Shown here piece after piece: positions 1 to 64,000 of a stretch of 64,000 bases of DNA. The stretch is from Mucilaginibacter rubeus. GTDB lineage: Bacteria; Bacteroidota; Bacteroidia; Sphingobacteriales; Sphingobacteriaceae. The stretch's first letter is position 1. Each line of letters starts with the position of its first letter. A program made the translations under genes and the position numbers. The stretch spans positions 620,001 to 684,000 of the forward strand of contig NZ_BMKD01000002.1 in assembly GCF_014643835.1 (NCBI RefSeq), read 5' to 3'. The notes beneath the pieces are model-generated. The model saw only the letters and a program-made list of their open reading frames with translations, did not search any database and was not told the origin of the DNA.

Positions 1-90
1 GGTATATGCTCATAAAGTAAAATTAACTTTAATGTTTATTGAGAGGATGCGGATGTTTTTAACATATTAACATGGGTGAAAGAAGTGTGC

Positions 91-187
91 AAGTCCGATG
101 TCCGAAAGTCCGGAAGTTAATTTCTTTAAATTAAAACCTTTACAAACTTCGACCTTTCTGACTCGCCGACTTTCGGACATCGGACTT
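91..187. repeat. Intergenic inverted repeat (CCGAAAGTC words)
   Basis: Two perfect 20-nt arms, 91-110 (AAGTCCGATGTCCGAAAGTC) and 168-187 (its reverse complement), enclose a 57-nt AT-rich loop. The arms are made of repeated TCCGAAAGTCC-like words. The repeat lies just past the stop codon of mutS, so it may also act as a transcript 3' end. It is one of about twenty word-built palindromes in the window. Confidence 0.85.
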
Positions 188-201
188 TCGAACCTCGAAA
201 A

Positions 202-2811
202 TCAACTCTTCACCACCCTTTGAATTTCATCCAGTTTCATGAGTGCCTCAACCGGGGTTAGGGTATTTACATCAAGGTTGTTCAGCGTATCACGGATCTT
301 CACCAGTACCGGGTCATCTATCGAAAACATCTGCATTTGTACAGCTTGTTTCTGCACCTTACGGATACTTTCTTTAATATGTTCGCCGCCGGTACGTTCG
401 TTTTCCAATTTCTTTAGGATCTCATTGGCGCGGCTTAACACTTTTGAGGGCATCCCAGCCAGTTTAGCTACGTGGATCCCGAAGCTGTGTTCGCTGCCAC
501 CCGGTACCAGTTTGCGTAAAAATATGATCTGCTGGCCCACTTCTTTTACCGATACGTTAAAGTTTTTAACCCGGTTAAATGAGTTGCTTAATTCATTAAG
601 CTCATGATAATGTGTAGCAAATAAGGTTTTAGCCCTTGCCGTTGGATGGTTATGCAGGTATTCGGCAATCGACCACGCAATGGAAATCCCATCATAGGTT
701 GATGTACCACGACCGATCTCATCCAGCAGGATCAGGCTCCTGTCGCTCAGGTTATTGAGGATGCTTGCCGTTTCATTCATCTCTACCATAAAGGTTGATT
801 CGCCGGATGAAAGGTTATCCGAAGCTCCCACCCTTGTAAAGATCTTATCAACCAGGCCTATTGACGCAGCTTTAGCCGGCACAAAACAACCCATTTGAGC
901 CATCAGTACTATCAAGCCTGTTTGCCTTAATAAAGCCGACTTTCCTGCCATATTAGGGCCGGTAATAATGATGATCTGCTGGGTTTCCGAATCGAGATAA
1001 ACGCTGTTGGTGATGTACTCCTCGCCTATTGGCAGGTTCTTTTCAATAACAGGGTGGCGACCGCCCTTAATGTCAAGTACCTTAGTTTCATTAATTTCGG
1101 GCTTAACGTAGTAGTTTTTAATGGAGATGGTTGCAAAGTTGAGCAGCACATCCAAACGGGCTATCAGTTGGGCATTCAACTGGATTGGCTTGATATATTC
1201 GGCCAGTGAATACAGCAGGTCATTATATAATTGTGTTTCAAGCGCCAGGATCTTTTCTTCGGCACCTAAAATCTGTTCTTCATATTCTTTAAGCTCGGGC
1301 GTAATGTACCGCTCGGCATTAACCAGCGTTTGCTTGCGGATCCATTCGGTTGGTACTTTATCCCTGTGGGCATGGGTAACCTCCAGGTAGTAACCAAATA
1401 CGTTATTGAACGATACTTTAAGCGATGGGATCCCCGTTAATTCAGCTTCGCGCTTCTGAATCTCCAGCAGGTAGCCTTTACCACCGAAGGCGATCTTACG
1501 CAGCCTGTCAAGCTCCTCATTAATCCCCTCGTTCATTACAGAGCCTTTTACCAGCATCACCGGCGGCTCGGGGTTCAATTCCCGTTCTATCTTTTCACAG
1601 ATCAAAGCGCAGGGGTTAAGCTGCTCGCCAATGGCACGCAGCGGGGCACTTTGTGATGATTCGGCAATCCGCTTAATTTGTGCTATGGCAGTAAGTGCTT
1701 TTCTTAACTGGCAAACCTCGCGCGGGTTGGCTTTTTGGAGGCCAATTTTTGAGATGAGCCTTTCCAGGTCGCCTATCTGGCGCAGGTATTGTAGCAGCTC
1801 TTCCCTTAGTTCTTCGTTTTCTATCAGGTATTCAACCACACCTAAACGATCATTGATAGCTTTGATCTGCTTCAACGGCATTACAATCCAGCGGCGCAAT
1901 AAACGCGCGCCCATGGGCGAACAAGTATGATCAAGTACATCAACCAGCGTCATGGCGTTTTCGTTAGCCGAGCCAACCAGCTCCAGGTTGCGGATGCTGA
2001 ACCTGTCGAGCCAAAGGTACCTATCTTCCTCTATCCTGCTGATGGCTGAAATGTGGCCCAGGTTGCGGTGTTCGGTTTCATTCAAATAATGAATAGCCAC
2101 GCCGGCAGCGATGATGCCTAAATTCAGTTTATCAATACCAAAGCCTTTGAGCGATTTTACACCGAAGTGCTTAAGCAACGTTTCAGTGGCGTAATCGCCG
2201 CTGTAGGGCCATTCGTCAAGCGCATAGGTGTAAAAGCGGTCGCCATAAGTGTCTTTAAAATCGCGTGTACGGCTTTTGGGATAGATCACTTCGCTGGGCG
2301 AAAAACTTTGCAGCAGCTTATCAATATAATCGCTGTTACCCTGGGCGGTCATGAACTCACCGGTAGAGATATCTATCAGGGCAATACCTATCGTATTTTT
2401 TTCAAAGTGCAGCGAGGCCAGGTAATTATTGCTTTTTTGCTGAAGGATGTTATCGTTAGTGGCTACGCCGGGGGTAACCAGTTCGGTTACACCGCGTTTA
2501 ACGATGTTTTTTGTAGTTTTCGGATCTTCCAGCTGATCGCAGATGGCTACACGCTGCCCTGCGCGTACCAACTTAGGCAGGTAAGTATCCAGCGAATGGT
2601 GCGGAAAACCGGCAAGCTCAATATGTGTAGCGGCGCCGTTTGCCCGGCGGGTTAGTACGATGCCTAAAATACCGGCAGCCTTTACGGCGTCTTCGCCAAA
2701 TGTTTCATAAAAATCGCCCACCCTAAACAGCAGCAAAGCACCGGGGTACTTCACTTTGATAGCATTATATTGCTGCATTAAGGGGGTTTCTTTGGTAGTA
2801 TCTTTAGCCAA
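202..2811 (-). CDS. mutS: DNA mismatch repair protein MutS
   Basis: This cytoplasmic ATPase recognises mismatches and small loops and starts methyl-independent repair with MutL. The 869-residue length is typical. The mismatch-binding Phe-Xaa-Glu motif is visible as F34-Y35-E36 in RVGDFYETF. Connector, core and clamp regions follow, and the C-terminal ATPase shows the Walker A motif GPNMAGKSA, the Walker B motif [10 protein letters not shown] and the conserved STYDG and [10 protein letters not shown] segments. The ATG start gives [15 protein letters not shown], the usual start context for the family. It is transcribed away from the rest of the window, downstream of the LtaS-like gene with a 142-nt gap. 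No damage is seen. Confidence 0.97.
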
Positions 2812-2887
2812 GCGGTTACTCCTTCTGTTAATCGGGTAAAGTTAATGCATTAGCGGGGGTTTTAGGGTATTGTTGAAAAGTTGGGGT

Positions 2888-2924
2888 AGTGTGGATATGT
2901 AGAAATAAGTGTATCTTCCACACT
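2888..2924. terminator. Stem-loop between LtaS-like gene and mutS
   Basis: An 8-nt perfect inverted repeat (AGTGTGGA at 2888-2895, TCCACACT at 2917-2924) lies in the 142-nt gap after the LtaS-like gene on the minus strand. There is no long U-run, so a terminator role is only a guess. Confidence 0.35.
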
Positions 2925-2953
2925 GATTAGGCGTATCCGTTTCTACCGAAACC

Positions 2954-4897
2954 CTACTTCGCCACCAACTTCCCGTTCACAATCCTGTCTGCATAATCCT
3001 GTATCAAGGCTTTACAATCCTGCATGCCTTTTTGCATTTCGGCATTGGGTTGCGCGGTCATCAGATTTTTCTCCAGCCCCTTGTCACTCACAGCAAAAAT
3101 GCCGGTGAAGTTTTTACCATCAAACAGGTAGGTATAATTACCCTGCATAAACTGGTATATGTTACCTGTTGAGTTGATAACCCTGGGCTGCTCATCGGGC
3201 AGGTTGCTCACCAAACTCCTGCCCCATGACCTGAAGGGTTTGTTATAACCGACTAAATCGACCAATGTTGGGTAAATATCCATTTGCGATGCCAGGTCGG
3301 TGCGTACACCTTTCAGATTATAAGCGCTGTTGGCACTGTAAAACAGAATTGGCACTGCGAAACGGTTAACCTGTTTGCTGTATTCGGGATAATAAGTTTG
3401 GCTGGTATGATCGGCTGTGATCACAAAAATGGTGTTGTTAAACCAGGGCTGTGTTTTAGCGTAGTTGAAAAAGATCCGCAAGGAATTATCTGTATACTGA
3501 ACGCATTTATCAATAGCCAGCGGACCGCCCTTAAACCTGGCTTTATACTTTTCGGGCAGTTGATACGGATCATGCGATGACAGTGTGAACAGCGTAGCCA
3601 TAAAGGGCTGTTTCTGTGTGCTTAGCGTACGCCCCATAAACTGGAAAAAATGCTCGTCCCAAATGCCCCAGATGCCGTCAAAATCTTTATCGTCGTTATA
3701 TTCGGTACGGCCATAATAATTTTTGTACCCCAAAATACTGCCAAAACCCTGAAACCCCATCGACCCATTGGCTGCCCCATGGAAGAACGAGGTTTGATAT
3801 CCCATACTGTCACAAACTGATACCACCGACTGGATATTCTGCTTAGCATAAGGCGATGATGTAAAAGCATTCTGAAAAGATGGGATCCCCGCTATTACCG
3901 ATGATACAGCATGAATGGATTGCCGTCCTGTAGCGTAAGCATTGGTAAAAATAAGACTGCCGTTTGATAGTGAATCCAAAAACGGCGTATATGATTTAAA
4001 GCCTGGTATATTAACATCGCGGTTCATGCTGCCCCAATACTCGCGGGCCATGCTCTCCAGTATAATGATAACTACGTTGGGTTTAGCAGCCGGTTTGGTA
4101 TTGTATTTTTTTACGGGTTTGATATTCCTGCTGATGTATGCTTCGTCTACCCAGTGTTGAAGCTTGTAGTTATTGGTTCCCAGTGTGCGGAATACAGCAA
4201 AAGGGGTGTTCAGCACAATATCGCCCTGGTTGGGAACAGTGATGTGTTTATATGCATCAACCATGTTGATAGGCCGTGTGCTATGTGCAAAATCGCCCCT
4301 GATACCACCAATAACCAGGGTAAGGATCAACAGGAAGGAAACTATCGACGACAGAAAATACACTTTCTTATCCGTTACCGCAGCGGGTTTTAACTTCACC
4401 TGTTTGTACAGCCAAACCCAGCAAACAGAACATAATATAAATATGATGATCACATACCAGTAAGCTTCCGAAAAATGGGTAAATAACAGTTTCTTGTTAT
4501 TTTCATCGGCCAATACGTCAAGTGTTGCCTTGGTTGAACGCACCTGGCTAAAGCGATAGTAAATGATATCAACAAAGTTGGTGGCGTAAGCAAGCAAATT
4601 GGTAACAAAGTACAGGATAGCCATACCTTTTTGAAAAGCCGGCCGGGTATTTACAGTTAAGGGCAAAACGCTGAGCAGGATAAACAGGCTGTTGATGTAC
4701 AGTAAAGCCGTTGTATCAAAGGCCATACCGTAATAGCACAATTTGAGCAGCGCCCAAAAGCTATCAACAGCGAACAGGTGCGTATTGAATGCAAAGAACA
4801 ATACCCTTGCAATAAAATAAAACAAATACCCCAAAAACAGCCTGTATAAAAGTACTTTATATTCGGCCAACCTCAATTTACTTTCCATGAAAAACAC
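2954..4897 (-). CDS. LtaS-like membrane sulfatase/phosphoglycerol transferase
   Basis: This inner-membrane enzyme of the alkaline phosphatase/sulfatase superfamily (PF00884) has an N-terminal block of about five membrane spans (residues 15-215) and an extracytoplasmic catalytic domain (about 270-600). Visible signatures are NVVIIILESMAREYW at the start of the domain, the nucleophile region ATGRQSIHAVSS, TLSSHDPY and VITADHTSQTYY, which carries the metal-binding Asp and His. In Bacteroidota such proteins are thought to transfer phosphoglycerol or related groups to envelope polymers; the substrate here cannot be read from sequence. An alternative start, MESK, lies three codons downstream. It is monocistronic or reads into mutS. 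Confidence 0.88.
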   Translation of the reverse strand: MFFMESKLRLAEYKVLLYRLFLGYLFYFIARVLFFAFNTHLFAVDSFWALLKLCYYGMAFDTTALLYINSLFILLSVLPLTVNTRPAFQKGMAILYFVTNLLAYATNFVDIIYYRFSQVRSTKATLDVLADENNKKLLFTHFSEAYWYVIIIFILCSVCWVWLYKQVKLKPAAVTDKKVYFLSSIVSFLLILTLVIGGIRGDFAHSTRPINMVDAYKHITVPNQGDIVLNTPFAVFRTLGTNNYKLQHWVDEAYISRNIKPVKKYNTKPAAKPNVVIIILESMAREYWGSMNRDVNIPGFKSYTPFLDSLSNGSLIFTNAYATGRQSIHAVSSVIAGIPSFQNAFTSSPYAKQNIQSVVSVCDSMGYQTSFFHGAANGSMGFQGFGSILGYKNYYGRTEYNDDKDFDGIWGIWDEHFFQFMGRTLSTQKQPFMATLFTLSSHDPYQLPEKYKARFKGGPLAIDKCVQYTDNSLRIFFNYAKTQPWFNNTIFVITADHTSQTYYPEYSKQVNRFAVPILFYSANSAYNLKGVRTDLASQMDIYPTLVDLVGYNKPFRSWGRSLVSNLPDEQPRVINSTGNIYQFMQGNYTYLFDGKNFTGIFAVSDKGLEKNLMTAQPNAEMQKGMQDCKALIQDYADRIVNGKLVAK

Positions 4898-5121
4898 GTT
4901 GCTTTAGTTTCCCCAAAGGTTTGACCGGCAGGGATTGATCAAATCCTAATTTCCCCGGGAGCTAATAAAAAGCGAAAGTAAAGAAAATTGGATTACAATT
5001 ATTTAATACTAAATCAACGGTGATTTAATGACATTAGGTTGGCAAACTGGAGCGCTAAATATTTTTAAGAGCGGAAAACGAGTCCTTGGAAAGCTGATCC
5101 CCTCTTTTATAAACAATATAT

Positions 5122-5685
5122 TCAAATAGCTTTCAATTGCCTGTATTGCCTTAAAGTGGCCTGGTTATTTCGTTTGATCCGGTAAGGCAGCTTTTTCAAT
5201 TTTTCCTGTAATTGCATATAGGCCTGAAAATCGGCATTGCCCTGTAGTTTCTTCACCAGTTTATCCAACTGATCTTCAAACTTTACAATTTGCTTATAGG
5301 CCTCGTTGTTATCCCTTAAGTTGGGCAAAAATTCCCGGATGGTGCTATACACCCACACTTCAAACTTAGGGTTAAGCCAGCCGGCAAATTTCAACGCTAA
5401 AATTTCGCACATCCATAGTCCATCCAGTTTGTTCACAAATATCATTGCTTCCAGATCAGCAGAATTCTTTGTGCTGTTCCCTTCAAAATTCGATTCATTA
5501 AAAGGCAAGGGCATGCTTTTCAATTCGTCAATAAAATCTTTAGTTTGTTTCAGCTTTAAAAATTCTGTTGGGTTTTTCCCAAAGATCTTGCCCATTTCTG
5601 TGGCATTGATCATTAAATCCTTATCGCTGATATCAAACTCAACAACCTGATTATTAAATTCAAATTCAAAAACTGCATTTACCAT
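5122..5685 (-). CDS. KilA-N domain protein
   Basis: The 187-residue product has a KilA-N-like fold near its N terminus (FEFNNQVVEFD, then DLMINATEMGKIFGK and FLKLKQT), followed by the helical region WMCEILALKFAGWLNPKFEVWV, also typical of the family. The C terminus is a basic coiled coil. KilA-N domains bind DNA and are mostly known from phages and large DNA viruses, but free-standing chromosomal copies are common in Bacteroidota. The open frame extends 25 codons further upstream, but ATG 5685 is preferred: the domain starts there and GGAG precedes it, while the extra residues look like untranslated AT-rich leader. No phage gene is adjacent. Confidence 0.75.
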   Translation of the reverse strand: MVNAVFEFEFNNQVVEFDISDKDLMINATEMGKIFGKNPTEFLKLKQTKDFIDELKSMPLPFNESNFEGNSTKNSADLEAMIFVNKLDGLWMCEILALKFAGWLNPKFEVWVYSTIREFLPNLRDNNEAYKQIVKFEDQLDKLVKKLQGNADFQAYMQLQEKLKKLPYRIKRNNQATLRQYRQLKAI

Positions 5686-5746
5686 AAGCCTGCTCCAAAT
5701 ATATTCCTTATTAAAATACAAGTATACCAACAGTAATTCTAAAACT

Positions 5747-5799
5747 ATAAAAATTAGCAAAAAAATTTTAAATAATTAAAAAGCCATAAAAATTAGCAA
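5747..5799. repeat. Direct repeat upstream of KilA-N gene
   Basis: The 14-mer ATAAAAATTAGCAA occurs at 5747-5760 and 5786-5799, centred 39 bp apart. Both copies lie 60-115 bp upstream of the KilA-N start on the minus strand (reading TTGCTAATTTTTAT). They could be operator sites for autoregulation or a small duplication. Confidence 0.6.
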
Positions 5800-5885
5800 T
5801 CAATTAGTAACTGAATCTGATACCAACCTTCCACCACTCTAAATAAATCACCTGCTTCCTATTGCAAACTCAAATCATTTTAATA

Positions 5886-5921
5886 ACTTTGAAATACAAA
5901 GTACTTTTATAAAATAAAGTA
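5886..5921. promoter_or_regulatory. Overlapping dyads upstream of DUF2236 gene
   Basis: ACTTTG-AAATA-CAAAGT (5886-5902) is a perfect dyad. TACTTT (5902-5907) and AAAGTA (5916-5921) form a second dyad that overlaps it. The pair ends 22 bp before the start of the DUF2236 gene, a normal place for an operator. The regulator is unknown. Confidence 0.45.
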
Positions 5922-5943
5922 ATAGCAACAAAAAACATATAAC

Positions 5944-6714
5944 ATGAACCTTTTTGTAGATGAACATTCGATAGTGCGCAGGATCTGGGGCAAGGCAGAT
6001 ACCATCCTGTTCATTTTCGCCGGGGCCGCAGCCGAGTTTGCTTTAAATAAGGCTGTCGACTGGCTTTATTTCACGGGCAAACTTCCTGCCGATCCTTTAG
6101 CACGCCTGTTTAGCACCGTAGCCTATTCGCGGCAAATCATTTTTTCGGAACGCGATGAAGCTTTAAAGGCTATTGATAAAATAAATGCCATTCATAAAGG
6201 TGTTGAAACCGCCCGTGGTTCCCAAATACCCGACTGGGCTTATCGTGATGTGCTGTTCCTGTTGATCGATCTGTCCATCCGTTCATATGAATTACTGGAA
6301 AAGCCTCTTAGCGCAGCCGAAAAAGCCGAAGTGTTTAACGTATTTAACCGGGTTGGCGAACGAATGCGGCTAACAGGGATACCATCAGATTATCAACACT
6401 ATCTTCAAATGCGCAAAGAACACCTTGAACACAATTTAATTAACAGCGCCTTCACTGCCGATTTATATCATCAGTATAAAAAACATCTTGGTTTTGCCAG
6501 GTATCAGATTCTGAAGCAGGCACAGTTGCTAACCGTGCCCACACAGGTTAGCCAACAACTGCCGCTGGGTAAAATAGCCTGGCTTTGGCCTGTACTAAAG
6601 GTATATAAGGCAATAAAAAACCTTAAACCCGGAAAGTTTTTAAGGGATGCTCTCCTGCCGGTGCAATACAAAATCCAGATCCAGGGAATGGACCAGGCAT
6701 ATGCTTTAAATTAA
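5944..6714 (+). CDS. DUF2236 (MpaB/latex-clearing-like) oxygenase family protein
   Basis: The 256-residue product fits the DUF2236 family, which includes fungal MpaB and bacterial latex-clearing oxygenases. Visible family features are the early IWGKADTILFIFAGAAAEFAL segment, DPLARLFSTVAYSRQIIF and the following IHKGVETARG, where the family has its conserved IHxxV histidine, then the YRDVLFLLIDLSIRSYELLE helix. No signal peptide is visible. Some members bind heme b, but heme binding cannot be confirmed here. The gene starts 42 bp after a putative operator and is followed after 3 nt by a DUF817 membrane protein, so the two probably form one transcript. The substrate is unknown. Confidence 0.72.
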   Translation: MNLFVDEHSIVRRIWGKADTILFIFAGAAAEFALNKAVDWLYFTGKLPADPLARLFSTVAYSRQIIFSERDEALKAIDKINAIHKGVETARGSQIPDWAYRDVLFLLIDLSIRSYELLEKPLSAAEKAEVFNVFNRVGERMRLTGIPSDYQHYLQMRKEHLEHNLINSAFTADLYHQYKKHLGFARYQILKQAQLLTVPTQVSQQLPLGKIAWLWPVLKVYKAIKNLKPGKFLRDALLPVQYKIQIQGMDQAYALN

Positions 6715-6717
6715 TCC

Positions 6718-7503
6718 ATGAAAACAGCTATTAAACATTTCGGGATCTTTGTGCAGCAGCAGGCGCTCTCTTGCCTGTTCCCGGTTCTGGTATTTGCCAT
6801 GCTGGCACTTTCGCATTTGTTTGCAGGCATTTTGCCCCGTTATGACTTTATGCTGATAGCTTGCCTGCTTATCCAGGCGGCTTTATATTATACCGGGATT
6901 GAAACTAAGGATGAAGCACTGGTAATTTGCATATTTCACCTGCTGGGCCTGTTGATGGAGCTTTTTAAAGTTCACTACGGTTCATGGGCTTATCCTGAGT
7001 TTGCTTATCTGAAAATAGGCGGCGTTCCGCTATATAGCGGCTTTATGTATGCCAGCGTTGCCAGCTATATGTGCCAGGCTTGGCGAAGGCTTAACCTGCA
7101 AATACAAAACTGGCCTACCCGCTACATTGCCCGCACTATAGGTATTTTGATATACTTTAATTTTTTTAGCAATCATTTTATGCCCGATATCCGCTATGGC
7201 ATAGGCGTTCTGATCATTTATTTTTTCAGGCGGTCAGTAGTAGTTTTTCATTTACAGGGAAAAGTTTATCGCATGCTAACAATATTATCATTTATGCTTA
7301 TAGGCTTTTTCATCTGGCTTGCCGAAAATATAGCTACCCGGCTTGGGGCCTGGCGCTATGCATACCAGCACCATGCCTGGACAGTAGTAAATTATCAGAA
7401 AATAAGCTCCTGGGCCTTCCTGGTAATTGTAAGCTTTATCATTGTTGCCGAACTGAAATTATTAAAAGACAGCACAAAGCCGTTACCGGTGTTATCAGCT
7501 TGA
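6718..7503 (+). CDS. DUF817 integral membrane protein
   Basis: The 261-residue protein has about seven to eight hydrophobic spans. Family-type segments of DUF817 are visible: HYGSWAYPEFAYLKIGGVPLYSGFMYASVASY near residue 90-120, IYFNFFSNHFMPDIRYG and ENIATRLGAWRYAYQHHAW. DUF817 proteins have no established biochemical role. The start codon lies 3 nt after the DUF2236 stop, which strongly suggests co-transcription and probably translational coupling. An inner-membrane partner of the MpaB-like protein is a reasonable but untested idea. Confidence 0.8.
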   Translation: MKTAIKHFGIFVQQQALSCLFPVLVFAMLALSHLFAGILPRYDFMLIACLLIQAALYYTGIETKDEALVICIFHLLGLLMELFKVHYGSWAYPEFAYLKIGGVPLYSGFMYASVASYMCQAWRRLNLQIQNWPTRYIARTIGILIYFNFFSNHFMPDIRYGIGVLIIYFFRRSVVVFHLQGKVYRMLTILSFMLIGFFIWLAENIATRLGAWRYAYQHHAWTVVNYQKISSWAFLVIVSFIIVAELKLLKDSTKPLPVLSA

Positions 7504-7609
7504 ATACTTTCACAATGTCAAGCTCGGTAATTTCAAGTAAAGGGGCTAAGCATAAAAGAAGTTTCTTCAGTTCCTTCACATATGTCTAAAATAGCTTGCT
7601 CCCAAAGTC

Positions 7610-7651
7610 CCCAAATCCGAAATCGAAATTCCGAAATCCGAAATTATAATG
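7610..7651. repeat. CCGAAAT word array at acetyltransferase 3' end
   Basis: Consecutive words of the type ATCCGAAAT and ATTCCGAAAT run from about 7610 to 7650, ending 4 nt before the stop codon of the minus-strand acetyltransferase. The same word forms a true palindrome at 54970-55080. Here only one orientation is seen. Confidence 0.6.
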
Positions 7652-7654
7652 AAA

Positions 7655-8206
7655 TCACAATTCCCTGATCACCCGGCATGGATTTCCTGCAGCAACTATA
7701 TTTGCCGGAATACTTTTGGTCACCACACTTCCTGCACCTATTGTCGTATTATCACCTATGGTGACTCCGGGACAAACAATTACACCACCACCCAGCCACA
7801 CGTTATTGCCAATAGTAATAGGTGCCGCATATTCGGGGCCTTTGATCCGTTCGGCAGCTATTACCGGGTGATAGGCTGTATAGAGCTGCACATTGGGCGC
7901 CAGGAACACGTTATCGCCAAAGGTAACACGGGCACAATCCAATATAATGCAGTTAAAATTCAGAAACAGATTATCCCCGGCTATTATATTAAAGCCATAG
8001 TCGCAGTAAAAAGGCGATTGAATATCAATATTGCCTTTAAAGCTTCCCAGCAGTTGTTTTAACAGGGCGGTTTTGGTTTCTTTATCATCATAGCTTGCGG
8101 CATTGTATTGTGTAAACAATTGCCGGGCCTTTGAACGGGCGGCAACAAGTTCGGCATCTCCGGCATTATACAGTTCGCCGGATATCATTTTTTCAAGTTC
8201 AGTCAT
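7655..8206 (-). CDS. Sugar O-acetyltransferase, hexapeptide-repeat (Maa/LacA/NodL type)
   Basis: The 183-residue product starts MTELEKMISGELYNAGD, the N-terminal motif of maltose/galactoside acetyltransferases. A left-handed beta-helix follows, built of hexapeptide repeats (IIAGDNLFLNFNCIILD, VTFGDNVFLAPNVQLY), with the catalytic His in YTAYHPV and the C-terminal motif TIGAGSVVTKSIP-ANIVAAGNPCRVIREL. It would transfer acetyl from acetyl-CoA to a sugar hydroxyl in the cytoplasm; the sugar is not predictable. The frame is open 21 codons further upstream, but the conserved start is ATG 8206. Confidence 0.9.
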   Translation of the reverse strand: MTELEKMISGELYNAGDAELVAARSKARQLFTQYNAASYDDKETKTALLKQLLGSFKGNIDIQSPFYCDYGFNIIAGDNLFLNFNCIILDCARVTFGDNVFLAPNVQLYTAYHPVIAAERIKGPEYAAPITIGNNVWLGGGVIVCPGVTIGDNTTIGAGSVVTKSIPANIVAAGNPCRVIREL

Positions 8207-8435
8207 AGGGTAATGTTTGCATATGCAGGTTACAGGCAAATATAGGTGCTCAATATTTAAACCGGCCACTCATCAACAATGCAAACGCTGTTATAATTCG
8301 TTGCATTACCAGGGCATTTGCTTCAATAGGTGTGGTTAATGCACTGGACTTGGATTCATTTCAAATTTCAAAAACTATTCCTTTCTCGTTAAGTTATCTT
8401 AATAGTTAACTTTTCATAAATAAAAAGAAAAAAAT

Positions 8436-8855
8436 ATGAAAAATTTAAGAATAACAGCCGCAGCTATCGCCCTGTCATTAGCCGGCTCTTTGGCATTAGC
8501 TAACGGACACCAAGGTCAAAATACCGGTGTATCAGTAACAAAGTACACATTGACTACTGATACTGTGCCAGATAAAAATAAAAAGAAACCAAAAACTCCG
8601 GTACCCACACCAAAACCAACAGATCCTGTGCCAAGTCCAACACCAACGCCGACACCAACGCCTACTGATCCAAATCGGGTACCAACTCCTGCGCCAACGC
8701 CAACACCAAACCCTTCACCAACACCTAATACCCCTAATCCGGCGCCGCAGCCAAACACCCCTAACCCAAGCCCTATACCAAATACGCCAAGCCCGACAAC
8801 ACCAAGCCCGACACCTAATCCGTCGAGCCCAACCAGGCCAAGTCCTGGCCAATAA
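8436..8855 (+). CDS. Exported Pro/Thr-rich low-complexity protein
   Basis: The 139-residue protein has a clear Sec signal peptide (MKNLRITAAAIALSLAGSL, likely cut after ALA). A short linker with a basic patch (KNKKKPK) leads into about 85 residues of P-T-P, P-S-P and P-N-P repeats with almost no hydrophobic residues. It matches no family I recognise. The composition suggests an extended, cell-wall-like or periplasmic spacer chain. The repeat DNA (ACACCAACGCC-like words) could slip and vary in length. A strong terminator lies 20 nt downstream. It converges with the lipoprotein gene at 8930. Confidence 0.7.
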   Translation: MKNLRITAAAIALSLAGSLALANGHQGQNTGVSVTKYTLTTDTVPDKNKKKPKTPVPTPKPTDPVPSPTPTPTPTPTDPNRVPTPAPTPTPNPSPTPNTPNPAPQPNTPNPSPIPNTPSPTTPSPTPNPSSPTRPSPGQ

Positions 8856-8875
8856 TTACGGATCGGTTTAAAAAA

Positions 8876-8908
8876 GAACGCCCCGGGATATTGCAACCCG
8901 AGGCGTTC
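8876..8908. terminator. Bidirectional terminator hairpin
   Basis: GAACGCCCCGGG (8876-8887) pairs with CCCGAGGCGTTC (8897-8908) with one mismatch and a 9-nt loop. It has A5 on its left and a T-rich tract on its right, so it can end both converging genes (8436-8855 and 8930-9496). Confidence 0.85.
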
Positions 8909-8929
8909 ATGTTATATTTTCTAATTTAT

Positions 8930-9496
8930 TTAATTACTGACCTGGGTAAAGGTATAAGGCAGATTAGTGAATGTACCACCTAATATCTGCGACGTTTCAA
9001 TAGAGGCAATGGTACCATCATCATTATAGTTTACTTTTTTCGTGGTCATGCTATAGGTACCGGTTATCACATTTTTTGATGGATCTATAGAGGTAATTAT
9101 GATAGAACCCGAACCTGGCTCAACCACCCCCACCTGATTATAGGATGTACCGCCTGTTGATGTGAAGTAAGCCATATTTACCCTGTTGGTAGCGTCAACC
9201 TTATAAGTAGCCACCGGAAAAGTATTGACATTGGTAGCATTAGCATCACTTAAAGTAATCGTCCATTTTACTCTTTTCAGGTCAGCAGTACCAACTACAT
9301 TAAATGATTTTATTTTAGCAGTAGCATCATAATTTATAGTAGCGGTAACATCATCAGGGATCCATGATGTACCATTTATAGTTGCGGCAAGTATTTGGTC
9401 AGAAGTAGTGGAAGCAGAAGTAACAACGTCCTTTTTACAGCCCTGGAATATTATAGCTGATAAAACGAACAGCATTAATAGTTGGATTTTCCTCAT
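8930..9496 (-). CDS. Predicted lipoprotein, DUF6252-like
   Basis: The 188-residue protein starts with a lipoprotein signal peptide, MRKIQLLMLFVLSAIIFQGC, with Cys20 as the lipidation site, followed by KKD. The mature part is beta-rich and begins ATINGTSWIPDD, a pattern (INGxxW) seen in small Bacteroidota lipoproteins of the DUF6252 type; the C-terminal GGTFTNLPYTF fits too. The family has no known function. It is probably exposed on the outer membrane, although the residues after Cys (KKDV) are not a clear surface-export signal. Confidence 0.65.
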   Translation of the reverse strand: MRKIQLLMLFVLSAIIFQGCKKDVVTSASTTSDQILAATINGTSWIPDDVTATINYDATAKIKSFNVVGTADLKRVKWTITLSDANATNVNTFPVATYKVDATNRVNMAYFTSTGGTSYNQVGVVEPGSGSIIITSIDPSKNVITGTYSMTTKKVNYNDDGTIASIETSQILGGTFTNLPYTFTQVSN

Positions 9497-9660
9497 ATAT
9501 AAATTTTATGCAAATAACGATGTTTAAGAAGTAATAATCACAACCGAAATTACTTTTTTCACATATTTTAACATTCGCCGGCACGGCGGCTTTTAATAGT
9601 TAAGCCCCAATTATAATACAATTCATTTTATTTAACCATATTAGGCCGAAATTTTTAAAC

Positions 9661-9942
9661 ATGATCAACGTAAACGAATATTTTGAAGGTGCCGTAAAAT
9701 CACTGGCATACACCACTCCGCAAGGGCGCTCAACCATCGGCGTTATTGAACCCGGCGAATATGAATTTGGCACATCAAGTCACGAAACCATGACCGTAAT
9801 TGAAGGCAGCCTTGAAGCTTTATTACCAGGCCAAAGCCAATGGCAAACTTTTACCAACGGTCAAGTATTTGAGGTTGAAGCCAATACATCATTTAAAGTA
9901 AAAACAGAAATACAGAGTTCATATTTGTGTACTTACAGATAG
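9661..9942 (+). CDS. ppnP: Pyrimidine/purine nucleoside phosphorylase PpnP
   Basis: The 93-residue cupin-fold protein belongs to the PpnP/YaiE (DUF1255) family, which phosphorolyses a broad range of nucleosides to base and ribose-1-phosphate. Family hallmarks are INVNEYFEGAVKSL, the central GVIEPGEYEFGTSSHETMTVIEG and the FEVEANTSFKVK strand, ending in YLCTY. Length equals that of E. coli PpnP. It is monocistronic; the 644-nt spacer that follows carries repeats. Confidence 0.93.
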   Translation: MINVNEYFEGAVKSLAYTTPQGRSTIGVIEPGEYEFGTSSHETMTVIEGSLEALLPGQSQWQTFTNGQVFEVEANTSFKVKTEIQSSYLCTYR

Positions 9943-10586
9943 TTTATAACTATGGTTCATGGATCATAGTTGATGGTTCATAGGACCGATCAATAATTTG
10001 AAGCGAATCGTGCATTAGGAATAATAGGAGCGGATACCGGCCCGTGGCTAATCCTGTGTAGTATAAGCGGATAGCCCGCCGCAGGCAACGCCCATTCAGT
10101 TGGCAGCTTAAAGTAGGCGGTTAGCCGTTTTTTTGTCTGAACCCGAATTAAACTATTCCTTCGTTTACCCTGCAAAGATATTATGTGCCTCCGGTATCCC
10201 GAAACTTCTCCTATCTTCCTCAATTAATCCAACTTTCAATCATGATCTATGAACCATCAACTATGAACTAACTTCCCAAATCCTACTAATCACATAGGGA
10301 AACATCACAAAATTTAATTTGGCTATAGCTAAAAAGTCAGCTTTAATAAATGTATTGCACAAGTTTGGTATAACTTTATATTGATTCTAAATAATTTTTT
10401 TCGTACTTTCATTTTGTACATCATAATATTTATCTCTTTTTGTTGAGATAATGTTAAATAATTATGATTTAAATAATTGATTTTTTAGAAATCTTTAAAA
10501 ATTACCGTAAATTTTATAATTTATTTGAGTTTTGGTAACTTCGTGGTTACACCCCTTATAAAATTGTAAACGGTTTAATTTAAACA
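9943..10586. other. 644-nt spacer between ppnP and gltB
   Basis: The first half holds a nested repeat element (9965-10265). The second half (10272-10586) is very AT-rich and looks like the gltB promoter and leader: a small hairpin ATCTC-N8-GAGAT lies near 10430-10450, and GGTAAC-TTCGTG-GTTAC lies about 40 nt before gltB. No convincing TAnnTTTG promoter with a spaced TTG was found. A 77-codon minus-strand frame inside the repeat is not believed. Confidence 0.6.
9965..10265. repeat. Palindrome-bounded element with Bacteroidota intergenic repeat core
   Basis: Perfect 19-nt inverted arms CATAGTTGATGGTTCATAG (9965-9983) and its complement (10247-10265) bound about 260 nt. Inside, the minus strand of 10067-10093 begins GGGCGTTGCC and continues into GGGCTATCCGC. 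That pattern resembles a multicopy intergenic repeat I remember from other Bacteroidota genomes; this is recall, not a search. It may encode a structured RNA or be a non-autonomous mobile element. Confidence 0.6.
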
Positions 10587-13500
10587 ATGGATCAAACTGA
10601 TAGCCACCAGGGTCTTTACAGACCGGAATTTGAACACGATTCGTGCGGAACGGGATTTATAACCAATATCAACGGTCATAAAACCAACCAAATTATTGAT
10701 AACGCGTTAACCATGCTTGAAAACATGGAACACCGCGGTGCGTGCGGATGCGACCCCGAGAGCGGGGACGGTGCGGGAATTTTAATACAATTGCCCCATG
10801 AGTTTTTAATGGAAGAATGCTCAAACCTCGAGATCAGCCTGCCGGAACCCGGCGAGTATGGTGTAGGTATGATATTTTTACCTAAAGATTCGGCCCAGAA
10901 AAAGGCCTGCCGTACCATTATTAACAATGCTATTGAAAAATTAGGTTTACATAAGCTGGGCGAGCGTAAGCTTACCGTTGATTCATCAGTTATTGGTGAA
11001 ACAGCCCGCCAGGCCGAGCCTGATATTGAGCAAATTTATATTGCCCGCCCACATCATATTACCAACGCCGATGATTTTGAACGCAAATTATTCGTGCTCA
11101 GAAGGTATATCAACAAAACCATTACTGAAACGGTAGCCGGCGCTTCTGATAATTTTTATTTTACATCGTTAAGCTGTAAAACAATTATTTACAAAGGGCA
11201 GCTTACTACCTACCAACTGCGTAAATACTATACTGATCTTTCTGATCCGCGTATTGCATCGGGCTTTGCCATGATCCACTCGCGTTTCTCTACCAATACT
11301 TTCCCTTCATGGAAACTGGCCCAACCATTCCGCTTAATTGCGCATAACGGCGAGATCAATACCCTTACAGGTAACTTAAACTGGTTTTATGCCGGCCTGA
11401 AATCATACGCTTCGTCGTACTTTACTGCCGAAGAAATGGATATGTTGTTGCCGGTGATTGATAACAACCAGTCGGATTCTGCCTGTCTGGATAATATCAT
11501 TGAAATATTGTTGCACTCCGGCCGTTCATTGCCCCATGTGATGATGATGCTGGTGCCTGAAGCATGGGATGGCAACGAAGCCATGGATCCGCTTAAAAAA
11601 GCCTTCTATGAGTTCCACGCTACACTAATGGAGCCATGGGATGGACCTGCCGCAATTACCTTTACCGATGGTAAACTGGTAGGAGCCCTGCTTGACCGCA
11701 ATGGTTTGCGCCCACTGCGCTTCGTGGTAACCAACGATGGTCGTGTAATAGCCGCTTCTGAAGCAGGTACTTTAGCTATCGACGAAAGCACTGTTTTACG
11801 CAAAGGCCGTTTACAGCCCGGTAAAATGTTATTGATCGACACTGAAAAAGGCCGTATCATTACAGATGAGGAGATCAAGAAACAAGTTGCTTCACAGCAG
11901 CCATATGGCCGCTGGTTAGAAAACTATAAAATTAACCTGAGCGAGCTTTCAGAACCGCGTTTGGCTTTCGCCAGCCTGTCTGAAGCTTCTGTTTACCGTT
12001 ACCAGCAGGTATTTGGCTACAGCCGTGAGGATATTGACACCATCATTAAACCAATGGCATTAGATGGCAAAGAGCCGGTAGGCTCAATGGGTACCGATGT
12101 GCCTTTGGCTATCCTTTCGGACAAACCTCAGCACCTGTCAAGCTATTTCAAACAGTTCTTCGCGCAGGTAACCAATCCGCCAATCGACCCGATCCGTGAG
12201 CGTTTGGTGATGAGCCTTGCTACCTTTATTGGCAACAATGGCAACCTGCTTGATGAGGATAAAATGCATTGTCATTGCGTGGTATTGAAACACCCGATAT
12301 TGAAAAACCATCAGTTAGAAAAACTGCGCAGTATCGATACCGGCCTGTTCCACGCTAAAACACTGCAAACATACTTTAAGGCTGATGGCCTGCCGGGTTC
12401 ACTGGAAAAAGGCATTGCACGCCTTTGCCGCTACGCCGAGGATGCTGTTGATGACGGCTTTGAGGTATTGATCCTTTCGGATCGTGCGGTTGATTCTGAG
12501 CATGCCCCTATCCCTACCCTGCTGGCTGTATCAGCAGTACACCACCATTTGATCCGCAAAGGTCGCCGTGGCGCTGTTGGCCTGGTTGTTGAAACCGGCG
12601 ATGCCTGGGAAGTACACCACTTTGCTTGCTTACTGGCCTTTGGTGCTACAGCTATCAACCCGTACCTGGCGCTTTCAACTATTGAAACCCTTAAAGATAA
12701 TGGCAGCCTTGAAACCAGCTACGATATCAAAAAGCTGCGGAATAACTACGTTAAATCTATTAACGATGGCTTGTTGAAGATCTTCTCGAAAATGGGGATC
12801 TCAACCTTACAGTCATACCATGGCGCACAGGTATTCGAGATCCTTGGTTTAAACAAAACCGTTGTTGACAAATACTTCCACGGTGCAGTTACCCGCATAG
12901 GCGGTTTAGGCCTCGATGAAATTGCCCGTGAAGCACTTTGCAAACACAAAATGGGCTTTGAAGCTAAAGGAGCTGACAACCTGTTACCTGAAGGTGGTAT
13001 CTACCAGTGGAAACGCCGAGGCGAAGCCCATTTGTTTAATCCTACTACCGTTCACCTGTTACAGCACGCCACACGTACTAATAGCTACGAGGTATATAAA
13101 AACTATGCTAAGGCAGTAAACGAGCAAACTGAAAAACACTTCACCATCCGTGGTTTACTTGATTTTGCCCACCACCGCGAATCGATCAGCATTGATGAGG
13201 TTGAACCTGCAGAAAGCATCATGAAGCGTTTTGCTACAGGCGCCATGTCATTCGGCTCTATCTCACACGAGGCGCACAGCACCATGGCTATTGCCATGAA
13301 CCGTATTGGCGGTAAAAGTAATACTGGTGAAGGTGGCGAAGACGAGATGCGTTACGACAAATTGCCAAACGGCGATTCGTTACGTTCTGCCATTAAACAG
13401 GTAGCATCGGGCCGTTTTGGGGTAACTTCAAACTACCTTACCAACGCCGATGAGTTGCAGATTAAAATGGCACAGGGTGCAAAACCAGGTGAAGGCGGTC

Positions 13501-15104
13501 AGCTGCCGGGCCACAAGGTTGACGACTGGATCGCTAAAACCCGTCACTCTACTCCGGGTGTAGGTTTGATCTCTCCTCCGCCGCACCACGATATTTACTC
13601 TATCGAAGATTTGGCACAGCTTATCTTCGATCTTAAAAATGCTAACCGTGCAGCCCGTATCAACGTTAAATTGGTATCAAAAGCAGGTGTAGGTACTATT
13701 GCAGCCGGTGTTGCCAAAGCACACGCAGACGTAATCCTGATTGCAGGTTATGACGGTGGTACTGGTGCATCGCCAATAAGCTCTATCAAACATGCTGGTT
13801 TACCATGGGAGCTTGGTTTAACCGAAGCTCACCAAACACTGGTACGTAATAAACTGCGCAGCCGTGTGGTACTACAAACAGACGGTCAACTGAAAACTGG
13901 TCGCGATTTGGCAATCGCAGCCCTGATGGGCGCCGAAGAATGGGGTGTGGCTACTGCTGCCCTTGTTGCCGGCGGTTGTATCATGATGCGTAAATGCCAT
14001 CTGAACACCTGCCCTGTAGGTGTGGCTACTCAAGATCCTGAATTACGTAAATTATTCTCGGGCAAACCTGAGCATATCGTTAACCTGTTCCGCTTTATGG
14101 CCGAAGAGTTGCGTGAGATCATGGCCGAGCTTGGTTTCCGTACTATTCATGAAATGGTTGGCCGCGTACAGTTCCTGAAAGTGAAAGATAACCTGCAAAG
14201 CTGGAAAGCCAAAAAGATTGACTTGAGCGGCATCCTGCACCCGGTTACCAATACTAAAGGCATGACGCTTTACAACAGCGAATCACAGGATCATGGCATG
14301 GCCAATATCCTCGACTGGAAACTATGGGAAGCTGCGAAGCCTGCTATTGAAGATAAAACCCCGGTATTTGCCTCATTTGATGTGATCAACGTTGACCGTA
14401 CCATCGGTACCTTGTTATCTAACGAGATCTCTAAAGTTTATGGTTCGGCTGGTCTGCCAGATAATACCGTTAACTTCAAATTTAAAGGTTCGGCTGGTCA
14501 AAGCTTTGCTGCTTTCACCACTAAAGGTGTTTCTTTCGAGCTGGAAGGCGAAGCTAACGACTATGTAGGTAAAGGTCTTTCGGGCGCTCAGATAGCCGTT
14601 TATCCGGCAGCTAATGCAACATTTGTACCTGAAGATAACATCATCATCGGTAACGTGGCCCTTTACGGCGCTACATCTGGCGAGTTGTTTGTAGGCGGTA
14701 TGGCCGGTGAACGTTTCGCGGTACGTAACTCAGGTGCCACCACGGTTGTTGAAGGTATTGGCGACCACGGTTGCGAGTACATGACCGGTGGCCGTGCATT
14801 GATTCTTGGTAAAACAGGCCGCAACTTTGCAGCCGGTATGAGCGGCGGTATAGCCTGGGTTTATAACCCTGAAGGTACTTTTGCAGAAAATTGCAATACC
14901 GAAATGGTTGACCTTGACCCGCTAAGCGTACAAGACGAAGAGCAGATCCTCACCCTGCTGCGTAAACACATCACCTTAACCGGCAGCAAGCTGGCGCAAA
15001 AGATACTAAACAACTGGAATGAAGCATCAACCCAGTTTGTGAAAGTATTCCCGAGAGAGTATAAAAAAGTATTAGAGAAATTACAATATCAAACCATAGG
15101 CTAA
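10587..15104 (+). CDS. gltB: Glutamate synthase (NADPH) large subunit
   Basis: The large subunit makes two glutamates from glutamine and 2-oxoglutarate. The 1505-residue length is typical. The class II glutamine amidotransferase nucleophile is Cys20 in EFEHDSCGTGF, so a 19-residue propeptide should be removed. The central and FMN synthase domains follow (about 470-1200), with GGKSNTGEGGED, KPGEGGQLPG and IAGYDGGTGASP. The 3Fe-4S cysteines lie in MRKCHLNTCPVGVATQD. A C-terminal beta-helix domain (about 1250-1460) carries the repeated Gly motifs. gltD starts 3 nt after the stop. Confidence 0.98.
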   Translation: MDQTDSHQGLYRPEFEHDSCGTGFITNINGHKTNQIIDNALTMLENMEHRGACGCDPESGDGAGILIQLPHEFLMEECSNLEISLPEPGEYGVGMIFLPKDSAQKKACRTIINNAIEKLGLHKLGERKLTVDSSVIGETARQAEPDIEQIYIARPHHITNADDFERKLFVLRRYINKTITETVAGASDNFYFTSLSCKTIIYKGQLTTYQLRKYYTDLSDPRIASGFAMIHSRFSTNTFPSWKLAQPFRLIAHNGEINTLTGNLNWFYAGLKSYASSYFTAEEMDMLLPVIDNNQSDSACLDNIIEILLHSGRSLPHVMMMLVPEAWDGNEAMDPLKKAFYEFHATLMEPWDGPAAITFTDGKLVGALLDRNGLRPLRFVVTNDGRVIAASEAGTLAIDESTVLRKGRLQPGKMLLIDTEKGRIITDEEIKKQVASQQPYGRWLENYKINLSELSEPRLAFASLSEASVYRYQQVFGYSREDIDTIIKPMALDGKEPVGSMGTDVPLAILSDKPQHLSSYFKQFFAQVTNPPIDPIRERLVMSLATFIGNNGNLLDEDKMHCHCVVLKHPILKNHQLEKLRSIDTGLFHAKTLQTYFKADGLPGSLEKGIARLCRYAEDAVDDGFEVLILSDRAVDSEHAPIPTLLAVSAVHHHLIRKGRRGAVGLVVETGDAWEVHHFACLLAFGATAINPYLALSTIETLKDNGSLETSYDIKKLRNNYVKSINDGLLKIFSKMGISTLQSYHGAQVFEILGLNKTVVDKYFHGAVTRIGGLGLDEIAREALCKHKMGFEAKGADNLLPEGGIYQWKRRGEAHLFNPTTVHLLQHATRTNSYEVYKNYAKAVNEQTEKHFTIRGLLDFAHHRESISIDEVEPAESIMKRFATGAMSFGSISHEAHSTMAIAMNRIGGKSNTGEGGEDEMRYDKLPNGDSLRSAIKQVASGRFGVTSNYLTNADELQIKMAQGAKPGEGGQLPGHKVDDWIAKTRHSTPGVGLISPPPHHDIYSIEDLAQLIFDLKNANRAARINVKLVSKAGVGTIAAGVAKAHADVILIAGYDGGTGASPISSIKHAGLPWELGLTEAHQTLVRNKLRSRVVLQTDGQLKTGRDLAIAALMGAEEWGVATAALVAGGCIMMRKCHLNTCPVGVATQDPELRKLFSGKPEHIVNLFRFMAEELREIMAELGFRTIHEMVGRVQFLKVKDNLQSWKAKKIDLSGILHPVTNTKGMTLYNSESQDHGMANILDWKLWEAAKPAIEDKTPVFASFDVINVDRTIGTLLSNEISKVYGSAGLPDNTVNFKFKGSAGQSFAAFTTKGVSFELEGEANDYVGKGLSGAQIAVYPAANATFVPEDNIIIGNVALYGATSGELFVGGMAGERFAVRNSGATTVVEGIGDHGCEYMTGGRALILGKTGRNFAAGMSGGIAWVYNPEGTFAENCNTEMVDLDPLSVQDEEQILTLLRKHITLTGSKLAQKILNNWNEASTQFVKVFPREYKKVLEKLQYQTIG

Positions 15105-15107
15105 GAA

Positions 15108-16586
15108 ATGGGAAAACCTACAGGATTTCAGGAGTTTAATCGCGAACTTCCATCAAAAGTTCCGGCTGCTGAACGCGTTAAGAACTATAACGAATTTGTG
15201 AATTTATATACTGAAGAGAAGCTTAACCAGCAATCGGCCAGGTGTATGAATTGCGGTATCCCTTTCTGCCATTCGGGATGCCCCCTTGGTAATATCATTC
15301 CTGAGTTTAACGACGCCGTGTATCGTAAAAACTGGGAAGAAGCTTACCATATATTATCATCAACTAATAACTTCCCTGAGTTTACGGGGCGCATCTGCCC
15401 TGCTCCATGCGAATCTGCATGTGTGTTAGGCATCAACAAGCCGCCTGTTGCTATTGAGGAAATTGAGCGCCACATCATCGAGATCGCTTATGAGAAAAAC
15501 CTTGTAAAACCAACTGCACCGCTTGTTAAAACGGGCAAAAAGGTAGCCGTTGTCGGTTCGGGCCCTGCGGGTCTTGCCGCAGCAGCCCAACTGGTAAAAG
15601 TTGGCCACACCGTTACCGTTTACGAACGTGATGACCGTGCAGGCGGCTTGCTTCGCTATGGCATCCCCGATTTTAAACTGGAAAAATGGGTTGTTGAGCG
15701 CCGCGTTGAAGTAATGGAAAAAGATGGCGTTGTATTTAAATACAACAGCGAGGTTGGTGTAAACGTAGCTGCTGATGAACTGGTACGTAACAACGATGCG
15801 GTGATTTTAGCAGGAGGTTCAACAATCCCGCGTAACCTTAACATTCCGGGCCGTGAGTTAAAAGGCATCCATTTTGCAATGGATTTCCTGAAACAACAAA
15901 ACAAACGTGTTAGCAATATTGAAGTTACTGCCGAAGATATTATAGCTACAGGTAAAGACGTAGTGGTAATTGGCGGTGGTGACACCGGATCAGACTGTGT
16001 GGGTACTTCAAACCGCCAGGGTGCTGCATCAATCAAGCAATTTGAGGTGATGTTCCAGCCGCCGGCTCAGCGTACACAGCATATGCCATGGCCTACTTAC
16101 CCAATGGTACTGAAAACTACCAGCTCACACGAGGAAGGTGCCGACCGTTTCTGGGGTGTTAATACTTTAGAATTTTTAGGCGATGAAGAAGGTAACCTGC
16201 GTGCCCTGAGAGTAGTTGATGTTGAATGGGAACAGGATTTTATGGGTCGCCCTGTAAAATTCCATGTAGTTGAAGGTTCGGAGCGTGAAATCCCTTGTCA
16301 GCGTGTATTCCTGGCTATGGGTTTCTTACATCCACAGCATGATACTTTCATCAGCCAGCTTGGCGTTGAAATTGACGACCGTAAAAACGTTAAAGCCAAA
16401 GAAGGTGTTTACCGTACCAACGTAAGCAAAGTGTTTACAGCAGGCGATATGCGCCGCGGACAATCATTGGTGGTTTGGGCTATATCTGAAGGCCGCGAAG
16501 CTGCCCGCAAGGTTGACGAGTTTTTAATGGGCCACTCTCTGCTGGAAAGCAAAGATGCTGTTAACCAGTTTGACCAGGTGTTTTAG
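15108..16586 (+). CDS. gltD: Glutamate synthase small subunit
   Basis: The 492-residue FAD-dependent subunit passes electrons from NAD(P)H to GltB. Its N-terminal domain carries the two 4Fe-4S cysteine clusters in [17 protein letters not shown] and [12 protein letters not shown]. The FAD Rossmann motif is [14 protein letters not shown], and the NADPH motif is [16 protein letters not shown]. The C-terminal [23 protein letters not shown] is the standard FAD-contact end. It is translationally close to gltB (3-nt gap) and followed by a strong terminator. Confidence 0.98.
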
Positions 16587-16662
16587 TGGTAGAGATTGGA
16601 GGTTTGAGATCAGAGGTTAGTTACTTCTTTGAAGAGATCTCCCTGTCATATCATTTTTAATT

Positions 16663-16689
16663 ACAAAGCCGGGTTTTGCCCGGCTTTGT
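16663..16689. terminator. Terminator after gltBD
   Basis: A perfect 11-bp stem, ACAAAGCCGGG (16663-16673) with CCCGGCTTTGT (16679-16689), has a 5-nt loop and is followed by TGTTTGTT. It lies between the convergent gltD and TraB/GumN genes. Single-armed GGTTTGAGATCAGAGGTTAG words precede it at 16588-16620. Confidence 0.85.
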
Positions 16690-16702
16690 TGTTTGTTCCG
16701 GT

Positions 16703-19700
16703 TTATCTTTCAATTTTGCCGGCCAATTCCTTATCATTTTGCTTTTTAAGATCTGGCAGCATCTTTTTTGCCTGCTTTTGCCAGTCCAAATCTTTATCAA
16801 CTCGTTCATAATAAGTATGGTAGCTGCTAAAATCAAGCTTTGAAGCTCCCGGCGTGTACGGACCACTAACAGCCAGTTGCAAGTTATCGTCTTCTTCATC
16901 ATAATAGCTCTTGTAGTTGAATACATAAAACAGTTTTCCCTTATCGGAGATTGTACCTAAAAGTTTTATGTGACTTGGGCTTTCATCTTCATCAGTGGCA
17001 ATGGCGTTTTGATAAACGCATAATTTAGCAAAAGCTGCCTGTGTTTTATATTTTTCAGGAACCCTTGCAAGTTGTTTTTCTTTATCGAGCTCCAGCATCA
17101 GATCATAGCGTTGAGCGATGCTGTCCAAAAGCCTGTTCACTAAAATCTGACTTACCGGCAAACGATTTTTAATACGTGTAATTACAGCGGTTGGCAAATA
17201 TTTTTCTATATCGTTTTGCTTTATTATCTTGTTGGTAAAACTAGCTGTTATGGGCTGCCCTTTAACTTTTTGCATTAGTGACAAGTAATAATAAACCGGC
17301 AAATACATTTTATTACTATCTTTTTTGCTCAACAGCTTATCAAGATCGCTATTGGCAAACGTTACTAAATCGTTAAAATGAGCACGGATAAAATCATCAT
17401 ATTGGCCCTTCTTATTCCCGGCTATTTTTTCAAATACCATCAATAAATTTGAACGGCAATCTTCACTTTTTAACAGTGGTATAATACGCTTATAATTAGC
17501 TACTACATAATCATTTGAATCAATAAGGGGCACAAATGAGTTATAATTGTATTCGGCTTTGGGTACCGGGACATTGGTGAGCAGGTCCAGATATACGTTA
17601 TACCCTTTTTGTTTACCAATCTGAGCAATTGCCGCCAATATATCCGGCTTTACATTGGCGTTTATCTGCGAATTTTTATATACCGATGCAAGCACATCGA
17701 TGGTCTTATCATCATGTGTTGATTCCAGTATACGTACCAGTTTATGGGTTGTTCCCTCATAGGTGCTGTCATTGGCGTAGCTTTTTTCAAGAGCTTTATA
17801 AACATAAGCCAACTCATCTTTGTTAAAATCATAATATGACAAGGCACCATGAGCGTATTTAAATTTGGTTGCATCGGTTGATGCCAAGCCATCAGCAATT
17901 TTGGATGCTTTTGAAGATGCCAGATCTATTGTATTAGTTGGCTTTATCTTCTTTACCGAATTATAAAACGCGTTACTGGTTTCGTTAAAAAGCTCCTCAT
18001 CGGCCAGGTAACCTGTTAAATAAAACAGATCTCCGTTATCAATAAATATCCTGTTCCGTTTCCTGGTGCCGTTTTCCTTATTTTGAGTTATAAATTCATG
18101 CCCCTTGATGCCATTAACTGTTATGGTATCATCTTTCAAAAGGGTATCGGTGTATTTTATCCTTTTATGCGTAAAAGAATGAAATATGGAATCCACGCTT
18201 TTAGCGCGATAATATCCGCTTATTCGCGCATGTTCAATACCATATAACCCACCCGAAGCAATGTTGGTTGAATACATTGTTACCGAATTACCAAAAGCAG
18301 AAGCATAACTACTATCAACAACACTTTTTTCTTTTTGAAATACTCCTGCTGTGAAATTGCCGCCATCAACAGGATATTGATCCATTACCGCCTTATTATA
18401 GGGTAAAAGCTTAAAGGATTCAAAAAAGTCGTCGTTAGTTTTATCATCCTTAGCCCCAGGCTGCAAATTTTGTCTTAATAGCACATAAGTGCGGTTACCT
18501 CTCAACAGCAATTGTATTTTGCAGTAATATTTTTCGGCCATAAGCACCTCTTCTTCCAAGCCCTCGTATCCCTCTTTTATAATTTTATGGGGAGCTTTGA
18601 TGATTTTGGTGGCATTACCAAATAATTGGTTCATATTTCCAAACAATGCTTTCCTGTCAGCAAGATAAGTGCCTTTAGGATAATCGTTATACCTGATGAT
18701 GTAATTTTCGATATTATTCGTATCGATAGCCATTAAAAGATGGATGCGATAAGGCTCACTCAACGAATCTCCGGATGGAAGTTCCTTTAATATTGGTTGG
18801 GGATTGCCCGGCAAATGAACAGAAAACGCAGCCGTATCATTTTTATAAGTTATCCAGGCTGGATTAGATTTTGGAACCGGTTTGAATGTTTGAAATGAAT
18901 CAAAAAACCTGTTTACGTAAGGTGAACGGATAGTTGACAGCTTCAACCCTGCATAAACCATATATAAATAATCGTTTACAACCATGAACCTTGCACGCAG
19001 GGTTTGCCCCTTGGTTTGCATTATCAATTCACGTACTTTCTGACCATTTACAATAATGGTATTCTGACTCAAAACCCGATCTTCTGATTTCTTTTTGAAG
19101 TTGCCGGTCATATTGTTTAATACCTTTTCCGCATCAACAGGTTTAAGACCCGATCCTATTTTTGTAGAATACACGCCCATAAAAACCTCGTTGGCTATAT
19201 CAGCATAAATAACGGTAGGCATTTCATAAAATATTTTTGTTTTAACAGGCGCAAAAGGCAGGTTTATGGAGAAGCCATCACTTTCATATTTGTAGATTTC
19301 CCAGTTAGATTTGGTAAAATCGGTATTAAATTTATCAGCAACGCCGGTAAAACTGGCTTTAACATGTGTAACCGTGTAGCCCGCGTTTCGCAGCAAGGCT
19401 ATTAAACCGTGCCCGCCAGGTAAATGCGCAGCTCCCACCGCCGAAAACATAGTTTGATTATGAATATGATTAACAATACTGTTAAACATGACCTTGTTTC
19501 GTGTGATAAGCTCGTCATCGTTCAACTGTTCCTCGGTCATAAACGCCTTCATATTATCAAGGTTACCGGCACTATATAACCTGATCATAGTTTCTATAGC
19601 GTCAAGATATCTTGCGTCGCTCCCTTTATCTTCTTCTACCAGGTCTTTTACACGTTCTTTGATATTTGACCGCAGGCCAAAGTAACTATCAAACTGTTCG

Positions 19701-20260
19701 GCCGTGTTCTCCAGTCCATAAACTTCTTTACCGAGGCTTTGGGCTACTCCATACAAATAAGCATCAACAACCGCGGCCTTATCGCCCGGTTTATCATATT
19801 CGGGCCGCATTGCCGCTTCAAGGCTCATCGGGTCCATATTACCCATATCATAACCCTTTTTCTGTTTAAAGCGCTTTGAAAGTTTAGCATACTCTGTAGG
19901 CGAAAGCCATTTGCGAAGGCTGCGCAAACTATCGCGTGAGCCGAGCTGATTAAACATGGTTTTAATCAGGGTATCGGGCTGTACCTCCAGGGCAAAAGCC
20001 GAAGTATTTTTGATTGCCAGCATTACCGAATCGCTAAAACCAAAGGCACGCTTATCTTTTACGTGCATGGTACCAAACAAATACGAAGACTGAGTTAAGC
20101 CTTTTCCGCTAATGCGCCACAGCAAGGTATAATTACTTCTTTGCTGGGCCGAAACTAACGACGAAATTATAAACAATAATAAAAAAGTGTAGTATCTTAA
20201 TTTTGAACAAGCTGTAAGTGATCTAAAAAAAGAGGGTTTTGATAAGTAAAATTTGATCAT
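16703..20260 (-). CDS. Very large exported TraB/GumN-domain protein
   Basis: The 1185-residue protein has an N-terminal signal segment (hydrophobic YYTFLLLFIISSLVSAQ, cut near residue 39). Residues about 45-310 form a TraB/GumN (TIKI-like) domain: LLWRISGKGL, YLFGTMHVKD and the late FSAVGAAHLPGGHGLIALLRNAGYTV. TIKI-type proteins are metal-dependent proteases, but activity is unproven here. The next 550 residues hold repeated beta-rich blocks that each begin with a YESDGFSINLP- or YKNDTAAFSVHLP-like phrase, and the rest is helical with HEAT-like character. Ordinary TraB/GumN proteins are about 300 residues, so three quarters of this protein is unassigned. It is probably periplasmic. Confidence 0.75.
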   Translation of the reverse strand: MIKFYLSKPSFFRSLTACSKLRYYTFLLLFIISSLVSAQQRSNYTLLWRISGKGLTQSSYLFGTMHVKDKRAFGFSDSVMLAIKNTSAFALEVQPDTLIKTMFNQLGSRDSLRSLRKWLSPTEYAKLSKRFKQKKGYDMGNMDPMSLEAAMRPEYDKPGDKAAVVDAYLYGVAQSLGKEVYGLENTAEQFDSYFGLRSNIKERVKDLVEEDKGSDARYLDAIETMIRLYSAGNLDNMKAFMTEEQLNDDELITRNKVMFNSIVNHIHNQTMFSAVGAAHLPGGHGLIALLRNAGYTVTHVKASFTGVADKFNTDFTKSNWEIYKYESDGFSINLPFAPVKTKIFYEMPTVIYADIANEVFMGVYSTKIGSGLKPVDAEKVLNNMTGNFKKKSEDRVLSQNTIIVNGQKVRELIMQTKGQTLRARFMVVNDYLYMVYAGLKLSTIRSPYVNRFFDSFQTFKPVPKSNPAWITYKNDTAAFSVHLPGNPQPILKELPSGDSLSEPYRIHLLMAIDTNNIENYIIRYNDYPKGTYLADRKALFGNMNQLFGNATKIIKAPHKIIKEGYEGLEEEVLMAEKYYCKIQLLLRGNRTYVLLRQNLQPGAKDDKTNDDFFESFKLLPYNKAVMDQYPVDGGNFTAGVFQKEKSVVDSSYASAFGNSVTMYSTNIASGGLYGIEHARISGYYRAKSVDSIFHSFTHKRIKYTDTLLKDDTITVNGIKGHEFITQNKENGTRKRNRIFIDNGDLFYLTGYLADEELFNETSNAFYNSVKKIKPTNTIDLASSKASKIADGLASTDATKFKYAHGALSYYDFNKDELAYVYKALEKSYANDSTYEGTTHKLVRILESTHDDKTIDVLASVYKNSQINANVKPDILAAIAQIGKQKGYNVYLDLLTNVPVPKAEYNYNSFVPLIDSNDYVVANYKRIIPLLKSEDCRSNLLMVFEKIAGNKKGQYDDFIRAHFNDLVTFANSDLDKLLSKKDSNKMYLPVYYYLSLMQKVKGQPITASFTNKIIKQNDIEKYLPTAVITRIKNRLPVSQILVNRLLDSIAQRYDLMLELDKEKQLARVPEKYKTQAAFAKLCVYQNAIATDEDESPSHIKLLGTISDKGKLFYVFNYKSYYDEEDDNLQLAVSGPYTPGASKLDFSSYHTYYERVDKDLDWQKQAKKMLPDLKKQNDKELAGKIER

Positions 20261-20361
20261 ATAAAATTGTAACAGGTTTAAGCAAGCACTAATATAAAAG
20301 ATATTGGCATATCGAGTATTCCGAAGCGATAACTTTATGCAAAATTAACAAGCAATAATAA

Positions 20362-20391
20362 AAAGGCACCTGTTGGGGAACAAGTGCCTTT
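20362..20391. terminator. Terminator after SRPBCC gene
   Basis: AAAGGCAC (20362-20369) pairs with GTGCCTTT (20384-20391), extended by TGTT/AACA inside and closed by a GGGG loop. On the minus strand the stem is followed by TTTTATTATTG, so it serves the ArsR-SRPBCC transcript. Confidence 0.8.
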
Positions 20392-20420
20392 GGAATAAAT
20401 AGGATTACGATATTGTTTTT

Positions 20421-20846
20421 TTACTTCTCCAGATAATCTTTAAGCGATACGCCCGTAATATGTGTCCAGCCGGCAACAAAATTTTCTTTTTTGAAGGAAT
20501 CCAACGGCGGGAAAGTTTCCAGACCGCTATGGGTGAGGATTAATTTGGTGCCATTCCCTTCAGGAAAAAGTTCCCACGTAACTTCCGAGTCGCCGTCGTA
20601 GCCATCATATCGCCAGGTATAAGCAATAGTTTTACCCTCAACAACTTTAGTTACCCGGCACAGGTGACGGTATTGAAAATTATCCTTATCTCCCGCCGTA
20701 AATTCAAATTCAAATCCTACCTCGGGTTTAAATTCGGCAAGGTCAAAATACCATTCTTTCATTTTTTCTTTAACGGTAATGGCTTCCCATACCTTTTGAA
20801 TGGGCGCCGAATAAACACGTTCAATTACAAATGGTTGTGTGCTCAT
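20421..20846 (-). CDS. SRPBCC/AHSA1-like (START superfamily) protein
   Basis: The 141-residue single-domain protein is of the Aha1-C/SRPBCC type. It begins FVIERVYSAPIQKVWEAIT and continues with MKEWYFDLAEFKPEVGFEFEF, YTWRYDGYDGDSEVTWEL and SGLETFPPLDSF, ending in GWTHITGVSLKDYLEK. Proteins of this family bind hydrophobic ligands in a deep cavity. The start codon overlaps the stop of the upstream ArsR gene (ATGA). The ArsR plus SRPBCC pair is a recurrent bacterial gene couple; the ligand is unknown. Confidence 0.9.
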   Translation of the reverse strand: MSTQPFVIERVYSAPIQKVWEAITVKEKMKEWYFDLAEFKPEVGFEFEFTAGDKDNFQYRHLCRVTKVVEGKTIAYTWRYDGYDGDSEVTWELFPEGNGTKLILTHSGLETFPPLDSFKKENFVAGWTHITGVSLKDYLEK

Positions 20847-21181
20847 AGTTTGCTGTTTTTATGGTTATCTGTATTTTGTTCGTTGGTTAAAAAAGCGTCG
20901 AGGGCATCCAGTTTCTGCGTCCAAAACCGGCGGTATTGCTCTGCCCAGTCTGTAACTTGCTTTAACTGTTTCAAATCGGCATGGCAATAGCGTTCCCTCC
21001 CCTGTTGCTTAATAATGAGCAAACCGCATTCGGTTAATATTTTTATGTGTTTGGATACGGCCGGCCTGCTGATATCAAAATTATCGGCCACGGCATTAAG
21101 GTTCATTTGCCGGCTGGCCAGCAGGTTAATGATCTCACGACGGGTTGGGTCGGCAATGGCCTGGAAAACATCTCTTCGCAT
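20843..21181 (-). CDS. ArsR-family transcriptional repressor
   Basis: The 112-residue winged-helix protein begins MRRDVFQAIADPTRREIINLLA, the standard ArsR start. The recognition helix region is NFDISRPAVSKHIKIL, followed by the wing GLLIIKQQGRERYCHAD. It has no CxC metal-sensing pair, so it is of the non-metal subgroup that usually controls an adjacent SRPBCC gene. Two dyad operators and a consensus promoter lie directly upstream, so autorepression is likely. The stop overlaps the SRPBCC start by 4 nt. Confidence 0.93.
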   Translation of the reverse strand: MRRDVFQAIADPTRREIINLLASRQMNLNAVADNFDISRPAVSKHIKILTECGLLIIKQQGRERYCHADLKQLKQVTDWAEQYRRFWTQKLDALDAFLTNEQNTDNHKNSKL

Positions 21182-21200
21182 AGTAACAGAACGGAAACAT

Positions 21201-21246
21201 GAAACCGTTCGGTTACAAATATAAATGAAACCATTTGGTTACGCAA
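21201..21246 (-). promoter_or_regulatory. Promoter with twin operators for ArsR-SRPBCC
   Basis: On the minus strand, TTG (21246-21244), a 20-nt spacer and TATATTTG (21223-21216) match the Bacteroidota primary promoter. Two copies of a GAAACC-N4-GGTTAC dyad, 21201-21216 and 21227-21242, are spaced 26 bp apart. One fills the spacer between the -33 and -7 elements; the other abuts the -7 element. A repressor bound there would block RNA polymerase. Confidence 0.72.
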
Positions 21247-21512
21247 TATCTATTTTAATTTTCTTAAAAAGACGCAACACGCACCTACAGGGTGCTACTT
21301 TACTTTCAACATACTTATTTACAAGCATATGCAATACACCCCTATCCTCAAATCATTTCATTATTCGCCAAATAAGCGATATGGTCAGCAAGCAGCAGCG
21401 CCTATACCATAGGTAATTTTACGTAGTGAAAATTGGGTGATTATACCTATTTCGGGGTATTGCTTTTTACCATATTTTTATCCCACCTGAATGTTTAATG
21501 CAATTTAATACA
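21247..21512. other. Spacer between ArsR promoter and DUF3892 gene
   Basis: About 265 nt of AT-rich sequence without a credible gene. The only structure seen is a short dyad CCTAT-ACC-ATAGG near 21403-21415. The sequence before the DUF3892 start is T-rich and may hold its promoter, but no clear consensus was found. Confidence 0.4.
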
Positions 21513-21806
21513 ATGGCAATACGTATAGTATCTATAAAAACCGACAGCGCACCGCACGATAACCCGTATGTGGCCATCGACTCACTTGAATGGATCAACG
21601 AGCGGATCAATGTAAAAGGCCTCACCGAAAGGTCGAAACTTTATGACTGGATAAAACATGAGGATGGTGAGGCTTACATTATTGATGACAAAGGCAATAA
21701 AACCAGCTTGATCCCTGCTGTTTGCCCCAAGGGCAACAAGTATGTGAAGACTGTTTACGACGAATCGAAACCCGACTATCTGCTCGGCTTACCGGAATGT
21801 GCCTGA
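21513..21806 (+). CDS. DUF3892 protein
   Basis: The 97-residue protein fits DUF3892: IRIVSIKTDSAPHDNPYVAIDSLEWINE near the start, SKLYDWIKHEDGEAYIIDDKGN in the middle, and KYVKTVYDESKPDYLLGLPEC at the end, including the conserved final LPEC. The family is small and its function is unknown. An in-frame ATG lies five codons upstream, but MAIRIVSIKT is the usual family start. It converges with the CYTH gene, only 7 nt away, so the transcripts probably overlap. Confidence 0.82.
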   Translation: MAIRIVSIKTDSAPHDNPYVAIDSLEWINERINVKGLTERSKLYDWIKHEDGEAYIIDDKGNKTSLIPAVCPKGNKYVKTVYDESKPDYLLGLPECA

Positions 21807-21813
21807 AATGTTG

Positions 21814-22281
21814 CTACCAGTTTTTAAAAGGATGAACGCTTAACCTGGCATTATAATACCGATCATCGCCGGTTACCTCAGTTGTTACCCATGGCGGCAG
21901 TTCAAACTCTTCATCCTCGCTGCCAAGTTCAATTTCGGCCATCAGTAAGCCCTGGTTATCGCCTAAAAACTCGTCAACTTCCCAAAGTTTACTGGCATAA
22001 ATAATGCGGTAGCGGTATTTTTCCAACTCGGAGGCGGCAAAATTATCAAGCAACTGAACGCCATCGGCTGCGGGAATAGTATATTCAAACTCGCTTCGGC
22101 TAAAACCTGCTGTACTTCCTTTTATAGTGATATATGCTTCGGTATCAGTAACCCGTACCCTTATTGTTTTCTTTTCATCACTAAAAATATACCCCTGCCT
22201 GAAATACATTGCCTCAGGCTTTGTTACCAGCTGCCATTTTTCCCGATCTACCAAAAATTTACGTTCTATTTCAATTGCCAT
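21814..22281 (-). CDS. CYTH-domain phosphatase
   Basis: The 155-residue protein is a small CYTH/TTM enzyme. The ExExK signature is at residues 4-8 (EIERK), with FRQGYIF, TIRVRVTDTEAYITIKG and YRYRIIYASKLWEVDEFLG supplying the tunnel Arg/Lys/Glu residues, and LLMAEIELGSEDEEFELPPWV near the end. Such proteins hydrolyse inorganic triphosphate or related triphosphates with Mg2+. The exact substrate is not readable from the sequence. Confidence 0.9.
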   Translation of the reverse strand: MAIEIERKFLVDREKWQLVTKPEAMYFRQGYIFSDEKKTIRVRVTDTEAYITIKGSTAGFSRSEFEYTIPAADGVQLLDNFAASELEKYRYRIIYASKLWEVDEFLGDNQGLLMAEIELGSEDEEFELPPWVTTEVTGDDRYYNARLSVHPFKNW

Positions 22282-22377
22282 CAGCTTATATCAGATTTAC
22301 TTACAATCTGCAATTTTAGCATTATTTAACATTTGGGCATTGGTAAATATCATATATTTATAATATATCGAACCTAT

Positions 22378-23319
22378 ATGCTAATTGCTAAACCTTTTAC
22401 AAATTTAACCTGCATTGTATTGACTTTGTTTTGCCTTGGCTGTAAACACCGCAACATTGTTAAACATGACGGCGAAAAAGATCTGATCTCATTTAAACCT
22501 GTCTTTGGCATCAGCTATACCGAAATTGCGCGGCGCTCACAAAACGGGCTATCATTTAACCATTTTGGTTACCAGTTAGAACCGGAATGGAAAATGCGAT
22601 TTGTTTCAAATGATTCTACCAGTATCTATAGCCCAACAAAAAAACAGTTCATCAATTTTCCCCTTACCCGTGGTTATGACTCTATTTTTAATACGGCCCG
22701 CACCTGGCTCAAAGTTAAAACCATGACAAAAGACAGCATGATCATTGAATTGCTCAAGGCCTATGCAGATTCGGTTGACACTCGCGGCGCTAAAGTTTAC
22801 ATGGTTTTTTATGCGGATAAGTATATAAACAATGTACTTCATGGCGATTTAAGCAAATGCAAAAGTCCCAGCCGAAGGGATACTGTATATATACAATCAT
22901 TAACCAATGCAGCCAATAAAGATTTTACCAAAGCATTTGCCGCAAGACAACCTGTTGAACTCGAAAGCAAAAGCCCGCATGTTACTTTTAGTAAACGCCA
23001 TACAGAGCCCACCATGCTCAACAACTTCGATACTTCCTATGATTATATGAACCCCGAGTTTGATATTACCATCGATAAAGCATACAGCAATTTTTACTAT
23101 TCATTCTCCATGTTTATTGATCCGGCCGGGCAAATACATTATGGAAAACCCCTTACGGTATTTACAGAAAAAAGCTACGAGGAAAATTATATTCACCTCT
23201 CTACAGCGGTAATGAACAGTTACCTTAAATACTACCTGAACTTTATTCCCGGTAAAACACTTGGTATAGTGCATACCAGTGAGATAGCCGTTCATGTTAC
23301 GGGAAACCGGGGCGTATAG
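22378..23319 (+). CDS. Tandem paralogous lipoprotein 1
   Basis: The 313-residue protein begins at ATG 22378 with a lipoprotein signal (lipobox LFCLGC). It has no family I recognise. Conserved blocks shared with the next two genes are DLISFKPVFGISYTEIARR, FGYQLEPEWKMRFVSND, SIYSPTKKQFINFPLTRGYDSIFNTAR, TEPTMLNNF and PGKTLGIVHTSEIAVHV. An in-frame TTG-type extension of 15 codons is rejected because it would hide the signal peptide. A hairpin follows the stop. Together the three genes form a local expansion, probably of envelope-anchored proteins. Confidence 0.78.
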   Translation: MLIAKPFTNLTCIVLTLFCLGCKHRNIVKHDGEKDLISFKPVFGISYTEIARRSQNGLSFNHFGYQLEPEWKMRFVSNDSTSIYSPTKKQFINFPLTRGYDSIFNTARTWLKVKTMTKDSMIIELLKAYADSVDTRGAKVYMVFYADKYINNVLHGDLSKCKSPSRRDTVYIQSLTNAANKDFTKAFAARQPVELESKSPHVTFSKRHTEPTMLNNFDTSYDYMNPEFDITIDKAYSNFYYSFSMFIDPAGQIHYGKPLTVFTEKSYEENYIHLSTAVMNSYLKYYLNFIPGKTLGIVHTSEIAVHVTGNRGV

Positions 23320-23328
23320 ATTCAAGTC

Positions 23329-23351
23329 ACGAGGTTATGTAACCTCCTCGT
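23329..23351. terminator. Hairpin after first tandem lipoprotein
   Basis: ACGAGG (23329-23334) pairs with CCTCGT (23346-23351), and an alternative stem, GAGGTTA with TAACCTC, nests inside. TTTTAG follows. A partial terminator is likely. Confidence 0.6.
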
Positions 23352-23392
23352 TTTAGCGTTCATAATAAGTCATATATTTAACAAATACCTAT

Positions 23393-24331
23393 ATGATAAC
23401 TAACAAATCTATAGCAAAATTAACCTGCATTGTTTTGGCTTTGCTTTGCATGGGCTGCAAACAACGTAACATTGTTAAACACAATGGCGAAAAAGACCTG
23501 ATTTCGTTTAAACCTGTATTGGGTATCAGCTATACAGAAATAGCGCGCAGATCAGATAACGGGCTGTCATTTAATAACTCCGGTTATCAATTAGAGCCGC
23601 AATGGAAAATACAATTCGTTTCCGATGACTCAGTCAGCATTTACAGCCCGACAAAAAAACAATTTATCAATTTTCCGCTTACCCGCGGATACGATTCCGT
23701 TTTTAATACCGCCCGCAGCTGGTTAAAAATTAAGACCATGACTAAGGATAGCATGATCATCGAAATGCTTAAAGCTCGCGGCGATTCAGTTGATACCCGT
23801 GGCGCAAAGGTTTATATGGTTTTTTATGCCGATAATTATATTAAAAACACACTTCACGGTGATTTGAGCAAATGTAAAAGCCCTAACCGCAAAGACTCGA
23901 TATATATAAAGCAGTTAGCCGAAGCTGCCAATAAAAACATTAAAAAAGCTTTTGCAGCCCGCCAACCGGTTGAGCTTAGCAGCAGCAGTAACCGGATAAA
24001 AATAAAAAAACTCCATACCGAGCCAACCATGCTCAACAATTTTAACCCATCCGACTATATGCGCCCCGAGTTTGACATCACTATTGACAAAGCCTATGCA
24101 AACTTTTACTATTCGTTCTCAATTTTTGTTGACCCCGTGGGGCGGATGCATTATGGTAAACCCCTACGGGTATTTTTCGAAGAAACTCAAAGGGTAAGCA
24201 ATACCCATCTTTCAAAAGCCGTAATGGAAACTTACCTCAAGTTTTATCTTGATGTGAAGCCAGGCAGTACACTTGGCATTGTGCATACCAGCGAGATTGC
24301 AGTAAACGTTACCGGCAAAAGTGGCTTATAA
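23393..24331 (+). CDS. Tandem paralogous lipoprotein 2
   Basis: The 312-residue protein is a very close copy of the preceding gene product, from the lipobox LLCMGC through KQRNIVKHNGEKDLISFKP to the C-terminal TLGIVHTSEIAVNVTGKSG. The two differ most in the segment after AARQPVEL. The spacing and upstream sequence (CATATATTTA) are also shared, so promoter and gene were duplicated together. No known domain. Likely outer-membrane or periplasm-facing lipoprotein. Confidence 0.78.
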   Translation: MITNKSIAKLTCIVLALLCMGCKQRNIVKHNGEKDLISFKPVLGISYTEIARRSDNGLSFNNSGYQLEPQWKIQFVSDDSVSIYSPTKKQFINFPLTRGYDSVFNTARSWLKIKTMTKDSMIIEMLKARGDSVDTRGAKVYMVFYADNYIKNTLHGDLSKCKSPNRKDSIYIKQLAEAANKNIKKAFAARQPVELSSSSNRIKIKKLHTEPTMLNNFNPSDYMRPEFDITIDKAYANFYYSFSIFVDPVGRMHYGKPLRVFFEETQRVSNTHLSKAVMETYLKFYLDVKPGSTLGIVHTSEIAVNVTGKSGL

Positions 24332-24385
24332 TGATATCGGTCCATTTTTTAGCCATTTATCAAATTATCTATATCTTTAGCAGCA

Positions 24386-25348
24386 ATGCTACTTATCAAT
24401 CTTAAAAAGTTAAAACCGGCAGCATTTGGGCTGCTCATCATTATATCTGCCTTTATTTCAGGTTGCGGCAGCGGCTCTTCAGGTAACAAGAAAAGAGAGT
24501 TGATCTCCTTTAAACCTTACAATGGCATCAACTACTCTGAAGTATCCAGACGTCAAAAAAATGGCCTCTCGTTTAACGAATACGGTTATCAACTGGAGCC
24601 GCAGTGGAAGCTAAAATTTGTTTCAGACGATTCGATAAGCATTTTCAGTCCAACAAAAAATGCATTTATTAATTTCCCGCTAACACGTGGCTATGATTCA
24701 ATCTTCAACGCAGCGCGCTCATGGTTAAAGATAAGGCAAATCAATAAAGACAGTATCACCATGGAGATCCTGATCCAGAAAGGGGATTCACTTGATGTTA
24801 AAGGCACCAAGGTGTTCATGCGATTTTTTGCTGATAATTATGTAAAAAACGTTTTGCACACCGATACCGCTACATTAAGAAGGCCAAGCCGTGCCGATAC
24901 AGTATTCATCCGTTCGCTTGCCGCTAAAGCAACTGCAGATTATACCAAGGCTTTTGCAGCCAGACAGCCAGCTACAATAACCAGCAATAGCCCGCTGGTA
25001 ACCGTATCTCGCCGCACTACCAAACCGGACATACTTAATAATTTCGATAACTCTGATGACTACCTCGACCCTACTTACGACATTGTGATCAAAAATGCCT
25101 ATAAGGATTTCTATTTTTCCTTCACCATGTATGTTGATGATAAAGGTAGTTTGTACTACGGTGCCCCGCTTGTCGGATTTAACGGCGACCAGGAAAGAGA
25201 AGCCGATTATATTCATACCTCAAAAGCCGTTGTGGACAGCTACTTTAAATTTTACCTTAATGTAAAGCCTGGTACAACCCTGGGCATCATCCACTCAAGC
25301 ATGGTCTCGGTACATGTTGAGGGCAAGGCCAAAACTGCAGCCAAGTAA
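24386..25348 (+). CDS. Tandem paralogous lipoprotein 3 (diverged)
   Basis: The 320-residue protein has a lipoprotein signal peptide (FGLLIIISAFISGC) with a Gly/Ser-rich linker after Cys. It keeps the blocks ELISFKPYNGINYSEVSRR, YGYQLEPQWKLKFVSDD, SIFSPTKNAFINFPLTRGYDSIFNAARSWLKI and GTTLGIIHSSMVSVHVEG, but is clearly more distant than copies 1 and 2 are from each other. This suggests an older duplication followed by a recent one. Function unknown. Confidence 0.78.
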   Translation: MLLINLKKLKPAAFGLLIIISAFISGCGSGSSGNKKRELISFKPYNGINYSEVSRRQKNGLSFNEYGYQLEPQWKLKFVSDDSISIFSPTKNAFINFPLTRGYDSIFNAARSWLKIRQINKDSITMEILIQKGDSLDVKGTKVFMRFFADNYVKNVLHTDTATLRRPSRADTVFIRSLAAKATADYTKAFAARQPATITSNSPLVTVSRRTTKPDILNNFDNSDDYLDPTYDIVIKNAYKDFYFSFTMYVDDKGSLYYGAPLVGFNGDQEREADYIHTSKAVVDSYFKFYLNVKPGTTLGIIHSSMVSVHVEGKAKTAAK

Positions 25349-25506
25349 CAATTGTGCTATTTTGTATAAGCGTATAGCTTTTAGCGTTTAACTTTCGCAA
25401 GCGGCTAAAAAAAGCATTTGTAAAAAAGTGTTAAATAAACAGCCGCTAAAAATGCAATACGGCTAAATGTTTATATTAGCCCCTGTTACTTCTTTAACTT
25501 ATATTG

Positions 25507-28230
25507 ATGATCATACGTCGATTTTTACTCCTATTATGCCTGTTAACCGCATTTGGCGCATCTGTTTTTGCCCAGCAGGATAGCATCCCCCTAACAACCA
25601 TAATCGAAAAAACAAGCAAGTTTATCAGCAGCTACCCTATCGAGAAAGTTTACCTGCATACAGATAAACCTTATTACGCTGTTGGCGATACCATTTGGTT
25701 TAAGGCCTATGTAACCATTGAAAAGCACCAGCCGTCAGCATTGAGCCGCATAGTTTATGTCGACCTGATCAACAACCGCGATTCCGTAGTTGAGAGTCAG
25801 CGCATCGCGGTTACAAATGGTTTTGCAAGTGGTAACATTGTACTTAACGGCGATACTTATAAACAGGGAGCTTACCGCCTGCGAAGCTACACCAACTGGA
25901 TGCGTAATTTTGACCCGGATTATTTTTATGACCATACTTTTAATGTTGGCAACGCCATAGATAACCAGGTACGCACCAACATCACTTATAAAAGTTCAAG
26001 CAAAAGAACAGGCGTTAAAGTTGATGCCACCATCCTTTACAAAGGGCCGGACAACAGTCCGTATGCCAACAAAAAAGTAAACTGGCAACTGATGAAAAAC
26101 GGCGACCCCGTAAGCAAAGGCCACGGCGTTACAGACGATAAAGGCGTATTGCAGGTTGACCTGCCCGAAAGCCAGGCCGATGTAATTACCGGCGGTATCC
26201 TGGTTACATCCATTGACGTTGGCGACCGTAAAACCATTAGCAGCAGCTTTTCAATGCGTACTGCAGTAAAAGGTTATGATGTACAGTTTTTCCCCGAAGG
26301 TGGCCAGTTAACCAATGGGATTCGTACTAAAGTTGCGTTCAAAGCCATAGCTTCAAGCGGTTTGGGTGTAGACATTAAAGGAACGATAGTTGACGATAAA
26401 GGCGCCGAAATAGCCCAGATCAGCAGCGCGCATTTAGGCATGGGAATTTTCGCCATCACGCCGGATCTTGAAAGATCATACAAAGCGAACATTACTTTCC
26501 CGGATGGATCACAGGCTACCTATAATTTGCCTCGCGTACAATCAATGGGAATAAATATTGCCGTTTACAACAATGACCCAACCAATCTTACTGTAAAAAT
26601 ATCGGCTAACGACCTGTTCTTTCAGCGTAAAAAAAACAAAAGCTTTTACCTGGTGGCGCAAGGCGGTGGCGTTATTTACTACGCGGCGCAAACTGTATTG
26701 CAAAGCACAGTTTATTCGGCCAATATCCCTAAAAGCAAGTTCCCCACAGGTATTGTGCAGGTAACGCTGTTTTCATCGGGCGGGTATGCTCTGTGCGAGC
26801 GGATTGTGTTTATTCAGCATAACGACCAGATGAACCTCGCCCTTAAAACTGATAAACCATCATACACTACAAGGGGCAACGTTAAGATCACTGTATCGGC
26901 AAAAAACAATACAACCCCGGCCGAAGGCAGCTTTTCGGTAGCTGTTGTTGATGATGGTACAGTACCGTCAAATGAAGATGCAGAATCAACCATATTGAGT
27001 AATATGCTGCTCACCTCCGATCTGAAAGGATACATCGAAAAACCGAACTATTATTTCAATAAACCTGATGATGAAAAACTGACCAACCTGGATATTTTGA
27101 TGCTTACCCAGGGTTACCGTCGCTTTGATTATGAGGATATACTGGCCGACAAAAATCCGCCTATATACCTGATGCCGGAGCAAGGCATTGACGTAACAGG
27201 AACATTGAGGACCAATGCAGGTCTTCCGGTAGCCAAAGGCAGCTTAAGGTTGCTCATTCCAGATAAAAACTTTTCGGCAGAAACAATTACCGATATGTCG
27301 GGCAATTTTAAATTCTCAAACGTGAATGTGCCGGATACATCAAAAATTACCCTGAGCGCCCGCAACAACCCTAACGGACGCAACATGGTCATATCGGTTA
27401 ATGGCGAAGCTTATCAAAAACTGAGCAAAAACAACAACATCCCCGATGAGATCCTGAATATTGACAGTACTTTCCGTCCTTATTTACAAAACAGCTATAA
27501 GCAATATCAAAGCTCACGCACTATAAAGGAGGTTGTTGTAAAATCAACCAAGATCGTAAAAAAAGCCAGCCATGCCGATTATGGCACCTTCTCAGGTTTA
27601 CCTATGCAGGCCGATCATGAAGTATCGGCACAACAATTGCAGGGCTGCCCTTTGTTGTTAAACTGTTTATCAACCATGGCAATGGGCCTTACCTATATCG
27701 ACAACAATTTTTACGTTACCCGCGATTACAATGCAGGCGGCCGCACCCCTGTGCAGGTATATGTAGGCAGCCTGCCTGTTGATGCCAACTTTTTATCAAG
27801 CATACAATCGAGCGAGGTTGAATCTGTAGAGATCTTTTTAAATGATGGGGTAAGCGGCATCAACCGTAGTACCCAAACCAAGGGTGTACTGGTGATTAAC
27901 AAAAAGGTTGTTAAAAAACAAAAGATAACACTTGCACAATTACAGGAACTTATTCCCAAGCAAAATGTGATCACTTTTGCAGTGCAGGGCTACACTAAAG
28001 CCAAAGAGTTTTACTCGCCTAAATATGATGTAACCAAAGCAGGCACGCTTGGCGGCGATTTGCGTAATACTATTTATTGGAAACCTAACGTAATTACCGA
28101 TAAAGCAACCGGCACTGCAACCATCAGCTTCTTTAACAGCGATCAGCGCGGCTCATACCGTGCTATAATTGAAGGGATTGACGCCGAAGGTAATATCGGC
28201 CGAAGTGTGATACATTATAACGTAAAATAA
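25507..28230 (+). CDS. Large exported MG2/carboxypeptidase-regulatory protein with plug-like C terminus
   Basis: The 907-residue protein has a Sec signal peptide (FLLLLCLLTAFGASVFAQ). Near the N terminus, YPIEKVYLHTDKPYYAVGDTIWFKAYV is the macroglobulin-like MG2 pattern. Further beta domains follow, including the carboxypeptidase-regulatory-like stretch GIDVTGTLRTNAGLPVAKGSLRLLIPD near residue 560. The region VYVGSLPVDANFLSSIQSSEVESVEIFLNDGVSG resembles a TonB-receptor plug. No beta-barrel follows, so it is not a receptor itself. Such proteins are common in Bacteroidota envelopes with no assigned role. The open frame begins with TTG 25504; ATG 25507 is the better start. Confidence 0.75.
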   Translation: MIIRRFLLLLCLLTAFGASVFAQQDSIPLTTIIEKTSKFISSYPIEKVYLHTDKPYYAVGDTIWFKAYVTIEKHQPSALSRIVYVDLINNRDSVVESQRIAVTNGFASGNIVLNGDTYKQGAYRLRSYTNWMRNFDPDYFYDHTFNVGNAIDNQVRTNITYKSSSKRTGVKVDATILYKGPDNSPYANKKVNWQLMKNGDPVSKGHGVTDDKGVLQVDLPESQADVITGGILVTSIDVGDRKTISSSFSMRTAVKGYDVQFFPEGGQLTNGIRTKVAFKAIASSGLGVDIKGTIVDDKGAEIAQISSAHLGMGIFAITPDLERSYKANITFPDGSQATYNLPRVQSMGINIAVYNNDPTNLTVKISANDLFFQRKKNKSFYLVAQGGGVIYYAAQTVLQSTVYSANIPKSKFPTGIVQVTLFSSGGYALCERIVFIQHNDQMNLALKTDKPSYTTRGNVKITVSAKNNTTPAEGSFSVAVVDDGTVPSNEDAESTILSNMLLTSDLKGYIEKPNYYFNKPDDEKLTNLDILMLTQGYRRFDYEDILADKNPPIYLMPEQGIDVTGTLRTNAGLPVAKGSLRLLIPDKNFSAETITDMSGNFKFSNVNVPDTSKITLSARNNPNGRNMVISVNGEAYQKLSKNNNIPDEILNIDSTFRPYLQNSYKQYQSSRTIKEVVVKSTKIVKKASHADYGTFSGLPMQADHEVSAQQLQGCPLLLNCLSTMAMGLTYIDNNFYVTRDYNAGGRTPVQVYVGSLPVDANFLSSIQSSEVESVEIFLNDGVSGINRSTQTKGVLVINKKVVKKQKITLAQLQELIPKQNVITFAVQGYTKAKEFYSPKYDVTKAGTLGGDLRNTIYWKPNVITDKATGTATISFFNSDQRGSYRAIIEGIDAEGNIGRSVIHYNVK

Positions 28231-28258
28231 GATAACTCACCCCCGGTTATTATACTTT

Positions 28259-28295
28259 GAAAACCCTGATCGCTTAAGCAGCAATCGGGGTTTTC
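28259..28295 (+). terminator. Terminator after MG2/plug gene
   Basis: GAAAACCCTGAT (28259-28270) pairs with ATCGGGGTTTTC (28284-28295) with a single G-T wobble and a 13-nt loop. It starts 29 nt past the stop codon. Confidence 0.8.
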
Positions 28296-28403
28296 CATTT
28301 ATACCTATTCAGTGTTTTTTTCAAAAAGCTTTAAGCCTTGTGCATTCAGCTTTTACCTATTAATAGTTATATTAGTACAACCAATTAATTTAAACATATC
28401 ATC

Positions 28404-28808
28404 ATGAATTTTCAACTTATCAACTGGCTGGCCGTTGTGGTTGCAGCATTATCCGCGTTTTTAGTTGGCGGTATCTGGTACTCTCCTGCGCTGTTTGCCA
28501 GTGCATGGATGGCAGATAATAAACTAACCAGTGCCGAATTACAGGCTTCCAATAAAGGCAGGGCCTTCGGCTTTACAGCCTTCTTTTCTATCATTATGGC
28601 TGTAAACCTTGCTATATTTTTAGCCGATGCAAAAACTGATCTTGCCTGGGGAGCGACAGCGGGTTTTCTTGCGGGCATCTGGACGTTTTGCGCTATCGCT
28701 ATTCACAGCCTGTTTGAGCTCAAAAGCTGGCGGCTGATCTTCATAAACGGCGGTTACAGCGTGGTATCCCTAACCCTGATGGGCTTAATATTAGGTGCCT
28801 GGAGATAA
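28404..28808 (+). CDS. DUF1761 membrane protein
   Basis: The 134-residue protein has four hydrophobic spans and the DUF1761 pattern: NWLAVVVAALSAFLVGGIWYSPALFASAWM at the start (GGIWYSP is diagnostic), then AFGFTAFFSIIMAVNLAIFL and a final GYSVVSLTLMGLILGAWR. Function of the family is unknown; inner membrane location is expected. It is monocistronic, with TATATTAG about 30 nt upstream as a possible -7 element. Confidence 0.88.
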   Translation: MNFQLINWLAVVVAALSAFLVGGIWYSPALFASAWMADNKLTSAELQASNKGRAFGFTAFFSIIMAVNLAIFLADAKTDLAWGATAGFLAGIWTFCAIAIHSLFELKSWRLIFINGGYSVVSLTLMGLILGAWR

Positions 28809-28815
28809 GATGGTT

Positions 28816-28897
28816 CACTAATAGAAAACGAATTTATGCGAATTGCACAAATAGTCATCAAGCTTTAATTCGTGTAATTCGTTCACACCCATTAGTG
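28816..28897. repeat. Intergenic palindrome (CGAATT words)
   Basis: CACTAAT (28816-28822) and ATTAGTG (28891-28897) are the outer arms. Inside, ACGAATT-N4-CGAATT on the left faces AATTCG-TGT-AATTCGT on the right. The words AATTCGTG and CGAATTNCAC recur in other Bacteroidota spacers in my memory. Confidence 0.65.
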
Positions 28898-28999
28898 CAA
28901 TTAATGTAGGTTCAAAATGACATTGATGTTATATAATCCATGAACAATACCGGTACTTTTTAGTTGAACTTTACAGTAGTCAATCCAAAATACATTACC

Positions 29000-29863
29000 A
29001 TGGCAAGCACAACAAGTTCATTTGAAAAGACATTCACCATTGGTGGCGACATTACCATTAATCGTTTAGGTTACGGCGCAATGCGTATTACAGGTTCCGG
29101 CATCTGGGGACCGCCGAAAGATAAAGACGAAAGCATCCGTGTGTTGAAGCGCGCTATTGAACTCGGTGTAAATTTTATTGACACAGCCGATAGCTATGGG
29201 CCAAATGTATCGGAAGAATTAATTGCCAAAGCCCTGCACCCATACCCTACCGACCTCCTGATAGGTACCAAAGGCGGCTTATTACGTACCGGCCCTAACG
29301 AATGGCCTGTGGACGCCTCGCCGGAGCATTTAAAGGAGGCTCTTGAGGGCAGTTTGAAACGCCTCCAGGTTGATCGTATAGATCTGTACCAGCTACACCG
29401 CATTGACCCTAAAGTTCCTGCCGAAAAATCATTTGAGTTTTTGCAAAAAGCACAGCAGGAAGGTAAGATCAGGCATATAGGCTTATCTGAAGTAAGCGTT
29501 GAGGATATCAAGCTTGCCCAGCAATACTTTGAAGTAGTATCAGTACAAAACATGTACAGCGTTGATAACCGCAAATGGGAGGCCGAACTGGAATACACCC
29601 GCGATCATAACATCGCCTTCATCCCATGGTTCCCGCTTGGCGGCGGCAACGTACAGGGCGAAGACATATTAGGCCGTATTGCCGCCAAACACGATGCTAC
29701 CATTCATCAAGTGGCATTAAGCTGGTTATTGCATCATTCGCCAAACATTCTGCTTATCCCCGGCACATCAAGTGTTAAACATTTGGAGGAAAATATGAGA
29801 ACCGCCGATATTCAACTGTCAGATGATGATACAGATGTATTGAACAGCCTATCTGAAGCATAA
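29000..29863 (+). CDS. Aldo/keto reductase
   Basis: The 287-residue NADPH-dependent (beta/alpha)8 oxidoreductase shows INRLGYGAMRITG, the catalytic Asp/Tyr region FIDTADSYGPNVSEELIAKAL (catalytic Tyr in SYG), LLIGTKGGL with the catalytic Lys, YQLHRIDP with the His, and the NADPH-binding end LIPGTSSVKHLEENM. The substrate is not predictable. The frame opens with TTG 28964, but ATG 29000 gives the normal N terminus MASTTSSFEKTF. A clean terminator follows at 29887. Confidence 0.93.
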   Translation: MASTTSSFEKTFTIGGDITINRLGYGAMRITGSGIWGPPKDKDESIRVLKRAIELGVNFIDTADSYGPNVSEELIAKALHPYPTDLLIGTKGGLLRTGPNEWPVDASPEHLKEALEGSLKRLQVDRIDLYQLHRIDPKVPAEKSFEFLQKAQQEGKIRHIGLSEVSVEDIKLAQQYFEVVSVQNMYSVDNRKWEAELEYTRDHNIAFIPWFPLGGGNVQGEDILGRIAAKHDATIHQVALSWLLHHSPNILLIPGTSSVKHLEENMRTADIQLSDDDTDVLNSLSEA

Positions 29864-29886
29864 ATAAACCATTTGAAGAGCTAAAA

Positions 29887-29920
29887 TTAAAAGGATGTCA
29901 TTAATTTGGCATCCTTTTAA
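29887..29920 (+). terminator. Terminator after aldo/keto reductase
   Basis: A perfect 11-bp stem, TTAAAAGGATG (29887-29897) with CATCCTTTTAA (29910-29920), followed by TTTTG. Confidence 0.85.
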
Positions 29921-29978
29921 TTTTGAATCAAATTGAAAGGAATGAACACCGGCAGCTATTATGAAACATCAATCCTAA

Positions 29979-30377
29979 ATGAAAAGTAAAGAAGAAATAC
30001 TAAACAACTATAACACTACAGGCAAGGATGGCCTGCCGGAAATATCAGCCGAAGACCTGCTCAACGCTATGGAAGCCTACAAACAACAATGGGCCGAAGC
30101 GGCTTTTAACGCAGCAAGGAAACAAAGTAACGAAGCTTACGAGTTTGAAACTTTTAATGATTTTATGGCGAGTACCCAGGCTAAGGAACAGGTACAGGAT
30201 GACTTCAGTGCTATGATAACCGCGGTAGCTGATAATGTAGTCGCCAATTTTTTGCCCGATGACAGTTCGATAAATGAGTTTGATTTTAATTTTACGATGC
30301 AGGGCAAAGGTTATACTGCTTTTTATACTAAAGATGATCAGGGATACTGGCAAATGAGCAGATGGGCGGAGCAATAG
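29979..30377 (+). CDS. Hypothetical acidic protein
   Basis: I do not recognise this 132-residue soluble protein. It is acidic, has no signal peptide, and is helical in the first two thirds (SAEDLLNAMEAYKQQWAEAAFNAARKQ), ending in a beta-rich tail (FNFTMQGKGYTAFYTKDDQGYWQMSRW). Codon use looks like that of the neighbours, so it is probably a real gene. It is followed by a hairpin-bearing word repeat and converges with the YciI gene. Confidence 0.6.
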   Translation: MKSKEEILNNYNTTGKDGLPEISAEDLLNAMEAYKQQWAEAAFNAARKQSNEAYEFETFNDFMASTQAKEQVQDDFSAMITAVADNVVANFLPDDSSINEFDFNFTMQGKGYTAFYTKDDQGYWQMSRWAEQ

Positions 30378-30379
30378 GC

Positions 30380-30510
30380 AGTAGGCAAGTTTTGAGTTAG
30401 CTTTTTGCAGTGAAAATCTGTTTGACGTTCTGTGATTCGCTGTCCGAAGTCTCTGGCTTCGAACAGCGGAGTTTTTTGTCACTGCAAACTGCACACTAAT
30501 GACTGCAAAC
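30380..30510. repeat. Palindrome with inner terminator-like hairpin
   Basis: Outer words TTTTGCAGTGAAAA (about 30403-30416) face TTTTTTGTCACTGCAA (about 30472-30487). An inner hairpin, CGCTGTCCGAAG (30438-30449) with CTTCGAACAGCG (30457-30468), is followed by GAGTTTTTTG. Further CTGCAAAC words lie at the right edge. It may terminate both converging genes. Confidence 0.7.
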
Positions 30511-30514
30511 CGCC

Positions 30515-30805
30515 TTAAACGTCGGCCGCTTTAAAGGGCTTTACATCAACGCTTTCCCATACTTTTTGAGTAACATACGGATCATTTTGTTTCCAGACTT
30601 CCATCTCTTCGTCGGTTTCAAACTGTACTATCATGGTTGAGCCTATCATCTTGCCTTCTTCGTTCAGCATAGCTCCTCCTAACACAAAATTACCATTGGC
30701 TTTTAAAGCCCTGGCACCATCAAGATGATGAGGGCGGGCACCTAACCGACGTTCAAATGCTTCGGCATCGGTATAATCGTAGGCGGTAACGAGGTATTGT
30801 TTCAT
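30515..30805 (-). CDS. YciI-family protein
   Basis: The 96-residue protein has the YCII fold (PF03795): MKQYLVTAYDYTDAEAFERRLGARPHHLDGARAL with the conserved His-Leu, then GNFVLGGAMLNEEGKMIGSTMIV and ETDEEMEVWKQNDPYVTQKVWESVDVKPF. The fold is a ferredoxin-like dimer; a catalytic role is suspected in some members but not general. It is divergent from galK, with a 181-nt shared spacer. Confidence 0.9.
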   Translation of the reverse strand: MKQYLVTAYDYTDAEAFERRLGARPHHLDGARALKANGNFVLGGAMLNEEGKMIGSTMIVQFETDEEMEVWKQNDPYVTQKVWESVDVKPFKAADV

Positions 30806-30835
30806 GGGTATCTATTTTAATTGGTATTTAAATAA

Positions 30836-30862
30836 CATGCATGCAGTTTTTGCGCATGCATG
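30836..30862. promoter_or_regulatory. Strong hairpin in YciI-galK divergent spacer
   Basis: CATGCATGC (30836-30844) and GCATGCATG (30854-30862) form a perfect 9-bp stem with a 9-nt loop. TTTTATC follows on the plus strand. Its place 124 nt before galK allows either an operator or a leader hairpin. Confidence 0.5.
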
Positions 30863-30986
30863 CTTTTATCAGGTCCGAATATCTGCAAAACTATCCCATT
30901 AAAATAAATTAAAAATTAAATTAAATTTATAACTGTAAAGTTGACAATTTTTACAATATTTGTTTCCCGAAAAACCAACCTGAATA

Positions 30987-32153
30987 ATGAAGAATAATTT
31001 GCACCAGGAATTTATTAAGATCTTTAACAAAGAAGCAGACAACGCGTACTTTTCGCCCGGTCGTGTAAACCTTATTGGCGAACATATTGATTATAACGGT
31101 GGTTTGGTTATGCCATGCGCCATTACTTTTGGTACTTATTTACTAACCTCCCCTAATGAGGATGGCGTTTTCCGCTTCAGGAGTTTAAATTTTAGTGAGC
31201 AAAAAGATATTCCGTTGCAAATCAGTTATGAAAAAACCGGCGAAAACTGGTTTAACTTTCCTATTGGTGTTATTGACCGCTTTATTAAGGATGGTCACCC
31301 GTTAAAAGGCCTGGATATGTTATTTTATGGCGATATCCCAATTGGCTCGGGTTTGTCATCATCAGCTTCTATCGAGGTGGTTACCTCCTATGCACTTAAC
31401 GACTTGTTTAACAGCGGCTATAGCAAGCTCGACCTGGTTAAACTGTCAAAAGATGTAGAAAACAACTTTATAGGTGTTAACTGCGGTATTATGGACCAGT
31501 TTGCAGTTGCCTTTGGCGAAAAGAACAAAGCCCTGATGCTTAACTGCGATACCCTGGATTACCAGGCGGTTGACAGTAATCTTGGCGATTATGTACTTGC
31601 CATTATCAACACAAATAAACCCCGCAAACTGGCCGAATCAAAATATAACGAACGCGTAGAGGAGTGCCAGGCAGCCCTAATGGCCTTGCAACAGCAACTG
31701 GACATTAAATATCTTTGCGAGATCAATAGCACTACTTTTGAGCAATACAAACACCTGATAACCGATCCGGTTGTGTTGAAACGCGCCAAACACGTAATTG
31801 AAGAGAACGACCGTGTAAAACTGGCCGCAACAGCCCTTGCAGATAACAACCTGACCGAGTTTGGCAGGCTGATGTACGCCTCACATGATTCCCTGCGCGA
31901 TTTATACGAAGTAAGCGGTGTTGAACTGGATGCCGTTGCCGAATATAGCAAAACCAACCCTGATGTTGCGGGTGCCCGTATGACGGGTGCAGGTTTTGGC
32001 GGTTGTGCCATTGCCCTGGTAAAAGGTGATGCGTACGATAATTTCAGCAAAGAAATAACCGAATATTACACGCAAAAAATAGGATATGCCCCATCTGTTT
32101 ACAGCTCGCTTATCGGCGACGGTGTAGGTGTATTGGCTTCAGTGCTTAACTAA
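30987..32153 (+). CDS. galK: Galactokinase
   Basis: The GHMP kinase phosphorylates galactose to galactose-1-phosphate. At 388 residues it is of standard size. The three motifs are clear: SPGRVNLIGEHIDYNGG (residues about 23-39), the ATP loop GDIPIGSGLSSSASIEV (about 112-128) and GARMTGAGFGGCAIALV near 333. The catalytic Asp region is NCGIMDQFAVAFG. No other gal gene is adjacent, so it is probably transcribed alone. ATG 30987 is chosen for its match to family N termini. Confidence 0.97.
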   Translation: MKNNLHQEFIKIFNKEADNAYFSPGRVNLIGEHIDYNGGLVMPCAITFGTYLLTSPNEDGVFRFRSLNFSEQKDIPLQISYEKTGENWFNFPIGVIDRFIKDGHPLKGLDMLFYGDIPIGSGLSSSASIEVVTSYALNDLFNSGYSKLDLVKLSKDVENNFIGVNCGIMDQFAVAFGEKNKALMLNCDTLDYQAVDSNLGDYVLAIINTNKPRKLAESKYNERVEECQAALMALQQQLDIKYLCEINSTTFEQYKHLITDPVVLKRAKHVIEENDRVKLAATALADNNLTEFGRLMYASHDSLRDLYEVSGVELDAVAEYSKTNPDVAGARMTGAGFGGCAIALVKGDAYDNFSKEITEYYTQKIGYAPSVYSSLIGDGVGVLASVLN

Positions 32154-32190
32154 CGGCTTTTTTGTATTTTTGCATTTGGTTCATAGTTGA

Positions 32191-32260
32191 TAGTTCATGG
32201 TTCATAGCCTGTTATTAAACACATATTGGCTATGAACTACGGTCTATGAACCATGAACTA
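32191..32260. repeat. Palindrome (GGTTCATAG words)
   Basis: A perfect 17-nt pair, TAGTTCATGGTTCATAG (32191-32207) and CTATGAACCATGAACTA (32244-32260), with further diverged words outside. The same words build the arms at 9965-10265 and the array near 37950. It ends 6 nt before the TrmH-like start codon. Confidence 0.85.
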
Positions 32261-32266
32261 AAGAGT

Positions 32267-32797
32267 ATGCGCAAATTAAAATTGGATGAGCTGAACCGGG
32301 CTACGGTTGATGAATTTAAAGCACAGGATAAATTGCCGGTAGCCGTGGTGCTGGATAACGTGCGGAGTATGCACAATATTGGCTCTATTTTCCGCACCTC
32401 TGACGGTTTTGCGGTTGAACAGATTTGCCTTTGCGGTATTACAGCCCAGCCCCCTCACCGCGAAATTGAAAAAACAGCCCTTGGCGCAACCCAATCAGTA
32501 AACTGGACTTATTACGAAACTCCTTTGCAGGCTGTTGAACAATTACGTAACGATGGCTACCAAATCATAGCCATTGAACAAGCCGAAAACAGCACCATGC
32601 TTCACGAGTTTAAACCCGCTGAAGATGGCAAATACGCCCTGATTTTTGGTAACGAAGTAAACGGTGTAAGTGATGAAGTAATGCAAGCGATTGACGCCTG
32701 TATTGAGATCCCCCAGTTTGGCACTAAGCATTCGTTTAATATTGTAGTATCGGCAGGCATCGTGCTTTGGGATTTTTTTGCTAAGATGGCGATATAG
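32267..32797 (+). CDS. TrmH/SpoU-family RNA 2'-O-methyltransferase
   Basis: The 176-residue SPOUT enzyme transfers methyl from AdoMet to a ribose 2'-OH in tRNA or rRNA. Motif 1 is VVLDNVRSMHNIGSIFRTSD with the conserved Asn and Arg, motif 2 is ALIFGNEVNGVSDEV, and motif 3 is IPQFGTKHSFNIVVSAGIVLWDF, which forms the knot. The RNA target is not certain. An ATG seven codons upstream lies inside the palindromic repeat; ATG 32267 gives MRKLKLDELNR, a family-like N terminus, and is preferred. Confidence 0.92.
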   Translation: MRKLKLDELNRATVDEFKAQDKLPVAVVLDNVRSMHNIGSIFRTSDGFAVEQICLCGITAQPPHREIEKTALGATQSVNWTYYETPLQAVEQLRNDGYQIIAIEQAENSTMLHEFKPAEDGKYALIFGNEVNGVSDEVMQAIDACIEIPQFGTKHSFNIVVSAGIVLWDFFAKMAI

Positions 32798-32805
32798 AAC
32801 CTCAC

Positions 32806-32881
32806 CCAAACCCTCTCCAAAGGAGAGGGCTTAAAAAATTGCTTCTTAAAGTCTCCCCCCTCGGGGGAGATTTAGAGGGGG
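32806..32881. repeat. G/C-block palindrome between TrmH and GNAT genes
   Basis: Two adjacent hairpins: CCCTCTCC-AAA-GGAGAGGG (32811-32829) and TCTCCCC-N5-GGGGAGA (32852-32870). Outer ACCCAAACCC faces TTTAGAGGGGGTT. The unit ends at the stop codon of the minus-strand GNAT gene. It resembles the palindromes in the his operon. Confidence 0.75.
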
Positions 32882-33559
32882 TTACTTCCTCAACACATAA
32901 AACGACATTTCCTTCCTCGTTACAAAACCGAGCTTTTCATACACTTTAATAGCCCTTTCATTTTCACTTTTCACATGCAGAAATGGAATTTCAGAAGCTG
33001 CTTTGATCCGCTTAGCCTGGTTTAACAATAATTTGCCTGCATAACCACGCCCCAGATAATCGGGGTGTGTACAAACTGCGCTGATCTCGGCATAGGGTGC
33101 AGGGTTTAAGCGCTGGCCGGCCATAGCAACCAACTTATCTCTATCAAATATGCCGTGATAATGTCCAAACTCAATAGTTCGCTCTATAAAGGGGCCAGGA
33201 TTGGTTAGTTGAGTAAGTTCAATCATTTGGTGTACATGTTGCTCTGTAAGCGGCAACAGATCGTCATCAGCAAAACCAGCAGGCACCTCTCCCTCAAAAA
33301 CCATCTGCAGACACTTCAGATAGTGTACTATGTTCCACTGCTCCGGGATTACAACATCATGTGGTGCAATAAATATAAAGTGGCTTTCAAAAGGAATGGT
33401 ATCGTAAAGCAGGTTGAAATTTTCCGCAGATATTTCGGGAATAGCAACAAAAGGCGAAACCTCCTTCGGGAAATATTTAGCTATATCATTACCGCCCGCA
33501 AAAGCTTTATTACCGGTGCTAAGGGCGTTCCAGGCCGGGTTGTCAAGTACATGTTCCAT
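32882..33559 (-). CDS. GNAT N-acetyltransferase (FR47-like)
   Basis: The 225-residue protein has an N-terminal half of unknown fold and a C-terminal GNAT domain. The acetyl-CoA-binding motif is AVCTHPDYLGRGYAGKLLLNQAKR, with the preceding strand DRDKLVAMAGQRLNPAPYAEI and the end ENERAIKVYEKLGFVTRKEMSFYVL. This is the FR47-like arrangement. The acceptor is unknown. ATG 33559 is preferred over the in-frame TTG one codon upstream. Confidence 0.9.
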   Translation of the reverse strand: MEHVLDNPAWNALSTGNKAFAGGNDIAKYFPKEVSPFVAIPEISAENFNLLYDTIPFESHFIFIAPHDVVIPEQWNIVHYLKCLQMVFEGEVPAGFADDDLLPLTEQHVHQMIELTQLTNPGPFIERTIEFGHYHGIFDRDKLVAMAGQRLNPAPYAEISAVCTHPDYLGRGYAGKLLLNQAKRIKAASEIPFLHVKSENERAIKVYEKLGFVTRKEMSFYVLRK

Positions 33560-33660
33560 CAAGGCAAAGCTATTAAAAATACCATGCAGCAGGGTTTGGG
33601 CTTGTCATTCAATTTTAATTTATTGCTTACATTAGCTTTATCCATTATAAAACGTTTACA

Positions 33661-34320
33661 ATGAATGCCCTTGCTAAAAAACTGCAGATCAAACCAAATT
33701 CACGCTGGTTGTTGCAAAATGCGCCCGCAGGTTACCAGGATAGCTTGTCTCCCCTGCCGGATAATGCCAGCCTTGTATTTAACACCGAAGGCGAATTTAA
33801 CGGTATCCAGCTATTTGTGACCAACAGTACAGAACTGACATCCGAACTTAAGGTAATCACCCCCTTACTTAAAGACGATACTGTTTTCTGGATCATCTAC
33901 CCTAAAAAAAGTTCAAGTATCCAAACAGATCTGGAAATGATGAGCAGTTGGGACGCCCCTGCTCTGTATGGCTTACGGCCTGTAGCATCAGCTGCTGTTA
34001 ACGAAGTATGGACTGCATTGCGCTTTCGGCCGGTTGAAGCTGTAAAAGTTTCTGAAGGACGAAATGAGGCTGTACGAAATAATGAGTACGGCGATTATAT
34101 TGACGTGGATAATAAAATAGTAACCCTCCCTGATTACGTAAAAGAAACATTGGAGCAACATCCGGCAACGCTTGACTACTTTCAATCGCTGGCTTACAGC
34201 CATAAAAAGGAGTATGTACTTTGGATCCTTACAGCCAAACAGGAAAAAACCCGCCAGGACCGCTTAACTAAAATGGTGGAAATGCTGCAGAATAAAAAGA
34301 AGAATCCTTCGGATAAATAA
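33661..34320 (+). CDS. YdeI/OmpD-associated-like protein
   Basis: The 219-residue soluble protein has two parts. Residues 1-130 are DUF3052-like (KPNSRWLLQNAPAGYQDSLSPLP, DTVFWIIYPKKSS, NEVWTALRFRPVEAV). The C-terminal part, LPDYVKETLEQHPATLDYFQSL, AYSHKKEYVLWI and ETR-like helices up to MVEMLQNKKK, matches the OmdA/YdeI helical domain (PF13376). YdeI in E. coli is associated with stress and peptide resistance; the role here is unknown. Confidence 0.75.
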   Translation: MNALAKKLQIKPNSRWLLQNAPAGYQDSLSPLPDNASLVFNTEGEFNGIQLFVTNSTELTSELKVITPLLKDDTVFWIIYPKKSSSIQTDLEMMSSWDAPALYGLRPVASAAVNEVWTALRFRPVEAVKVSEGRNEAVRNNEYGDYIDVDNKIVTLPDYVKETLEQHPATLDYFQSLAYSHKKEYVLWILTAKQEKTRQDRLTKMVEMLQNKKKNPSDK

Positions 34321-34349
34321 AAAATTTCAAATGGTTACTAAACAAAAGC

Positions 34350-34376
34350 GCCCTGCATTTTCAACAAATACAGGGC
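34350..34376. terminator. Bidirectional terminator
   Basis: GCCCTG (34350-34355) pairs with CAGGGC (34371-34376), extended by AT pairs, and is followed by ATTTTTATG. It lies between converging genes. Confidence 0.65.
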
Positions 34377-34396
34377 ATTTTTATGTTTAGTTTTAT

Positions 34397-34612
34397 TTAC
34401 CAGCCAGAGCCTTTTTTAGCATTACCATTTTTGATATGCTCTTCGGCAGTTGCTTTGCCCATGATGGCAGCCATTTTGTTACCTTCACTGTCAGTTCCTG
34501 TTGCAATGTATCTGCCCGATTTTACGTCGATAACGGGATTGATCATTGGTACATTTTTAGTTTTTGTTTTCACTGAATAAGCGGTGATGCCACTTCCTTT
34601 TTCTGTTGCCAT
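34397..34612 (-). CDS. Small Gly/Lys-rich hypothetical protein
   Basis: The 71-residue soluble protein begins MATEKGSGITAYSVKTKTKNVPM and ends KNGNAKKGSGW. I do not recognise a family. The central INPVIDVKSGRYIATGTDSEGNK could be one beta sheet. The ORF is isolated, has an ATG start and lies next to a shared terminator, which supports it being real, but it is short. Confidence 0.5.
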   Translation of the reverse strand: MATEKGSGITAYSVKTKTKNVPMINPVIDVKSGRYIATGTDSEGNKMAAIMGKATAEEHIKNGNAKKGSGW

Positions 34613-34752
34613 GATAAGTTTCTTTTGTTTTTTAATGTTAACCCCATTTAAACTGAATTGTTTTCAGCACAGGTATAATTGGTTTCTATGCGTAAACATG
34701 CATCATTTTTTTTTAATTAAAAATAGCTGGGATAAATAATTTGTTAACAGAT

Positions 34753-35304
34753 TTAAGTTTGTGTTAATAACGAATATACCATCGTATCCTCAAAACGACC
34801 GTTATACAAATGATCTTCCTTAAAATAAGCCTCCTGCACAAACTTATTTTTGAGCAATAATTTAATTGAAGCGAAATTCGCCGGACTTACATAAGCTCCT
34901 ATAGAATGCAGTTTCATCACATTAAAACCATAGTCGATAGCGGCTGTTATTGCCTCCTGCATGAGCCCCTGACCCTGGTATACCGGGTTTAAAAGGTACC
35001 CGATCTCGGCACGGTGACTGTCTTTCTCTATCCGCCAAAAACCTATGCTCCCAATATATTTATTATTGTTTTTCAGGCAGATACACCAGGTAATACCATC
35101 ATTTTTGCCAAGCAGGTCTTCTATCACGTCTATCAGTGCAACAGCGTCATCAATGGTTTTGTTGATTGGCCGGTGAATGTACTGCATCACGGTTTCGTTC
35201 GATCTCATTTCAAACAAATCGGCAGCGTCATCACGGGTAAAACGCCTTAATATAAGGCGCTCAGTTACCAAAACAGGAAACGGATTAAAGTTGGGACTAA
35301 GCAT
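34753..35304 (-). CDS. RimJ/RimL-type GNAT N-acetyltransferase
   Basis: The 183-residue protein has the RimJ/RimL layout: TERLILRRFTRDDAADLFEMRSNETVMQYI at the N terminus, WCICLKNNNKYIGSIGFWRIEKDSHRAEIGYLLNPVYQGQGLMQEA with the acetyl-CoA loop QGQGLM, and ASIKLLLKNKFVQEAYFKED. It acetylates an amino group on a protein or small molecule that cannot be named. It lies 35 nt downstream of the TIM-barrel gene and may share its transcript. Confidence 0.93.
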   Translation of the reverse strand: MLSPNFNPFPVLVTERLILRRFTRDDAADLFEMRSNETVMQYIHRPINKTIDDAVALIDVIEDLLGKNDGITWCICLKNNNKYIGSIGFWRIEKDSHRAEIGYLLNPVYQGQGLMQEAITAAIDYGFNVMKLHSIGAYVSPANFASIKLLLKNKFVQEAYFKEDHLYNGRFEDTMVYSLLTQT

Positions 35305-35339
35305 AAATAATGTTAATAACCGGCTGCGTTAGCGGCATT

Positions 35340-36284
35340 TTAAATAAAACTGTCCGCCTCGCGATATGCTTTAATTAATGCAAGCTCACCTTCTTTTCCT
35401 GTTCCGGCTGTGCCATGTTCCATACCCATTACGCCTTTATAGCCTTTATTATAAATGTGTTTGAATATGTTTTTATAATTAACCTCACCGGTTCCCGGTT
35501 CTTTACGGCCGGGGTTATCTCCTATCTGGTAATAGCCTATCTCATCGTAAACCAAATCAAGTGTCGGGATAATATTACCCTGGTTACGCTGGACGTGATA
35601 CATATCATACAGGATCTTACATGACGGACTTCCCACAGCCTTACAGATAGCATAGGCCTGGTCGGGTGTACGCAGGAACAGATCCGGATTATCGCTTAGC
35701 GGCTCCAAAACCATGATAATGCCGTGCGGCTCCAGTATAGCAGTTCCCTTTTTTATGGCTTCAATAACATTGCCTGTTTGCACACCGATAGGAAGTTTCC
35801 GCGCAAAATCGCCGGGGACCACGGTAACCAGTTTGCTGCCTATGCGTTTGGCTACCTCAACCGCCTGCTTGCAGGAGGCGATGAACTTTTCAACCTGGTC
35901 GGCATTGCCGGTTGCCAGCATGTTACTATCGTTGCCCAAGCCTGGCTGCACAAAAACGCCCATTGCCATGCCCAGCTTTGCTAATATCTCGCCAATCTTT
36001 TTTTGCTGCTCAACCGGCCGGCCGCTCATCCCGTTATCCTCAATAGCGCGGAAACCTTTATCGTATGCAAATTTTATCTGGTCGATAAAATCATCGCCTG
36101 CATGGCTTTTAAACATGCCGTCGTGAATGCCATAGTTAAGGTTAAAAGGTTTATCGCCGGCTACAGCAGCTACTTCTCCTGTAGGTTGAGCGCAACCGGT
36201 AAGCGCGGAGGCTTTTAAAACACCTGTGGTAAAAAGTGAAGCCCCGGCCAGTACCGAGCTTTGAACAAAGTTTCTGCGTTTCAT
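35340..36284 (-). CDS. Tat-exported sugar-phosphate isomerase/hydroxypyruvate isomerase-like protein
   Basis: The 314-residue AP-endonuclease-2-type TIM barrel resembles Hyi/TIM-barrel xylose isomerase-like proteins. The N terminus has a twin-arginine motif (RRNFVQSS, R3-R4) and a lipobox LTGC with Cys31, so it may be a Tat-exported lipoprotein. Metal-site segments are VLEPLSDNPD, KILYDMYHVQRNQGN, YYQIGDNPGRKEPGTGEVNY and GVMGMEHGTAG. Related proteins isomerise hydroxypyruvate or act on keto-sugars; the substrate here is unknown. Confidence 0.85.
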   Translation of the reverse strand: MKRRNFVQSSVLAGASLFTTGVLKASALTGCAQPTGEVAAVAGDKPFNLNYGIHDGMFKSHAGDDFIDQIKFAYDKGFRAIEDNGMSGRPVEQQKKIGEILAKLGMAMGVFVQPGLGNDSNMLATGNADQVEKFIASCKQAVEVAKRIGSKLVTVVPGDFARKLPIGVQTGNVIEAIKKGTAILEPHGIIMVLEPLSDNPDLFLRTPDQAYAICKAVGSPSCKILYDMYHVQRNQGNIIPTLDLVYDEIGYYQIGDNPGRKEPGTGEVNYKNIFKHIYNKGYKGVMGMEHGTAGTGKEGELALIKAYREADSFI

Positions 36285-36507
36285 GAGGTTTTTTGGGTTG
36301 GTTTACGGGCTAAATATAGTCATTGTGACAGTTAATTAAACAGCACAAGGCTTTTACTATCACAATTAATCGGATTATGCAACCCCTTAAACTTGCCGGC
36401 CCGTAATAGTATATAGTCGTTACATTGTAACTATTTCGTGGCGGTAGTCCGGAGTGATTGAACCTTTTAGTATTTTAATTGTCATAACAAAAAAATTAAC
36501 CACAGTT

Positions 36508-36993
36508 ATGAAATTTCAATTAGGCTTTGTTTCCCTTATCACAATAACGGTTGCCTCTTGCTCGGGCAATCATTCAACAAATGATGCCGACACGGCAATA
36601 AAAAAGGAAGACACTGCCATGGCTAATGCACCCGACGCGCCGGCTGTAAATATGGAGTATTGCTTTTATACAACTGAAGGTACCGCCAGCCAGGATACTA
36701 CAAAAGTTAACCTGCATATTAACGGCAATAAAGTTACCGGCGATATGGACTGGCTGCCTAAAGAAAAAGATGCCCGTAAAGGCAGCCTGATGGGCAATTT
36801 AAACGGCAATGTTATTAAAGCCTTATGGACTTACGGGCAGGAAGGCCGCACGGATACGCTGAGCGTAGAGTTTCAGCTAAGGGGTAACCAGCTTGCCCAA
36901 AAGCCTTACAGGTACGATCCCAAAACCGGCAAGCAACAAACCAACAGCACAGCTGATTATACAGTAATTTACAGCATGAAAAATTGCCGTTAA
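36508..36993 (+). CDS. Small lipoprotein
   Basis: The 161-residue protein begins at ATG 36508 with a lipoprotein signal peptide (LGFVSLITITVASC) followed by an acidic linker. The mature part contains EYCFYTTEGTASQDTTKVNLHINGNKVTGDMDWLPKEKDARKGSLMGNL, a beta-rich pattern common in small Bacteroidota lipoproteins. No function known. An upstream GTG at 36454 would add 18 residues before the signal and is rejected. Confidence 0.75.
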   Translation: MKFQLGFVSLITITVASCSGNHSTNDADTAIKKEDTAMANAPDAPAVNMEYCFYTTEGTASQDTTKVNLHINGNKVTGDMDWLPKEKDARKGSLMGNLNGNVIKALWTYGQEGRTDTLSVEFQLRGNQLAQKPYRYDPKTGKQQTNSTADYTVIYSMKNCR

Positions 36994-37039
36994 TTTAAAC
37001 GCAATTTATAAATTAGCTAAAAAATAAAAGGTCAAGAAA

Positions 37040-37237
37040 ATGGAAAAGCGCGAAACCAGTATACTATATCTTGTTTTAGGATTATATAGTTTAATGATAA
37101 GCTGGTATTACAATCACAGTGTTATTTTACTTATTATCCATTACATATTTTGGCCTGTTTACCTGATATATGAGCTGTTGATAGGCCACCTTGCCCACGG
37201 CATGTGGAAAACCATCCCACTTTCATATTTTAAATAA
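37040..37237 (+). CDS. Small two-span membrane protein
   Basis: The 65-residue protein is almost entirely two hydrophobic helices (TSILYLVLGLYSLMISWYY and SVILLIIHYIFWPVYLIYELL) with a polar HLAHGMWKTIPLSYFK tail. I do not know a family name. It lies 46 nt after the lipoprotein gene and shares its terminator, so the two may form an operon. Confidence 0.65.
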   Translation: MEKRETSILYLVLGLYSLMISWYYNHSVILLIIHYIFWPVYLIYELLIGHLAHGMWKTIPLSYFK

Positions 37238-37262
37238 AGTAAAGCAGTACTCTATAAAACAG

Positions 37263-37297
37263 AAAAACCACCCTAAAATCATACCAGGGTGGTTTTT
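37263..37297. terminator. Bidirectional terminator
   Basis: A perfect 12-bp stem, AAAAACCACCCT (37263-37274) with AGGGTGGTTTTT (37286-37297), and an 11-nt loop. It has T-tracts on both sides and lies between convergent genes. Confidence 0.9.
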
Positions 37298-37306
37298 CCT
37301 TTTTTA

Positions 37307-37636
37307 TTAAACCTTTTCAACCACGACAGCGGTACCGTAAGCAAGCACTTCTGTAACGCCCTGCATTACTTCGTTGGCATCATAACGCATGTTAATAATG
37401 GCATTGGCACCAATAGCCTGCGCGTGCTGAATTAAAAGCTGGTAAGCCTCTTCGCGTGCGTTTTCGCACAGTTCAACATAAATTGAAAGCCTGCCGCCAA
37501 ACAGCGATTGAAAACCGCCGGCAATATTGCCCAAGGCGCTGCGGCTGCGCACCGTAATGCCGCGTACAACGCCTAAATGCCTGGTAACCCTGTAGCCATC
37601 TAAGGCTGTACTGGTAGTAATAAGTGATGTATCCAT
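37307..37636 (-). CDS. YbjQ/UPF0145 family protein
   Basis: The 109-residue protein fits UPF0145 (YbjQ): LITTSTALDGYRVTRHLGVVRGITVRS, the long helix AREEAYQLLIQHAQAIGANAIINMRYDANEV, and ending YGTAVVVE. YbjQ forms a pentameric ring-like assembly with no assigned activity. The upstream in-frame ATG (37663) would add LANKLKLK-like residues; MDTSLITT is the family start. Confidence 0.88.
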   Translation of the reverse strand: MDTSLITTSTALDGYRVTRHLGVVRGITVRSRSALGNIAGGFQSLFGGRLSIYVELCENAREEAYQLLIQHAQAIGANAIINMRYDANEVMQGVTEVLAYGTAVVVEKV

Positions 37637-38032
37637 TTTTAGTTTAAGTTTGTTAGCCAGCAATTTAACCGGCCTGATTTTTATTTAGATGTAGTATGGT
37701 TAACGATATTACGTAAATATCTGTTTTTATTTTTTGAGATCAATGGTTGTGATCAGAGATTAGTGGCTGGAGGTTAGAGATTAGTTTCTTTGCATATACA
37801 ATCGCTAATGATATCTGAATTAAGAGCAAATCCTAAAATCCGTTTAATCCAGGTCAGAAACATAGCCGGTATCCGCTATTAACCAACGCAAACTCCGTTT
37901 TCAATTTAAGTAATCGAAGCAAACTACCCATGCTCCTTAAACCACCAACCATGATCTATGAACTATAAGCCATGGTCTATAGACCATCGACTATGGACTA
38001 AAAAACGTACCTTCGCCAAAAAATTAAAATAG
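37637..38032. repeat. Spacer with two word arrays (no gene)
   Basis: About 396 nt without a gene. One array at 37740-37785 repeats GATCAGAGATTAG-like words. A second at 37945-38001 repeats ATGATCTATGAAC- and CATGGTCTATAG-like words, and holds the perfect 16-nt palindrome ATGGTCTATAGACCAT at 37972-37987. The second ends about 30 nt before the GmhB-like start. Confidence 0.7.
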
Positions 38033-38524
38033 ATGCCTGATAAAATTAAAGCTGTTTTTTTAGATCGTGATGGTGTGTTAAACCAGGAAATGGGTGATTA
38101 CGTTCGCCGTTTTGAGGATTTCCATGTACTTGATAACTTTGATGCCCTTAAAACCCTGCAGGATCGCGGCTATATGCTGCTTGTTGCTACCAACCAGGGT
38201 GGTTTGGCCAAAGGCTGGTATACCGAAGAGGAACTGGCAAAAATGCACGCTCACCTGAAACAGGTTTATCATGAACACGGCGTTGAACTTACCGACTTTT
38301 TTTACTGCCCGCATCACCCCAACTTTACCGGCGACTGCGATTGCCGCAAACCAAAACCGGGGCTCCTGCTGCAAGGCATAGCTAAATATAACATTGATCC
38401 GTCAAAATCTTACTTTATAGGCGACCGTGAACGCGATGTTGAAGCAGGTACAGCTGCAGGTGTAAAAGGTATTTTGATAGACAGCGACCAGCCGATTAGT
38501 ACGGTACTGGATCTGATATTGTAA
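38033..38524 (+). CDS. HAD-IIIA phosphatase, GmhB-like
   Basis: The 163-residue cytoplasmic phosphatase has HAD motif I AVFLDRDGVLN, motif II VATNQGGLAKGW, the Zn-binding loop CPHHPNFTGDCDCRKPKPG and the motif III/IV end YFIGDRERDVEAGTAAGVKGI. The Zn loop is typical of D-glycero-D-manno-heptose-1,7-bisphosphate 7-phosphatase and also of HisB-type histidinol phosphatases. HisB in this window already has its own phosphatase half, so a heptose or other sugar bisphosphate is likelier, but no heptose genes are adjacent. Confidence 0.85.
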   Translation: MPDKIKAVFLDRDGVLNQEMGDYVRRFEDFHVLDNFDALKTLQDRGYMLLVATNQGGLAKGWYTEEELAKMHAHLKQVYHEHGVELTDFFYCPHHPNFTGDCDCRKPKPGLLLQGIAKYNIDPSKSYFIGDRERDVEAGTAAGVKGILIDSDQPISTVLDLIL

Positions 38525-38536
38525 AAGCAAAAACAT

Positions 38537-38632
38537 ATGTCATTGCGAGCGTAGCGCGGCAATCTCGTAGCCAATGCATTTCCGATCTGCTTGGCTACGA
38601 GATTGCTTCGTCGTTCCTCCTCGCAATGACAT
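38537..38632. repeat. GTCATTGCGAG-type palindromic repeat
   Basis: Outer arms ATGTCATTGCGAG (38537-38549) and CTCGCAATGACAT (38620-38632), inner arms GCAATCTCGTAGCCAA (38559-38574) and TTGGCTACGAGATTGC (38591-38606), all perfect. This GTCATTGCGAG...GCAATCTCG design is a repeat I remember as common in Bacteroidota spacers. Confidence 0.85.
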
Positions 38633-38699
38633 AAAAATAAAGCCCTTTCCCTAAAACATTTTCTTCTCTCCTGCTTTTTACAAATATTTATATTATCCT

Positions 38700-40220
38700 A
38701 TGCAAAAAAGCCGCTACTTAAAAAACCTTGATGCTGTAATAGCCGCCTTAATCGGCTGGTTTATATTAAGCTTGTTTTTCAGGTATAGCGGTGTAGGAGT
38801 TTCTCCGGATAGTATCATGTATACCAGCGCGGCCAGGAACTTTAAAGAGCACGGTACCCTGCTAACGTTTAACCATGTACCTATTGTTGACTTTCCGGTT
38901 TTCTATCCTATTTATCTTGGTATAATTTCAGTTATCACCCAGATAGATCCTGTTAAGTTTGGCGCAATGTTGAATGGCATCATGTTCGCCACACTCATTT
39001 TCACCAGCGGCTGGATCATGGAACACTTTGTACCTGCCTCAAGAATTTATAAATGGCTGATGCTGGCGGCAATTATCCTCAGTCCACCGTTGTTACAGGT
39101 ATATTCATACTTATGGTCGGAGACCTTGTTCATTCTTGAGATCCTGTTTTTTTTGGTTGCTTTCCGCGAATACCTTTTAAAACACACGCTTAAAGCACTT
39201 ATAGTGGCAGCCGTTATAGCAGCAATAAGTTGCATAACCAGGTACGCGGCTGTTACCATTGTAGGTACAGGCGGTTTACTTTTGCTATTGGACAGGGTAT
39301 TGCCCCTTAAAAAGAAGATTACCCATATCATTGTTTACGGGCTAATTTGTATCTCGCTATTGGTAAGTAACCTCGTATTCAATGCTTTTGTGACAGGTAC
39401 AACAACCGGTCCGCGGGAGCCATCTATCACTCCGTTTAGCAAAAACCTGTATTACTTCGGCACCGTAATGTGCGACTGGATGGGTCTCACTCCCAATCAA
39501 TACTGGGCTGCTACACCTATAGCTATTATTATTTTCCTAGGCTTTATCGCTGCCCTGGCATTTAATTATTATCGCCGCAAGCTGGATAGCTTTGAAAATT
39601 TGGCCATTACTTTCGCATTGGTTTACGGGGCTTTTATTGTGCTCTCATCTACTTTCTCAAGGTATGAACGGATCAATCACCGCCTGTTATCGCCATTGTA
39701 CATTTCGGCTTTATGGGGATATACCAGTTGGGCTTTGCTCCTGCTGAAAAAAATAAACAATACCACTACCCGGCGCATTATCGGTGCTGTAATGATTATG
39801 CTGATGCTGGGTTTTATCACCAGCGAATTTTTGATAGATAAAGCCCGGTACAACGACCAGGTAGCCGACGAATACGGTAACCCCGGCTATACCGACGAAA
39901 GCTGGATAGATTCGGAATTTGCAGCCTATTTAAGGGGGACAGACCACAGCCTGTTTAAACCCGGCGTCAAAATTTATACCGACGCGCATGAAGCCGTTTA
40001 CTTTTTCTCGGGCATGTCATCATACCTGGTGCCGCACCGTTTCTTTACTAAGGATATCGATAAGTTTTATAAGGTGAAACATTATTATCTTATTTGGTTT
40101 AATGTATTGGAGAACCCTGAACTGATCAACCTGAAGGATATTCAAAAAGTTAAAAACCTTAAAAAGATCAAGGATTTTGGCGAAGAAGGGGCGATTTATG
40201 AATATAAGTCTGAACCATGA
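38700..40220 (+). CDS. Polytopic membrane protein, glycosyltransferase-39-like
   Basis: The 506-residue protein has about ten to twelve hydrophobic spans (residues 10-360) and a C-terminal soluble part of about 120 residues. The early loop VSPDSIMYTSAARNFKEHGTLLTF, with an Asp before the second span, and the pattern of spans are like GT-C glycosyltransferases (PMT/GT39, ArnT-like) that use a lipid-linked sugar. Sequence identity to a named family is not evident, so the enzymatic call is tentative. It is transcribed towards the his operon but separated from it by 500 nt. Confidence 0.6.
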   Translation: MQKSRYLKNLDAVIAALIGWFILSLFFRYSGVGVSPDSIMYTSAARNFKEHGTLLTFNHVPIVDFPVFYPIYLGIISVITQIDPVKFGAMLNGIMFATLIFTSGWIMEHFVPASRIYKWLMLAAIILSPPLLQVYSYLWSETLFILEILFFLVAFREYLLKHTLKALIVAAVIAAISCITRYAAVTIVGTGGLLLLLDRVLPLKKKITHIIVYGLICISLLVSNLVFNAFVTGTTTGPREPSITPFSKNLYYFGTVMCDWMGLTPNQYWAATPIAIIIFLGFIAALAFNYYRRKLDSFENLAITFALVYGAFIVLSSTFSRYERINHRLLSPLYISALWGYTSWALLLLKKINNTTTRRIIGAVMIMLMLGFITSEFLIDKARYNDQVADEYGNPGYTDESWIDSEFAAYLRGTDHSLFKPGVKIYTDAHEAVYFFSGMSSYLVPHRFFTKDIDKFYKVKHYYLIWFNVLENPELINLKDIQKVKNLKKIKDFGEEGAIYEYKSEP

Positions 40221-40283
40221 TTTATAGGATTTTAGGATTACCATGAATTCCGTTCCCACCGTTATTGGTGATGACACGCTCCC

Positions 40284-40389
40284 GCCATTGTTGGTGTTGT
40301 CACCAACAACTTGTTCCCGTATCTTTTTATGAACCTATAAGGCCGCTATGCATAGCGTAAAAGTTGTAGGTGACAACACCAACAACGGC
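40284..40389. repeat. Imperfect 29-nt inverted repeat (GTTGTTGGTG words)
   Basis: Arm 40284-40312 (GCCATTGTTGGTGTTGTCACC...) pairs with 40361-40389 (...GGTGACAACACCAACAACGGC), with two mismatches in 29 nt. The loop is 48 nt. A strong RNA hairpin is expected; it might end the upstream membrane-protein transcript. Confidence 0.8.
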
Positions 40390-40659
40390 AAAAGCGATGA
40401 CAAGCTGACCACAAGTTTAATATTTTAACAAATCTTTTGCCGTAACCCCCTATCTAAATCAAGTAATTGACAGCTAGTAACTTAATTTCGAATATTCAAA
40501 TTTATGTTAACCCTGTTAACCCCCTCTCATTGCAATCAGCGATTGCTATTGTCACCAACAACGGCAAAGGTTAACAAAATTAAATTCTAAAAGCTTGTTC
40601 AATCGGACATAAAACTTCTTGAAAATTTCACGCACCCGTATACTTTTTCACATTAAATT

Positions 40660-40688
40660 TTGATTTAAAAAACATCTGTCTATATTTG
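40660..40688 (+). promoter_or_regulatory. Promoter of the histidine operon
   Basis: TTG at 40660-40662, an 18-nt spacer and TATATTTG at 40681-40688 match the Bacteroidota primary sigma-factor promoter (TTG, 17-23 nt, TAnnTTTG). Transcription should start a few nucleotides past 40688, about 25-30 nt before the leader-peptide ATG. Confidence 0.75.
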
Positions 40689-40720
40689 CACCGCTAATCT
40701 ATAGTTTTACTATATAAAAA

Positions 40721-40780
40721 ATGAACGGTATCGCACTACATCATCTTCATCTGCATCACCACCATGTGGTGATCAGCTAA
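40721..40780 (+). CDS. His-operon leader peptide (attenuator)
   Basis: A 19-codon ORF, too short for usual gene finders, encodes MNGIALHHLHLHHHHVVIS. Seven of ten consecutive residues (7-8, 10 and 12-15) are His. It sits between a consensus promoter and hisG, as HisL does in Enterobacteria, where ribosome stalling at His codons relieves attenuation. Here the His codons CAC-CAC-CAT lie in a perfect hairpin, ATCACCAC-CAT-GTGGTGAT (40755-40773), that overlaps the end of the peptide frame. No obvious GC-rich terminator with a U-run follows, except a T-rich stretch at 40820-40830. The leader is inferred; homology to HisL is functional only. Confidence 0.85.
   Translation: MNGIALHHLHLHHHHVVIS
40755..40773 (+). 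promoter_or_regulatory. Hairpin overlapping His codons of the leader
   Basis: ATCACCAC pairs perfectly with GTGGTGAT around a CAT loop. A ribosome translating the last His codons would melt it, and a ribosome stalled at the first His codons would leave it folded. It could be the pause or antiterminator element of the attenuator. Confidence 0.65.
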
Positions 40781-40853
40781 TATGTATGTTTCTACGCGAA
40801 ATAACAACCTCCGTTTATATTCTTTTTTATCATAGTCTCTTAAATTCAATCTT

Positions 40854-41705
40854 TTGAAAACACTTAAAATAGCTATCCAAAAATCGGGTAGGCTCAACGA
40901 AAAATCTGTTGAATTATTAAAAAATTGCGGCTTAAACTTTGAAAACTACAAAAGCTCGCTTATCTCTCCGGTATCCAATTTCCCTTTAGAGATCCTTTTC
41001 CTCCGTGATGATGATATCCCTGAATATGTACAGGATGGTATTGCCGATTTAGGTATCGTAGGCGAAAATGTGATCCAGGAAACCGAAGTTGAAGTAAGCT
41101 ATCTGCAGCGCCTTGGTTTTGGTAAATGCTCGCTCAAGATAGCAGTGCCCAACAACAGCGATATCAACTCACTGGCCGATTTACACGGCAAAGCAATTGC
41201 TACCACCTACCCTGCCATTTTAGGCAAGTTTTTAAAACAACAAAATATTACTTCAGATATCCGCACCATTTCCGGTTCGGTTGAAATATCACCTGGCTTA
41301 GGTCTTAGCGACGCCATTTGCGATTTGGTATCAACAGGCGGTACCCTTAAAAGCAACGGACTGAAACCTTTTGCCGATGTAATGTCATCTGAAGCGGTAC
41401 TGATAGGCAGCAAGGCCATTGCCGAAAGCGACCTTGTGCAGGAACTGATCCAGCGTATTCAATCAGTTTTACGCGCTAAAGAAACTAAATACGTGGTACT
41501 TAACGTTGAGAAAAAAAACCTCGATGCCGTTATTGCTTTATTGCCGGGCGTAAAAAGCCCGTCGGTAGTACCATTGGCCGAAGATGGCTGGGTAGCAGTA
41601 CACACTGTAATTCCCGAACGTGATTTTTGGAACCGTATAAGCCAGCTTAAACAGGCCGGCGCGCAAGGCATTGTAGTAATGCCTATTGAGAAGATCATTT
41701 TATAG
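40854..41705 (+). CDS. hisG: ATP phosphoribosyltransferase (long form)
   Basis: HisG catalyses the first committed step, ATP plus PRPP to phosphoribosyl-ATP. The 283-residue long form has the C-terminal regulatory ACT-like domain (residues about 205-283), the site of histidine feedback. Motifs are KIAIQKSGRLNEKSVELLKNCGL, DLGIVGENVIQE and the PRPP-binding SGSVEISPGLGLSDAICDLVSTGGTLKSNGL. The start is TTG 40854; no ATG fits the conserved N terminus. The start lies 73 nt after the leader stop codon, in a T-rich region. hisD follows after an 82-nt spacer with a repeat. Confidence 0.96.
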   Translation: MKTLKIAIQKSGRLNEKSVELLKNCGLNFENYKSSLISPVSNFPLEILFLRDDDIPEYVQDGIADLGIVGENVIQETEVEVSYLQRLGFGKCSLKIAVPNNSDINSLADLHGKAIATTYPAILGKFLKQQNITSDIRTISGSVEISPGLGLSDAICDLVSTGGTLKSNGLKPFADVMSSEAVLIGSKAIAESDLVQELIQRIQSVLRAKETKYVVLNVEKKNLDAVIALLPGVKSPSVVPLAEDGWVAVHTVIPERDFWNRISQLKQAGAQGIVVMPIEKIIL

Positions 41706-41787
41706 TAGTTGGCAGTGGCTGTTGGCAGTTTGCACTATGGTAAATTGCTGATTGTTGCAAACTGCAAACTGATAACTGCAAACTGGA
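41706..41787. repeat. Palindrome (GCAGTTTGCA words) between hisG and hisD
   Basis: GCAGTTTGCA (41725-41734) pairs with TGCAAACTGC (41756-41765). Further GTTGGCAGT words on the left and AACTGCAAACTG words on the right fill the 82-nt gap and end at the hisD start codon. The same words recur after hisIE. Confidence 0.75.
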
Positions 41788-43074
41788 ATGAAGACATACA
41801 ATTATTCAGAACTTACTGCATCCGATATCCAGAAGCTGGTTCAGCGTAATGTTGACCCGGCCAATGAGATCAGGACTATTGTTGAAGATGTGATTGCCAA
41901 CGTGCAGCAGCATGGCGACAAGGCCCTGCTTGATTATGCTTTAAAGTTTGACAAGGTGGAGCTGAACAAGCTTTACCTCGATAGAGCCGAACTGGAAGAA
42001 ATTGCCAAAGCCATATCTGCCGATCAGAAAGCAGCGTTGGAAACAGCGTATAACAACATTTACAAGTTTCACCAAACGCAGCTAAAAACCGAGGACAAAG
42101 TTGAAACCATGCCCGGCGTAACCTGCTGGCGCGAATTAAGGCCGATTGAAAAAGTAGGCTTGTATATCCCCGGTGGCTCTGCTGTATTGCCAAGTACGTT
42201 TTTGATGCTGGGAATCCCGGCATGTATTGCCGGTTGCCATGAAATAGTAGTTTGCTCACCCCCGCAAAAAAACGGTAGGGTAAATGCCTTTATAGCTTAT
42301 GTAGCGCTGATGCTGGGGATCGATAAGATCTACCTGGCAGGTGGTTCGCAGGCTGTGGCGGCAATGGCTTACGGAACTGCAAGCATCCCTAAGGTAGATA
42401 AGATCTTCGGGCCCGGCAACCAGTTTGTAACCAAAGCTAAAACCATTATCCAGTCAACCACCACAACGGCAATTGATATGCCTGCGGGCCCGTCGGAAGT
42501 ATTGGTTATTGCAGATGAAACGGCTATTCCGGCATACATTGCAGCCGATCTGCTGGCCCAGGCCGAGCATGGCATCGACAGCCAGGCTGTATTGGTTTGT
42601 ACCTCCGTTGATGTTGCCGAAAAAGCCATTGCCGAAGTTGAAAAACAACTGCCTGTATTGCCCCGTGGGGAGATAGCCAAAATGGCCATCGATAATTCAT
42701 ATGTGGTGATCACTGATAACCTGAACGAAGCAATGAGTTTCAGCAATCAATATGCTCCTGAGCACCTGATCCTGGCAACCGACAGTTGGGAACAGATCAC
42801 CGGAGACATCATCAATGCGGGTTCAGTATTTTTAGGAAACTTAACACCAGAAAGCGCAGGTGACTATGCATCAGGAACCAACCATACCCTGCCAACCAGC
42901 AGTTATGCAAGGGCTTATTCGGGTGTGTCAGTTGATTCGTTTGTGAAAAAGATCACGTTTCAGCATATCACTCGCGAAGGGATCCAAAACATCGGTCCAA
43001 CAGTTGAAGTTTTGGCCGAATTGGAGGGTTTACATGCACACAGGAATGCTGTGAGTGTCAGAAACAATAGTTGA
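41788..43074 (+). CDS. hisD: Histidinol dehydrogenase
   Basis: The Zn-dependent enzyme does the last two steps, oxidising histidinol to histidine with NAD+. Its 428 residues are typical. Signatures are ELRPIEKVGLYIPGGSAVLPSTFLM, the family motif VDKIFGPGNQFVTKAKTII, IDMPAGPSEVLVIAD and LLAQAEHG, and the catalytic Glu-His in YAPEHLIL. C-terminal Zn ligands lie in GDYASGTNHTLPT. It overlaps or nearly abuts the lipoprotein gene that follows (3-nt gap). Confidence 0.97.
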   Translation: MKTYNYSELTASDIQKLVQRNVDPANEIRTIVEDVIANVQQHGDKALLDYALKFDKVELNKLYLDRAELEEIAKAISADQKAALETAYNNIYKFHQTQLKTEDKVETMPGVTCWRELRPIEKVGLYIPGGSAVLPSTFLMLGIPACIAGCHEIVVCSPPQKNGRVNAFIAYVALMLGIDKIYLAGGSQAVAAMAYGTASIPKVDKIFGPGNQFVTKAKTIIQSTTTTAIDMPAGPSEVLVIADETAIPAYIAADLLAQAEHGIDSQAVLVCTSVDVAEKAIAEVEKQLPVLPRGEIAKMAIDNSYVVITDNLNEAMSFSNQYAPEHLILATDSWEQITGDIINAGSVFLGNLTPESAGDYASGTNHTLPTSSYARAYSGVSVDSFVKKITFQHITREGIQNIGPTVEVLAELEGLHAHRNAVSVRNNS

Positions 43075-43076
43075 TC

Positions 43077-43736
43077 ATGAAAAAGCTTGCATACCTTTTG
43101 AGTTTGTTTGCACTCACTGCTTGTCACAACGGTAATCATAAACAATTAATATCTGATACAGTTAAACGAGATACCACTACCTCGTTTAAGCCTTATCAGC
43201 TTAATAAAGACTACATTGTAATTGACACAGGTATTTTTGATGCAACTGTTATGGGAGGCAGCTATGCCGTTGTAACAAGAAACGGAAAGCTTGCCGATAC
43301 TATTGACAAATATTACGGAATTGAGAAAATTGGCAACGATAACTATTTATATCTAACAATAACAGGTACAGGGCCGGGAGAAGATTATACTTCGAAAACA
43401 CAGAAATCTCAAAAATCAATCAGTGGGTCTTTGGGCAGTTATATAATGGTCGTAAATGGTAAAAAACAAAATCTGTCAGCGTTTATAACTGACTTTAATG
43501 ACTATTTTTCTTCACCATCTGTAATAAACGGCAACATTTATTTCTGGCAAATAAAAAAAATAGATACAACAGGTAATAACAGTATATCGGCTGCTAAATA
43601 TGATCCGGTTACCAAGAAAACCACGAATTATTATTTGGTTGATGATTATATCGAAACAGATGATGCCAACTATTTTTCAGCGCCATATTTAAAAAATGAC
43701 ACCATCTATTTTGACGGAGAGAATAAAAAATTATGA
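43077..43736 (+). CDS. Predicted lipoprotein inside the his operon
   Basis: The 219-residue protein is not a histidine enzyme. It has a lipoprotein signal peptide (MKKLAYLLSLFALTAC, Cys16) and a beta-rich mature part with blocks such as NKDYIVIDTGIFDATVMGGSYAVVTRNGKLADTI and YLYLTITGTGPGEDYTSK. No family recognised. It starts 3 nt after hisD and ends 34 nt before hisC, on the same strand, so it must be read through by the operon transcript. It is more AT-rich than its flanks, which fits a recent insertion. Start ATG 43077 is chosen over TTG 43071. Confidence 0.75.
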   Translation: MKKLAYLLSLFALTACHNGNHKQLISDTVKRDTTTSFKPYQLNKDYIVIDTGIFDATVMGGSYAVVTRNGKLADTIDKYYGIEKIGNDNYLYLTITGTGPGEDYTSKTQKSQKSISGSLGSYIMVVNGKKQNLSAFITDFNDYFSSPSVINGNIYFWQIKKIDTTGNNSISAAKYDPVTKKTTNYYLVDDYIETDDANYFSAPYLKNDTIYFDGENKKL

Positions 43737-43770
43737 AAATTCACAAAGGATTTTAAGCCTTACAATTAAA

Positions 43771-44817
43771 ATGTTCGACATAAATAATATACTCAGAGAA
43801 AATATAAAACGTCTTGTACCCTATTCATCGGCACGCGATGAATACCAGGGTGAAGCAAGCGTTTTCCTGGATGCCAACGAAAATGCTTTTGGCTCTCCTT
43901 TAGATCAGCAGTTTAACCGCTACCCTGATCCTTTACAGTACGATTTAAAAAAACGCATTACCGAAATTAAAGGCGTACCGCCGCGCAATATTTTTGTAGG
44001 CAACGGCAGTGATGAAGCTATCGATATCCTGTTCCGCAGCTTTTGTAACCCGGGTGTTGACAATGTGATATTGGTGCCGCCTACTTATGGCATGTACGAG
44101 GTATCGGCCAATATCAACGATATCCAGGCCCGCAAAGTAAACCTTACGGAAGATTATCAGCTAAATTTAGAGGGAATTGCCGAAGCTATCGACAAAAACA
44201 CCAAGCTCATCTTTATCTGCTCGCCCAACAACCCGACTGGCAATTCTATCAACCGCGATGATATTCAAACCCTGCTGGCCAACTTCAGCGGAATTGTAGT
44301 GGTTGATGAGGCTTACATCAACTTCAGCCGTCAAAAGTCATTTATACAGGAATTGACCGAATGTGCCAACCTTGTGGTAATGCAAACCCTTTCCAAAGCC
44401 TGGGGCCTGGCCGGTTTACGTGTTGGTATGGCTTTCGCCAGCGAGGAAATCATTGAGGTGATGAACAAAGTAAAGCCGCCTTATAACGTTAACGAGTCCT
44501 CACAACAGCTGGCATTGGCTGCCCTGGCAAACGTTGGTCAGGTTAATGAATGGATTAAAGAAACCCTTACACAACGCGACAGGTTGGTTTTACAACTGAA
44601 AGATTTTGAGTTTGTGGTAGATATTTACCCTTCAGATGCCAACTTTATCCTTGTAAAAACCACCAATGCTAACGGTATTTACGACTACCTGGTAAAACAG
44701 GGCATTATAGTGCGCAACCGTTCAAAAGTTGAGCTTTGCGAGGGCTGTCTGCGCATCACTGTAGGCACACCAGATGAGAACACTATTTTACTCGAAGCGC
44801 TTCAAAACTTTAAATAA
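43771..44817 (+). CDS. hisC: Histidinol-phosphate aminotransferase
   Basis: The PLP-dependent class I/II aminotransferase forms histidinol phosphate from imidazole-acetol phosphate. The 348-residue product starts MFDINNILRENIKRLVPYSSARDEY, the Bacteroidota HisC start; the frame is open 25 codons upstream but overlaps the lipoprotein gene. Motifs are LDANENAFGSPL, the phosphate loop FVGNGSDEAIDIL, CSPNNPTGNSI, VVDEAYINFS and the PLP-lysine region TLSKAWGLAGLRVGMAF. Confidence 0.96.
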   Translation: MFDINNILRENIKRLVPYSSARDEYQGEASVFLDANENAFGSPLDQQFNRYPDPLQYDLKKRITEIKGVPPRNIFVGNGSDEAIDILFRSFCNPGVDNVILVPPTYGMYEVSANINDIQARKVNLTEDYQLNLEGIAEAIDKNTKLIFICSPNNPTGNSINRDDIQTLLANFSGIVVVDEAYINFSRQKSFIQELTECANLVVMQTLSKAWGLAGLRVGMAFASEEIIEVMNKVKPPYNVNESSQQLALAALANVGQVNEWIKETLTQRDRLVLQLKDFEFVVDIYPSDANFILVKTTNANGIYDYLVKQGIIVRNRSKVELCEGCLRITVGTPDENTILLEALQNFK

Positions 44818-44862
44818 AAAAATCACTAACTCAATAATTCGCTAATTCACTAATTATAAAGA

Positions 44863-46002
44863 ATGAGTTTACAGAAAATATTATTTGTCGACCGCGACGG
44901 CACCCTGATCAAAGAGCCTGCTGATGAGCAAATTGATTCATTTTCCAAGCTGGAGTTTTATCCGGGCGCGTTAACCTATCTGCCCAAAATAGCCAAAGAA
45001 CTTGATTTTGAACTGGTAATGGTTACCAACCAGGACGGTTTAGGAACTTCTGTTTATCCTGAAGATACATTTTGGCCTGTCCACAATTTCATCCTGCAAA
45101 CCTTTGAAGGTGAAGGCGTAAAATTTGCTAACCAGATCATTGACCGTACTTTTGCGCGTGATAATGCCCCCACCCGTAAGCCGGGCACTGCACTGTTAAC
45201 GCAATACTTAGATGCGGATAAATACGACCTGAAAAATTCGTTTACCATCGGCGATCGTAAAAACGATGTGCTGCTGGCAAAAAACCTGGGTGCAAAAGCT
45301 ATCTGGCTTAACAACAACAGCAACCTTGGCGGCAACGAGTTTAGCGAAGCAGATCATATTGATGACGTTATCGCCCTTGAAACTACCGACTGGCAAAAGA
45401 TCTATGAGTTTCTGAAACTTGGTCAGCGGGTATTTGAACATCGCCGTGCCACTAAGGAAACCGATATCTATATCAAAATAAACCTTGATGGTAAGGGCGA
45501 TGCCAAAATATCAACCGGTTTGCATTTTTTTGACCACATGCTGGATCAGATTGCCCGTCATGGTAGTATTGACCTGGAAATTACAGCCAAAGGAGATCTG
45601 CATATCGACGAGCATCATACCATTGAAGATACCGGCATTGCTTTAGGCGAAGTATTTGCCGCTGCTTTGGGCAACAAAATGGGAATTGAACGTTACGGTT
45701 TCTGTTTGCCAATGGACGATTGCCTTGCACAAGCTGCTATTGATTTCGGCGGCCGTAACTGGCTTGTTTGGGAAGCCGATTTTAAACGCGAAAAAGTAGG
45801 CGATGTGCCTACCGAAATGTTCTACCACTTCTTCAAATCATTCAGCGATGCCTCAAAAAGCAACCTGAATATAAAAGCAGAAGGACAAAACGAACATCAC
45901 AAAATTGAAGCTATATTTAAAGCCTTTGCCAAGGCAATAAAAGTGGCTGTAAAACGTGATGTAGATAAGATGGTTTTACCAAGCACTAAAGGGCTTTTGT
46001 AA
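44863..46002 (+). CDS. hisB: Bifunctional histidinol-phosphatase/imidazoleglycerol-phosphate dehydratase
   Basis: The 379-residue bifunctional enzyme has an N-terminal HAD phosphatase (residues 1-165; [57 protein letters not shown]). The C-terminal IGP dehydratase (about 190-379) has [35 protein letters not shown], the Mn/His motif [19 protein letters not shown] and [25 protein letters not shown]. It does two steps of histidine synthesis. Its stop is followed at once by a palindromic cassette that runs into hisH. Confidence 0.97.
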
Positions 46003-46118
46003 CTCCCCAGCCTCCTAAAGGGGGAGTAACTAATCAAAATGGAAACACCAGATCAAAACAATACATCGGGAACCGATAAAAGCCTCGCAGAGGCACCCCC
46101 TTCAGGGGGCGGGGGGGG
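46003..46118. mobile_element. Short palindrome-ended cassette fused into hisH
   Basis: The left end, CTCCCCAGCCTCCTAAAGGG (46003-46022) and on to 46029, starts right after the hisB stop codon. The right end, 46093-46118 (CACCCCCTTCAGGGGGC then G8), stops at the second expected codon of hisH. The ends are related inverted repeats. The 60-nt middle supplies an ATG (46039) and an open frame. Both ends resemble those of the DUF559 cassette 1.4 kb downstream, so this looks like a small non-autonomous relative. Mobility is inferred. Confidence 0.6.
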
Positions 46119-46707
46119 TATCGGCATCATCCTATACGGAGCCGGAAACATATTTTCCCTAACTGCCGCTTTAGAGCGCTTAGGTATCCCCTATGGCTTT
46201 ATAAACAGCGAGGAGGATTTTGACAAGTACGACCGCTATATCATCCCCGGTGTCGGACATGCGGGCGCAGCCATGAATAAGCTTAAAGCTACCGGGCTTG
46301 TACCTTCCATCAAAGCGTTAAAAAAGCCCACCCTCGGTATTTGTGTAGGTATGCAATTGCTTACCTCTTACTCTGAAGAGGGCGACTCTAACCTGTTGGA
46401 TATCATACCGGTTAAAACTTTAAGGTTTAAAGATAGCGCCGATCATAAAGTGCCGCACACGGGCTGGAACAGGGTTTACCCTGAAAAGGACAACCCGCTA
46501 TTTGAAAATATACCGTCAGGTTCACATTTTTACTTTGTACATTCATACTTTATTGAGTATGATAAAGCATACACTTTATTAGCCTCCGATTACGGAAATC
46601 AATTTTCGGCATCAATTTGGCTTGATAATTTTTACGGCGTACAATTTCACCCCGAAAAGTCGGGCGTGTTTGGCGAAACATTGTTAACTAATTTCTCAAA
46701 AATATAA
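46039..46707 (+). CDS. hisH: Imidazole glycerol phosphate synthase glutaminase subunit with N-terminal extension
   Basis: HisH releases ammonia from glutamine for HisF. The class I amidotransferase triad is clear: Cys in TLGICVGMQLL, His and Glu in GVQFHPEKS. The usual start would be M-IGIIxYGAGN; here the phrase is IGIILYGAGN at residues 28-37, preceded by 27 extra residues (METPDQNNTSGTDKSLAEAP... then a run of five Gly). Those codons belong to a palindrome-ended cassette. No ATG, GTG or TTG lies at the native position, so the extended form is probably the only one made. hisA starts 5 nt after the stop. Confidence 0.92.
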   Translation: METPDQNNTSGTDKSLAEAPPSGGGGGIGIILYGAGNIFSLTAALERLGIPYGFINSEEDFDKYDRYIIPGVGHAGAAMNKLKATGLVPSIKALKKPTLGICVGMQLLTSYSEEGDSNLLDIIPVKTLRFKDSADHKVPHTGWNRVYPEKDNPLFENIPSGSHFYFVHSYFIEYDKAYTLLASDYGNQFSASIWLDNFYGVQFHPEKSGVFGETLLTNFSKI

Positions 46708-46712
46708 AGGAT

Positions 46713-47462
46713 ATGTACATTATTCCTGCCATTGACATTTTGAACAAGAAGGTTGTCCGTCTTCGTGAAGGCGACTACAAACAGGTAACCGAATACGATG
46801 TTACCCTTGAAGAAATGATTGAACGCTACCAGAGCAACGGCACCAACTTCATCCACATTATCGACCTTAACGGCGCAAAAAATGATTTCAGCAATCAGCA
46901 GTACCTGTTTGACGTGATCCGTAAAACTGATATGAAGGTACAGTATGGCGGTGGTATACGCAGCATCGAAAAAGTAAAAGAGCTGATAGATGCAGGCGTT
47001 CACCGCGTTATCGTTGGCACGCAGGCACTTACCAACCCTGATTTTTTACCAGATCTGAGCAAAGAGATCTGCGGCAAAGACAAATGCTCCGACCAGGTGG
47101 TAGTAGCCATCGACGTACTTGACGAGGTAATCAAATACTCAGGCTGGATGGAAAGCTCCCCCATCAAACTGATGGATTACGTTGATAAATGCCTGGCTTT
47201 AGGTTTCTTCCGTTTCCTTTGTACTGACATTAATAAGGACGGTAAATTGGGCGGTGCCGGCATTGAGCTATACGAAAAACTGCTTGACCATTCTCCATTC
47301 ATTAAACTGATCGCCTCAGGCGGCGTTAGTTCTATGAGCGATATCGAAAAGCTTAACCGCTTAAAAGTTGAGTCGGTAGTAGTTGGCAAAGCCATATATG
47401 AGGGCCATATCACCATTGAAAACGTGAAACACTGGAATTTGGACGCGCTGATATCGATATAA
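46713..47462 (+). CDS. hisA: ProFAR isomerase
   Basis: The 249-residue half-barrel-duplicated TIM enzyme opens the ribose ring of ProFAR. Catalytic Asp8 is in IPAIDILNKKVVRLREGDY, and the second Asp lies in FLCTDINKDGKLGG. The phosphate loops are IQYGGGIRS-like (VQYGGGIRSIEKVKEL) and LIASGGVSSMSDIEKL. It is flanked by two palindromic cassettes: the second begins one nucleotide after its stop codon. Confidence 0.97.
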   Translation: MYIIPAIDILNKKVVRLREGDYKQVTEYDVTLEEMIERYQSNGTNFIHIIDLNGAKNDFSNQQYLFDVIRKTDMKVQYGGGIRSIEKVKELIDAGVHRVIVGTQALTNPDFLPDLSKEICGKDKCSDQVVVAIDVLDEVIKYSGWMESSPIKLMDYVDKCLALGFFRFLCTDINKDGKLGGAGIELYEKLLDHSPFIKLIASGGVSSMSDIEKLNRLKVESVVVGKAIYEGHITIENVKHWNLDALISI

Positions 47463-47463
47463 T

Positions 47464-47892
47464 CGCCCCCTAACCCCCTAAAGGGGGAACAATAGTTTTA
47501 TAATGAAAAGAAAAATGTTTTTGGGAGCAGATCGATTAGTCTTTCAAAACGCAGAAGCACTTCGTTATAGAATGACAGTTGCCGAAGAGTTACTTTGGGA
47601 ACAATTAAAGGGTAAACGGTTGGGTGTAAAATTTCGAAGGCAGCATCCTTTAGGAATTTACATCGCTGATTTCTATTGTCACCAACATAAATTAATCATT
47701 GAATTGGATGGAAGTATTCATAATCTTCCTGATGTAATTCAAAATGATATTGTTAGACAAAACAACTTGGTTTCCGATGGACTTAAAGTATTGCGCTTTA
47801 CCAATGACCAGGTGCTTAATAATTTAGAAAAAGTATTGGAAAATATAAATACGCAAATCAAAAGCTCCCCCTTTAGGGGGCGGGGGGGGTTA
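47464..47892. mobile_element. Palindrome-ended cassette carrying a DUF559 endonuclease
   Basis: The left end (47464-47489) reads CGCCCCCTAACCCCCTAAAG then GGGGAACAA, one to two nucleotides after the hisA stop. The right end (47864-47889) reads GCTCCCCCTTTAGGGGGC followed by G8, and stops where HisF residue 2 begins. The ends are inverted relatives of each other. Between them lies a complete DUF559 reading frame. The nuclease plus terminal palindromes suggests a self-moving unit; this is inference. Confidence 0.6.
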
Positions 47893-48642
47893 GCCAAGCG
47901 AATCATCCCCTGTCTTGACGTTAAAGACGGTCGTACGGTAAAAGGTGTAAACTTTGTTGACTTGCGCGATGCCGGCGACCCGGTTGAGCTGGCCTGGAAT
48001 TACTCGAACCAGGGAGCCGACGAGTTGGTGTTTCTGGATATTACAGCAACCGTTGAACGCCGTAAAACTATGGTTGAACTGGTGAAAGCAGTAGCCAGGC
48101 AGATCAATATCCCATTCACCATTGGCGGCGGCATTAATGAAATTGCTGATGCCGATGCACTGCTCAATGCCGGAGCCGATAAAATCTCCATCAATTCGGC
48201 CGCGGTACGTAATCCTAAGCTGATAGATGAACTTGCTAATGCCTTCGGTGTTCAGTTTGTAGTAATAGCGGTTGATACCCGTAGCATTGGTGATAAAAAT
48301 ATAGTACACCTGAATGGTGGCAGGCTGCCAACCGAGCGCCAAACACTGGAGTGGATCCTGGAGGCTGAAAGCCGTGGTGCAGGCGAAATCCTGCTCACTT
48401 CTATGGATCATGATGGCACCAAAGGCGGCTTTGATAATGGTTTGCTGAAAACTGTTAATGATGCCGTGCATATCCCGGTGATAGCCTCGGGCGGTGCAGG
48501 CAAGGTTGAACACTTTGTTGATGTATTTGAGAAAACCAATGTGGATGCAGCACTGGCGGCTTCAGTGTTTCATTATGGTGAGATTTTGATACCGGATTTA
48601 AAGCGGATATTGCAAAGCAATAAAATAGAAGTTAGGATTTGA
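47503..48642 (+). CDS. hisF: DUF559 endonuclease domain fused to HisF cyclase
   Basis: The 379-residue protein has two parts. Residues 1-120 are a DUF559 (Vsr-like PD-(D/E)XK) domain: [28 protein letters not shown] and [15 protein letters not shown], with likely catalytic D56, E67 and D69. Residues 121-129 (SSPFRGRGG) are coded by a palindrome. From L130 on it is standard His[20 protein letters not shown] with the catalytic Asp at D139, [33 protein letters not shown] and [13 protein letters not shown]. HisF cyclises the product made with HisH ammonia. The native ATG is absent (GGG-TTA) and no alternative start is near, so a fusion protein is expected. Confidence 0.93.
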
Positions 48643-48667
48643 GACAACGCGGCGGCCTTGCGCGATT

Positions 48668-48760
48668 CCCTCCCTTGGAGGGTGTAGGGAGGGGTTTCAG
48701 CAACAGATGTACCCCCCTCCCTGCCATTGCACATTCCCAATACACCCCTCCCCAGGGAGG
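48668..48760. repeat. G/C-block palindrome between hisF and hisIE
   Basis: CCTCCCTTGGAGGGTGTA (48669-48686) is the inverted relative of TACACCCCTCCCCAGGGAGG (48741-48760). An inner pair, GTAGGGAGGGGT and ACCCCCCTCCCTGC, is nested within. It fills most of the 134-nt gap. It is of the same style as the cassette ends around hisH and hisF but does not enter a reading frame. Confidence 0.75.
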
Positions 48761-48776
48761 AAATTAAAAGAAAAGA

Positions 48777-49364
48777 ATGAATATAGATTTTGAAAAAACC
48801 GGCGGACTTGTCCCCGTAATTATACAGGACGAGCAAACTTTAGAGGTACTGATGCTGGGTTACATGAACCAGGAAGCTTATGATAAAACCGTTCAGGAAA
48901 ATATCGTTACTTTTTATTCCCGTACAAAAAACCGTTTATGGACTAAGGGGGAAACCAGCAGCAACTTCCTGCATGTAAAAAGCATCAGCATTGATTGCGA
49001 TAATGATACGCTGCTGATCAAAGTGAAAGCCGACGGCCCAACCTGTCATACAGGCTCACGCAGCTGCTTCAATACCGAATTTAATCAAAATTTTATCCTG
49101 GAGCTGGAAAATATCATTGCCGACAGATATACTAACCCGGTTGAAGGATCATATGTAAATAAACTTCGCAACAAAGGCCTTAACAAAATAGCCCAGAAAG
49201 TTGGTGAAGAAGGAGTTGAAACTGTTATCGCCGCCCTTGCCGAAACAGAAACCGACCTGATCAATGAATCATCAGACCTGGTTTTCCATCTATTGGTTCT
49301 GCTTCGTGAAAAAGGTTTAACACTGGAAACTATCGCTAAAAATTTAGAATCAAGACATAAGTAA
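48777..49364 (+). CDS. hisIE: Bifunctional phosphoribosyl-AMP cyclohydrolase/phosphoribosyl-ATP pyrophosphatase
   Basis: The 195-residue protein fuses HisI (residues 1-105) and HisE (about 110-195), which do steps two and three of the pathway. HisI shows [33 protein letters not shown], the metal motif [28 protein letters not shown]. HisE shows [28 protein letters not shown] and [15 protein letters not shown]. It is the last his gene; a palindromic word repeat follows. Confidence 0.97.
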
Positions 49365-49365
49365 A

Positions 49366-49464
49366 TAGTTGGCAGTTTTGAGTTTGCAGCAGGCAGTTGG
49401 AGAGTTTTAACTAATATTGCAAAATACAAAACTATAAACTACCAACCGGCAACTGCAAACTGAA
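49366..49464. repeat. Palindrome (AGTTTGCAG words) after hisIE
   Basis: AGTTTGCAG (49381-49389) pairs with CTGCAAACT (49453-49461), with further imperfect pairing of GGCAGTTGGAGAGTTTT against AAAACTATAAACTACCAACC. It ends at the WD40 gene start codon and shares words with the hisG-hisD spacer. Confidence 0.75.
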
Positions 49465-50376
49465 ATGATCACCATCCAAAAAACAGCCGAGCTCACAGGC
49501 CATGCCAACCCAATATTCACGCTTGAGTTATCGCAAAAGCCGGGCATATTGTTTACGGGCGGAAATGATAAAGGACTGGTTGAATGGGGCTTGAATGATT
49601 TCACTTTTATTAAAGTGATGTTCCCGGTCAATGCATCTATTTATGCTATTCATTGTCCGGAGGGATATCCGCTAATGTTTGCGGGTTTGCGCAGCGGCGA
49701 AGTTCTGGTGTTTGATTTTATTCAGCAAAAATTGCTCAAACCTTTAAGGCACCACCGCAAGGCTATCTTCGATATCAAATCATCAGTTAAAAAAGATGAG
49801 TTATTAATAGCATCGGAAGATGGCACCGTATCTGTATGGAACCTTAAAACGCTTGAAATGGTGCACAGCATAACAGTATCCAGGGACACCGTTCGTTGTA
49901 TTGCCGTTTCGCCGGATCAAAAACAGGTGGCATTCGGTTGCCGGGATAATCACATCGCCATTTACGACCTGGAAGATTATACTATTATTAAAGCTCTTCA
50001 CGGCCATACTATGGCTGTTTTTGCGCTTGTCTACAGTCCCGATGGGAGTTACATCGCTTCCGGCTCAAGAGATGCACAGGTAAAGATTTGGGATAGCAGC
50101 AGTTATCATGAAATAAAAAATGTTCCTGCCCATTTATTTGCGGTGAACCATATTGCATTCCATCCCACCCTACCCTATTTTGCTACCGCCAGCATGGATA
50201 AAAGTATCAAGATTTGGGGATCGGACGATTTTAAACTCTACAAAAATATCAGCAGGGAAAAAGGCTATCCAGGCCATGTGTTATCTGTCAATAAATTAGC
50301 ATGGGGAACTCCCGACCAACTCCTTTCGGTAAGTGACGATAAAAAGATCATTTCATGGGAGATTAAATTTAGTTGA
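49465..50376 (+). CDS. WD40-repeat protein
   Basis: The 303-residue protein is a single beta-propeller of about seven WD40 repeats without a signal peptide, so it is cytoplasmic. Clear repeat ends are TGGNDKGLVEWGL, SEDGTVSVWNL, CRDNHIAIYDL, SGSRDAQVKIWD, TASMDKSIKIWG and SVSDDKKIISWEI, with GH dipeptides in LTGHANP, LHGHTMAVF and YPGHVLSV. Free-standing propellers usually serve as protein-binding platforms; no partner is evident. It follows the his operon after 100 nt of repeat. Confidence 0.93.
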   Translation: MITIQKTAELTGHANPIFTLELSQKPGILFTGGNDKGLVEWGLNDFTFIKVMFPVNASIYAIHCPEGYPLMFAGLRSGEVLVFDFIQQKLLKPLRHHRKAIFDIKSSVKKDELLIASEDGTVSVWNLKTLEMVHSITVSRDTVRCIAVSPDQKQVAFGCRDNHIAIYDLEDYTIIKALHGHTMAVFALVYSPDGSYIASGSRDAQVKIWDSSSYHEIKNVPAHLFAVNHIAFHPTLPYFATASMDKSIKIWGSDDFKLYKNISREKGYPGHVLSVNKLAWGTPDQLLSVSDDKKIISWEIKFS

Positions 50377-50468
50377 CATCCTTCTTTTTTTCAGGAAACT
50401 TGTCTTACCAAATTAAACTATCTTCCTTCCGTATGCCTTTACATTATTGGGGTAAATAAGGCATGGAG

Positions 50469-51233
50469 CTAATTAAAAAAACGCCTTATGCCGCACAGGT
50501 TATGGGTATATTTTTTTTGCTCCCGTGAGTATATACCATCTTCGTTAATAGTATCAATTTTAACCTTGCCCGATGCATGAATGATGTGCTCATTATTAAG
50601 TATAATACCCACGTGAGTTACCCTGCCTTCGGAATTATCAAAAAAAGCCAGATCGCCTAACCGTGCTTCCTTTATCGAATCAACCTTGATACCTTCTTTC
50701 ACCTGCATGCTTGCATCCCGCTTAATTCTGAGGCCTTTAAGTTTGTAAACCATTTGTGTAAAGCCCGAGCAATCAATACCAAAATGCGTTCGCCCGCCCC
50801 ACAAGTAAGGAGAGTTCAGAAATGCTTTAGCGGTGGCAGCAATATCTTCAGGCTCACCAATTTTACCAATTATTTCAAAACGTTCATGGCCAATGCGGCA
50901 TGAGGTCCCTTCTAAAAAAGCAAGCGAGCTGCCCGCCGGCAAATAAACAACACTATTGTCGCTCATTTTCCATGCCTGCGTAACCGGCTGGTAAGTGAGC
51001 TTTGAGGGATGGTTCCTGATATTTTTATACGCTACATGACCAAGCATAGCAAATTGCAAGCGGCCTATCCACCCGATATACCCATCCGCCTCGGCAATGA
51101 TCTTAACCCAGTTGTTTTGCCACTCAGTAATTTCAAACACTTCGCCAAATAGCAATTGCGATACCTGCTCACTCCGCTCACTGGGCTCGGCCCTTAGCGG
51201 GATTACAGCAAGATTACATATCCCGTACTCCAT
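50469..51233 (-). CDS. NlpC/P60 (C40) peptidoglycan peptidase with SH3 domains
   Basis: The 254-residue protein has bacterial SH3-like domains (residues 1-125; VIPLRAEPSERSEQVSQLLFGEVFEITE, NWVKIIAEADGYIGWI) and a C-terminal NlpC/P60 domain. The triad is Cys155 in FGIDCSGFTQM, His207 in RVTHVGIIL and His219 in HIIHASGKV. The family cuts gamma-D-Glu-diaminoacid bonds in the cell wall. No signal peptide is visible; cytoplasmic recycling enzymes of this layout exist. Converges with the WD40 gene. Confidence 0.93.
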   Translation of the reverse strand: MEYGICNLAVIPLRAEPSERSEQVSQLLFGEVFEITEWQNNWVKIIAEADGYIGWIGRLQFAMLGHVAYKNIRNHPSKLTYQPVTQAWKMSDNSVVYLPAGSSLAFLEGTSCRIGHERFEIIGKIGEPEDIAATAKAFLNSPYLWGGRTHFGIDCSGFTQMVYKLKGLRIKRDASMQVKEGIKVDSIKEARLGDLAFFDNSEGRVTHVGIILNNEHIIHASGKVKIDTINEDGIYSREQKKYTHNLCGIRRFFN

Positions 51234-51447
51234 AGTTCTGTAATGTCAAATAAACAAAAATCTGGCACGTATTTTTTAATCTATACGCGGTTAACATTTT
51301 AATATGATATTATTTAATAATTGGTATCAGTAACTTTTGGGGTAAAAGCTATACGATAATACAAAATATTTTTGAAATATTTAACCCAACAGAAATCTTC
51401 CGGCAATCCTTAATACTTAATTTATCACTCGCCGAATCATCGCTAAC

Positions 51448-51480
51448 TAAAAAGGGACATGCATTGCATATCCCTTTTTA
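51448..51480 (-). terminator. Terminator after ferredoxin gene
   Basis: TAAAAAGGGACATGC (51448-51462) pairs with GCATATCCCTTTTTA (51466-51480) with one mismatch. It begins 18 nt after the stop codon of the ferredoxin on the minus strand. Confidence 0.85.
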
Positions 51481-51498
51481 TATCCCTAAAATAATGTC

Positions 51499-51852
51499 CT
51501 ATTCGTTCATATGCAGCCACTCTTTTTTGGCAAGCAACTCTTCTTCGCTTTCGCGGATATCTTCGTCATCAACACAACAATCTACAGGGCAAACCGCAGC
51601 ACACTGGGGTTCATCATGGAAACCTACACATTCGGTACACTTATCGGGTACTATATAATAAATATCGTCAGATAATGCAGCTTGTGTTTCTTCGGCATTC
51701 AGGGTATTACCATCGCCAAAATCAATTATCCCTCTAAGGCCAGTCCCATCGCTGAAACGCCAGGCCGCTCCTGCATCATAAATAGCATTATTAGGGCATT
51801 CCGGTTCGCAGGCCCCGCAGTTTATGCATTCGTCGGTGATTTTAATCGCCAT
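51499..51852 (-). CDS. 4Fe-4S dicluster ferredoxin
   Basis: The 117-residue ferredoxin carries two clusters: CINCGACEPECPNNAIYD and CTECVGFHDEPQCAAVCPVDC. A 30-residue insertion lies between them. The C-terminal tail is acidic with DDEDIRESEEELLAKKEWLH. This Fdx type is widespread in Bacteroidota and donates electrons in central metabolism. It is divergent from the LuxC-like acyl-CoA reductase gene; TATATTTG on the minus strand (51913-51906) is its likely -7 element. Confidence 0.95.
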   Translation of the reverse strand: MAIKITDECINCGACEPECPNNAIYDAGAAWRFSDGTGLRGIIDFGDGNTLNAEETQAALSDDIYYIVPDKCTECVGFHDEPQCAAVCPVDCCVDDEDIRESEEELLAKKEWLHMNE

Positions 51853-51953
51853 ATTTCTAAATATCTAATAATCTCAATTAACTTTGCCTGCAAATTACAA
51901 GCGTACAAATATAACAAAAAAAGGCTTTAAGGGTTTAATCCCTTAACATATAT

Positions 51954-52979
51954 ATGTCAAAAATTAATCCAAAAAACTCAATAAATTCATTTTCGGAGTT
52001 AGGCAGGCAACTCCTGGCCCCCGATGCGGCATTAAGCGCACTCATTGAAAACGAACAATATCATAATGCCTGGTTTACGCCGGCAAGTGTTTCAGAAGCC
52101 GTTACAGCCATAGGCGCCATGCTTAACGTGGAAGATCTAACTACATGGCTTTCGAAATATGTGCTTGAAACAGGCAAACCTGCAAAAAACGTAGGGCTTA
52201 TACTGGCAGGCAACATCCCGCTGGTAGGGTTTCATGACGTGCTTTGTGTTATTGCTTCCGGCAACAAGGCGCTTATCAAAGCCTCATCACAGGATGCACG
52301 ACTCATCAAAGCTGTATTGGAAAAACTGGTAGCTATTGATCCTGCTTTTGCCGGCAGCTTTAACTTTGTTGACAGGCTGGAAGGTTTTGACGCCATCATA
52401 GCCACAGGCAGCAACAACAGCTCACGTTATTTTGATTATTACTTTGGCAAAGTGCCTAACATCATTCGTAAAAACCGTAACAGTATTGCCGTTTTAAGCG
52501 GCAAGGAAAGCGCTGCAGACTTATTTAGCCTGGGACATGATATTTTAGATTATTATGGCCTTGGCTGTCGTAACGTATCCAAAATACTGGTACCGGAGGG
52601 GTATGACTTTACTTTCTTTTTCGAATCGATAGAAGATCATAAAGCCATCATTAATCATCATAAATACAACAATAATTACGATTATAATAAATCCATTTAC
52701 CTGGTTAATGGTGATAAACATTTTGATAATGGTTTTTTGATGGTTAAAGAAGATGACAGGCTGACATCTCCGCTGTCAGTATTGTTTTTTAACTATTATC
52801 ATGACATGGCAGAGGCCGAAAATATCGTTGATCAGAATGCCGAAAATATCCAGTGTATAGTGAGCAAACTACCGCTGCAGGTTACAAGCCAGGTGGTAGG
52901 TTTTGGACAAAGCCAGCAACCCAAACTATGGGATTATGCCGACGGCGTGGATACGATGGAATTTTTGTCAAGTCTTTAA
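51954..52979 (+). CDS. LuxC-like acyl-CoA reductase
   Basis: The 341-residue protein belongs to the LuxC/acyl-CoA reductase family (PF05893), which reduces acyl-CoA to aldehyde with NADPH. NADPH-site motifs are VGLILAGNIPLVGFHDVLCVIASGN and ATGSNNSSRYFDYYFGKVPNIIRKNRNS. The catalytic Cys is in YYGLGCRNVSKILVP. No luciferase genes are near. It is a conserved Bacteroidota gene adjacent to this ferredoxin; co-function through electron transfer is only a suggestion. Confidence 0.9.
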   Translation: MSKINPKNSINSFSELGRQLLAPDAALSALIENEQYHNAWFTPASVSEAVTAIGAMLNVEDLTTWLSKYVLETGKPAKNVGLILAGNIPLVGFHDVLCVIASGNKALIKASSQDARLIKAVLEKLVAIDPAFAGSFNFVDRLEGFDAIIATGSNNSSRYFDYYFGKVPNIIRKNRNSIAVLSGKESAADLFSLGHDILDYYGLGCRNVSKILVPEGYDFTFFFESIEDHKAIINHHKYNNNYDYNKSIYLVNGDKHFDNGFLMVKEDDRLTSPLSVLFFNYYHDMAEAENIVDQNAENIQCIVSKLPLQVTSQVVGFGQSQQPKLWDYADGVDTMEFLSSL

Positions 52980-53001
52980 ATAAAATAAATACCTTTGGGA
53001 A

Positions 53002-53209
53002 GTAAGGTGAAAGGACAAAGGTAAAAGGCGAAAGGTTACTACCCTATTGTACTTGAACGACACCTTTTGCCTTTCAGCTTTAACCTTAAAAAAATGTATA
53101 TTATAAAAAAGTAAGGTAAAAGGCGAAAGGTTACTACCTTTTTCACCCCAAAAGGCACCTTTTGCCTTTTGCCTTTCAGCTTTAACCTTAAAAAAAATGT
53201 ATATCATAA
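53002..53209. repeat. Tandemly duplicated palindrome carrying a gene start
   Basis: Two units, 53002-53110 and 53111-53209, each run GTAAGG...AAAGGCGAAAGGTTACTACC, then TTTTGCCTTTCAGCTTTAAC, then CTT, an A-tract and ATGTATATYATAAAA. The first ATGTATAT (53094) is a broken copy that stops after six codons; the second (53197) is the start of the real gene. Each unit is itself an imperfect palindrome (AAAGGCGAAAGG against CCTTTTGCCTTT). Confidence 0.85.
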
Positions 53210-53400
53210 AAGTTAAAGGGGTTGCCAAAATACCCGATTATGTACAACTACGTGATGATAAGTTTACGCTGTTGGCTTATTTCAGGGTTGACAGACCGGA
53301 TAAATCGCTTGATAAGGTTGGATTAGGCGACAAGGCCGACGAGATCATGAATATTATCAAAGACCTGCCGTTTGGACAGATCTTAAAATTAGAGTTATAA
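53197..53400 (+). CDS. Small conserved-looking hypothetical protein upstream of ftsE
   Basis: The 67-residue protein begins MYIIKVKGVAKIPDYVQLRDDKFTLLAYFRVD and ends FGQILKLEL. It is soluble, probably an alpha/beta fold. I do not know a named family. It lies 4 nt before ftsE, so the two are co-transcribed. The duplicated start upstream shows recent rearrangement of its 5' end. Confidence 0.7.
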   Translation: MYIIKVKGVAKIPDYVQLRDDKFTLLAYFRVDRPDKSLDKVGLGDKADEIMNIIKDLPFGQILKLEL

Positions 53401-53404
53401 AACA

Positions 53405-54085
53405 ATGATTGGAAATTCTATAATAAAACTAAACAACGTTGATATTTTTCAACAGGCTCACCTGGTACTTTCAAACGTGAATTTACATGTTGATAAAGGT
53501 GATTTTGTGTGGCTGATAGGTCAGACAGGATCAGGGAAAAGCAGCCTGCTGAAAGTAATTTATGGCGACTTGGGGATTAAAGCGGGTACCGGTCATGCCT
53601 GTGGCTATGAATTAAGCAAGCTGCCCAGCCGCGACATTCCCTACCTGCGCCGTAAACTGGGTATAGTTTTCCAGGATTTTCAGTTGCTTACCGATCGTAC
53701 CATTGAGCAAAATCTCAACTTTGTAATGCGCGCCACCGGTTGGAACGATAAAAAACTGATTGCAGATAAAGCTCTTGATGTACTTGAAAAGGTTGGCCTG
53801 CGGTCAAAATTAAAGAAAATGCCTCACGAACTTTCAGGCGGCGAGCAGCAGCGTGTAGTTATAGCACGCGCCTTGCTTAATGACCCGGAAATAATCCTGG
53901 CCGATGAACCTACAGGCAACCTCGACCCTGAAACATCTGAAGAAATTGTACTCCTGCTCAAACAAATCAGCCAATCGGGCACTGCCGTACTGGTAGCCAC
54001 GCACGATTATCACATTATCCGCGCTTTTCCATCGCGTATTATCAAATGCGAGAACGGTAAGGTTTTGGAAGATGTGGAGATATGA
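53405..54085 (+). CDS. ftsE: FtsE-like ABC transporter ATPase
   Basis: The 226-residue ATPase fits FtsE, which with FtsX controls septal peptidoglycan hydrolases. Walker A is [14 protein letters not shown], the Q-loop [18 protein letters not shown], signature [15 protein letters not shown], Walker [15 protein letters not shown] and the H-loop [10 protein letters not shown]. No ftsX follows; in Bacteroidota ftsE and ftsX are often separate. A MacB/LolD-type ATPase is a less likely alternative. Confidence 0.88.
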
Positions 54086-54098
54086 CCGCTGATCATTG

Positions 54099-54270
54099 AT
54101 GATTACGTTGATTTCGTTGACCTTTTAATTTAATGATTGAACTGATGTTTTAAATTCGCCGGCAAGTCAAAATCATGCCGGCTAATAGTCATAAACACTC
54201 TTCAAGTACAATAAACGAAATCAGCGCAATCAAAAACCAACGGTGACAAATCAACGGTTCGCCTGTCACC
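54099..54270. repeat. Repeat-rich spacer upstream of grpE
   Basis: Outer arms, GATTACGTTGATTTCGTTGA (54101-54120) and the inverted ATAAACGAAATCAGCGCAAT (54211-54230), match imperfectly. An inner hairpin is GCCGGCA (54158-54164) with TGCCGGC (54176-54182). A further hairpin, GGTGACA (54242-54248) with TGTCACC (54264-54270), follows and leads into CTTTCTT. No CIRCE heat-shock operator is present. Confidence 0.7.
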
Positions 54271-54350
54271 CTTTCTTAAAATCATTTCATGCTACTGACA
54301 GCTTGACTGGTTTACAGTTGTGGCAAGATACTTGATTGGCACTACTCGCT

Positions 54351-54965
54351 ATGAAATTTAACGATATGTTGAAGAAAAAGAAGAAAGAAAATACGGATAA
54401 TACTGAAAATATAAACGAAGTGAACAACGAGCAATTACATGATGAAGGGCAGGAACAAGCCCCGGTAGCAGAAGCTACAGCCACGGAAACCCAACAGGGA
54501 ACTGCCGCTGCCCCAACTGCCGAAGAAAAGTTGAAAGACGAGCTGGCACAGGCTAATGACAAGTACTTGCGTTTATATGCCGAATTTGATAACTTTAGAA
54601 GGCGTACCATTAAAGAACGCGAGGAAGCCCGCAAAACTGAAGGCAAAGATGTAATTGTGGCTTTACTACCTGTACTTGACGACTTTGAACGCGCGCAGCG
54701 TGCCATGGATAAGGCTACCGAAGTTGCCCCGATTAAAGAGGGCGTTACTTTGATCCAACACAAGCTAAAAAATATACTTGGCCAAAAAGGCCTGAAAGAA
54801 ATGACATCAATAGGCAATGCCTTTGATGCCGACCTGCATGAAGCTATTACCAATATTCCGGCACCTACTGATGACCTTAAAGGCAAGGTAATGGACGAAA
54901 TGGAAAAAGGCTACACCCTTAACGACAAAGTGATCCGCTTTGCTAAAGTGGTTGTAGGAGCGTAA
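54351..54965 (+). CDS. grpE: Nucleotide exchange factor GrpE
   Basis: The 204-residue co-chaperone releases ADP from DnaK. An acidic, disordered N terminus (about 70 residues) precedes the long coiled coil EEKLKDELAQANDKYLRLYAEFDNFRRRTIKEREE and the beta head with the ending YTLNDKVIRFAKVVVGA. The best start is ATG 54351 (MKFNDMLKKKKKE); a TTG five codons upstream is in frame but unlikely. dnaJ follows after 126 nt of repeat. Confidence 0.95.
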   Translation: MKFNDMLKKKKKENTDNTENINEVNNEQLHDEGQEQAPVAEATATETQQGTAAAPTAEEKLKDELAQANDKYLRLYAEFDNFRRRTIKEREEARKTEGKDVIVALLPVLDDFERAQRAMDKATEVAPIKEGVTLIQHKLKNILGQKGLKEMTSIGNAFDADLHEAITNIPAPTDDLKGKVMDEMEKGYTLNDKVIRFAKVVVGA

Positions 54966-54969
54966 CTGA

Positions 54970-55080
54970 TTTCGGATTTGAGACTTTCAATTTCGGATTT
55001 ATCCGGATGTGATAGTCTATCCTGATCTTACACAATATTAAATAATAATAAATCCGAAATCTGAATTTCGGAATCCGAAA
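54970..55080. repeat. Palindrome (TTTCGGATTT words) between grpE and dnaJ
   Basis: Left arm 54970-55000 and right arm 55050-55080 are each 31 nt. Both ends of each arm carry TTTCGGATTT (or its complement AAATCCGAAA); only the middle of the arm is mismatched. The repeat ends 11 nt before dnaJ. Confidence 0.8.
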
Positions 55081-55091
55081 TTTTTAAAATT

Positions 55092-56255
55092 ATGGCTAAA
55101 AGAGATTATTACGATGTGCTTGGGGTTGCGAAAGGCGCAAGTGCTGATGACATAAAAAAAGCATATCGTAAAATGGCTATTAAATATCACCCTGATAAAA
55201 ATCAGGGCGATAAGGAAGCGGAAGAAAAGTTTAAGGAAGCTGCCGAAGCTTACGAAGTATTAAGCACTCCCGAAAAACGTCAGCGTTATGATCAGTTTGG
55301 TCACGCAGCCAACGCTTCATCGCCAAATGGTGGTGGTTATGGTGGCGGTGGTATGAATATGGACGACATATTTAGCCAGTTTGGCGATATTTTTGGTGGT
55401 GGTAGTCCGTTTGAAGGTTTCTTTGGCGGCGGCCGTCAAAGCGGTGGCGGCGGCAGGCGTGTAGCCCGCGGCAGCAACCTGCGTATCAAAGTACGCTTAA
55501 CCCTCGAGGAAATTGCCAACGGCGCCGAAAAGAAGATCAAAGTAAATAAACAGATCATCTGTAAAACCTGCGATGGCAGCGGGGCTAAAGACAAATCATC
55601 GTTCCAAACCTGCAAAACCTGCGGTGGTTCAGGAGCGGTACGTAGAGTAACCAATACCATTTTGGGTCAGATGCAAACTACCAGCACCTGCCCTACCTGT
55701 AACGGCGAAGGATCAACCATACTGTCAAAATGTAACGTTTGTCATGGTGACGGCGTGGTTCGCGGTGAAGAATTGATCACCATCCAGGTGCCTGCAGGTG
55801 TTAGCGAAGGTATGCAGTTGAGCATGAGCGGTAAAGGTAATGCAGCCCCACGCGGCGGTGTTCCCGGCGACCTGATCATCCTGATTGAAGAGGTACCTCA
55901 CGAAACATTAAAACGTGATGGCAACAATGTGATCTATGATCTGCATGTAAACTTTGTTGATGCAACTTTAGGCACATCTATTGAAGTGCCAACCATTGAC
56001 GGTAAAGCCAAAATAAAAATTGACCCCGGAACACAAGGGGGCAAAATCCTGCGTCTGAAAGGCAAGGGTTTACCGGAAGTAAATTCATATCACCGCGGTG
56101 ATCAACTGGTGCACATTAACATATGGACACCAAAAGCATTAAGCCGCGAGGAACGCGAGATCCTGGAAAAACTGCAGGGCTCTCCTAACTTTAAACCCAA
56201 TCCGGGCAAAAACGAAAAAAGTTTCTTTGAACGGATGAAGGAATATTTTGAATAA
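55092..56255 (+). CDS. dnaJ: Chaperone protein DnaJ
   Basis: The 387-residue type I J-protein stimulates DnaK ATPase. The J-domain has HPD at residues 33-35 ([10 protein letters not shown]). A G/F-rich region with GGGYGGGG follows, then the zinc domain with four repeats ([32 protein letters not shown]) and two C-terminal peptide-binding domains ([26 protein letters not shown]). It forms a heat-shock pair with grpE. A terminator follows. Confidence 0.98.
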
Positions 56256-56303
56256 TATTTTTTTCAGGTAAAAGGATAAAGGCGAAAGCTGAAAGGTATA
56301 TGC

Positions 56304-56334
56304 AAAGCCCGGAGTTACTATGACTTCGGGCTTT
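56304..56334 (+). terminator. Terminator after dnaJ
   Basis: AAAGCCCGGAGT (56304-56315) pairs with ACTTCGGGCTTT (56323-56334) with one G-T wobble, followed by TTAG. A single arm of AAAGGCGAAAGCTGAAAGG words precedes it (56270-56297). Confidence 0.75.
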
Positions 56335-56374
56335 TTAGCTTAAAGAAAGTTGAAGCGTACACGCCTGACTTGCT

Positions 56375-57208
56375 TTATATAATGCCTGCCTTTTCTAACT
56401 CCGCCTGCATCTGTTGCTGCAAACTTAGTGCTTCCGCACGGGCGGCATCGGCAAAATCTTCGCCATTGCTTGCATATAATATAGAACGCGACGAGTTTAC
56501 GATAAGGCCGCAATCTTTAGTGATGCCGTATTTGCAAACTTCTTCAAGGCTTCCTCCCTGTGCCCCTACTCCGGGTACTAATAAAAAATTATCAGGCGCA
56601 TATGCGCGGATGTTAGTAAACTCGGTGCTTTTGGTTGCGCCTACTACATACATGATCCTGTCGGCTCCGGCCCAGGTGTTGGCCTTTTTTATCACATTTT
56701 CATATAAATAGCCGTTCCCGGTTTGCAGGTATTGAAAATCCTTACTGCCAACAGATGATGTTAGGGCCAAAATAATAACCCACTTACCTTCGTAAGCAAG
56801 ATATGGCGTAACACTGTCATTACCCATATAAGGTGTAATGGTAATGGCATCAAAGCTCATCCCGCCCGATTGCTCATCAAAAAATGCTTTGGCATATTTA
56901 TCGGATGTATTGCCGATATCGCCCCGTTTAGCGTCAATGATACTTAAACAATCTTTGGGCAGGTATTTATAGGTATCAATTAAGCTTTGTAATCCTTTTA
57001 TACCATAGGCTTCGTAAAAAGCAGCATTAGGCTTATAAGCTATACAGAGATCCTGCGTAACATCAACGATGCGTTTGTTAAATTCAAGTACAGGATCGGG
57101 ATACGATCTTAAAAATTCCGGGATCTTGTTGAGATCGGGATCAAGCCCAACACATAAAAACGATTTCTTTTTTTTGATTTGTTCAATTAACTCCTGGCGG
57201 GACATCAT
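56375..57208 (-). CDS. pyrF: Orotidine-5'-phosphate decarboxylase (type 2)
   Basis: The 277-residue TIM-barrel enzyme makes UMP from OMP. The length and the motifs SFLCVGLDPDLNKIPEF, FYEAYGIKGL, SIIDAKRGDIGNTSDKYA with the catalytic Lys-Asp pairs, and LLVPGVGAQGG place it in the longer type 2 PyrF subfamily. Two adjacent ATGs (57208 and 57205) make the exact start ambiguous by one residue. It is divergent from rho. Confidence 0.97.
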   Translation of the reverse strand: MMSRQELIEQIKKKKSFLCVGLDPDLNKIPEFLRSYPDPVLEFNKRIVDVTQDLCIAYKPNAAFYEAYGIKGLQSLIDTYKYLPKDCLSIIDAKRGDIGNTSDKYAKAFFDEQSGGMSFDAITITPYMGNDSVTPYLAYEGKWVIILALTSSVGSKDFQYLQTGNGYLYENVIKKANTWAGADRIMYVVGATKSTEFTNIRAYAPDNFLLVPGVGAQGGSLEEVCKYGITKDCGLIVNSSRSILYASNGEDFADAARAEALSLQQQMQAELEKAGII

Positions 57209-57569
57209 CAGCGGCTGAATAATATTTTAATTGTCAAAAAAACTAAAAATTTGGCTTATGTGTTCTGATATAAGTGATATTTATTTAATTAATTTGAAAT
57301 TAAAGAATAATTGTTTACACTTGCATCGTTTTCCATTGAATTTTTCTTGCACTAAAGAAACAATTTAAATCACCACGCTTTTTATTATCACTTTATATAA
57401 TACTTGCATGGGTTTGGATGTTTACTAAAACAAGGTTTCAAGATCAATTTCTTTCAATTATAGCCTCATATGTTTTTACATGTGGTCAAGCTTTAACACT
57501 TGCATAGAAATTTTTGCCGTTTGAAAACAAATTACAATTAAAAAATCCCATTGAACTATAATTCATATC
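57209..57569. promoter_or_regulatory. Long spacer and leader upstream of rho
   Basis: About 361 nt, AT-rich, with no gene. The 10-mer ACTTGCATNG recurs three times on the plus strand: 57319-57328, 57402-57411 and 57498-57507. The copies may be promoter -7 variants or sites in an autoregulatory leader. rho leaders are attenuated in E. coli; a similar role here is inference. Confidence 0.5.
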
Positions 57570-59204
57570 ATGTCTGATAAAATTGAATTGAACGACAAAC
57601 TCGTTTCTGAGTTGCGCGAAATTGCCAGAAATTTAGGTATTGCTGAGGCCGACGAACTACGTAAAGCTCAGCTTGTTGCCCGTATTATTGAACAACAACA
57701 GCTTATTGAAGCCGCCAGGGCTCAACAAAATCTGATTGAATCAAACTATACCCCTACACCCGCGCCAGGCGAAGCGCCTGCTGAAACAATTGAAAAGCCC
57801 CGAAAAAGGACCCGTGTTATAAAAACCAAAGATTCATCAAAACCACGTATAGAGGTTCCTTTAGATGATACCAATCTTTTTGATGCACAGGATGATGAGC
57901 CATCACAGGATGATCCGGAAACGGAAATTCCTGCTGTAACTGCAGAAACAGAAGCGCCGCAAGCCGGTGAAATAGTTGCCCGTACGGAAGAAGTTGTTCC
58001 GGAAGCCCGCCCGCAAAAGTTTGAGCGCAGGGTTAACAGCAACAACCAAAATCAGCAAAAAGCACAGGAACCGCCAATCAATCTCGACTTTGATAATGTA
58101 ATTGTAAATGAAGGTGTTTTGGAAATTATGCCTGATGGTTATGGCTTCCTTCGTTCATCTGATTACAACTACCTTACTTCTCCCGATGATATTTACGTAT
58201 CACAATCACAGATAAAACTATTCGGCCTTAAAACAGGTGACACGGTTAGGGGCAGCATCCGCCCACCGAAAGAAGGTGAAAAATACTTCCCGCTGGTACG
58301 TGTTGAGGCCATCAACGGCCGCATCCCTGCCGAGGTGCGTGACCGTGTTCCTTTTGATCACTTAACACCATTGTTCCCTTCCGAAAAACTGAGCCTCTTC
58401 ACCGATCCGAACAACTATTCAACCCGCATCATGGACCTGTTTTCGCCTATTGGTAAAGGTCAGCGTGGTTTAATCGTGGCACAGCCAAAAACAGGTAAAA
58501 CCATGTTATTAAAGGATGTGGCCAATGCTATTGCCAAAAACCATCCCGAAGTATACCTTATTATATTGCTGATAGACGAACGTCCGGAAGAGGTTACCGA
58601 CATGGCCCGCAGCGTACGCGCCGAAGTTGTTTCATCCACTTTTGATGAGCCTGCTGAGCGCCACGTAAAAATTGCTAACATTGTGCTTGAAAAATCAAAG
58701 CGTATGGTGGAGTGTGGTCATGACGTAGTGATCCTTCTTGACTCTATCACCCGTTTGGCACGCGCTTATAATACTGTTGCCCCTGCATCAGGTAAAATAT
58801 TATCAGGCGGTGTTGATGCTAACGCATTGCACAAACCTAAACGCTTTTTTGGTGCCGCCCGCAACATTGAGGATGGCGGTTCATTAACTATCATTGCTAC
58901 AGCGCTTACCGAAACCGGCTCAAAAATGGACGAGGTTATTTTTGAAGAATTTAAAGGTACCGGTAACATGGAGTTACAACTGGATCGTAAATTATCGAAT
59001 AAACGTATTTTCCCGGCTATCGACATTACAGCTTCAAGTACCCGCCGCGACGACTTACTGCTTGACCGTGACACGCTTCAGCGTATCTGGATTCTCCGCA
59101 ACCACCTTGCTGATATGAATTCGCAGGAATCAATGGAGTTTTTACAAGCTCAAATTAGGGGCACAAAAACTAACGAAGAATTTCTGATTTCGATGAATTC
59201 GTAA
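57570..59204 (+). CDS. rho: Transcription termination factor Rho
   Basis: The 544-residue hexameric RNA helicase has an N-terminal Rho-N/SAP-like segment (residues 1-45), an acidic insertion of about 120 residues ([18 protein letters not shown]) and then the RNA-binding CSD domain ([16 protein letters not shown]). The ATPase follows with Walker [16 protein letters not shown], Walker [17 protein letters not shown], the Q-loop [22 protein letters not shown] and the R-loop [21 protein letters not shown]. The acidic insertion makes it longer than E. coli Rho (419). Its long leader suggests autoregulation. Confidence 0.97.
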
Positions 59205-59214
59205 TATTTTAGCG

Positions 59215-59260
59215 ATAATGAAGTTATAAGTAAGTAGAATATTATTTGTAACTTCATTAT
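59215..59260. terminator. AT-rich stem-loop after rho
   Basis: A perfect 12-bp stem, ATAATGAAGTTA (59215-59226) with TAACTTCATTAT (59249-59260), lies between rho and pssA. It is A/T-rich, so its terminator strength is doubtful. Confidence 0.5.
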
Positions 59261-59294
59261 TACTTAATAAATTCCTGATAATTTCGATGGCGAA

Positions 59295-60017
59295 ATGAAG
59301 AGACGCGTCAAAAAACACCTTCCAAATGCTATTACCTGCGCCAACCTTTTTAGCGGTTGTATAGGTATAGTTTTCGCTTTCCAGGGTAACCTCATAGTGG
59401 CTGCGTATGCCATTTTTCTTTCCTCAATATTTGATTTTTTTGATGGCCTTGCATCAAGGGTTTTAAACTCTTATTCATTTATAGGCAAAGACCTCGATTC
59501 GCTGGCCGATATGGTAAGCTTTGGCGTATTGCCGTCAGTGATCATGTACGAACTATTTTTACAGGCCCCGCAATTAAACGGCATAAGTCACCTGTTAAAC
59601 TTCGTTGCATTCCTTTTACCGGTATTTTCGGCATTGAGGCTTGCAAAATTCAATAACGACACGCGGCAATCAGATAGCTTTATCGGGTTACCGACACCAG
59701 CAAACGCCATCCTTATAGCATCGCTGCCTTTAATAGTACAACAGTACGATGCTTTGGCGCATTACATTTTAAATCCTTACTTTCTAACAGTTCTGGTTTT
59801 AATAATGTGTACGCTACTGGTATCGGAAATACCGCTCATGTCGCTTAAATTCAAGAACCGCGACTTTAACAAAAACATTTTCCGTTATTTACTGCTCTTG
59901 TTTTCGGCAATACTCATACTATTTTTTAAATTTGTGGCCGTTCCGGTGGTTATATTTATTTATATCACCTTATCTCTAATTCAAACAAAACTCACAAATG
60001 ACAAAGTTCCAGGCTGA
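59295..60017 (+). CDS. pssA: CDP-diacylglycerol-serine O-phosphatidyltransferase
   Basis: The 240-residue membrane enzyme makes phosphatidylserine, the precursor of phosphatidylethanolamine. The CDP-alcohol phosphatidyltransferase motif DxxDGxxAR-x8-GxxxDxxxD appears as FDFFDGLASRVLNSYSFIGKDLDSLADMVSFG. About six membrane spans follow the N-terminal PNAITCANLFSGCIGIVFAF. The C terminus overlaps purS by 20 nt. Confidence 0.95.
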   Translation: MKRRVKKHLPNAITCANLFSGCIGIVFAFQGNLIVAAYAIFLSSIFDFFDGLASRVLNSYSFIGKDLDSLADMVSFGVLPSVIMYELFLQAPQLNGISHLLNFVAFLLPVFSALRLAKFNNDTRQSDSFIGLPTPANAILIASLPLIVQQYDALAHYILNPYFLTVLVLIMCTLLVSEIPLMSLKFKNRDFNKNIFRYLLLLFSAILILFFKFVAVPVVIFIYITLSLIQTKLTNDKVPG

Positions 60018-60252
60018 AATCGACGTAATGCCAAAAAAAGAAATACTTGACCCACAAGGAAAAGCAGTAACCGGTAGCATGAAAAACCTTGGCTTAGCCG
60101 AAATTCACAACGTGCGCATTGGCAAACACATTACGCTTGAAATAGAAGCCGAAAATGCCGAAGCTGCCAGCGCCAAAGTTGACCAGGCCTGCAAAAACCT
60201 ACTGGCCAACCTGATTATGGAAAGCTATACTTTTAAAATATCAGAAGTTTAG
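59998..60252 (+). CDS. purS: Phosphoribosylformylglycinamidine synthase subunit PurS
   Basis: The 84-residue protein is the small subunit that couples PurQ and PurL in FGAM synthesis. Family features are FQAEIDVMPKKEILDPQGKAV, LGLAEIHNVRIGKHITLEI and ACKNLLANLIMESYTFKI. Its start lies inside the last 20 nt of pssA, suggesting translational coupling of phospholipid and purine genes. purL and purQ are not in the window. Confidence 0.92.
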   Translation: MTKFQAEIDVMPKKEILDPQGKAVTGSMKNLGLAEIHNVRIGKHITLEIEAENAEAASAKVDQACKNLLANLIMESYTFKISEV

Positions 60253-60474
60253 GTTAAAGGCGAAAGGCTTTTTTAGGATAAAGGCGAAAGGTAAAAGGCC
60301 AAAGGTTTCTTATCTGCATAAACAACTAAAACTTTATAAAATACAAAAGGCAAAAGGGAAACCTCTTGCCTTTGCTTTTTATATCTAACCGGCGAAACTT
60401 TCACCTTTCACCTTTCACCTTTCACCTTTCACCTTTCACCTTTCACCTTTCACCTTTCACCTTTCACCTTTCAC
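60251..60474. repeat. Palindromic spacer with CTTTCAC heptamer array
   Basis: The left part repeats AAAGGCGAAAGG words (60251-60305). The right part answers with CCTCTTGCCTTTGC and then eleven exact tandem copies of CTTTCAC (60398-60474). The array ends directly at the stop codon of the minus-strand Hpt gene. The heptamer count is likely to vary between strains. Confidence 0.85.
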
Positions 60475-60852
60475 CTATAAATTAGCTTCCTTCTCTGCCT
60501 TAATTTGTTTTAAAGTGATGAGGTTTGCTGACACCATGCTGTTTACCTGGTTAAATTTTTCAAATATTTCGGTTGGGTTTTGACCACCGGCTTTACAGGC
60601 CAGCTCAACTTCCTGTATGGTAGCCTGGCTTATGGGCATACCAAAAAAACCAAGGTTAGGCTTTAATTTATGAGCTGCCTGGGCTGCTAAAGCCCAATCC
60701 TGGTTATTTAACGCGTTGCTGATCGTATTAAGTAAATCGGGCGATTGCTCAAGGAACATCCCGATCGAGTCAACAATAAAATCGTCGCTGCCATCGGCAA
60801 TCTCGTATAAAAAAGAAAGATCAAGGTCCTGTTCTGGTGAAATATCTGCCAT
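60475..60852 (-). CDS. Hpt-domain phosphotransfer protein
   Basis: The 125-residue stand-alone histidine phosphotransfer protein is a four-helix bundle. The phosphoacceptor is His61 in [17 protein letters not shown]. The preceding helix [21 protein letters not shown] is typical. It would relay phosphate in a multistep two-component system whose partners are not adjacent. A longer start at 60876 would add 8 residues and overlap folK by 8 nt; ATG 60852 (MADISPEQ) is preferred but not certain. Confidence 0.88.
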
Positions 60853-60868
60853 TATAAAAGCTTTGTGT

Positions 60869-61357
60869 TTATTCAAAAATATGCTTTTTTACGATTAAGT
60901 TATCCTTTAGTTCATCCTTTAGCTGCAAAATATTTTTTTTGAACACAGGATGAATAAGATCAGGCGCTATCTCGGCCAGGGGGATCAGCGTAAAACTGCG
61001 CTTATACAATTCGGGATGGGGCACCACCAGGTTAAAATCATGGATCACTTCATCGCCATAAAACAAAATATCAATATCAATAATGCGCGATCCCCATTTA
61101 ACCTCCCGCTTACGGCCCATTTGTAATTCGATACCCAATATTTTTTCCAACACATCCTGCGCCGAAAGATCAGTTTGGAGCATCAGCACCTGGTTTAAAT
61201 AGTCGGGCTCATCGGTTTTACCCCACGACTGGGTTTCATAAACCGACGATATCAGTTTAACCGGAGCAATTTGGGCCGAAATAGATTCAATTGCCTGCTG
61301 CAGAAACAATTCGCGGGTACCGAGGTTGCTCCCAAGCAGTAAAAAAACATCAATCAT
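60869..61357 (-). CDS. folK: 2-amino-4-hydroxy-6-hydroxymethyldihydropteridine pyrophosphokinase
   Basis: The 162-residue HPPK activates the pterin for dihydropteroate synthesis in folate biosynthesis. Motifs are FLLLGSNLGTRELFLQQAIE, SVYETQSWGKTDEPDYLNQV, ELQMGRKREVKWGSRIIDIDILFYGD with the two metal-binding Asp residues, and LVVPHPELYKRSFTLIPLAEIAPDLIHP. It is upstream of, and close to or overlapping, the Hpt gene; divergent from sppA. Confidence 0.96.
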   Translation of the reverse strand: MIDVFLLLGSNLGTRELFLQQAIESISAQIAPVKLISSVYETQSWGKTDEPDYLNQVLMLQTDLSAQDVLEKILGIELQMGRKREVKWGSRIIDIDILFYGDEVIHDFNLVVPHPELYKRSFTLIPLAEIAPDLIHPVFKKNILQLKDELKDNLIVKKHIFE

Positions 61358-61444
61358 GTTGTAACAAATATAATGGAAACCGCTCTTAGCATTATACGGC
61401 TCCTTATTACTAAGTTTGCATAGTTAAAAAGATTTATAACATTA

Positions 61445-63235
61445 ATGAAACAATTCTTCAAATTCGTTCTGGCCACTATTGTAGGGGTAATTATTTCGGG
61501 TATAATAATAGGTGTTGTAGGAGCAGTTCTTGTTATCGGCCTTATTGCATCCGCCGGCAGTGATAAAACTGTAGATGTTAGCCCAAACTCTATTTTATAC
61601 ATGTCGCTAAAAAATCAGATCACCGAGCGTACACCAAACAATCCTCTTGCCGGTCTGGATTTTTTGGGTTTGAATGAAGATAAATCAATCGGCTTAAATG
61701 ATATCCTGGCTGATATTAAAAAAGCCAAAACCGACGATAATATTAAAGGCATATACATTGATGAGAGTTATATGACCGCCGGCCAGGCCACTACCGAAGA
61801 GATCCGCAACGCACTTATCGACTTTAAAAAATCAGGTAAATTTATTGTAGCCTACGCCGAAGTATATACACAGGGCTTTTATTACCTGGCATCGGTTGCC
61901 GATAAAGTTTATATTAACCCAAAAGGCATTTTTGAGTTTCATGGCTTCAGCTCCCAAACCACTTTTCTAAAAGGTGCACTGGACAAATTAGGCATAGAAG
62001 CACAGATCATTAAAGTTGGCACCTTTAAAAGCGCTGTTGAACCGTTGTTCCTTACCAAGATGAGCGATGCCAATAAACTACAGGTAACTTCATATCTTGG
62101 TTCACTATATAATCATTTTTTAACCGGCATCAGCAAAAGCCGGGGCCTTAACAGGGATTCATTATTCAGCTATGCTGATAATATGCGCATTCAATTTCCT
62201 GAAGATGCCTATAAATTGAAACTGGTTGACGGCTTAAAATATAAAGATGAGATCCTGAACGATTTGAAAAGGCGGACCGGTACCGATTTAAAAGACGACT
62301 TAAAAAGCGTTGACCTTAGGGATTACGCCAAAAGCAAAAGTGATGATTCGGACGATAAGGAGGATGATTCATCATCTAAAAACCGCATTGCTATTGTCTA
62401 TGCATCAGGTGATATTACCGGTGGCGATGGCGACGACAACAGTATCGGTTCGGAAACTATCTCGAAAGCATTACGCAAAGCCCGTTTGGATGATAAAGTT
62501 AAAGCTGTGGTATTGCGTGTAAATTCGCCGGGCGGCAGCTCACTGGCATCTGATGTGATTTGGCGCGAAGTAAAGTTGATCCACGAAAAGAAGCCGATCA
62601 TTGTTTCTATGGGCGATTATGCTGCATCGGGTGGTTATTACATTTCATGTGCGGCCGATTCGATCATTGCCCAGCCTAATACTATTACCGGTTCTATCGG
62701 CATTTTCGCCGTATTGCCAAACATGCAAAAACTGTTTAACGATAAACTGGGTGTAACCTTTGATGGTGTAAAAACCGGGAAGTATGCAGATTTGGGCGAT
62801 ATTAGCCGTCCGCTTAATCCCGACGAGCGCCTGATATTACAAAACAGTGTGAACCGTGGCTATGATGAATTTACGAAAGCAGTGGCCGAAGGCCGCGGCA
62901 AAACACAGGCTTACATTAACAGCATTGGCCAGGGCCGTGTTTGGACCGGAGAGCAGGCCCTAAAAATTGGCCTGGTTGACCGTTTGGGGAATATCAACGA
63001 CGCTATCACTTCAGCTGCCAAAAAAGCCAAGGTCAAAACCTATAATATTGTAAGTTACCCCGAGCAAAAAAGCTTTTTCAACAAGGTGGGCAGCGGTTTA
63101 AGCGCCGAAGTACAAACCCGCATGGTGAAAAACGAACTTGGCGAAAATTACCGTGTTTATCAACAGATCAAAGGCATCACTCAAATGATGCGCACTCCGC
63201 AAGCCCGCCTTCCTTACGATTTGGTGATCAAATAA
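61445..63235 (+). CDS. sppA: Signal peptide peptidase SppA (67 kDa type)
   Basis: The 596-residue serine protease is anchored by one N-terminal span (residues 10-37) and degrades cleaved signal peptides in the membrane. It has two ClpP-like halves joined by an acidic linker (KSDDSDDKEDDSSS). The catalytic Lys195 is in VGTFKSAVEPLF and the nucleophile Ser395 in GDYAASGGYYIS, matching the E. coli Lys209/Ser409 pair. A terminator-like hairpin follows. Confidence 0.96.
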   Translation: MKQFFKFVLATIVGVIISGIIIGVVGAVLVIGLIASAGSDKTVDVSPNSILYMSLKNQITERTPNNPLAGLDFLGLNEDKSIGLNDILADIKKAKTDDNIKGIYIDESYMTAGQATTEEIRNALIDFKKSGKFIVAYAEVYTQGFYYLASVADKVYINPKGIFEFHGFSSQTTFLKGALDKLGIEAQIIKVGTFKSAVEPLFLTKMSDANKLQVTSYLGSLYNHFLTGISKSRGLNRDSLFSYADNMRIQFPEDAYKLKLVDGLKYKDEILNDLKRRTGTDLKDDLKSVDLRDYAKSKSDDSDDKEDDSSSKNRIAIVYASGDITGGDGDDNSIGSETISKALRKARLDDKVKAVVLRVNSPGGSSLASDVIWREVKLIHEKKPIIVSMGDYAASGGYYISCAADSIIAQPNTITGSIGIFAVLPNMQKLFNDKLGVTFDGVKTGKYADLGDISRPLNPDERLILQNSVNRGYDEFTKAVAEGRGKTQAYINSIGQGRVWTGEQALKIGLVDRLGNINDAITSAAKKAKVKTYNIVSYPEQKSFFNKVGSGLSAEVQTRMVKNELGENYRVYQQIKGITQMMRTPQARLPYDLVIK

Positions 63236-63263
63236 TATTTCATTAATACATTTAATTTTGATT

Positions 63264-63294
63264 GTGAAAAGCTGCCCGATTTGGGTGGCTTTTT
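63264..63294 (+). terminator. Terminator after sppA
   Basis: GAAAAGC-TG-CCC pairs with GGG-TG-GCTTTTTT around a GATTT loop, with an internal mismatch, about 30 nt past the sppA stop. Confidence 0.65.
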
Positions 63295-63356
63295 TGTTGT
63301 CCGGTAAGACTTGCAAAATTTTGAAAACTGCATAAGTCTGTTAAATATAATACATC

Positions 63357-64000
63357 TTATCCCCTCTTCAAATAAGCATTTGGAACGTTCACCGGCACAT
63401 AGTCAATCCCGTAGGCGTGCTTTATAAGCAGGCTAACTACCTCCATAATACTCTGCTCTCTGCGGCGAAATTGTGGCAATGAGCCCATCATAGCATAGCT
63501 TATCGGGTTTACTGCCGGAATAAACGTTTCCCATTCGTATCCCCTGCCCCATATCAATCCTGTAACGCTGTACAACAAGTCTGCACAATTTTGTAACAGG
63601 AAATGAAGCATATCAACAGAACTATTCCCGTTTTGATTAACCGTATGAAAAATAGGTGTATGTCCGCCGAAACCATGATCATCATAAGCTGCTTTGGCAT
63701 TTACATCAGCCCCATGCTGTAAAAGTATTTTGGCGCAGGCAAGGCTATTATATTCGGCGCAAAAATGCATGAGTGTTCCACCCGTTAAAGGAGTATAGGT
63801 ATTATTATATAAAGAATAGGTTTTGTTAACAGCAGATGGCTCTATCGTCAAGGCCTGTTTTAACATTTCTTCATCATCGGCCAAAACCGCCAGTAGTGCC
63901 TTATCTTCATACTCAAGCCCCGCATCAATAAATGCCTGTACACATTCTTTAAACCGGAGACTGCGGGCATACATTTCAACCATCATGGTAAAAACAGGCA
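63357..64000 (-). CDS. Ankyrin-repeat protein (cut by window edge)
   Basis: The visible 209 residues from ATG 63986 carry about four ankyrin repeats: EYEDKALLAVLADDEEMLKQALTIEP, GTLMHFCAEYNSLACAKILLQHGADVNAKA, GHTPIFHTVNQNGNSSVDMLHFLLQNCADL and the C-terminal YAMMGSLPQFRRREQSIMEVVSLLIKHAYG. The frame remains open up to the window edge, and the first visible residues (MVEMYARSLRFKECVQAFIDAG) already look like the inside of a repeat. So the true start probably lies beyond position 64000. Likely a cytoplasmic protein-binding module. Confidence 0.8.
   Translation of the reverse strand, partial: PVFTMMVEMYARSLRFKECVQAFIDAGLEYEDKALLAVLADDEEMLKQALTIEPSAVNKTYSLYNNTYTPLTGGTLMHFCAEYNSLACAKILLQHGADVNAKAAYDDHGFGGHTPIFHTVNQNGNSSVDMLHFLLQNCADLLYSVTGLIWGRGYEWETFIPAVNPISYAMMGSLPQFRRREQSIMEVVSLLIKHAYGIDYVPVNVPNAYLKRG

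Follow-up and report, generated by a model that had tools for sequence, protein, structure and literature searches.

A DUF559 nuclease gene between inverted palindromes fused in frame to HisF in Mucilaginibacter rubeus: a probable REPIN-like mobile element at a start codon

Introduction

In the his operon of Mucilaginibacter rubeus, HisF is encoded in one reading frame with an N-terminal DUF559 domain, an arrangement that raises the questions of how a predicted nuclease came to precede a metabolic enzyme and how HisF itself is produced at such a locus. We analyzed these questions in a window of 64,000 nucleotides (contig NZ_BMKD01000002.1, positions 620,001 to 684,000), to which all coordinates below refer, and in related genomes. 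The answer that we regard as probable, based on comparative sequence analysis, is that a REPIN-like mobile element with a predicted nuclease of the Vsr/I-Bth0305I type took the start codon of HisF and supplies a nested one.

Architecture of the fused gene

The fusion (DUF559-linker-HisF) occupies a single open frame on the forward strand at 47503-48642, running from an ATG at 47503 to a stop codon ending at 48642 and encoding 379 amino acids. The Pfam family DUF559 (PF04480) matches residues 15-119 (47545-47859, forward strand) with an E-value of 4e-33 and 113.9 bits against a gathering score of 20.6, placing the domain within the family, while the NCBIfam HisF model TIGR00735 matches residues 129-378 from model position 1 to 254 of 254 (E 1e-103) with 346 bits against a cut-off of 294.55, as expected for a full-length HisF. 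The preliminary description, made from the nucleotide sequence and its reading frames, had reported a complete nuclease domain with the residues D56, E67, and D69, joined in frame to HisF through a palindrome-encoded linker, and the absence of the usual HisF ATG; these points were all borne out. The linker SSPFRGRGG is the translation of the right terminal arm (47866-47888, forward strand), Gly129 occupies the position of HisF Met1, and the HisF body resumes at residue 2 (residues 130-379; 47890-48639, forward strand). The left terminal arm, composed of CCCCCTAA and the hairpin CCCCCTAAAGGGGG, lies on the reverse strand at 47466-47488, abutted by the stop codon of the upstream neighbor hisA (46713-47462, forward strand, PF00977). 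The two arms form an inverted pair, and none of 500 shuffled sequences paired equally well by local alignment.

Pfam and NCBIfam scans of the fusion returned DUF559, related restriction nucleases, HisF, and other barrel families, and no protein-splicing domain indicative of an intein. A group I or II intron at the insertion is unlikely, because the frame stays open through the element. Compared with shuffled sequences, the right arm gains no extra stability in its predicted RNA fold (z -0.22), a promoter and terminator scan stayed at chance level, and a plasmid search with the locus as query gave no match. Further upstream, hisB (44863-46002) encodes a 379-residue HisB that looks like a bifunctional phosphatase/dehydratase, as judged from the open reading frame alone.

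Distribution of the fusion among related genomes

The fusion was searched in 60 relatives, 37 of them of the same genus, with G001 as the nearest genome to the window. An uninterrupted full-length fusion, the N-terminal DUF559 extension that the preliminary description had proposed to look for in HisF homologs, was found in nine of the 37 same-genus genomes (G001, G006, G017, G019, G021, G022, G028, G029, and G034), and the DUF559 at the hisF site is broken in three more (G005, G010, and G024). A second scan, in which the DUF559 part was used to search named genomes, covered the best 80 of more than 570 loci; among these, 29 adjoin hisF. The fusion is intact in 22 of them, and in the other seven (L105, L107, L110, L116, L119, L123, and L159, which are not included in the intact fusions) DUF559 is interrupted by a stop or a frameshift; one of these (L116) also lies at a contig end. 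The 29 loci belong to Mucilaginibacter, five Pedobacter, and bins assigned to Sphingobacteriaceae or Bacteroidetes. L088, which contains masked N positions, was not scored as a fusion. The 22 intact named loci and the nine same-genus genomes share two members; in the start-codon counts below, L101 and L111 were left out of the named set as duplicates of G034 and G029, and L159, apparently identical to G010, was counted once.

These data also bear on the idea that a sequencing or assembly error created the fusion at the run of eight G residues near the junction. Such a run is error-prone, but the fusion is intact in nine of 37 same-genus genomes and in the 22 named loci, whose longest G runs near the junction measure 5 to 8 (4 to 8 across all 29 named loci); of those 29 loci, themselves drawn from the best 80 of more than 570, 26 keep the frame across the junction. 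A frameshift or sequencing error is hence so improbable that we set it aside.

Predicted fold and selection of the DUF559 domain

To characterize the domain, its fold was predicted from 38 sequences (pLDDT 88) and compared with solved structures. The best solved match was the DUF559 protein NGO0050 (PDB 3hrl; TM 0.64/0.81, E 5e-7), followed by the catalytic domain of the homing endonuclease I-Bth0305I (PDB 3r3p; TM 0.63/0.76, E 1e-3), with a weaker match to Vsr (TM 0.40/0.36, E 0.1). A profile search gave the same two structures, 3hrl at 2e-26 and 3r3p at 9e-5; NGO0050 is thus the closest solved relative by both sequence and fold, with 43% identity over the aligned part. In the model of the whole fusion (pLDDT 78, pTM 0.63), linker residues 122-129 are of low confidence, and the first strand of the HisF barrel (132-139) is kept.

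The residues D56, E67, D69, and H73 are invariant in all 23 aligned intact fusions. The dN/dS ratio of the DUF559 part ranges from 0.11 to 0.28 in the eight least saturated pairs, and its median is 0.21 when the 58 pairs (of 253) whose dS is below 2 are considered; these ratios indicate that a working DUF559 protein is maintained by purifying selection.

Palindromic ends and their gene-free relatives

The ends of the element were searched by local alignment within 300 bp on either side of DUF559, with 239 control positions giving a 99th percentile of 12.8 and a maximum of 33. Inverted repeats above the control 99th percentile were present at 63 of 71 DUF559 loci, 17 of them above the control maximum; two of 73 DUF559s (L046 and L086) were skipped because of contig ends. 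The window arms score 15.5, over the control percentile and under the control maximum, and arms from other loci pair equally well with the window arm (16.5). Many of the arms also form a hairpin of their own and have a C/G-rich tail. For 30 free-standing DUF559s, protein identity correlates with arm similarity (Mantel r 0.80, 0 of 2000 permutations), as it does in the 402 of 435 pairs without a common flanking gene (Mantel r 0.75, 0 of 5000 permutations); both tests omit the nine of 71 loci whose arms scored below 14, together with L013 and L017, two broken copies at the hisF site. The correlations indicate that nuclease lineage and arm sequence travel together, even at unrelated sites.

The palindrome is also abundant away from nuclease genes. 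In 34 same-genus genomes, the hisF-type palindrome CCCCCTRAAGGGGG occurs in 0 to 101 copies per genome (49 in G001 and 93 in G021), compared with none for the backward control; these counts omit three of 37 same-genus genomes (G010, G013, and G016; 58-83% complete) and keep G019 (61%). Neighboring palindromes lying close together are in the +/- order in 35 of 39 cases and never in the -/+ order (four genomes, the G021 list being partial), mostly 42-187 bp apart, which amounts to many inverted pairs of short palindromes as in REPINs. Genomes with an intact hisF-site element contain a median of 49 copies (n=9) versus 15 in those without (n=23; one-sided p 0.003, a value that ignores kinship, with G011, G012, G025, and G031 scored as lacking a hisF-site DUF559 from the match range alone), and the two genomes with broken hisF-site copies contain 28 and 19. 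The genomes G011, G026, G027, and G032 have no hisF-site DUF559 yet 48-101 palindrome copies, which could be due to other cognate copies or to a recent loss.

Two gene-free pairs lie in the window itself; both were missed by an ungapped repeat search and recovered by local alignment. The first, at 46005-46115 on the forward strand (arms 46005-46024 and 46096-46115), is a mini-element that shares the palindrome family of the hisF-site element and lies where hisH begins; Met1 of HisH is replaced by a palindrome-encoded peptide, and the mini-element, which contains no nuclease, supplies an internal ATG at 46039. Among 25 readable loci, 11 have palindrome-like peptides ahead of HisH, two of these peptides being degenerate. 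In the hisF-hisIE gap, a pair of a second palindrome family (GATTCCCTCCC type) spans 48665-48764 on the forward strand with no gene inside, and one of 500 shuffles paired as well; its arm type is the one that flanks a clade of free-standing DUF559s (L054, L061, L066-L068, and L070).

The REPIN-like +/- order raises the alternative that DUF559 is a passenger and that a RAYT-type Y1 transposase, encoded elsewhere in the genome, moves the palindromes as ordinary REPINs. Of 34 genomes, 30 contain Y1_Tnp genes; genomes with more of these genes tend to have more palindrome copies (rho 0.42, p 0.014), a correlation as good as the one for all DUF559s (rho 0.39). However, G001, G012, and G014 together have 16 Y1_Tnp hits, and no CCCCCTRAAGGGGG copy was located on the same contig within 16 kb of any of them (five of the eight hits in G001 being on contigs without a copy), so that in these three genomes no Y1 transposase was linked to the same palindrome at that distance; G024 has 19 copies and no Y1_Tnp hit, and G009 has seven hits and no copy. 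Moreover, it is DUF559 that sits between the arms, co-travels with their sequence, and is under purifying selection, and we consider a passenger role unlikely.

Exchange, loss, and movement within the his operon

The hisF-site element behaves differently from the genes around it. Between the window and G001, nucleotide identity is 95.9% in hisA and 94.5% in hisF versus 63.3% in the DUF559 segment. Approximately unbiased (AU) tests on groups picked after these identities were known reject the window and G001 as sisters for the DUF559 DNA (p 2.7e-4), and for hisA plus hisF they reject both the window with G021 (p 2e-5) and a four-genome DUF559 group (p 3e-56). The segment has thus been swapped between lineages at one fixed site, as is characteristic of homing elements. 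In G032, G018, and G014, whose HisF is 98-99% identical to that of the window at the protein level (83-86% in nucleotides), DUF559 is absent, C-rich remnants of the left arm persist after hisA, and a different repeat (GTCATT..CGAGC) fills the hisA-hisF gap. Together with the paired arms, these observations support the initial view that the fusion arose by insertion. Members of the GTCATTGCGAGG repeat family were also seen to fill the DUF559-less hisA-hisF gap at L014-L016, L018-L020, L023, L025, L028, and L127. The DUF559 of M. straminoryzae (L127) is joined to HisH and groups among the hisF-site DUF559s (SH-aLRT 89), while hisF in the same genome retains only a scar tail, MPFENLQQTINSPFRGQGN (INSPFRGQGN), a pattern consistent with movement of the element within one operon.

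DUF559 modules in other host proteins

The fusion is unique neither to this genome nor to HisF. By HMM naming, 16 different proteins carry a DUF559 module, either fused or inserted: such modules lie in frame inside IcmF, the ligase-associated Lhr helicase, LeuRS (two sites), MetH, RecJ, HsdR, and UvrA, at the C-terminal end of TruB and an FMN-binding protein, and at the N-terminal end of HisF, ArgB, ThrB, HisA, HisH, PriA, and a nucleotidyltransferase, with SSPLGAGG-like linkers in most of the N-terminal fusions. The host frame is kept at these in-frame insertions into coding genes. The host-gene loci picked by hand from the results of the search in 60 relatives are biased to long frames; the unpicked tally in 34 genus genomes is 28 of 81 DUF559 hits in frames of at least 300 amino acids, ten of the 28 being at hisF and two of the 28 being weak hits in very long frames.

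Empty sites were traced at the Lhr site. Three of 28 readable genomes (29 tried) contain a DUF559 there, with 163-181 amino acids between two conserved motifs, and the others have 6-58 amino acids, including a palindrome-only peptide, SPALTLGDGWGGV, in G017; three genomes outside the genus have 6-12. Several kinds of in-frame repeat-like peptide were also observed in this Lhr surface loop at L175-L195 (for example, LQTANRQLKI in L179 and SRLQTQDSRLKI in L183), as if the loop were a landing site for any open repeat. IcmF of L036, L037, and L038 contains extra palindrome-only in-frame insertions elsewhere in the protein (e.g., LTPALSKGEGVKGEKSKVLSFGEDLGEA in L036). The DUF559s form clades by insertion site for hisF, IcmF, Lhr, and TruB in Mucilaginibacter, and not for LeuRS; therefore, insertions look rare and sites long-lived, and the clades also fit rare insertion followed by inheritance and recombination.

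This breadth of hosts weighs on a further explanation, in which HisF acquired DUF559 to serve a cellular purpose such as DNA repair, regulation, or defense, and the fusion is a selected bifunctional protein. The intact and conserved frame in many genomes and the median dN/dS of the DUF559 part are what such a protein would display. Yet modules of the same family occur at 16 different proteins, presence at hisF is patchy with nine broken copies, unlike sequence replaces the DUF559 segment in the closest relative, and relatives with nearly identical HisF do without it. A dedicated bifunctional enzyme is probably not what the locus encodes, given DUF559 in many host proteins and its absence beside near-identical HisF, and we rate recruitment for cellular use as very unlikely. 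Regarding defense in particular, PADLOC gives only a weak hit (E 4e-4).

The start codon of HisF

The preliminary description stated that no other start codon was close to the missing ATG; this was mistaken, since an in-frame TTG lies at 47836-47838 (forward strand), 17 codons upstream of the Met1 position. This triplet, codon 112 of the fusion, is the proposed internal start of a 268-residue HisF. Codon 112 is TTG in 35 of 39 hisF-site elements versus nine of 30 control DUF559s at the same helix position, a difference for which the Fisher p of 3e-7 is too small because the sequences are related; among 112 control DUF559s, 31 contained the helix motif, and removal of L102, a hisF-site locus cut by a contig end, left 30. 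The four hisF-site elements without the TTG have TTA at this codon (L108, L119, and L124) or an altered helix (L110); L108 has a GTG one codon earlier, in L119 and L124 an ATG precedes HisF by 9-10 codons, and L110 has a TTG at -28.

Loci in which the nuclease has decayed or disappeared are informative in this respect. Nine hisF-site DUF559s are broken (G005, G024, L105, L107, L110, L116, L119, L123, and L159). TTG is the sole kind of in-frame ATG, GTG, or TTG before HisF in seven of the nine (G005, G024, L105, L110, L116, L123, and L159), five of which have a single TTG only (G005, L105, L110, L123, and L159); among the remaining copies, L119 has an ATG and a GTG, and L107 has a TTG at -16 plus three starts further upstream. 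At 19 DUF559-less loci with a readable hisF, 11 have ATG at Met1, one has an ATG a codon earlier, and seven are tailed. The tail offers TTG only in G003, G033, G035, and G036 (a single TTG in G003, G035, and G036), an ATG in G004, a TTG and a GTG in G008, and an ATG and a TTG in G037. Judging from these codons, TTG is the only possible start of full-length HisF in 11 genomes whose DUF559 is broken or lost, unless initiation there uses a codon outside ATG, GTG, and TTG. The tail would therefore be a scar that carries the start, and in the window, likewise, HisF is likely to have a nested start, so that both the 379-residue fusion and the 268-residue HisF would be made.

The opposite view, put forward in the preliminary description, is that HisF seems to be made solely as the fusion; the TTG would then be an ordinary leucine codon. 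TTG is present at this position in nine of 30 control DUF559s as well, start codons in the phylum Bacteroidota are hard to predict, and the low-confidence linker is probably flexible in the model, so the fusion could work as an enzyme. Against this stand the broken copies and the DUF559-less tailed loci in which a single TTG precedes HisF. In view of the conserved TTG and the 11 TTG-only genomes, exclusive production as a fusion is probably wrong, and we give it a minor share of the probability.

Relation to known elements and proposed mechanism

The arrangement shares features with several described systems. Like the REP/REPIN sequences associated with RAYT transposases, as described by Bertels and Rainey 2011 (PMC3116915), it comprises many short palindromes per genome, organized in inverted pairs, with a nuclease gene linked to some of the pairs. 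Unlike in that account, the linked gene is a Vsr-like DUF559 rather than a Y1 tyrosine transposase, and the elements also lie inside and fused to genes instead of being just intergenic. REPIN/RAYT palindromes carry a GTAG or CGTC tag at the foot, according to PMC3733652. The Rickettsia palindromic elements, which the same source treats, are comparable in being palindromic insertions made in frame while the proteins stay open; in contrast, some copies here carry their own nuclease gene, one end replaces start codons, and the phylum is another. With the homing endonuclease I-Bth0305I, the element has in common a small predicted nuclease, one site per clade, and swaps between lineages, but no intron or intein was seen here, and the nuclease is palindrome-flanked and fused to a host protein. 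Among the papers listed by full-text searches of mostly freely readable literature, no title or abstract opening described a palindrome-flanked DUF559 or a DUF559-HisF protein.

In the mechanism that we propose, the element would be a unit of about 420 bp, with one small nuclease gene between two inverted REP-like palindromes, sited between hisA and hisF. It would have taken the place of the HisF start codon, and for that reason the right palindrome would be read as a flexible linker and the nuclease would be fused to HisF. The nuclease may spread its own ends by cutting DNA, followed by copying or homing, and it is probably because it drives this spread that it is under purifying selection. 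Meanwhile, ribosomes initiating at the in-frame TTG nested close to where the nuclease gene ends would make a near-normal HisF with an 18-residue tail; HisF would survive because the linker region is permissive and this start is available. Upon decay or loss of the nuclease, the tail and its start codon could persist as a scar.

Whether these elements constitute a new class, in which a Vsr/I-Bth0305I-type nuclease replaces RAYT as the mover of REP-like palindromes and gene fusion is a way of life, is in our estimate evenly balanced. If so, a translatable palindrome end and a nested start would allow the element to lodge at start codons or surface loops of essential genes while the host survives. 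DUF559, which Pfam still classes as a family without known function, would thereby gain a defined role open to experimental test, and for part of the REP-like palindromes in Bacteroidota a mover distinct from RAYT is suggested. Such insertion would also represent a route by which conserved enzymes (LeuRS, IcmF, UvrA, MetH, PriA, HisF, HisH, and HisA) gain N-terminal tails and internal domains. Annotators who meet a metabolic enzyme with a fused endonuclease domain in this phylum may be looking at the insertion of such an element, with the true start of the enzyme nested inside.
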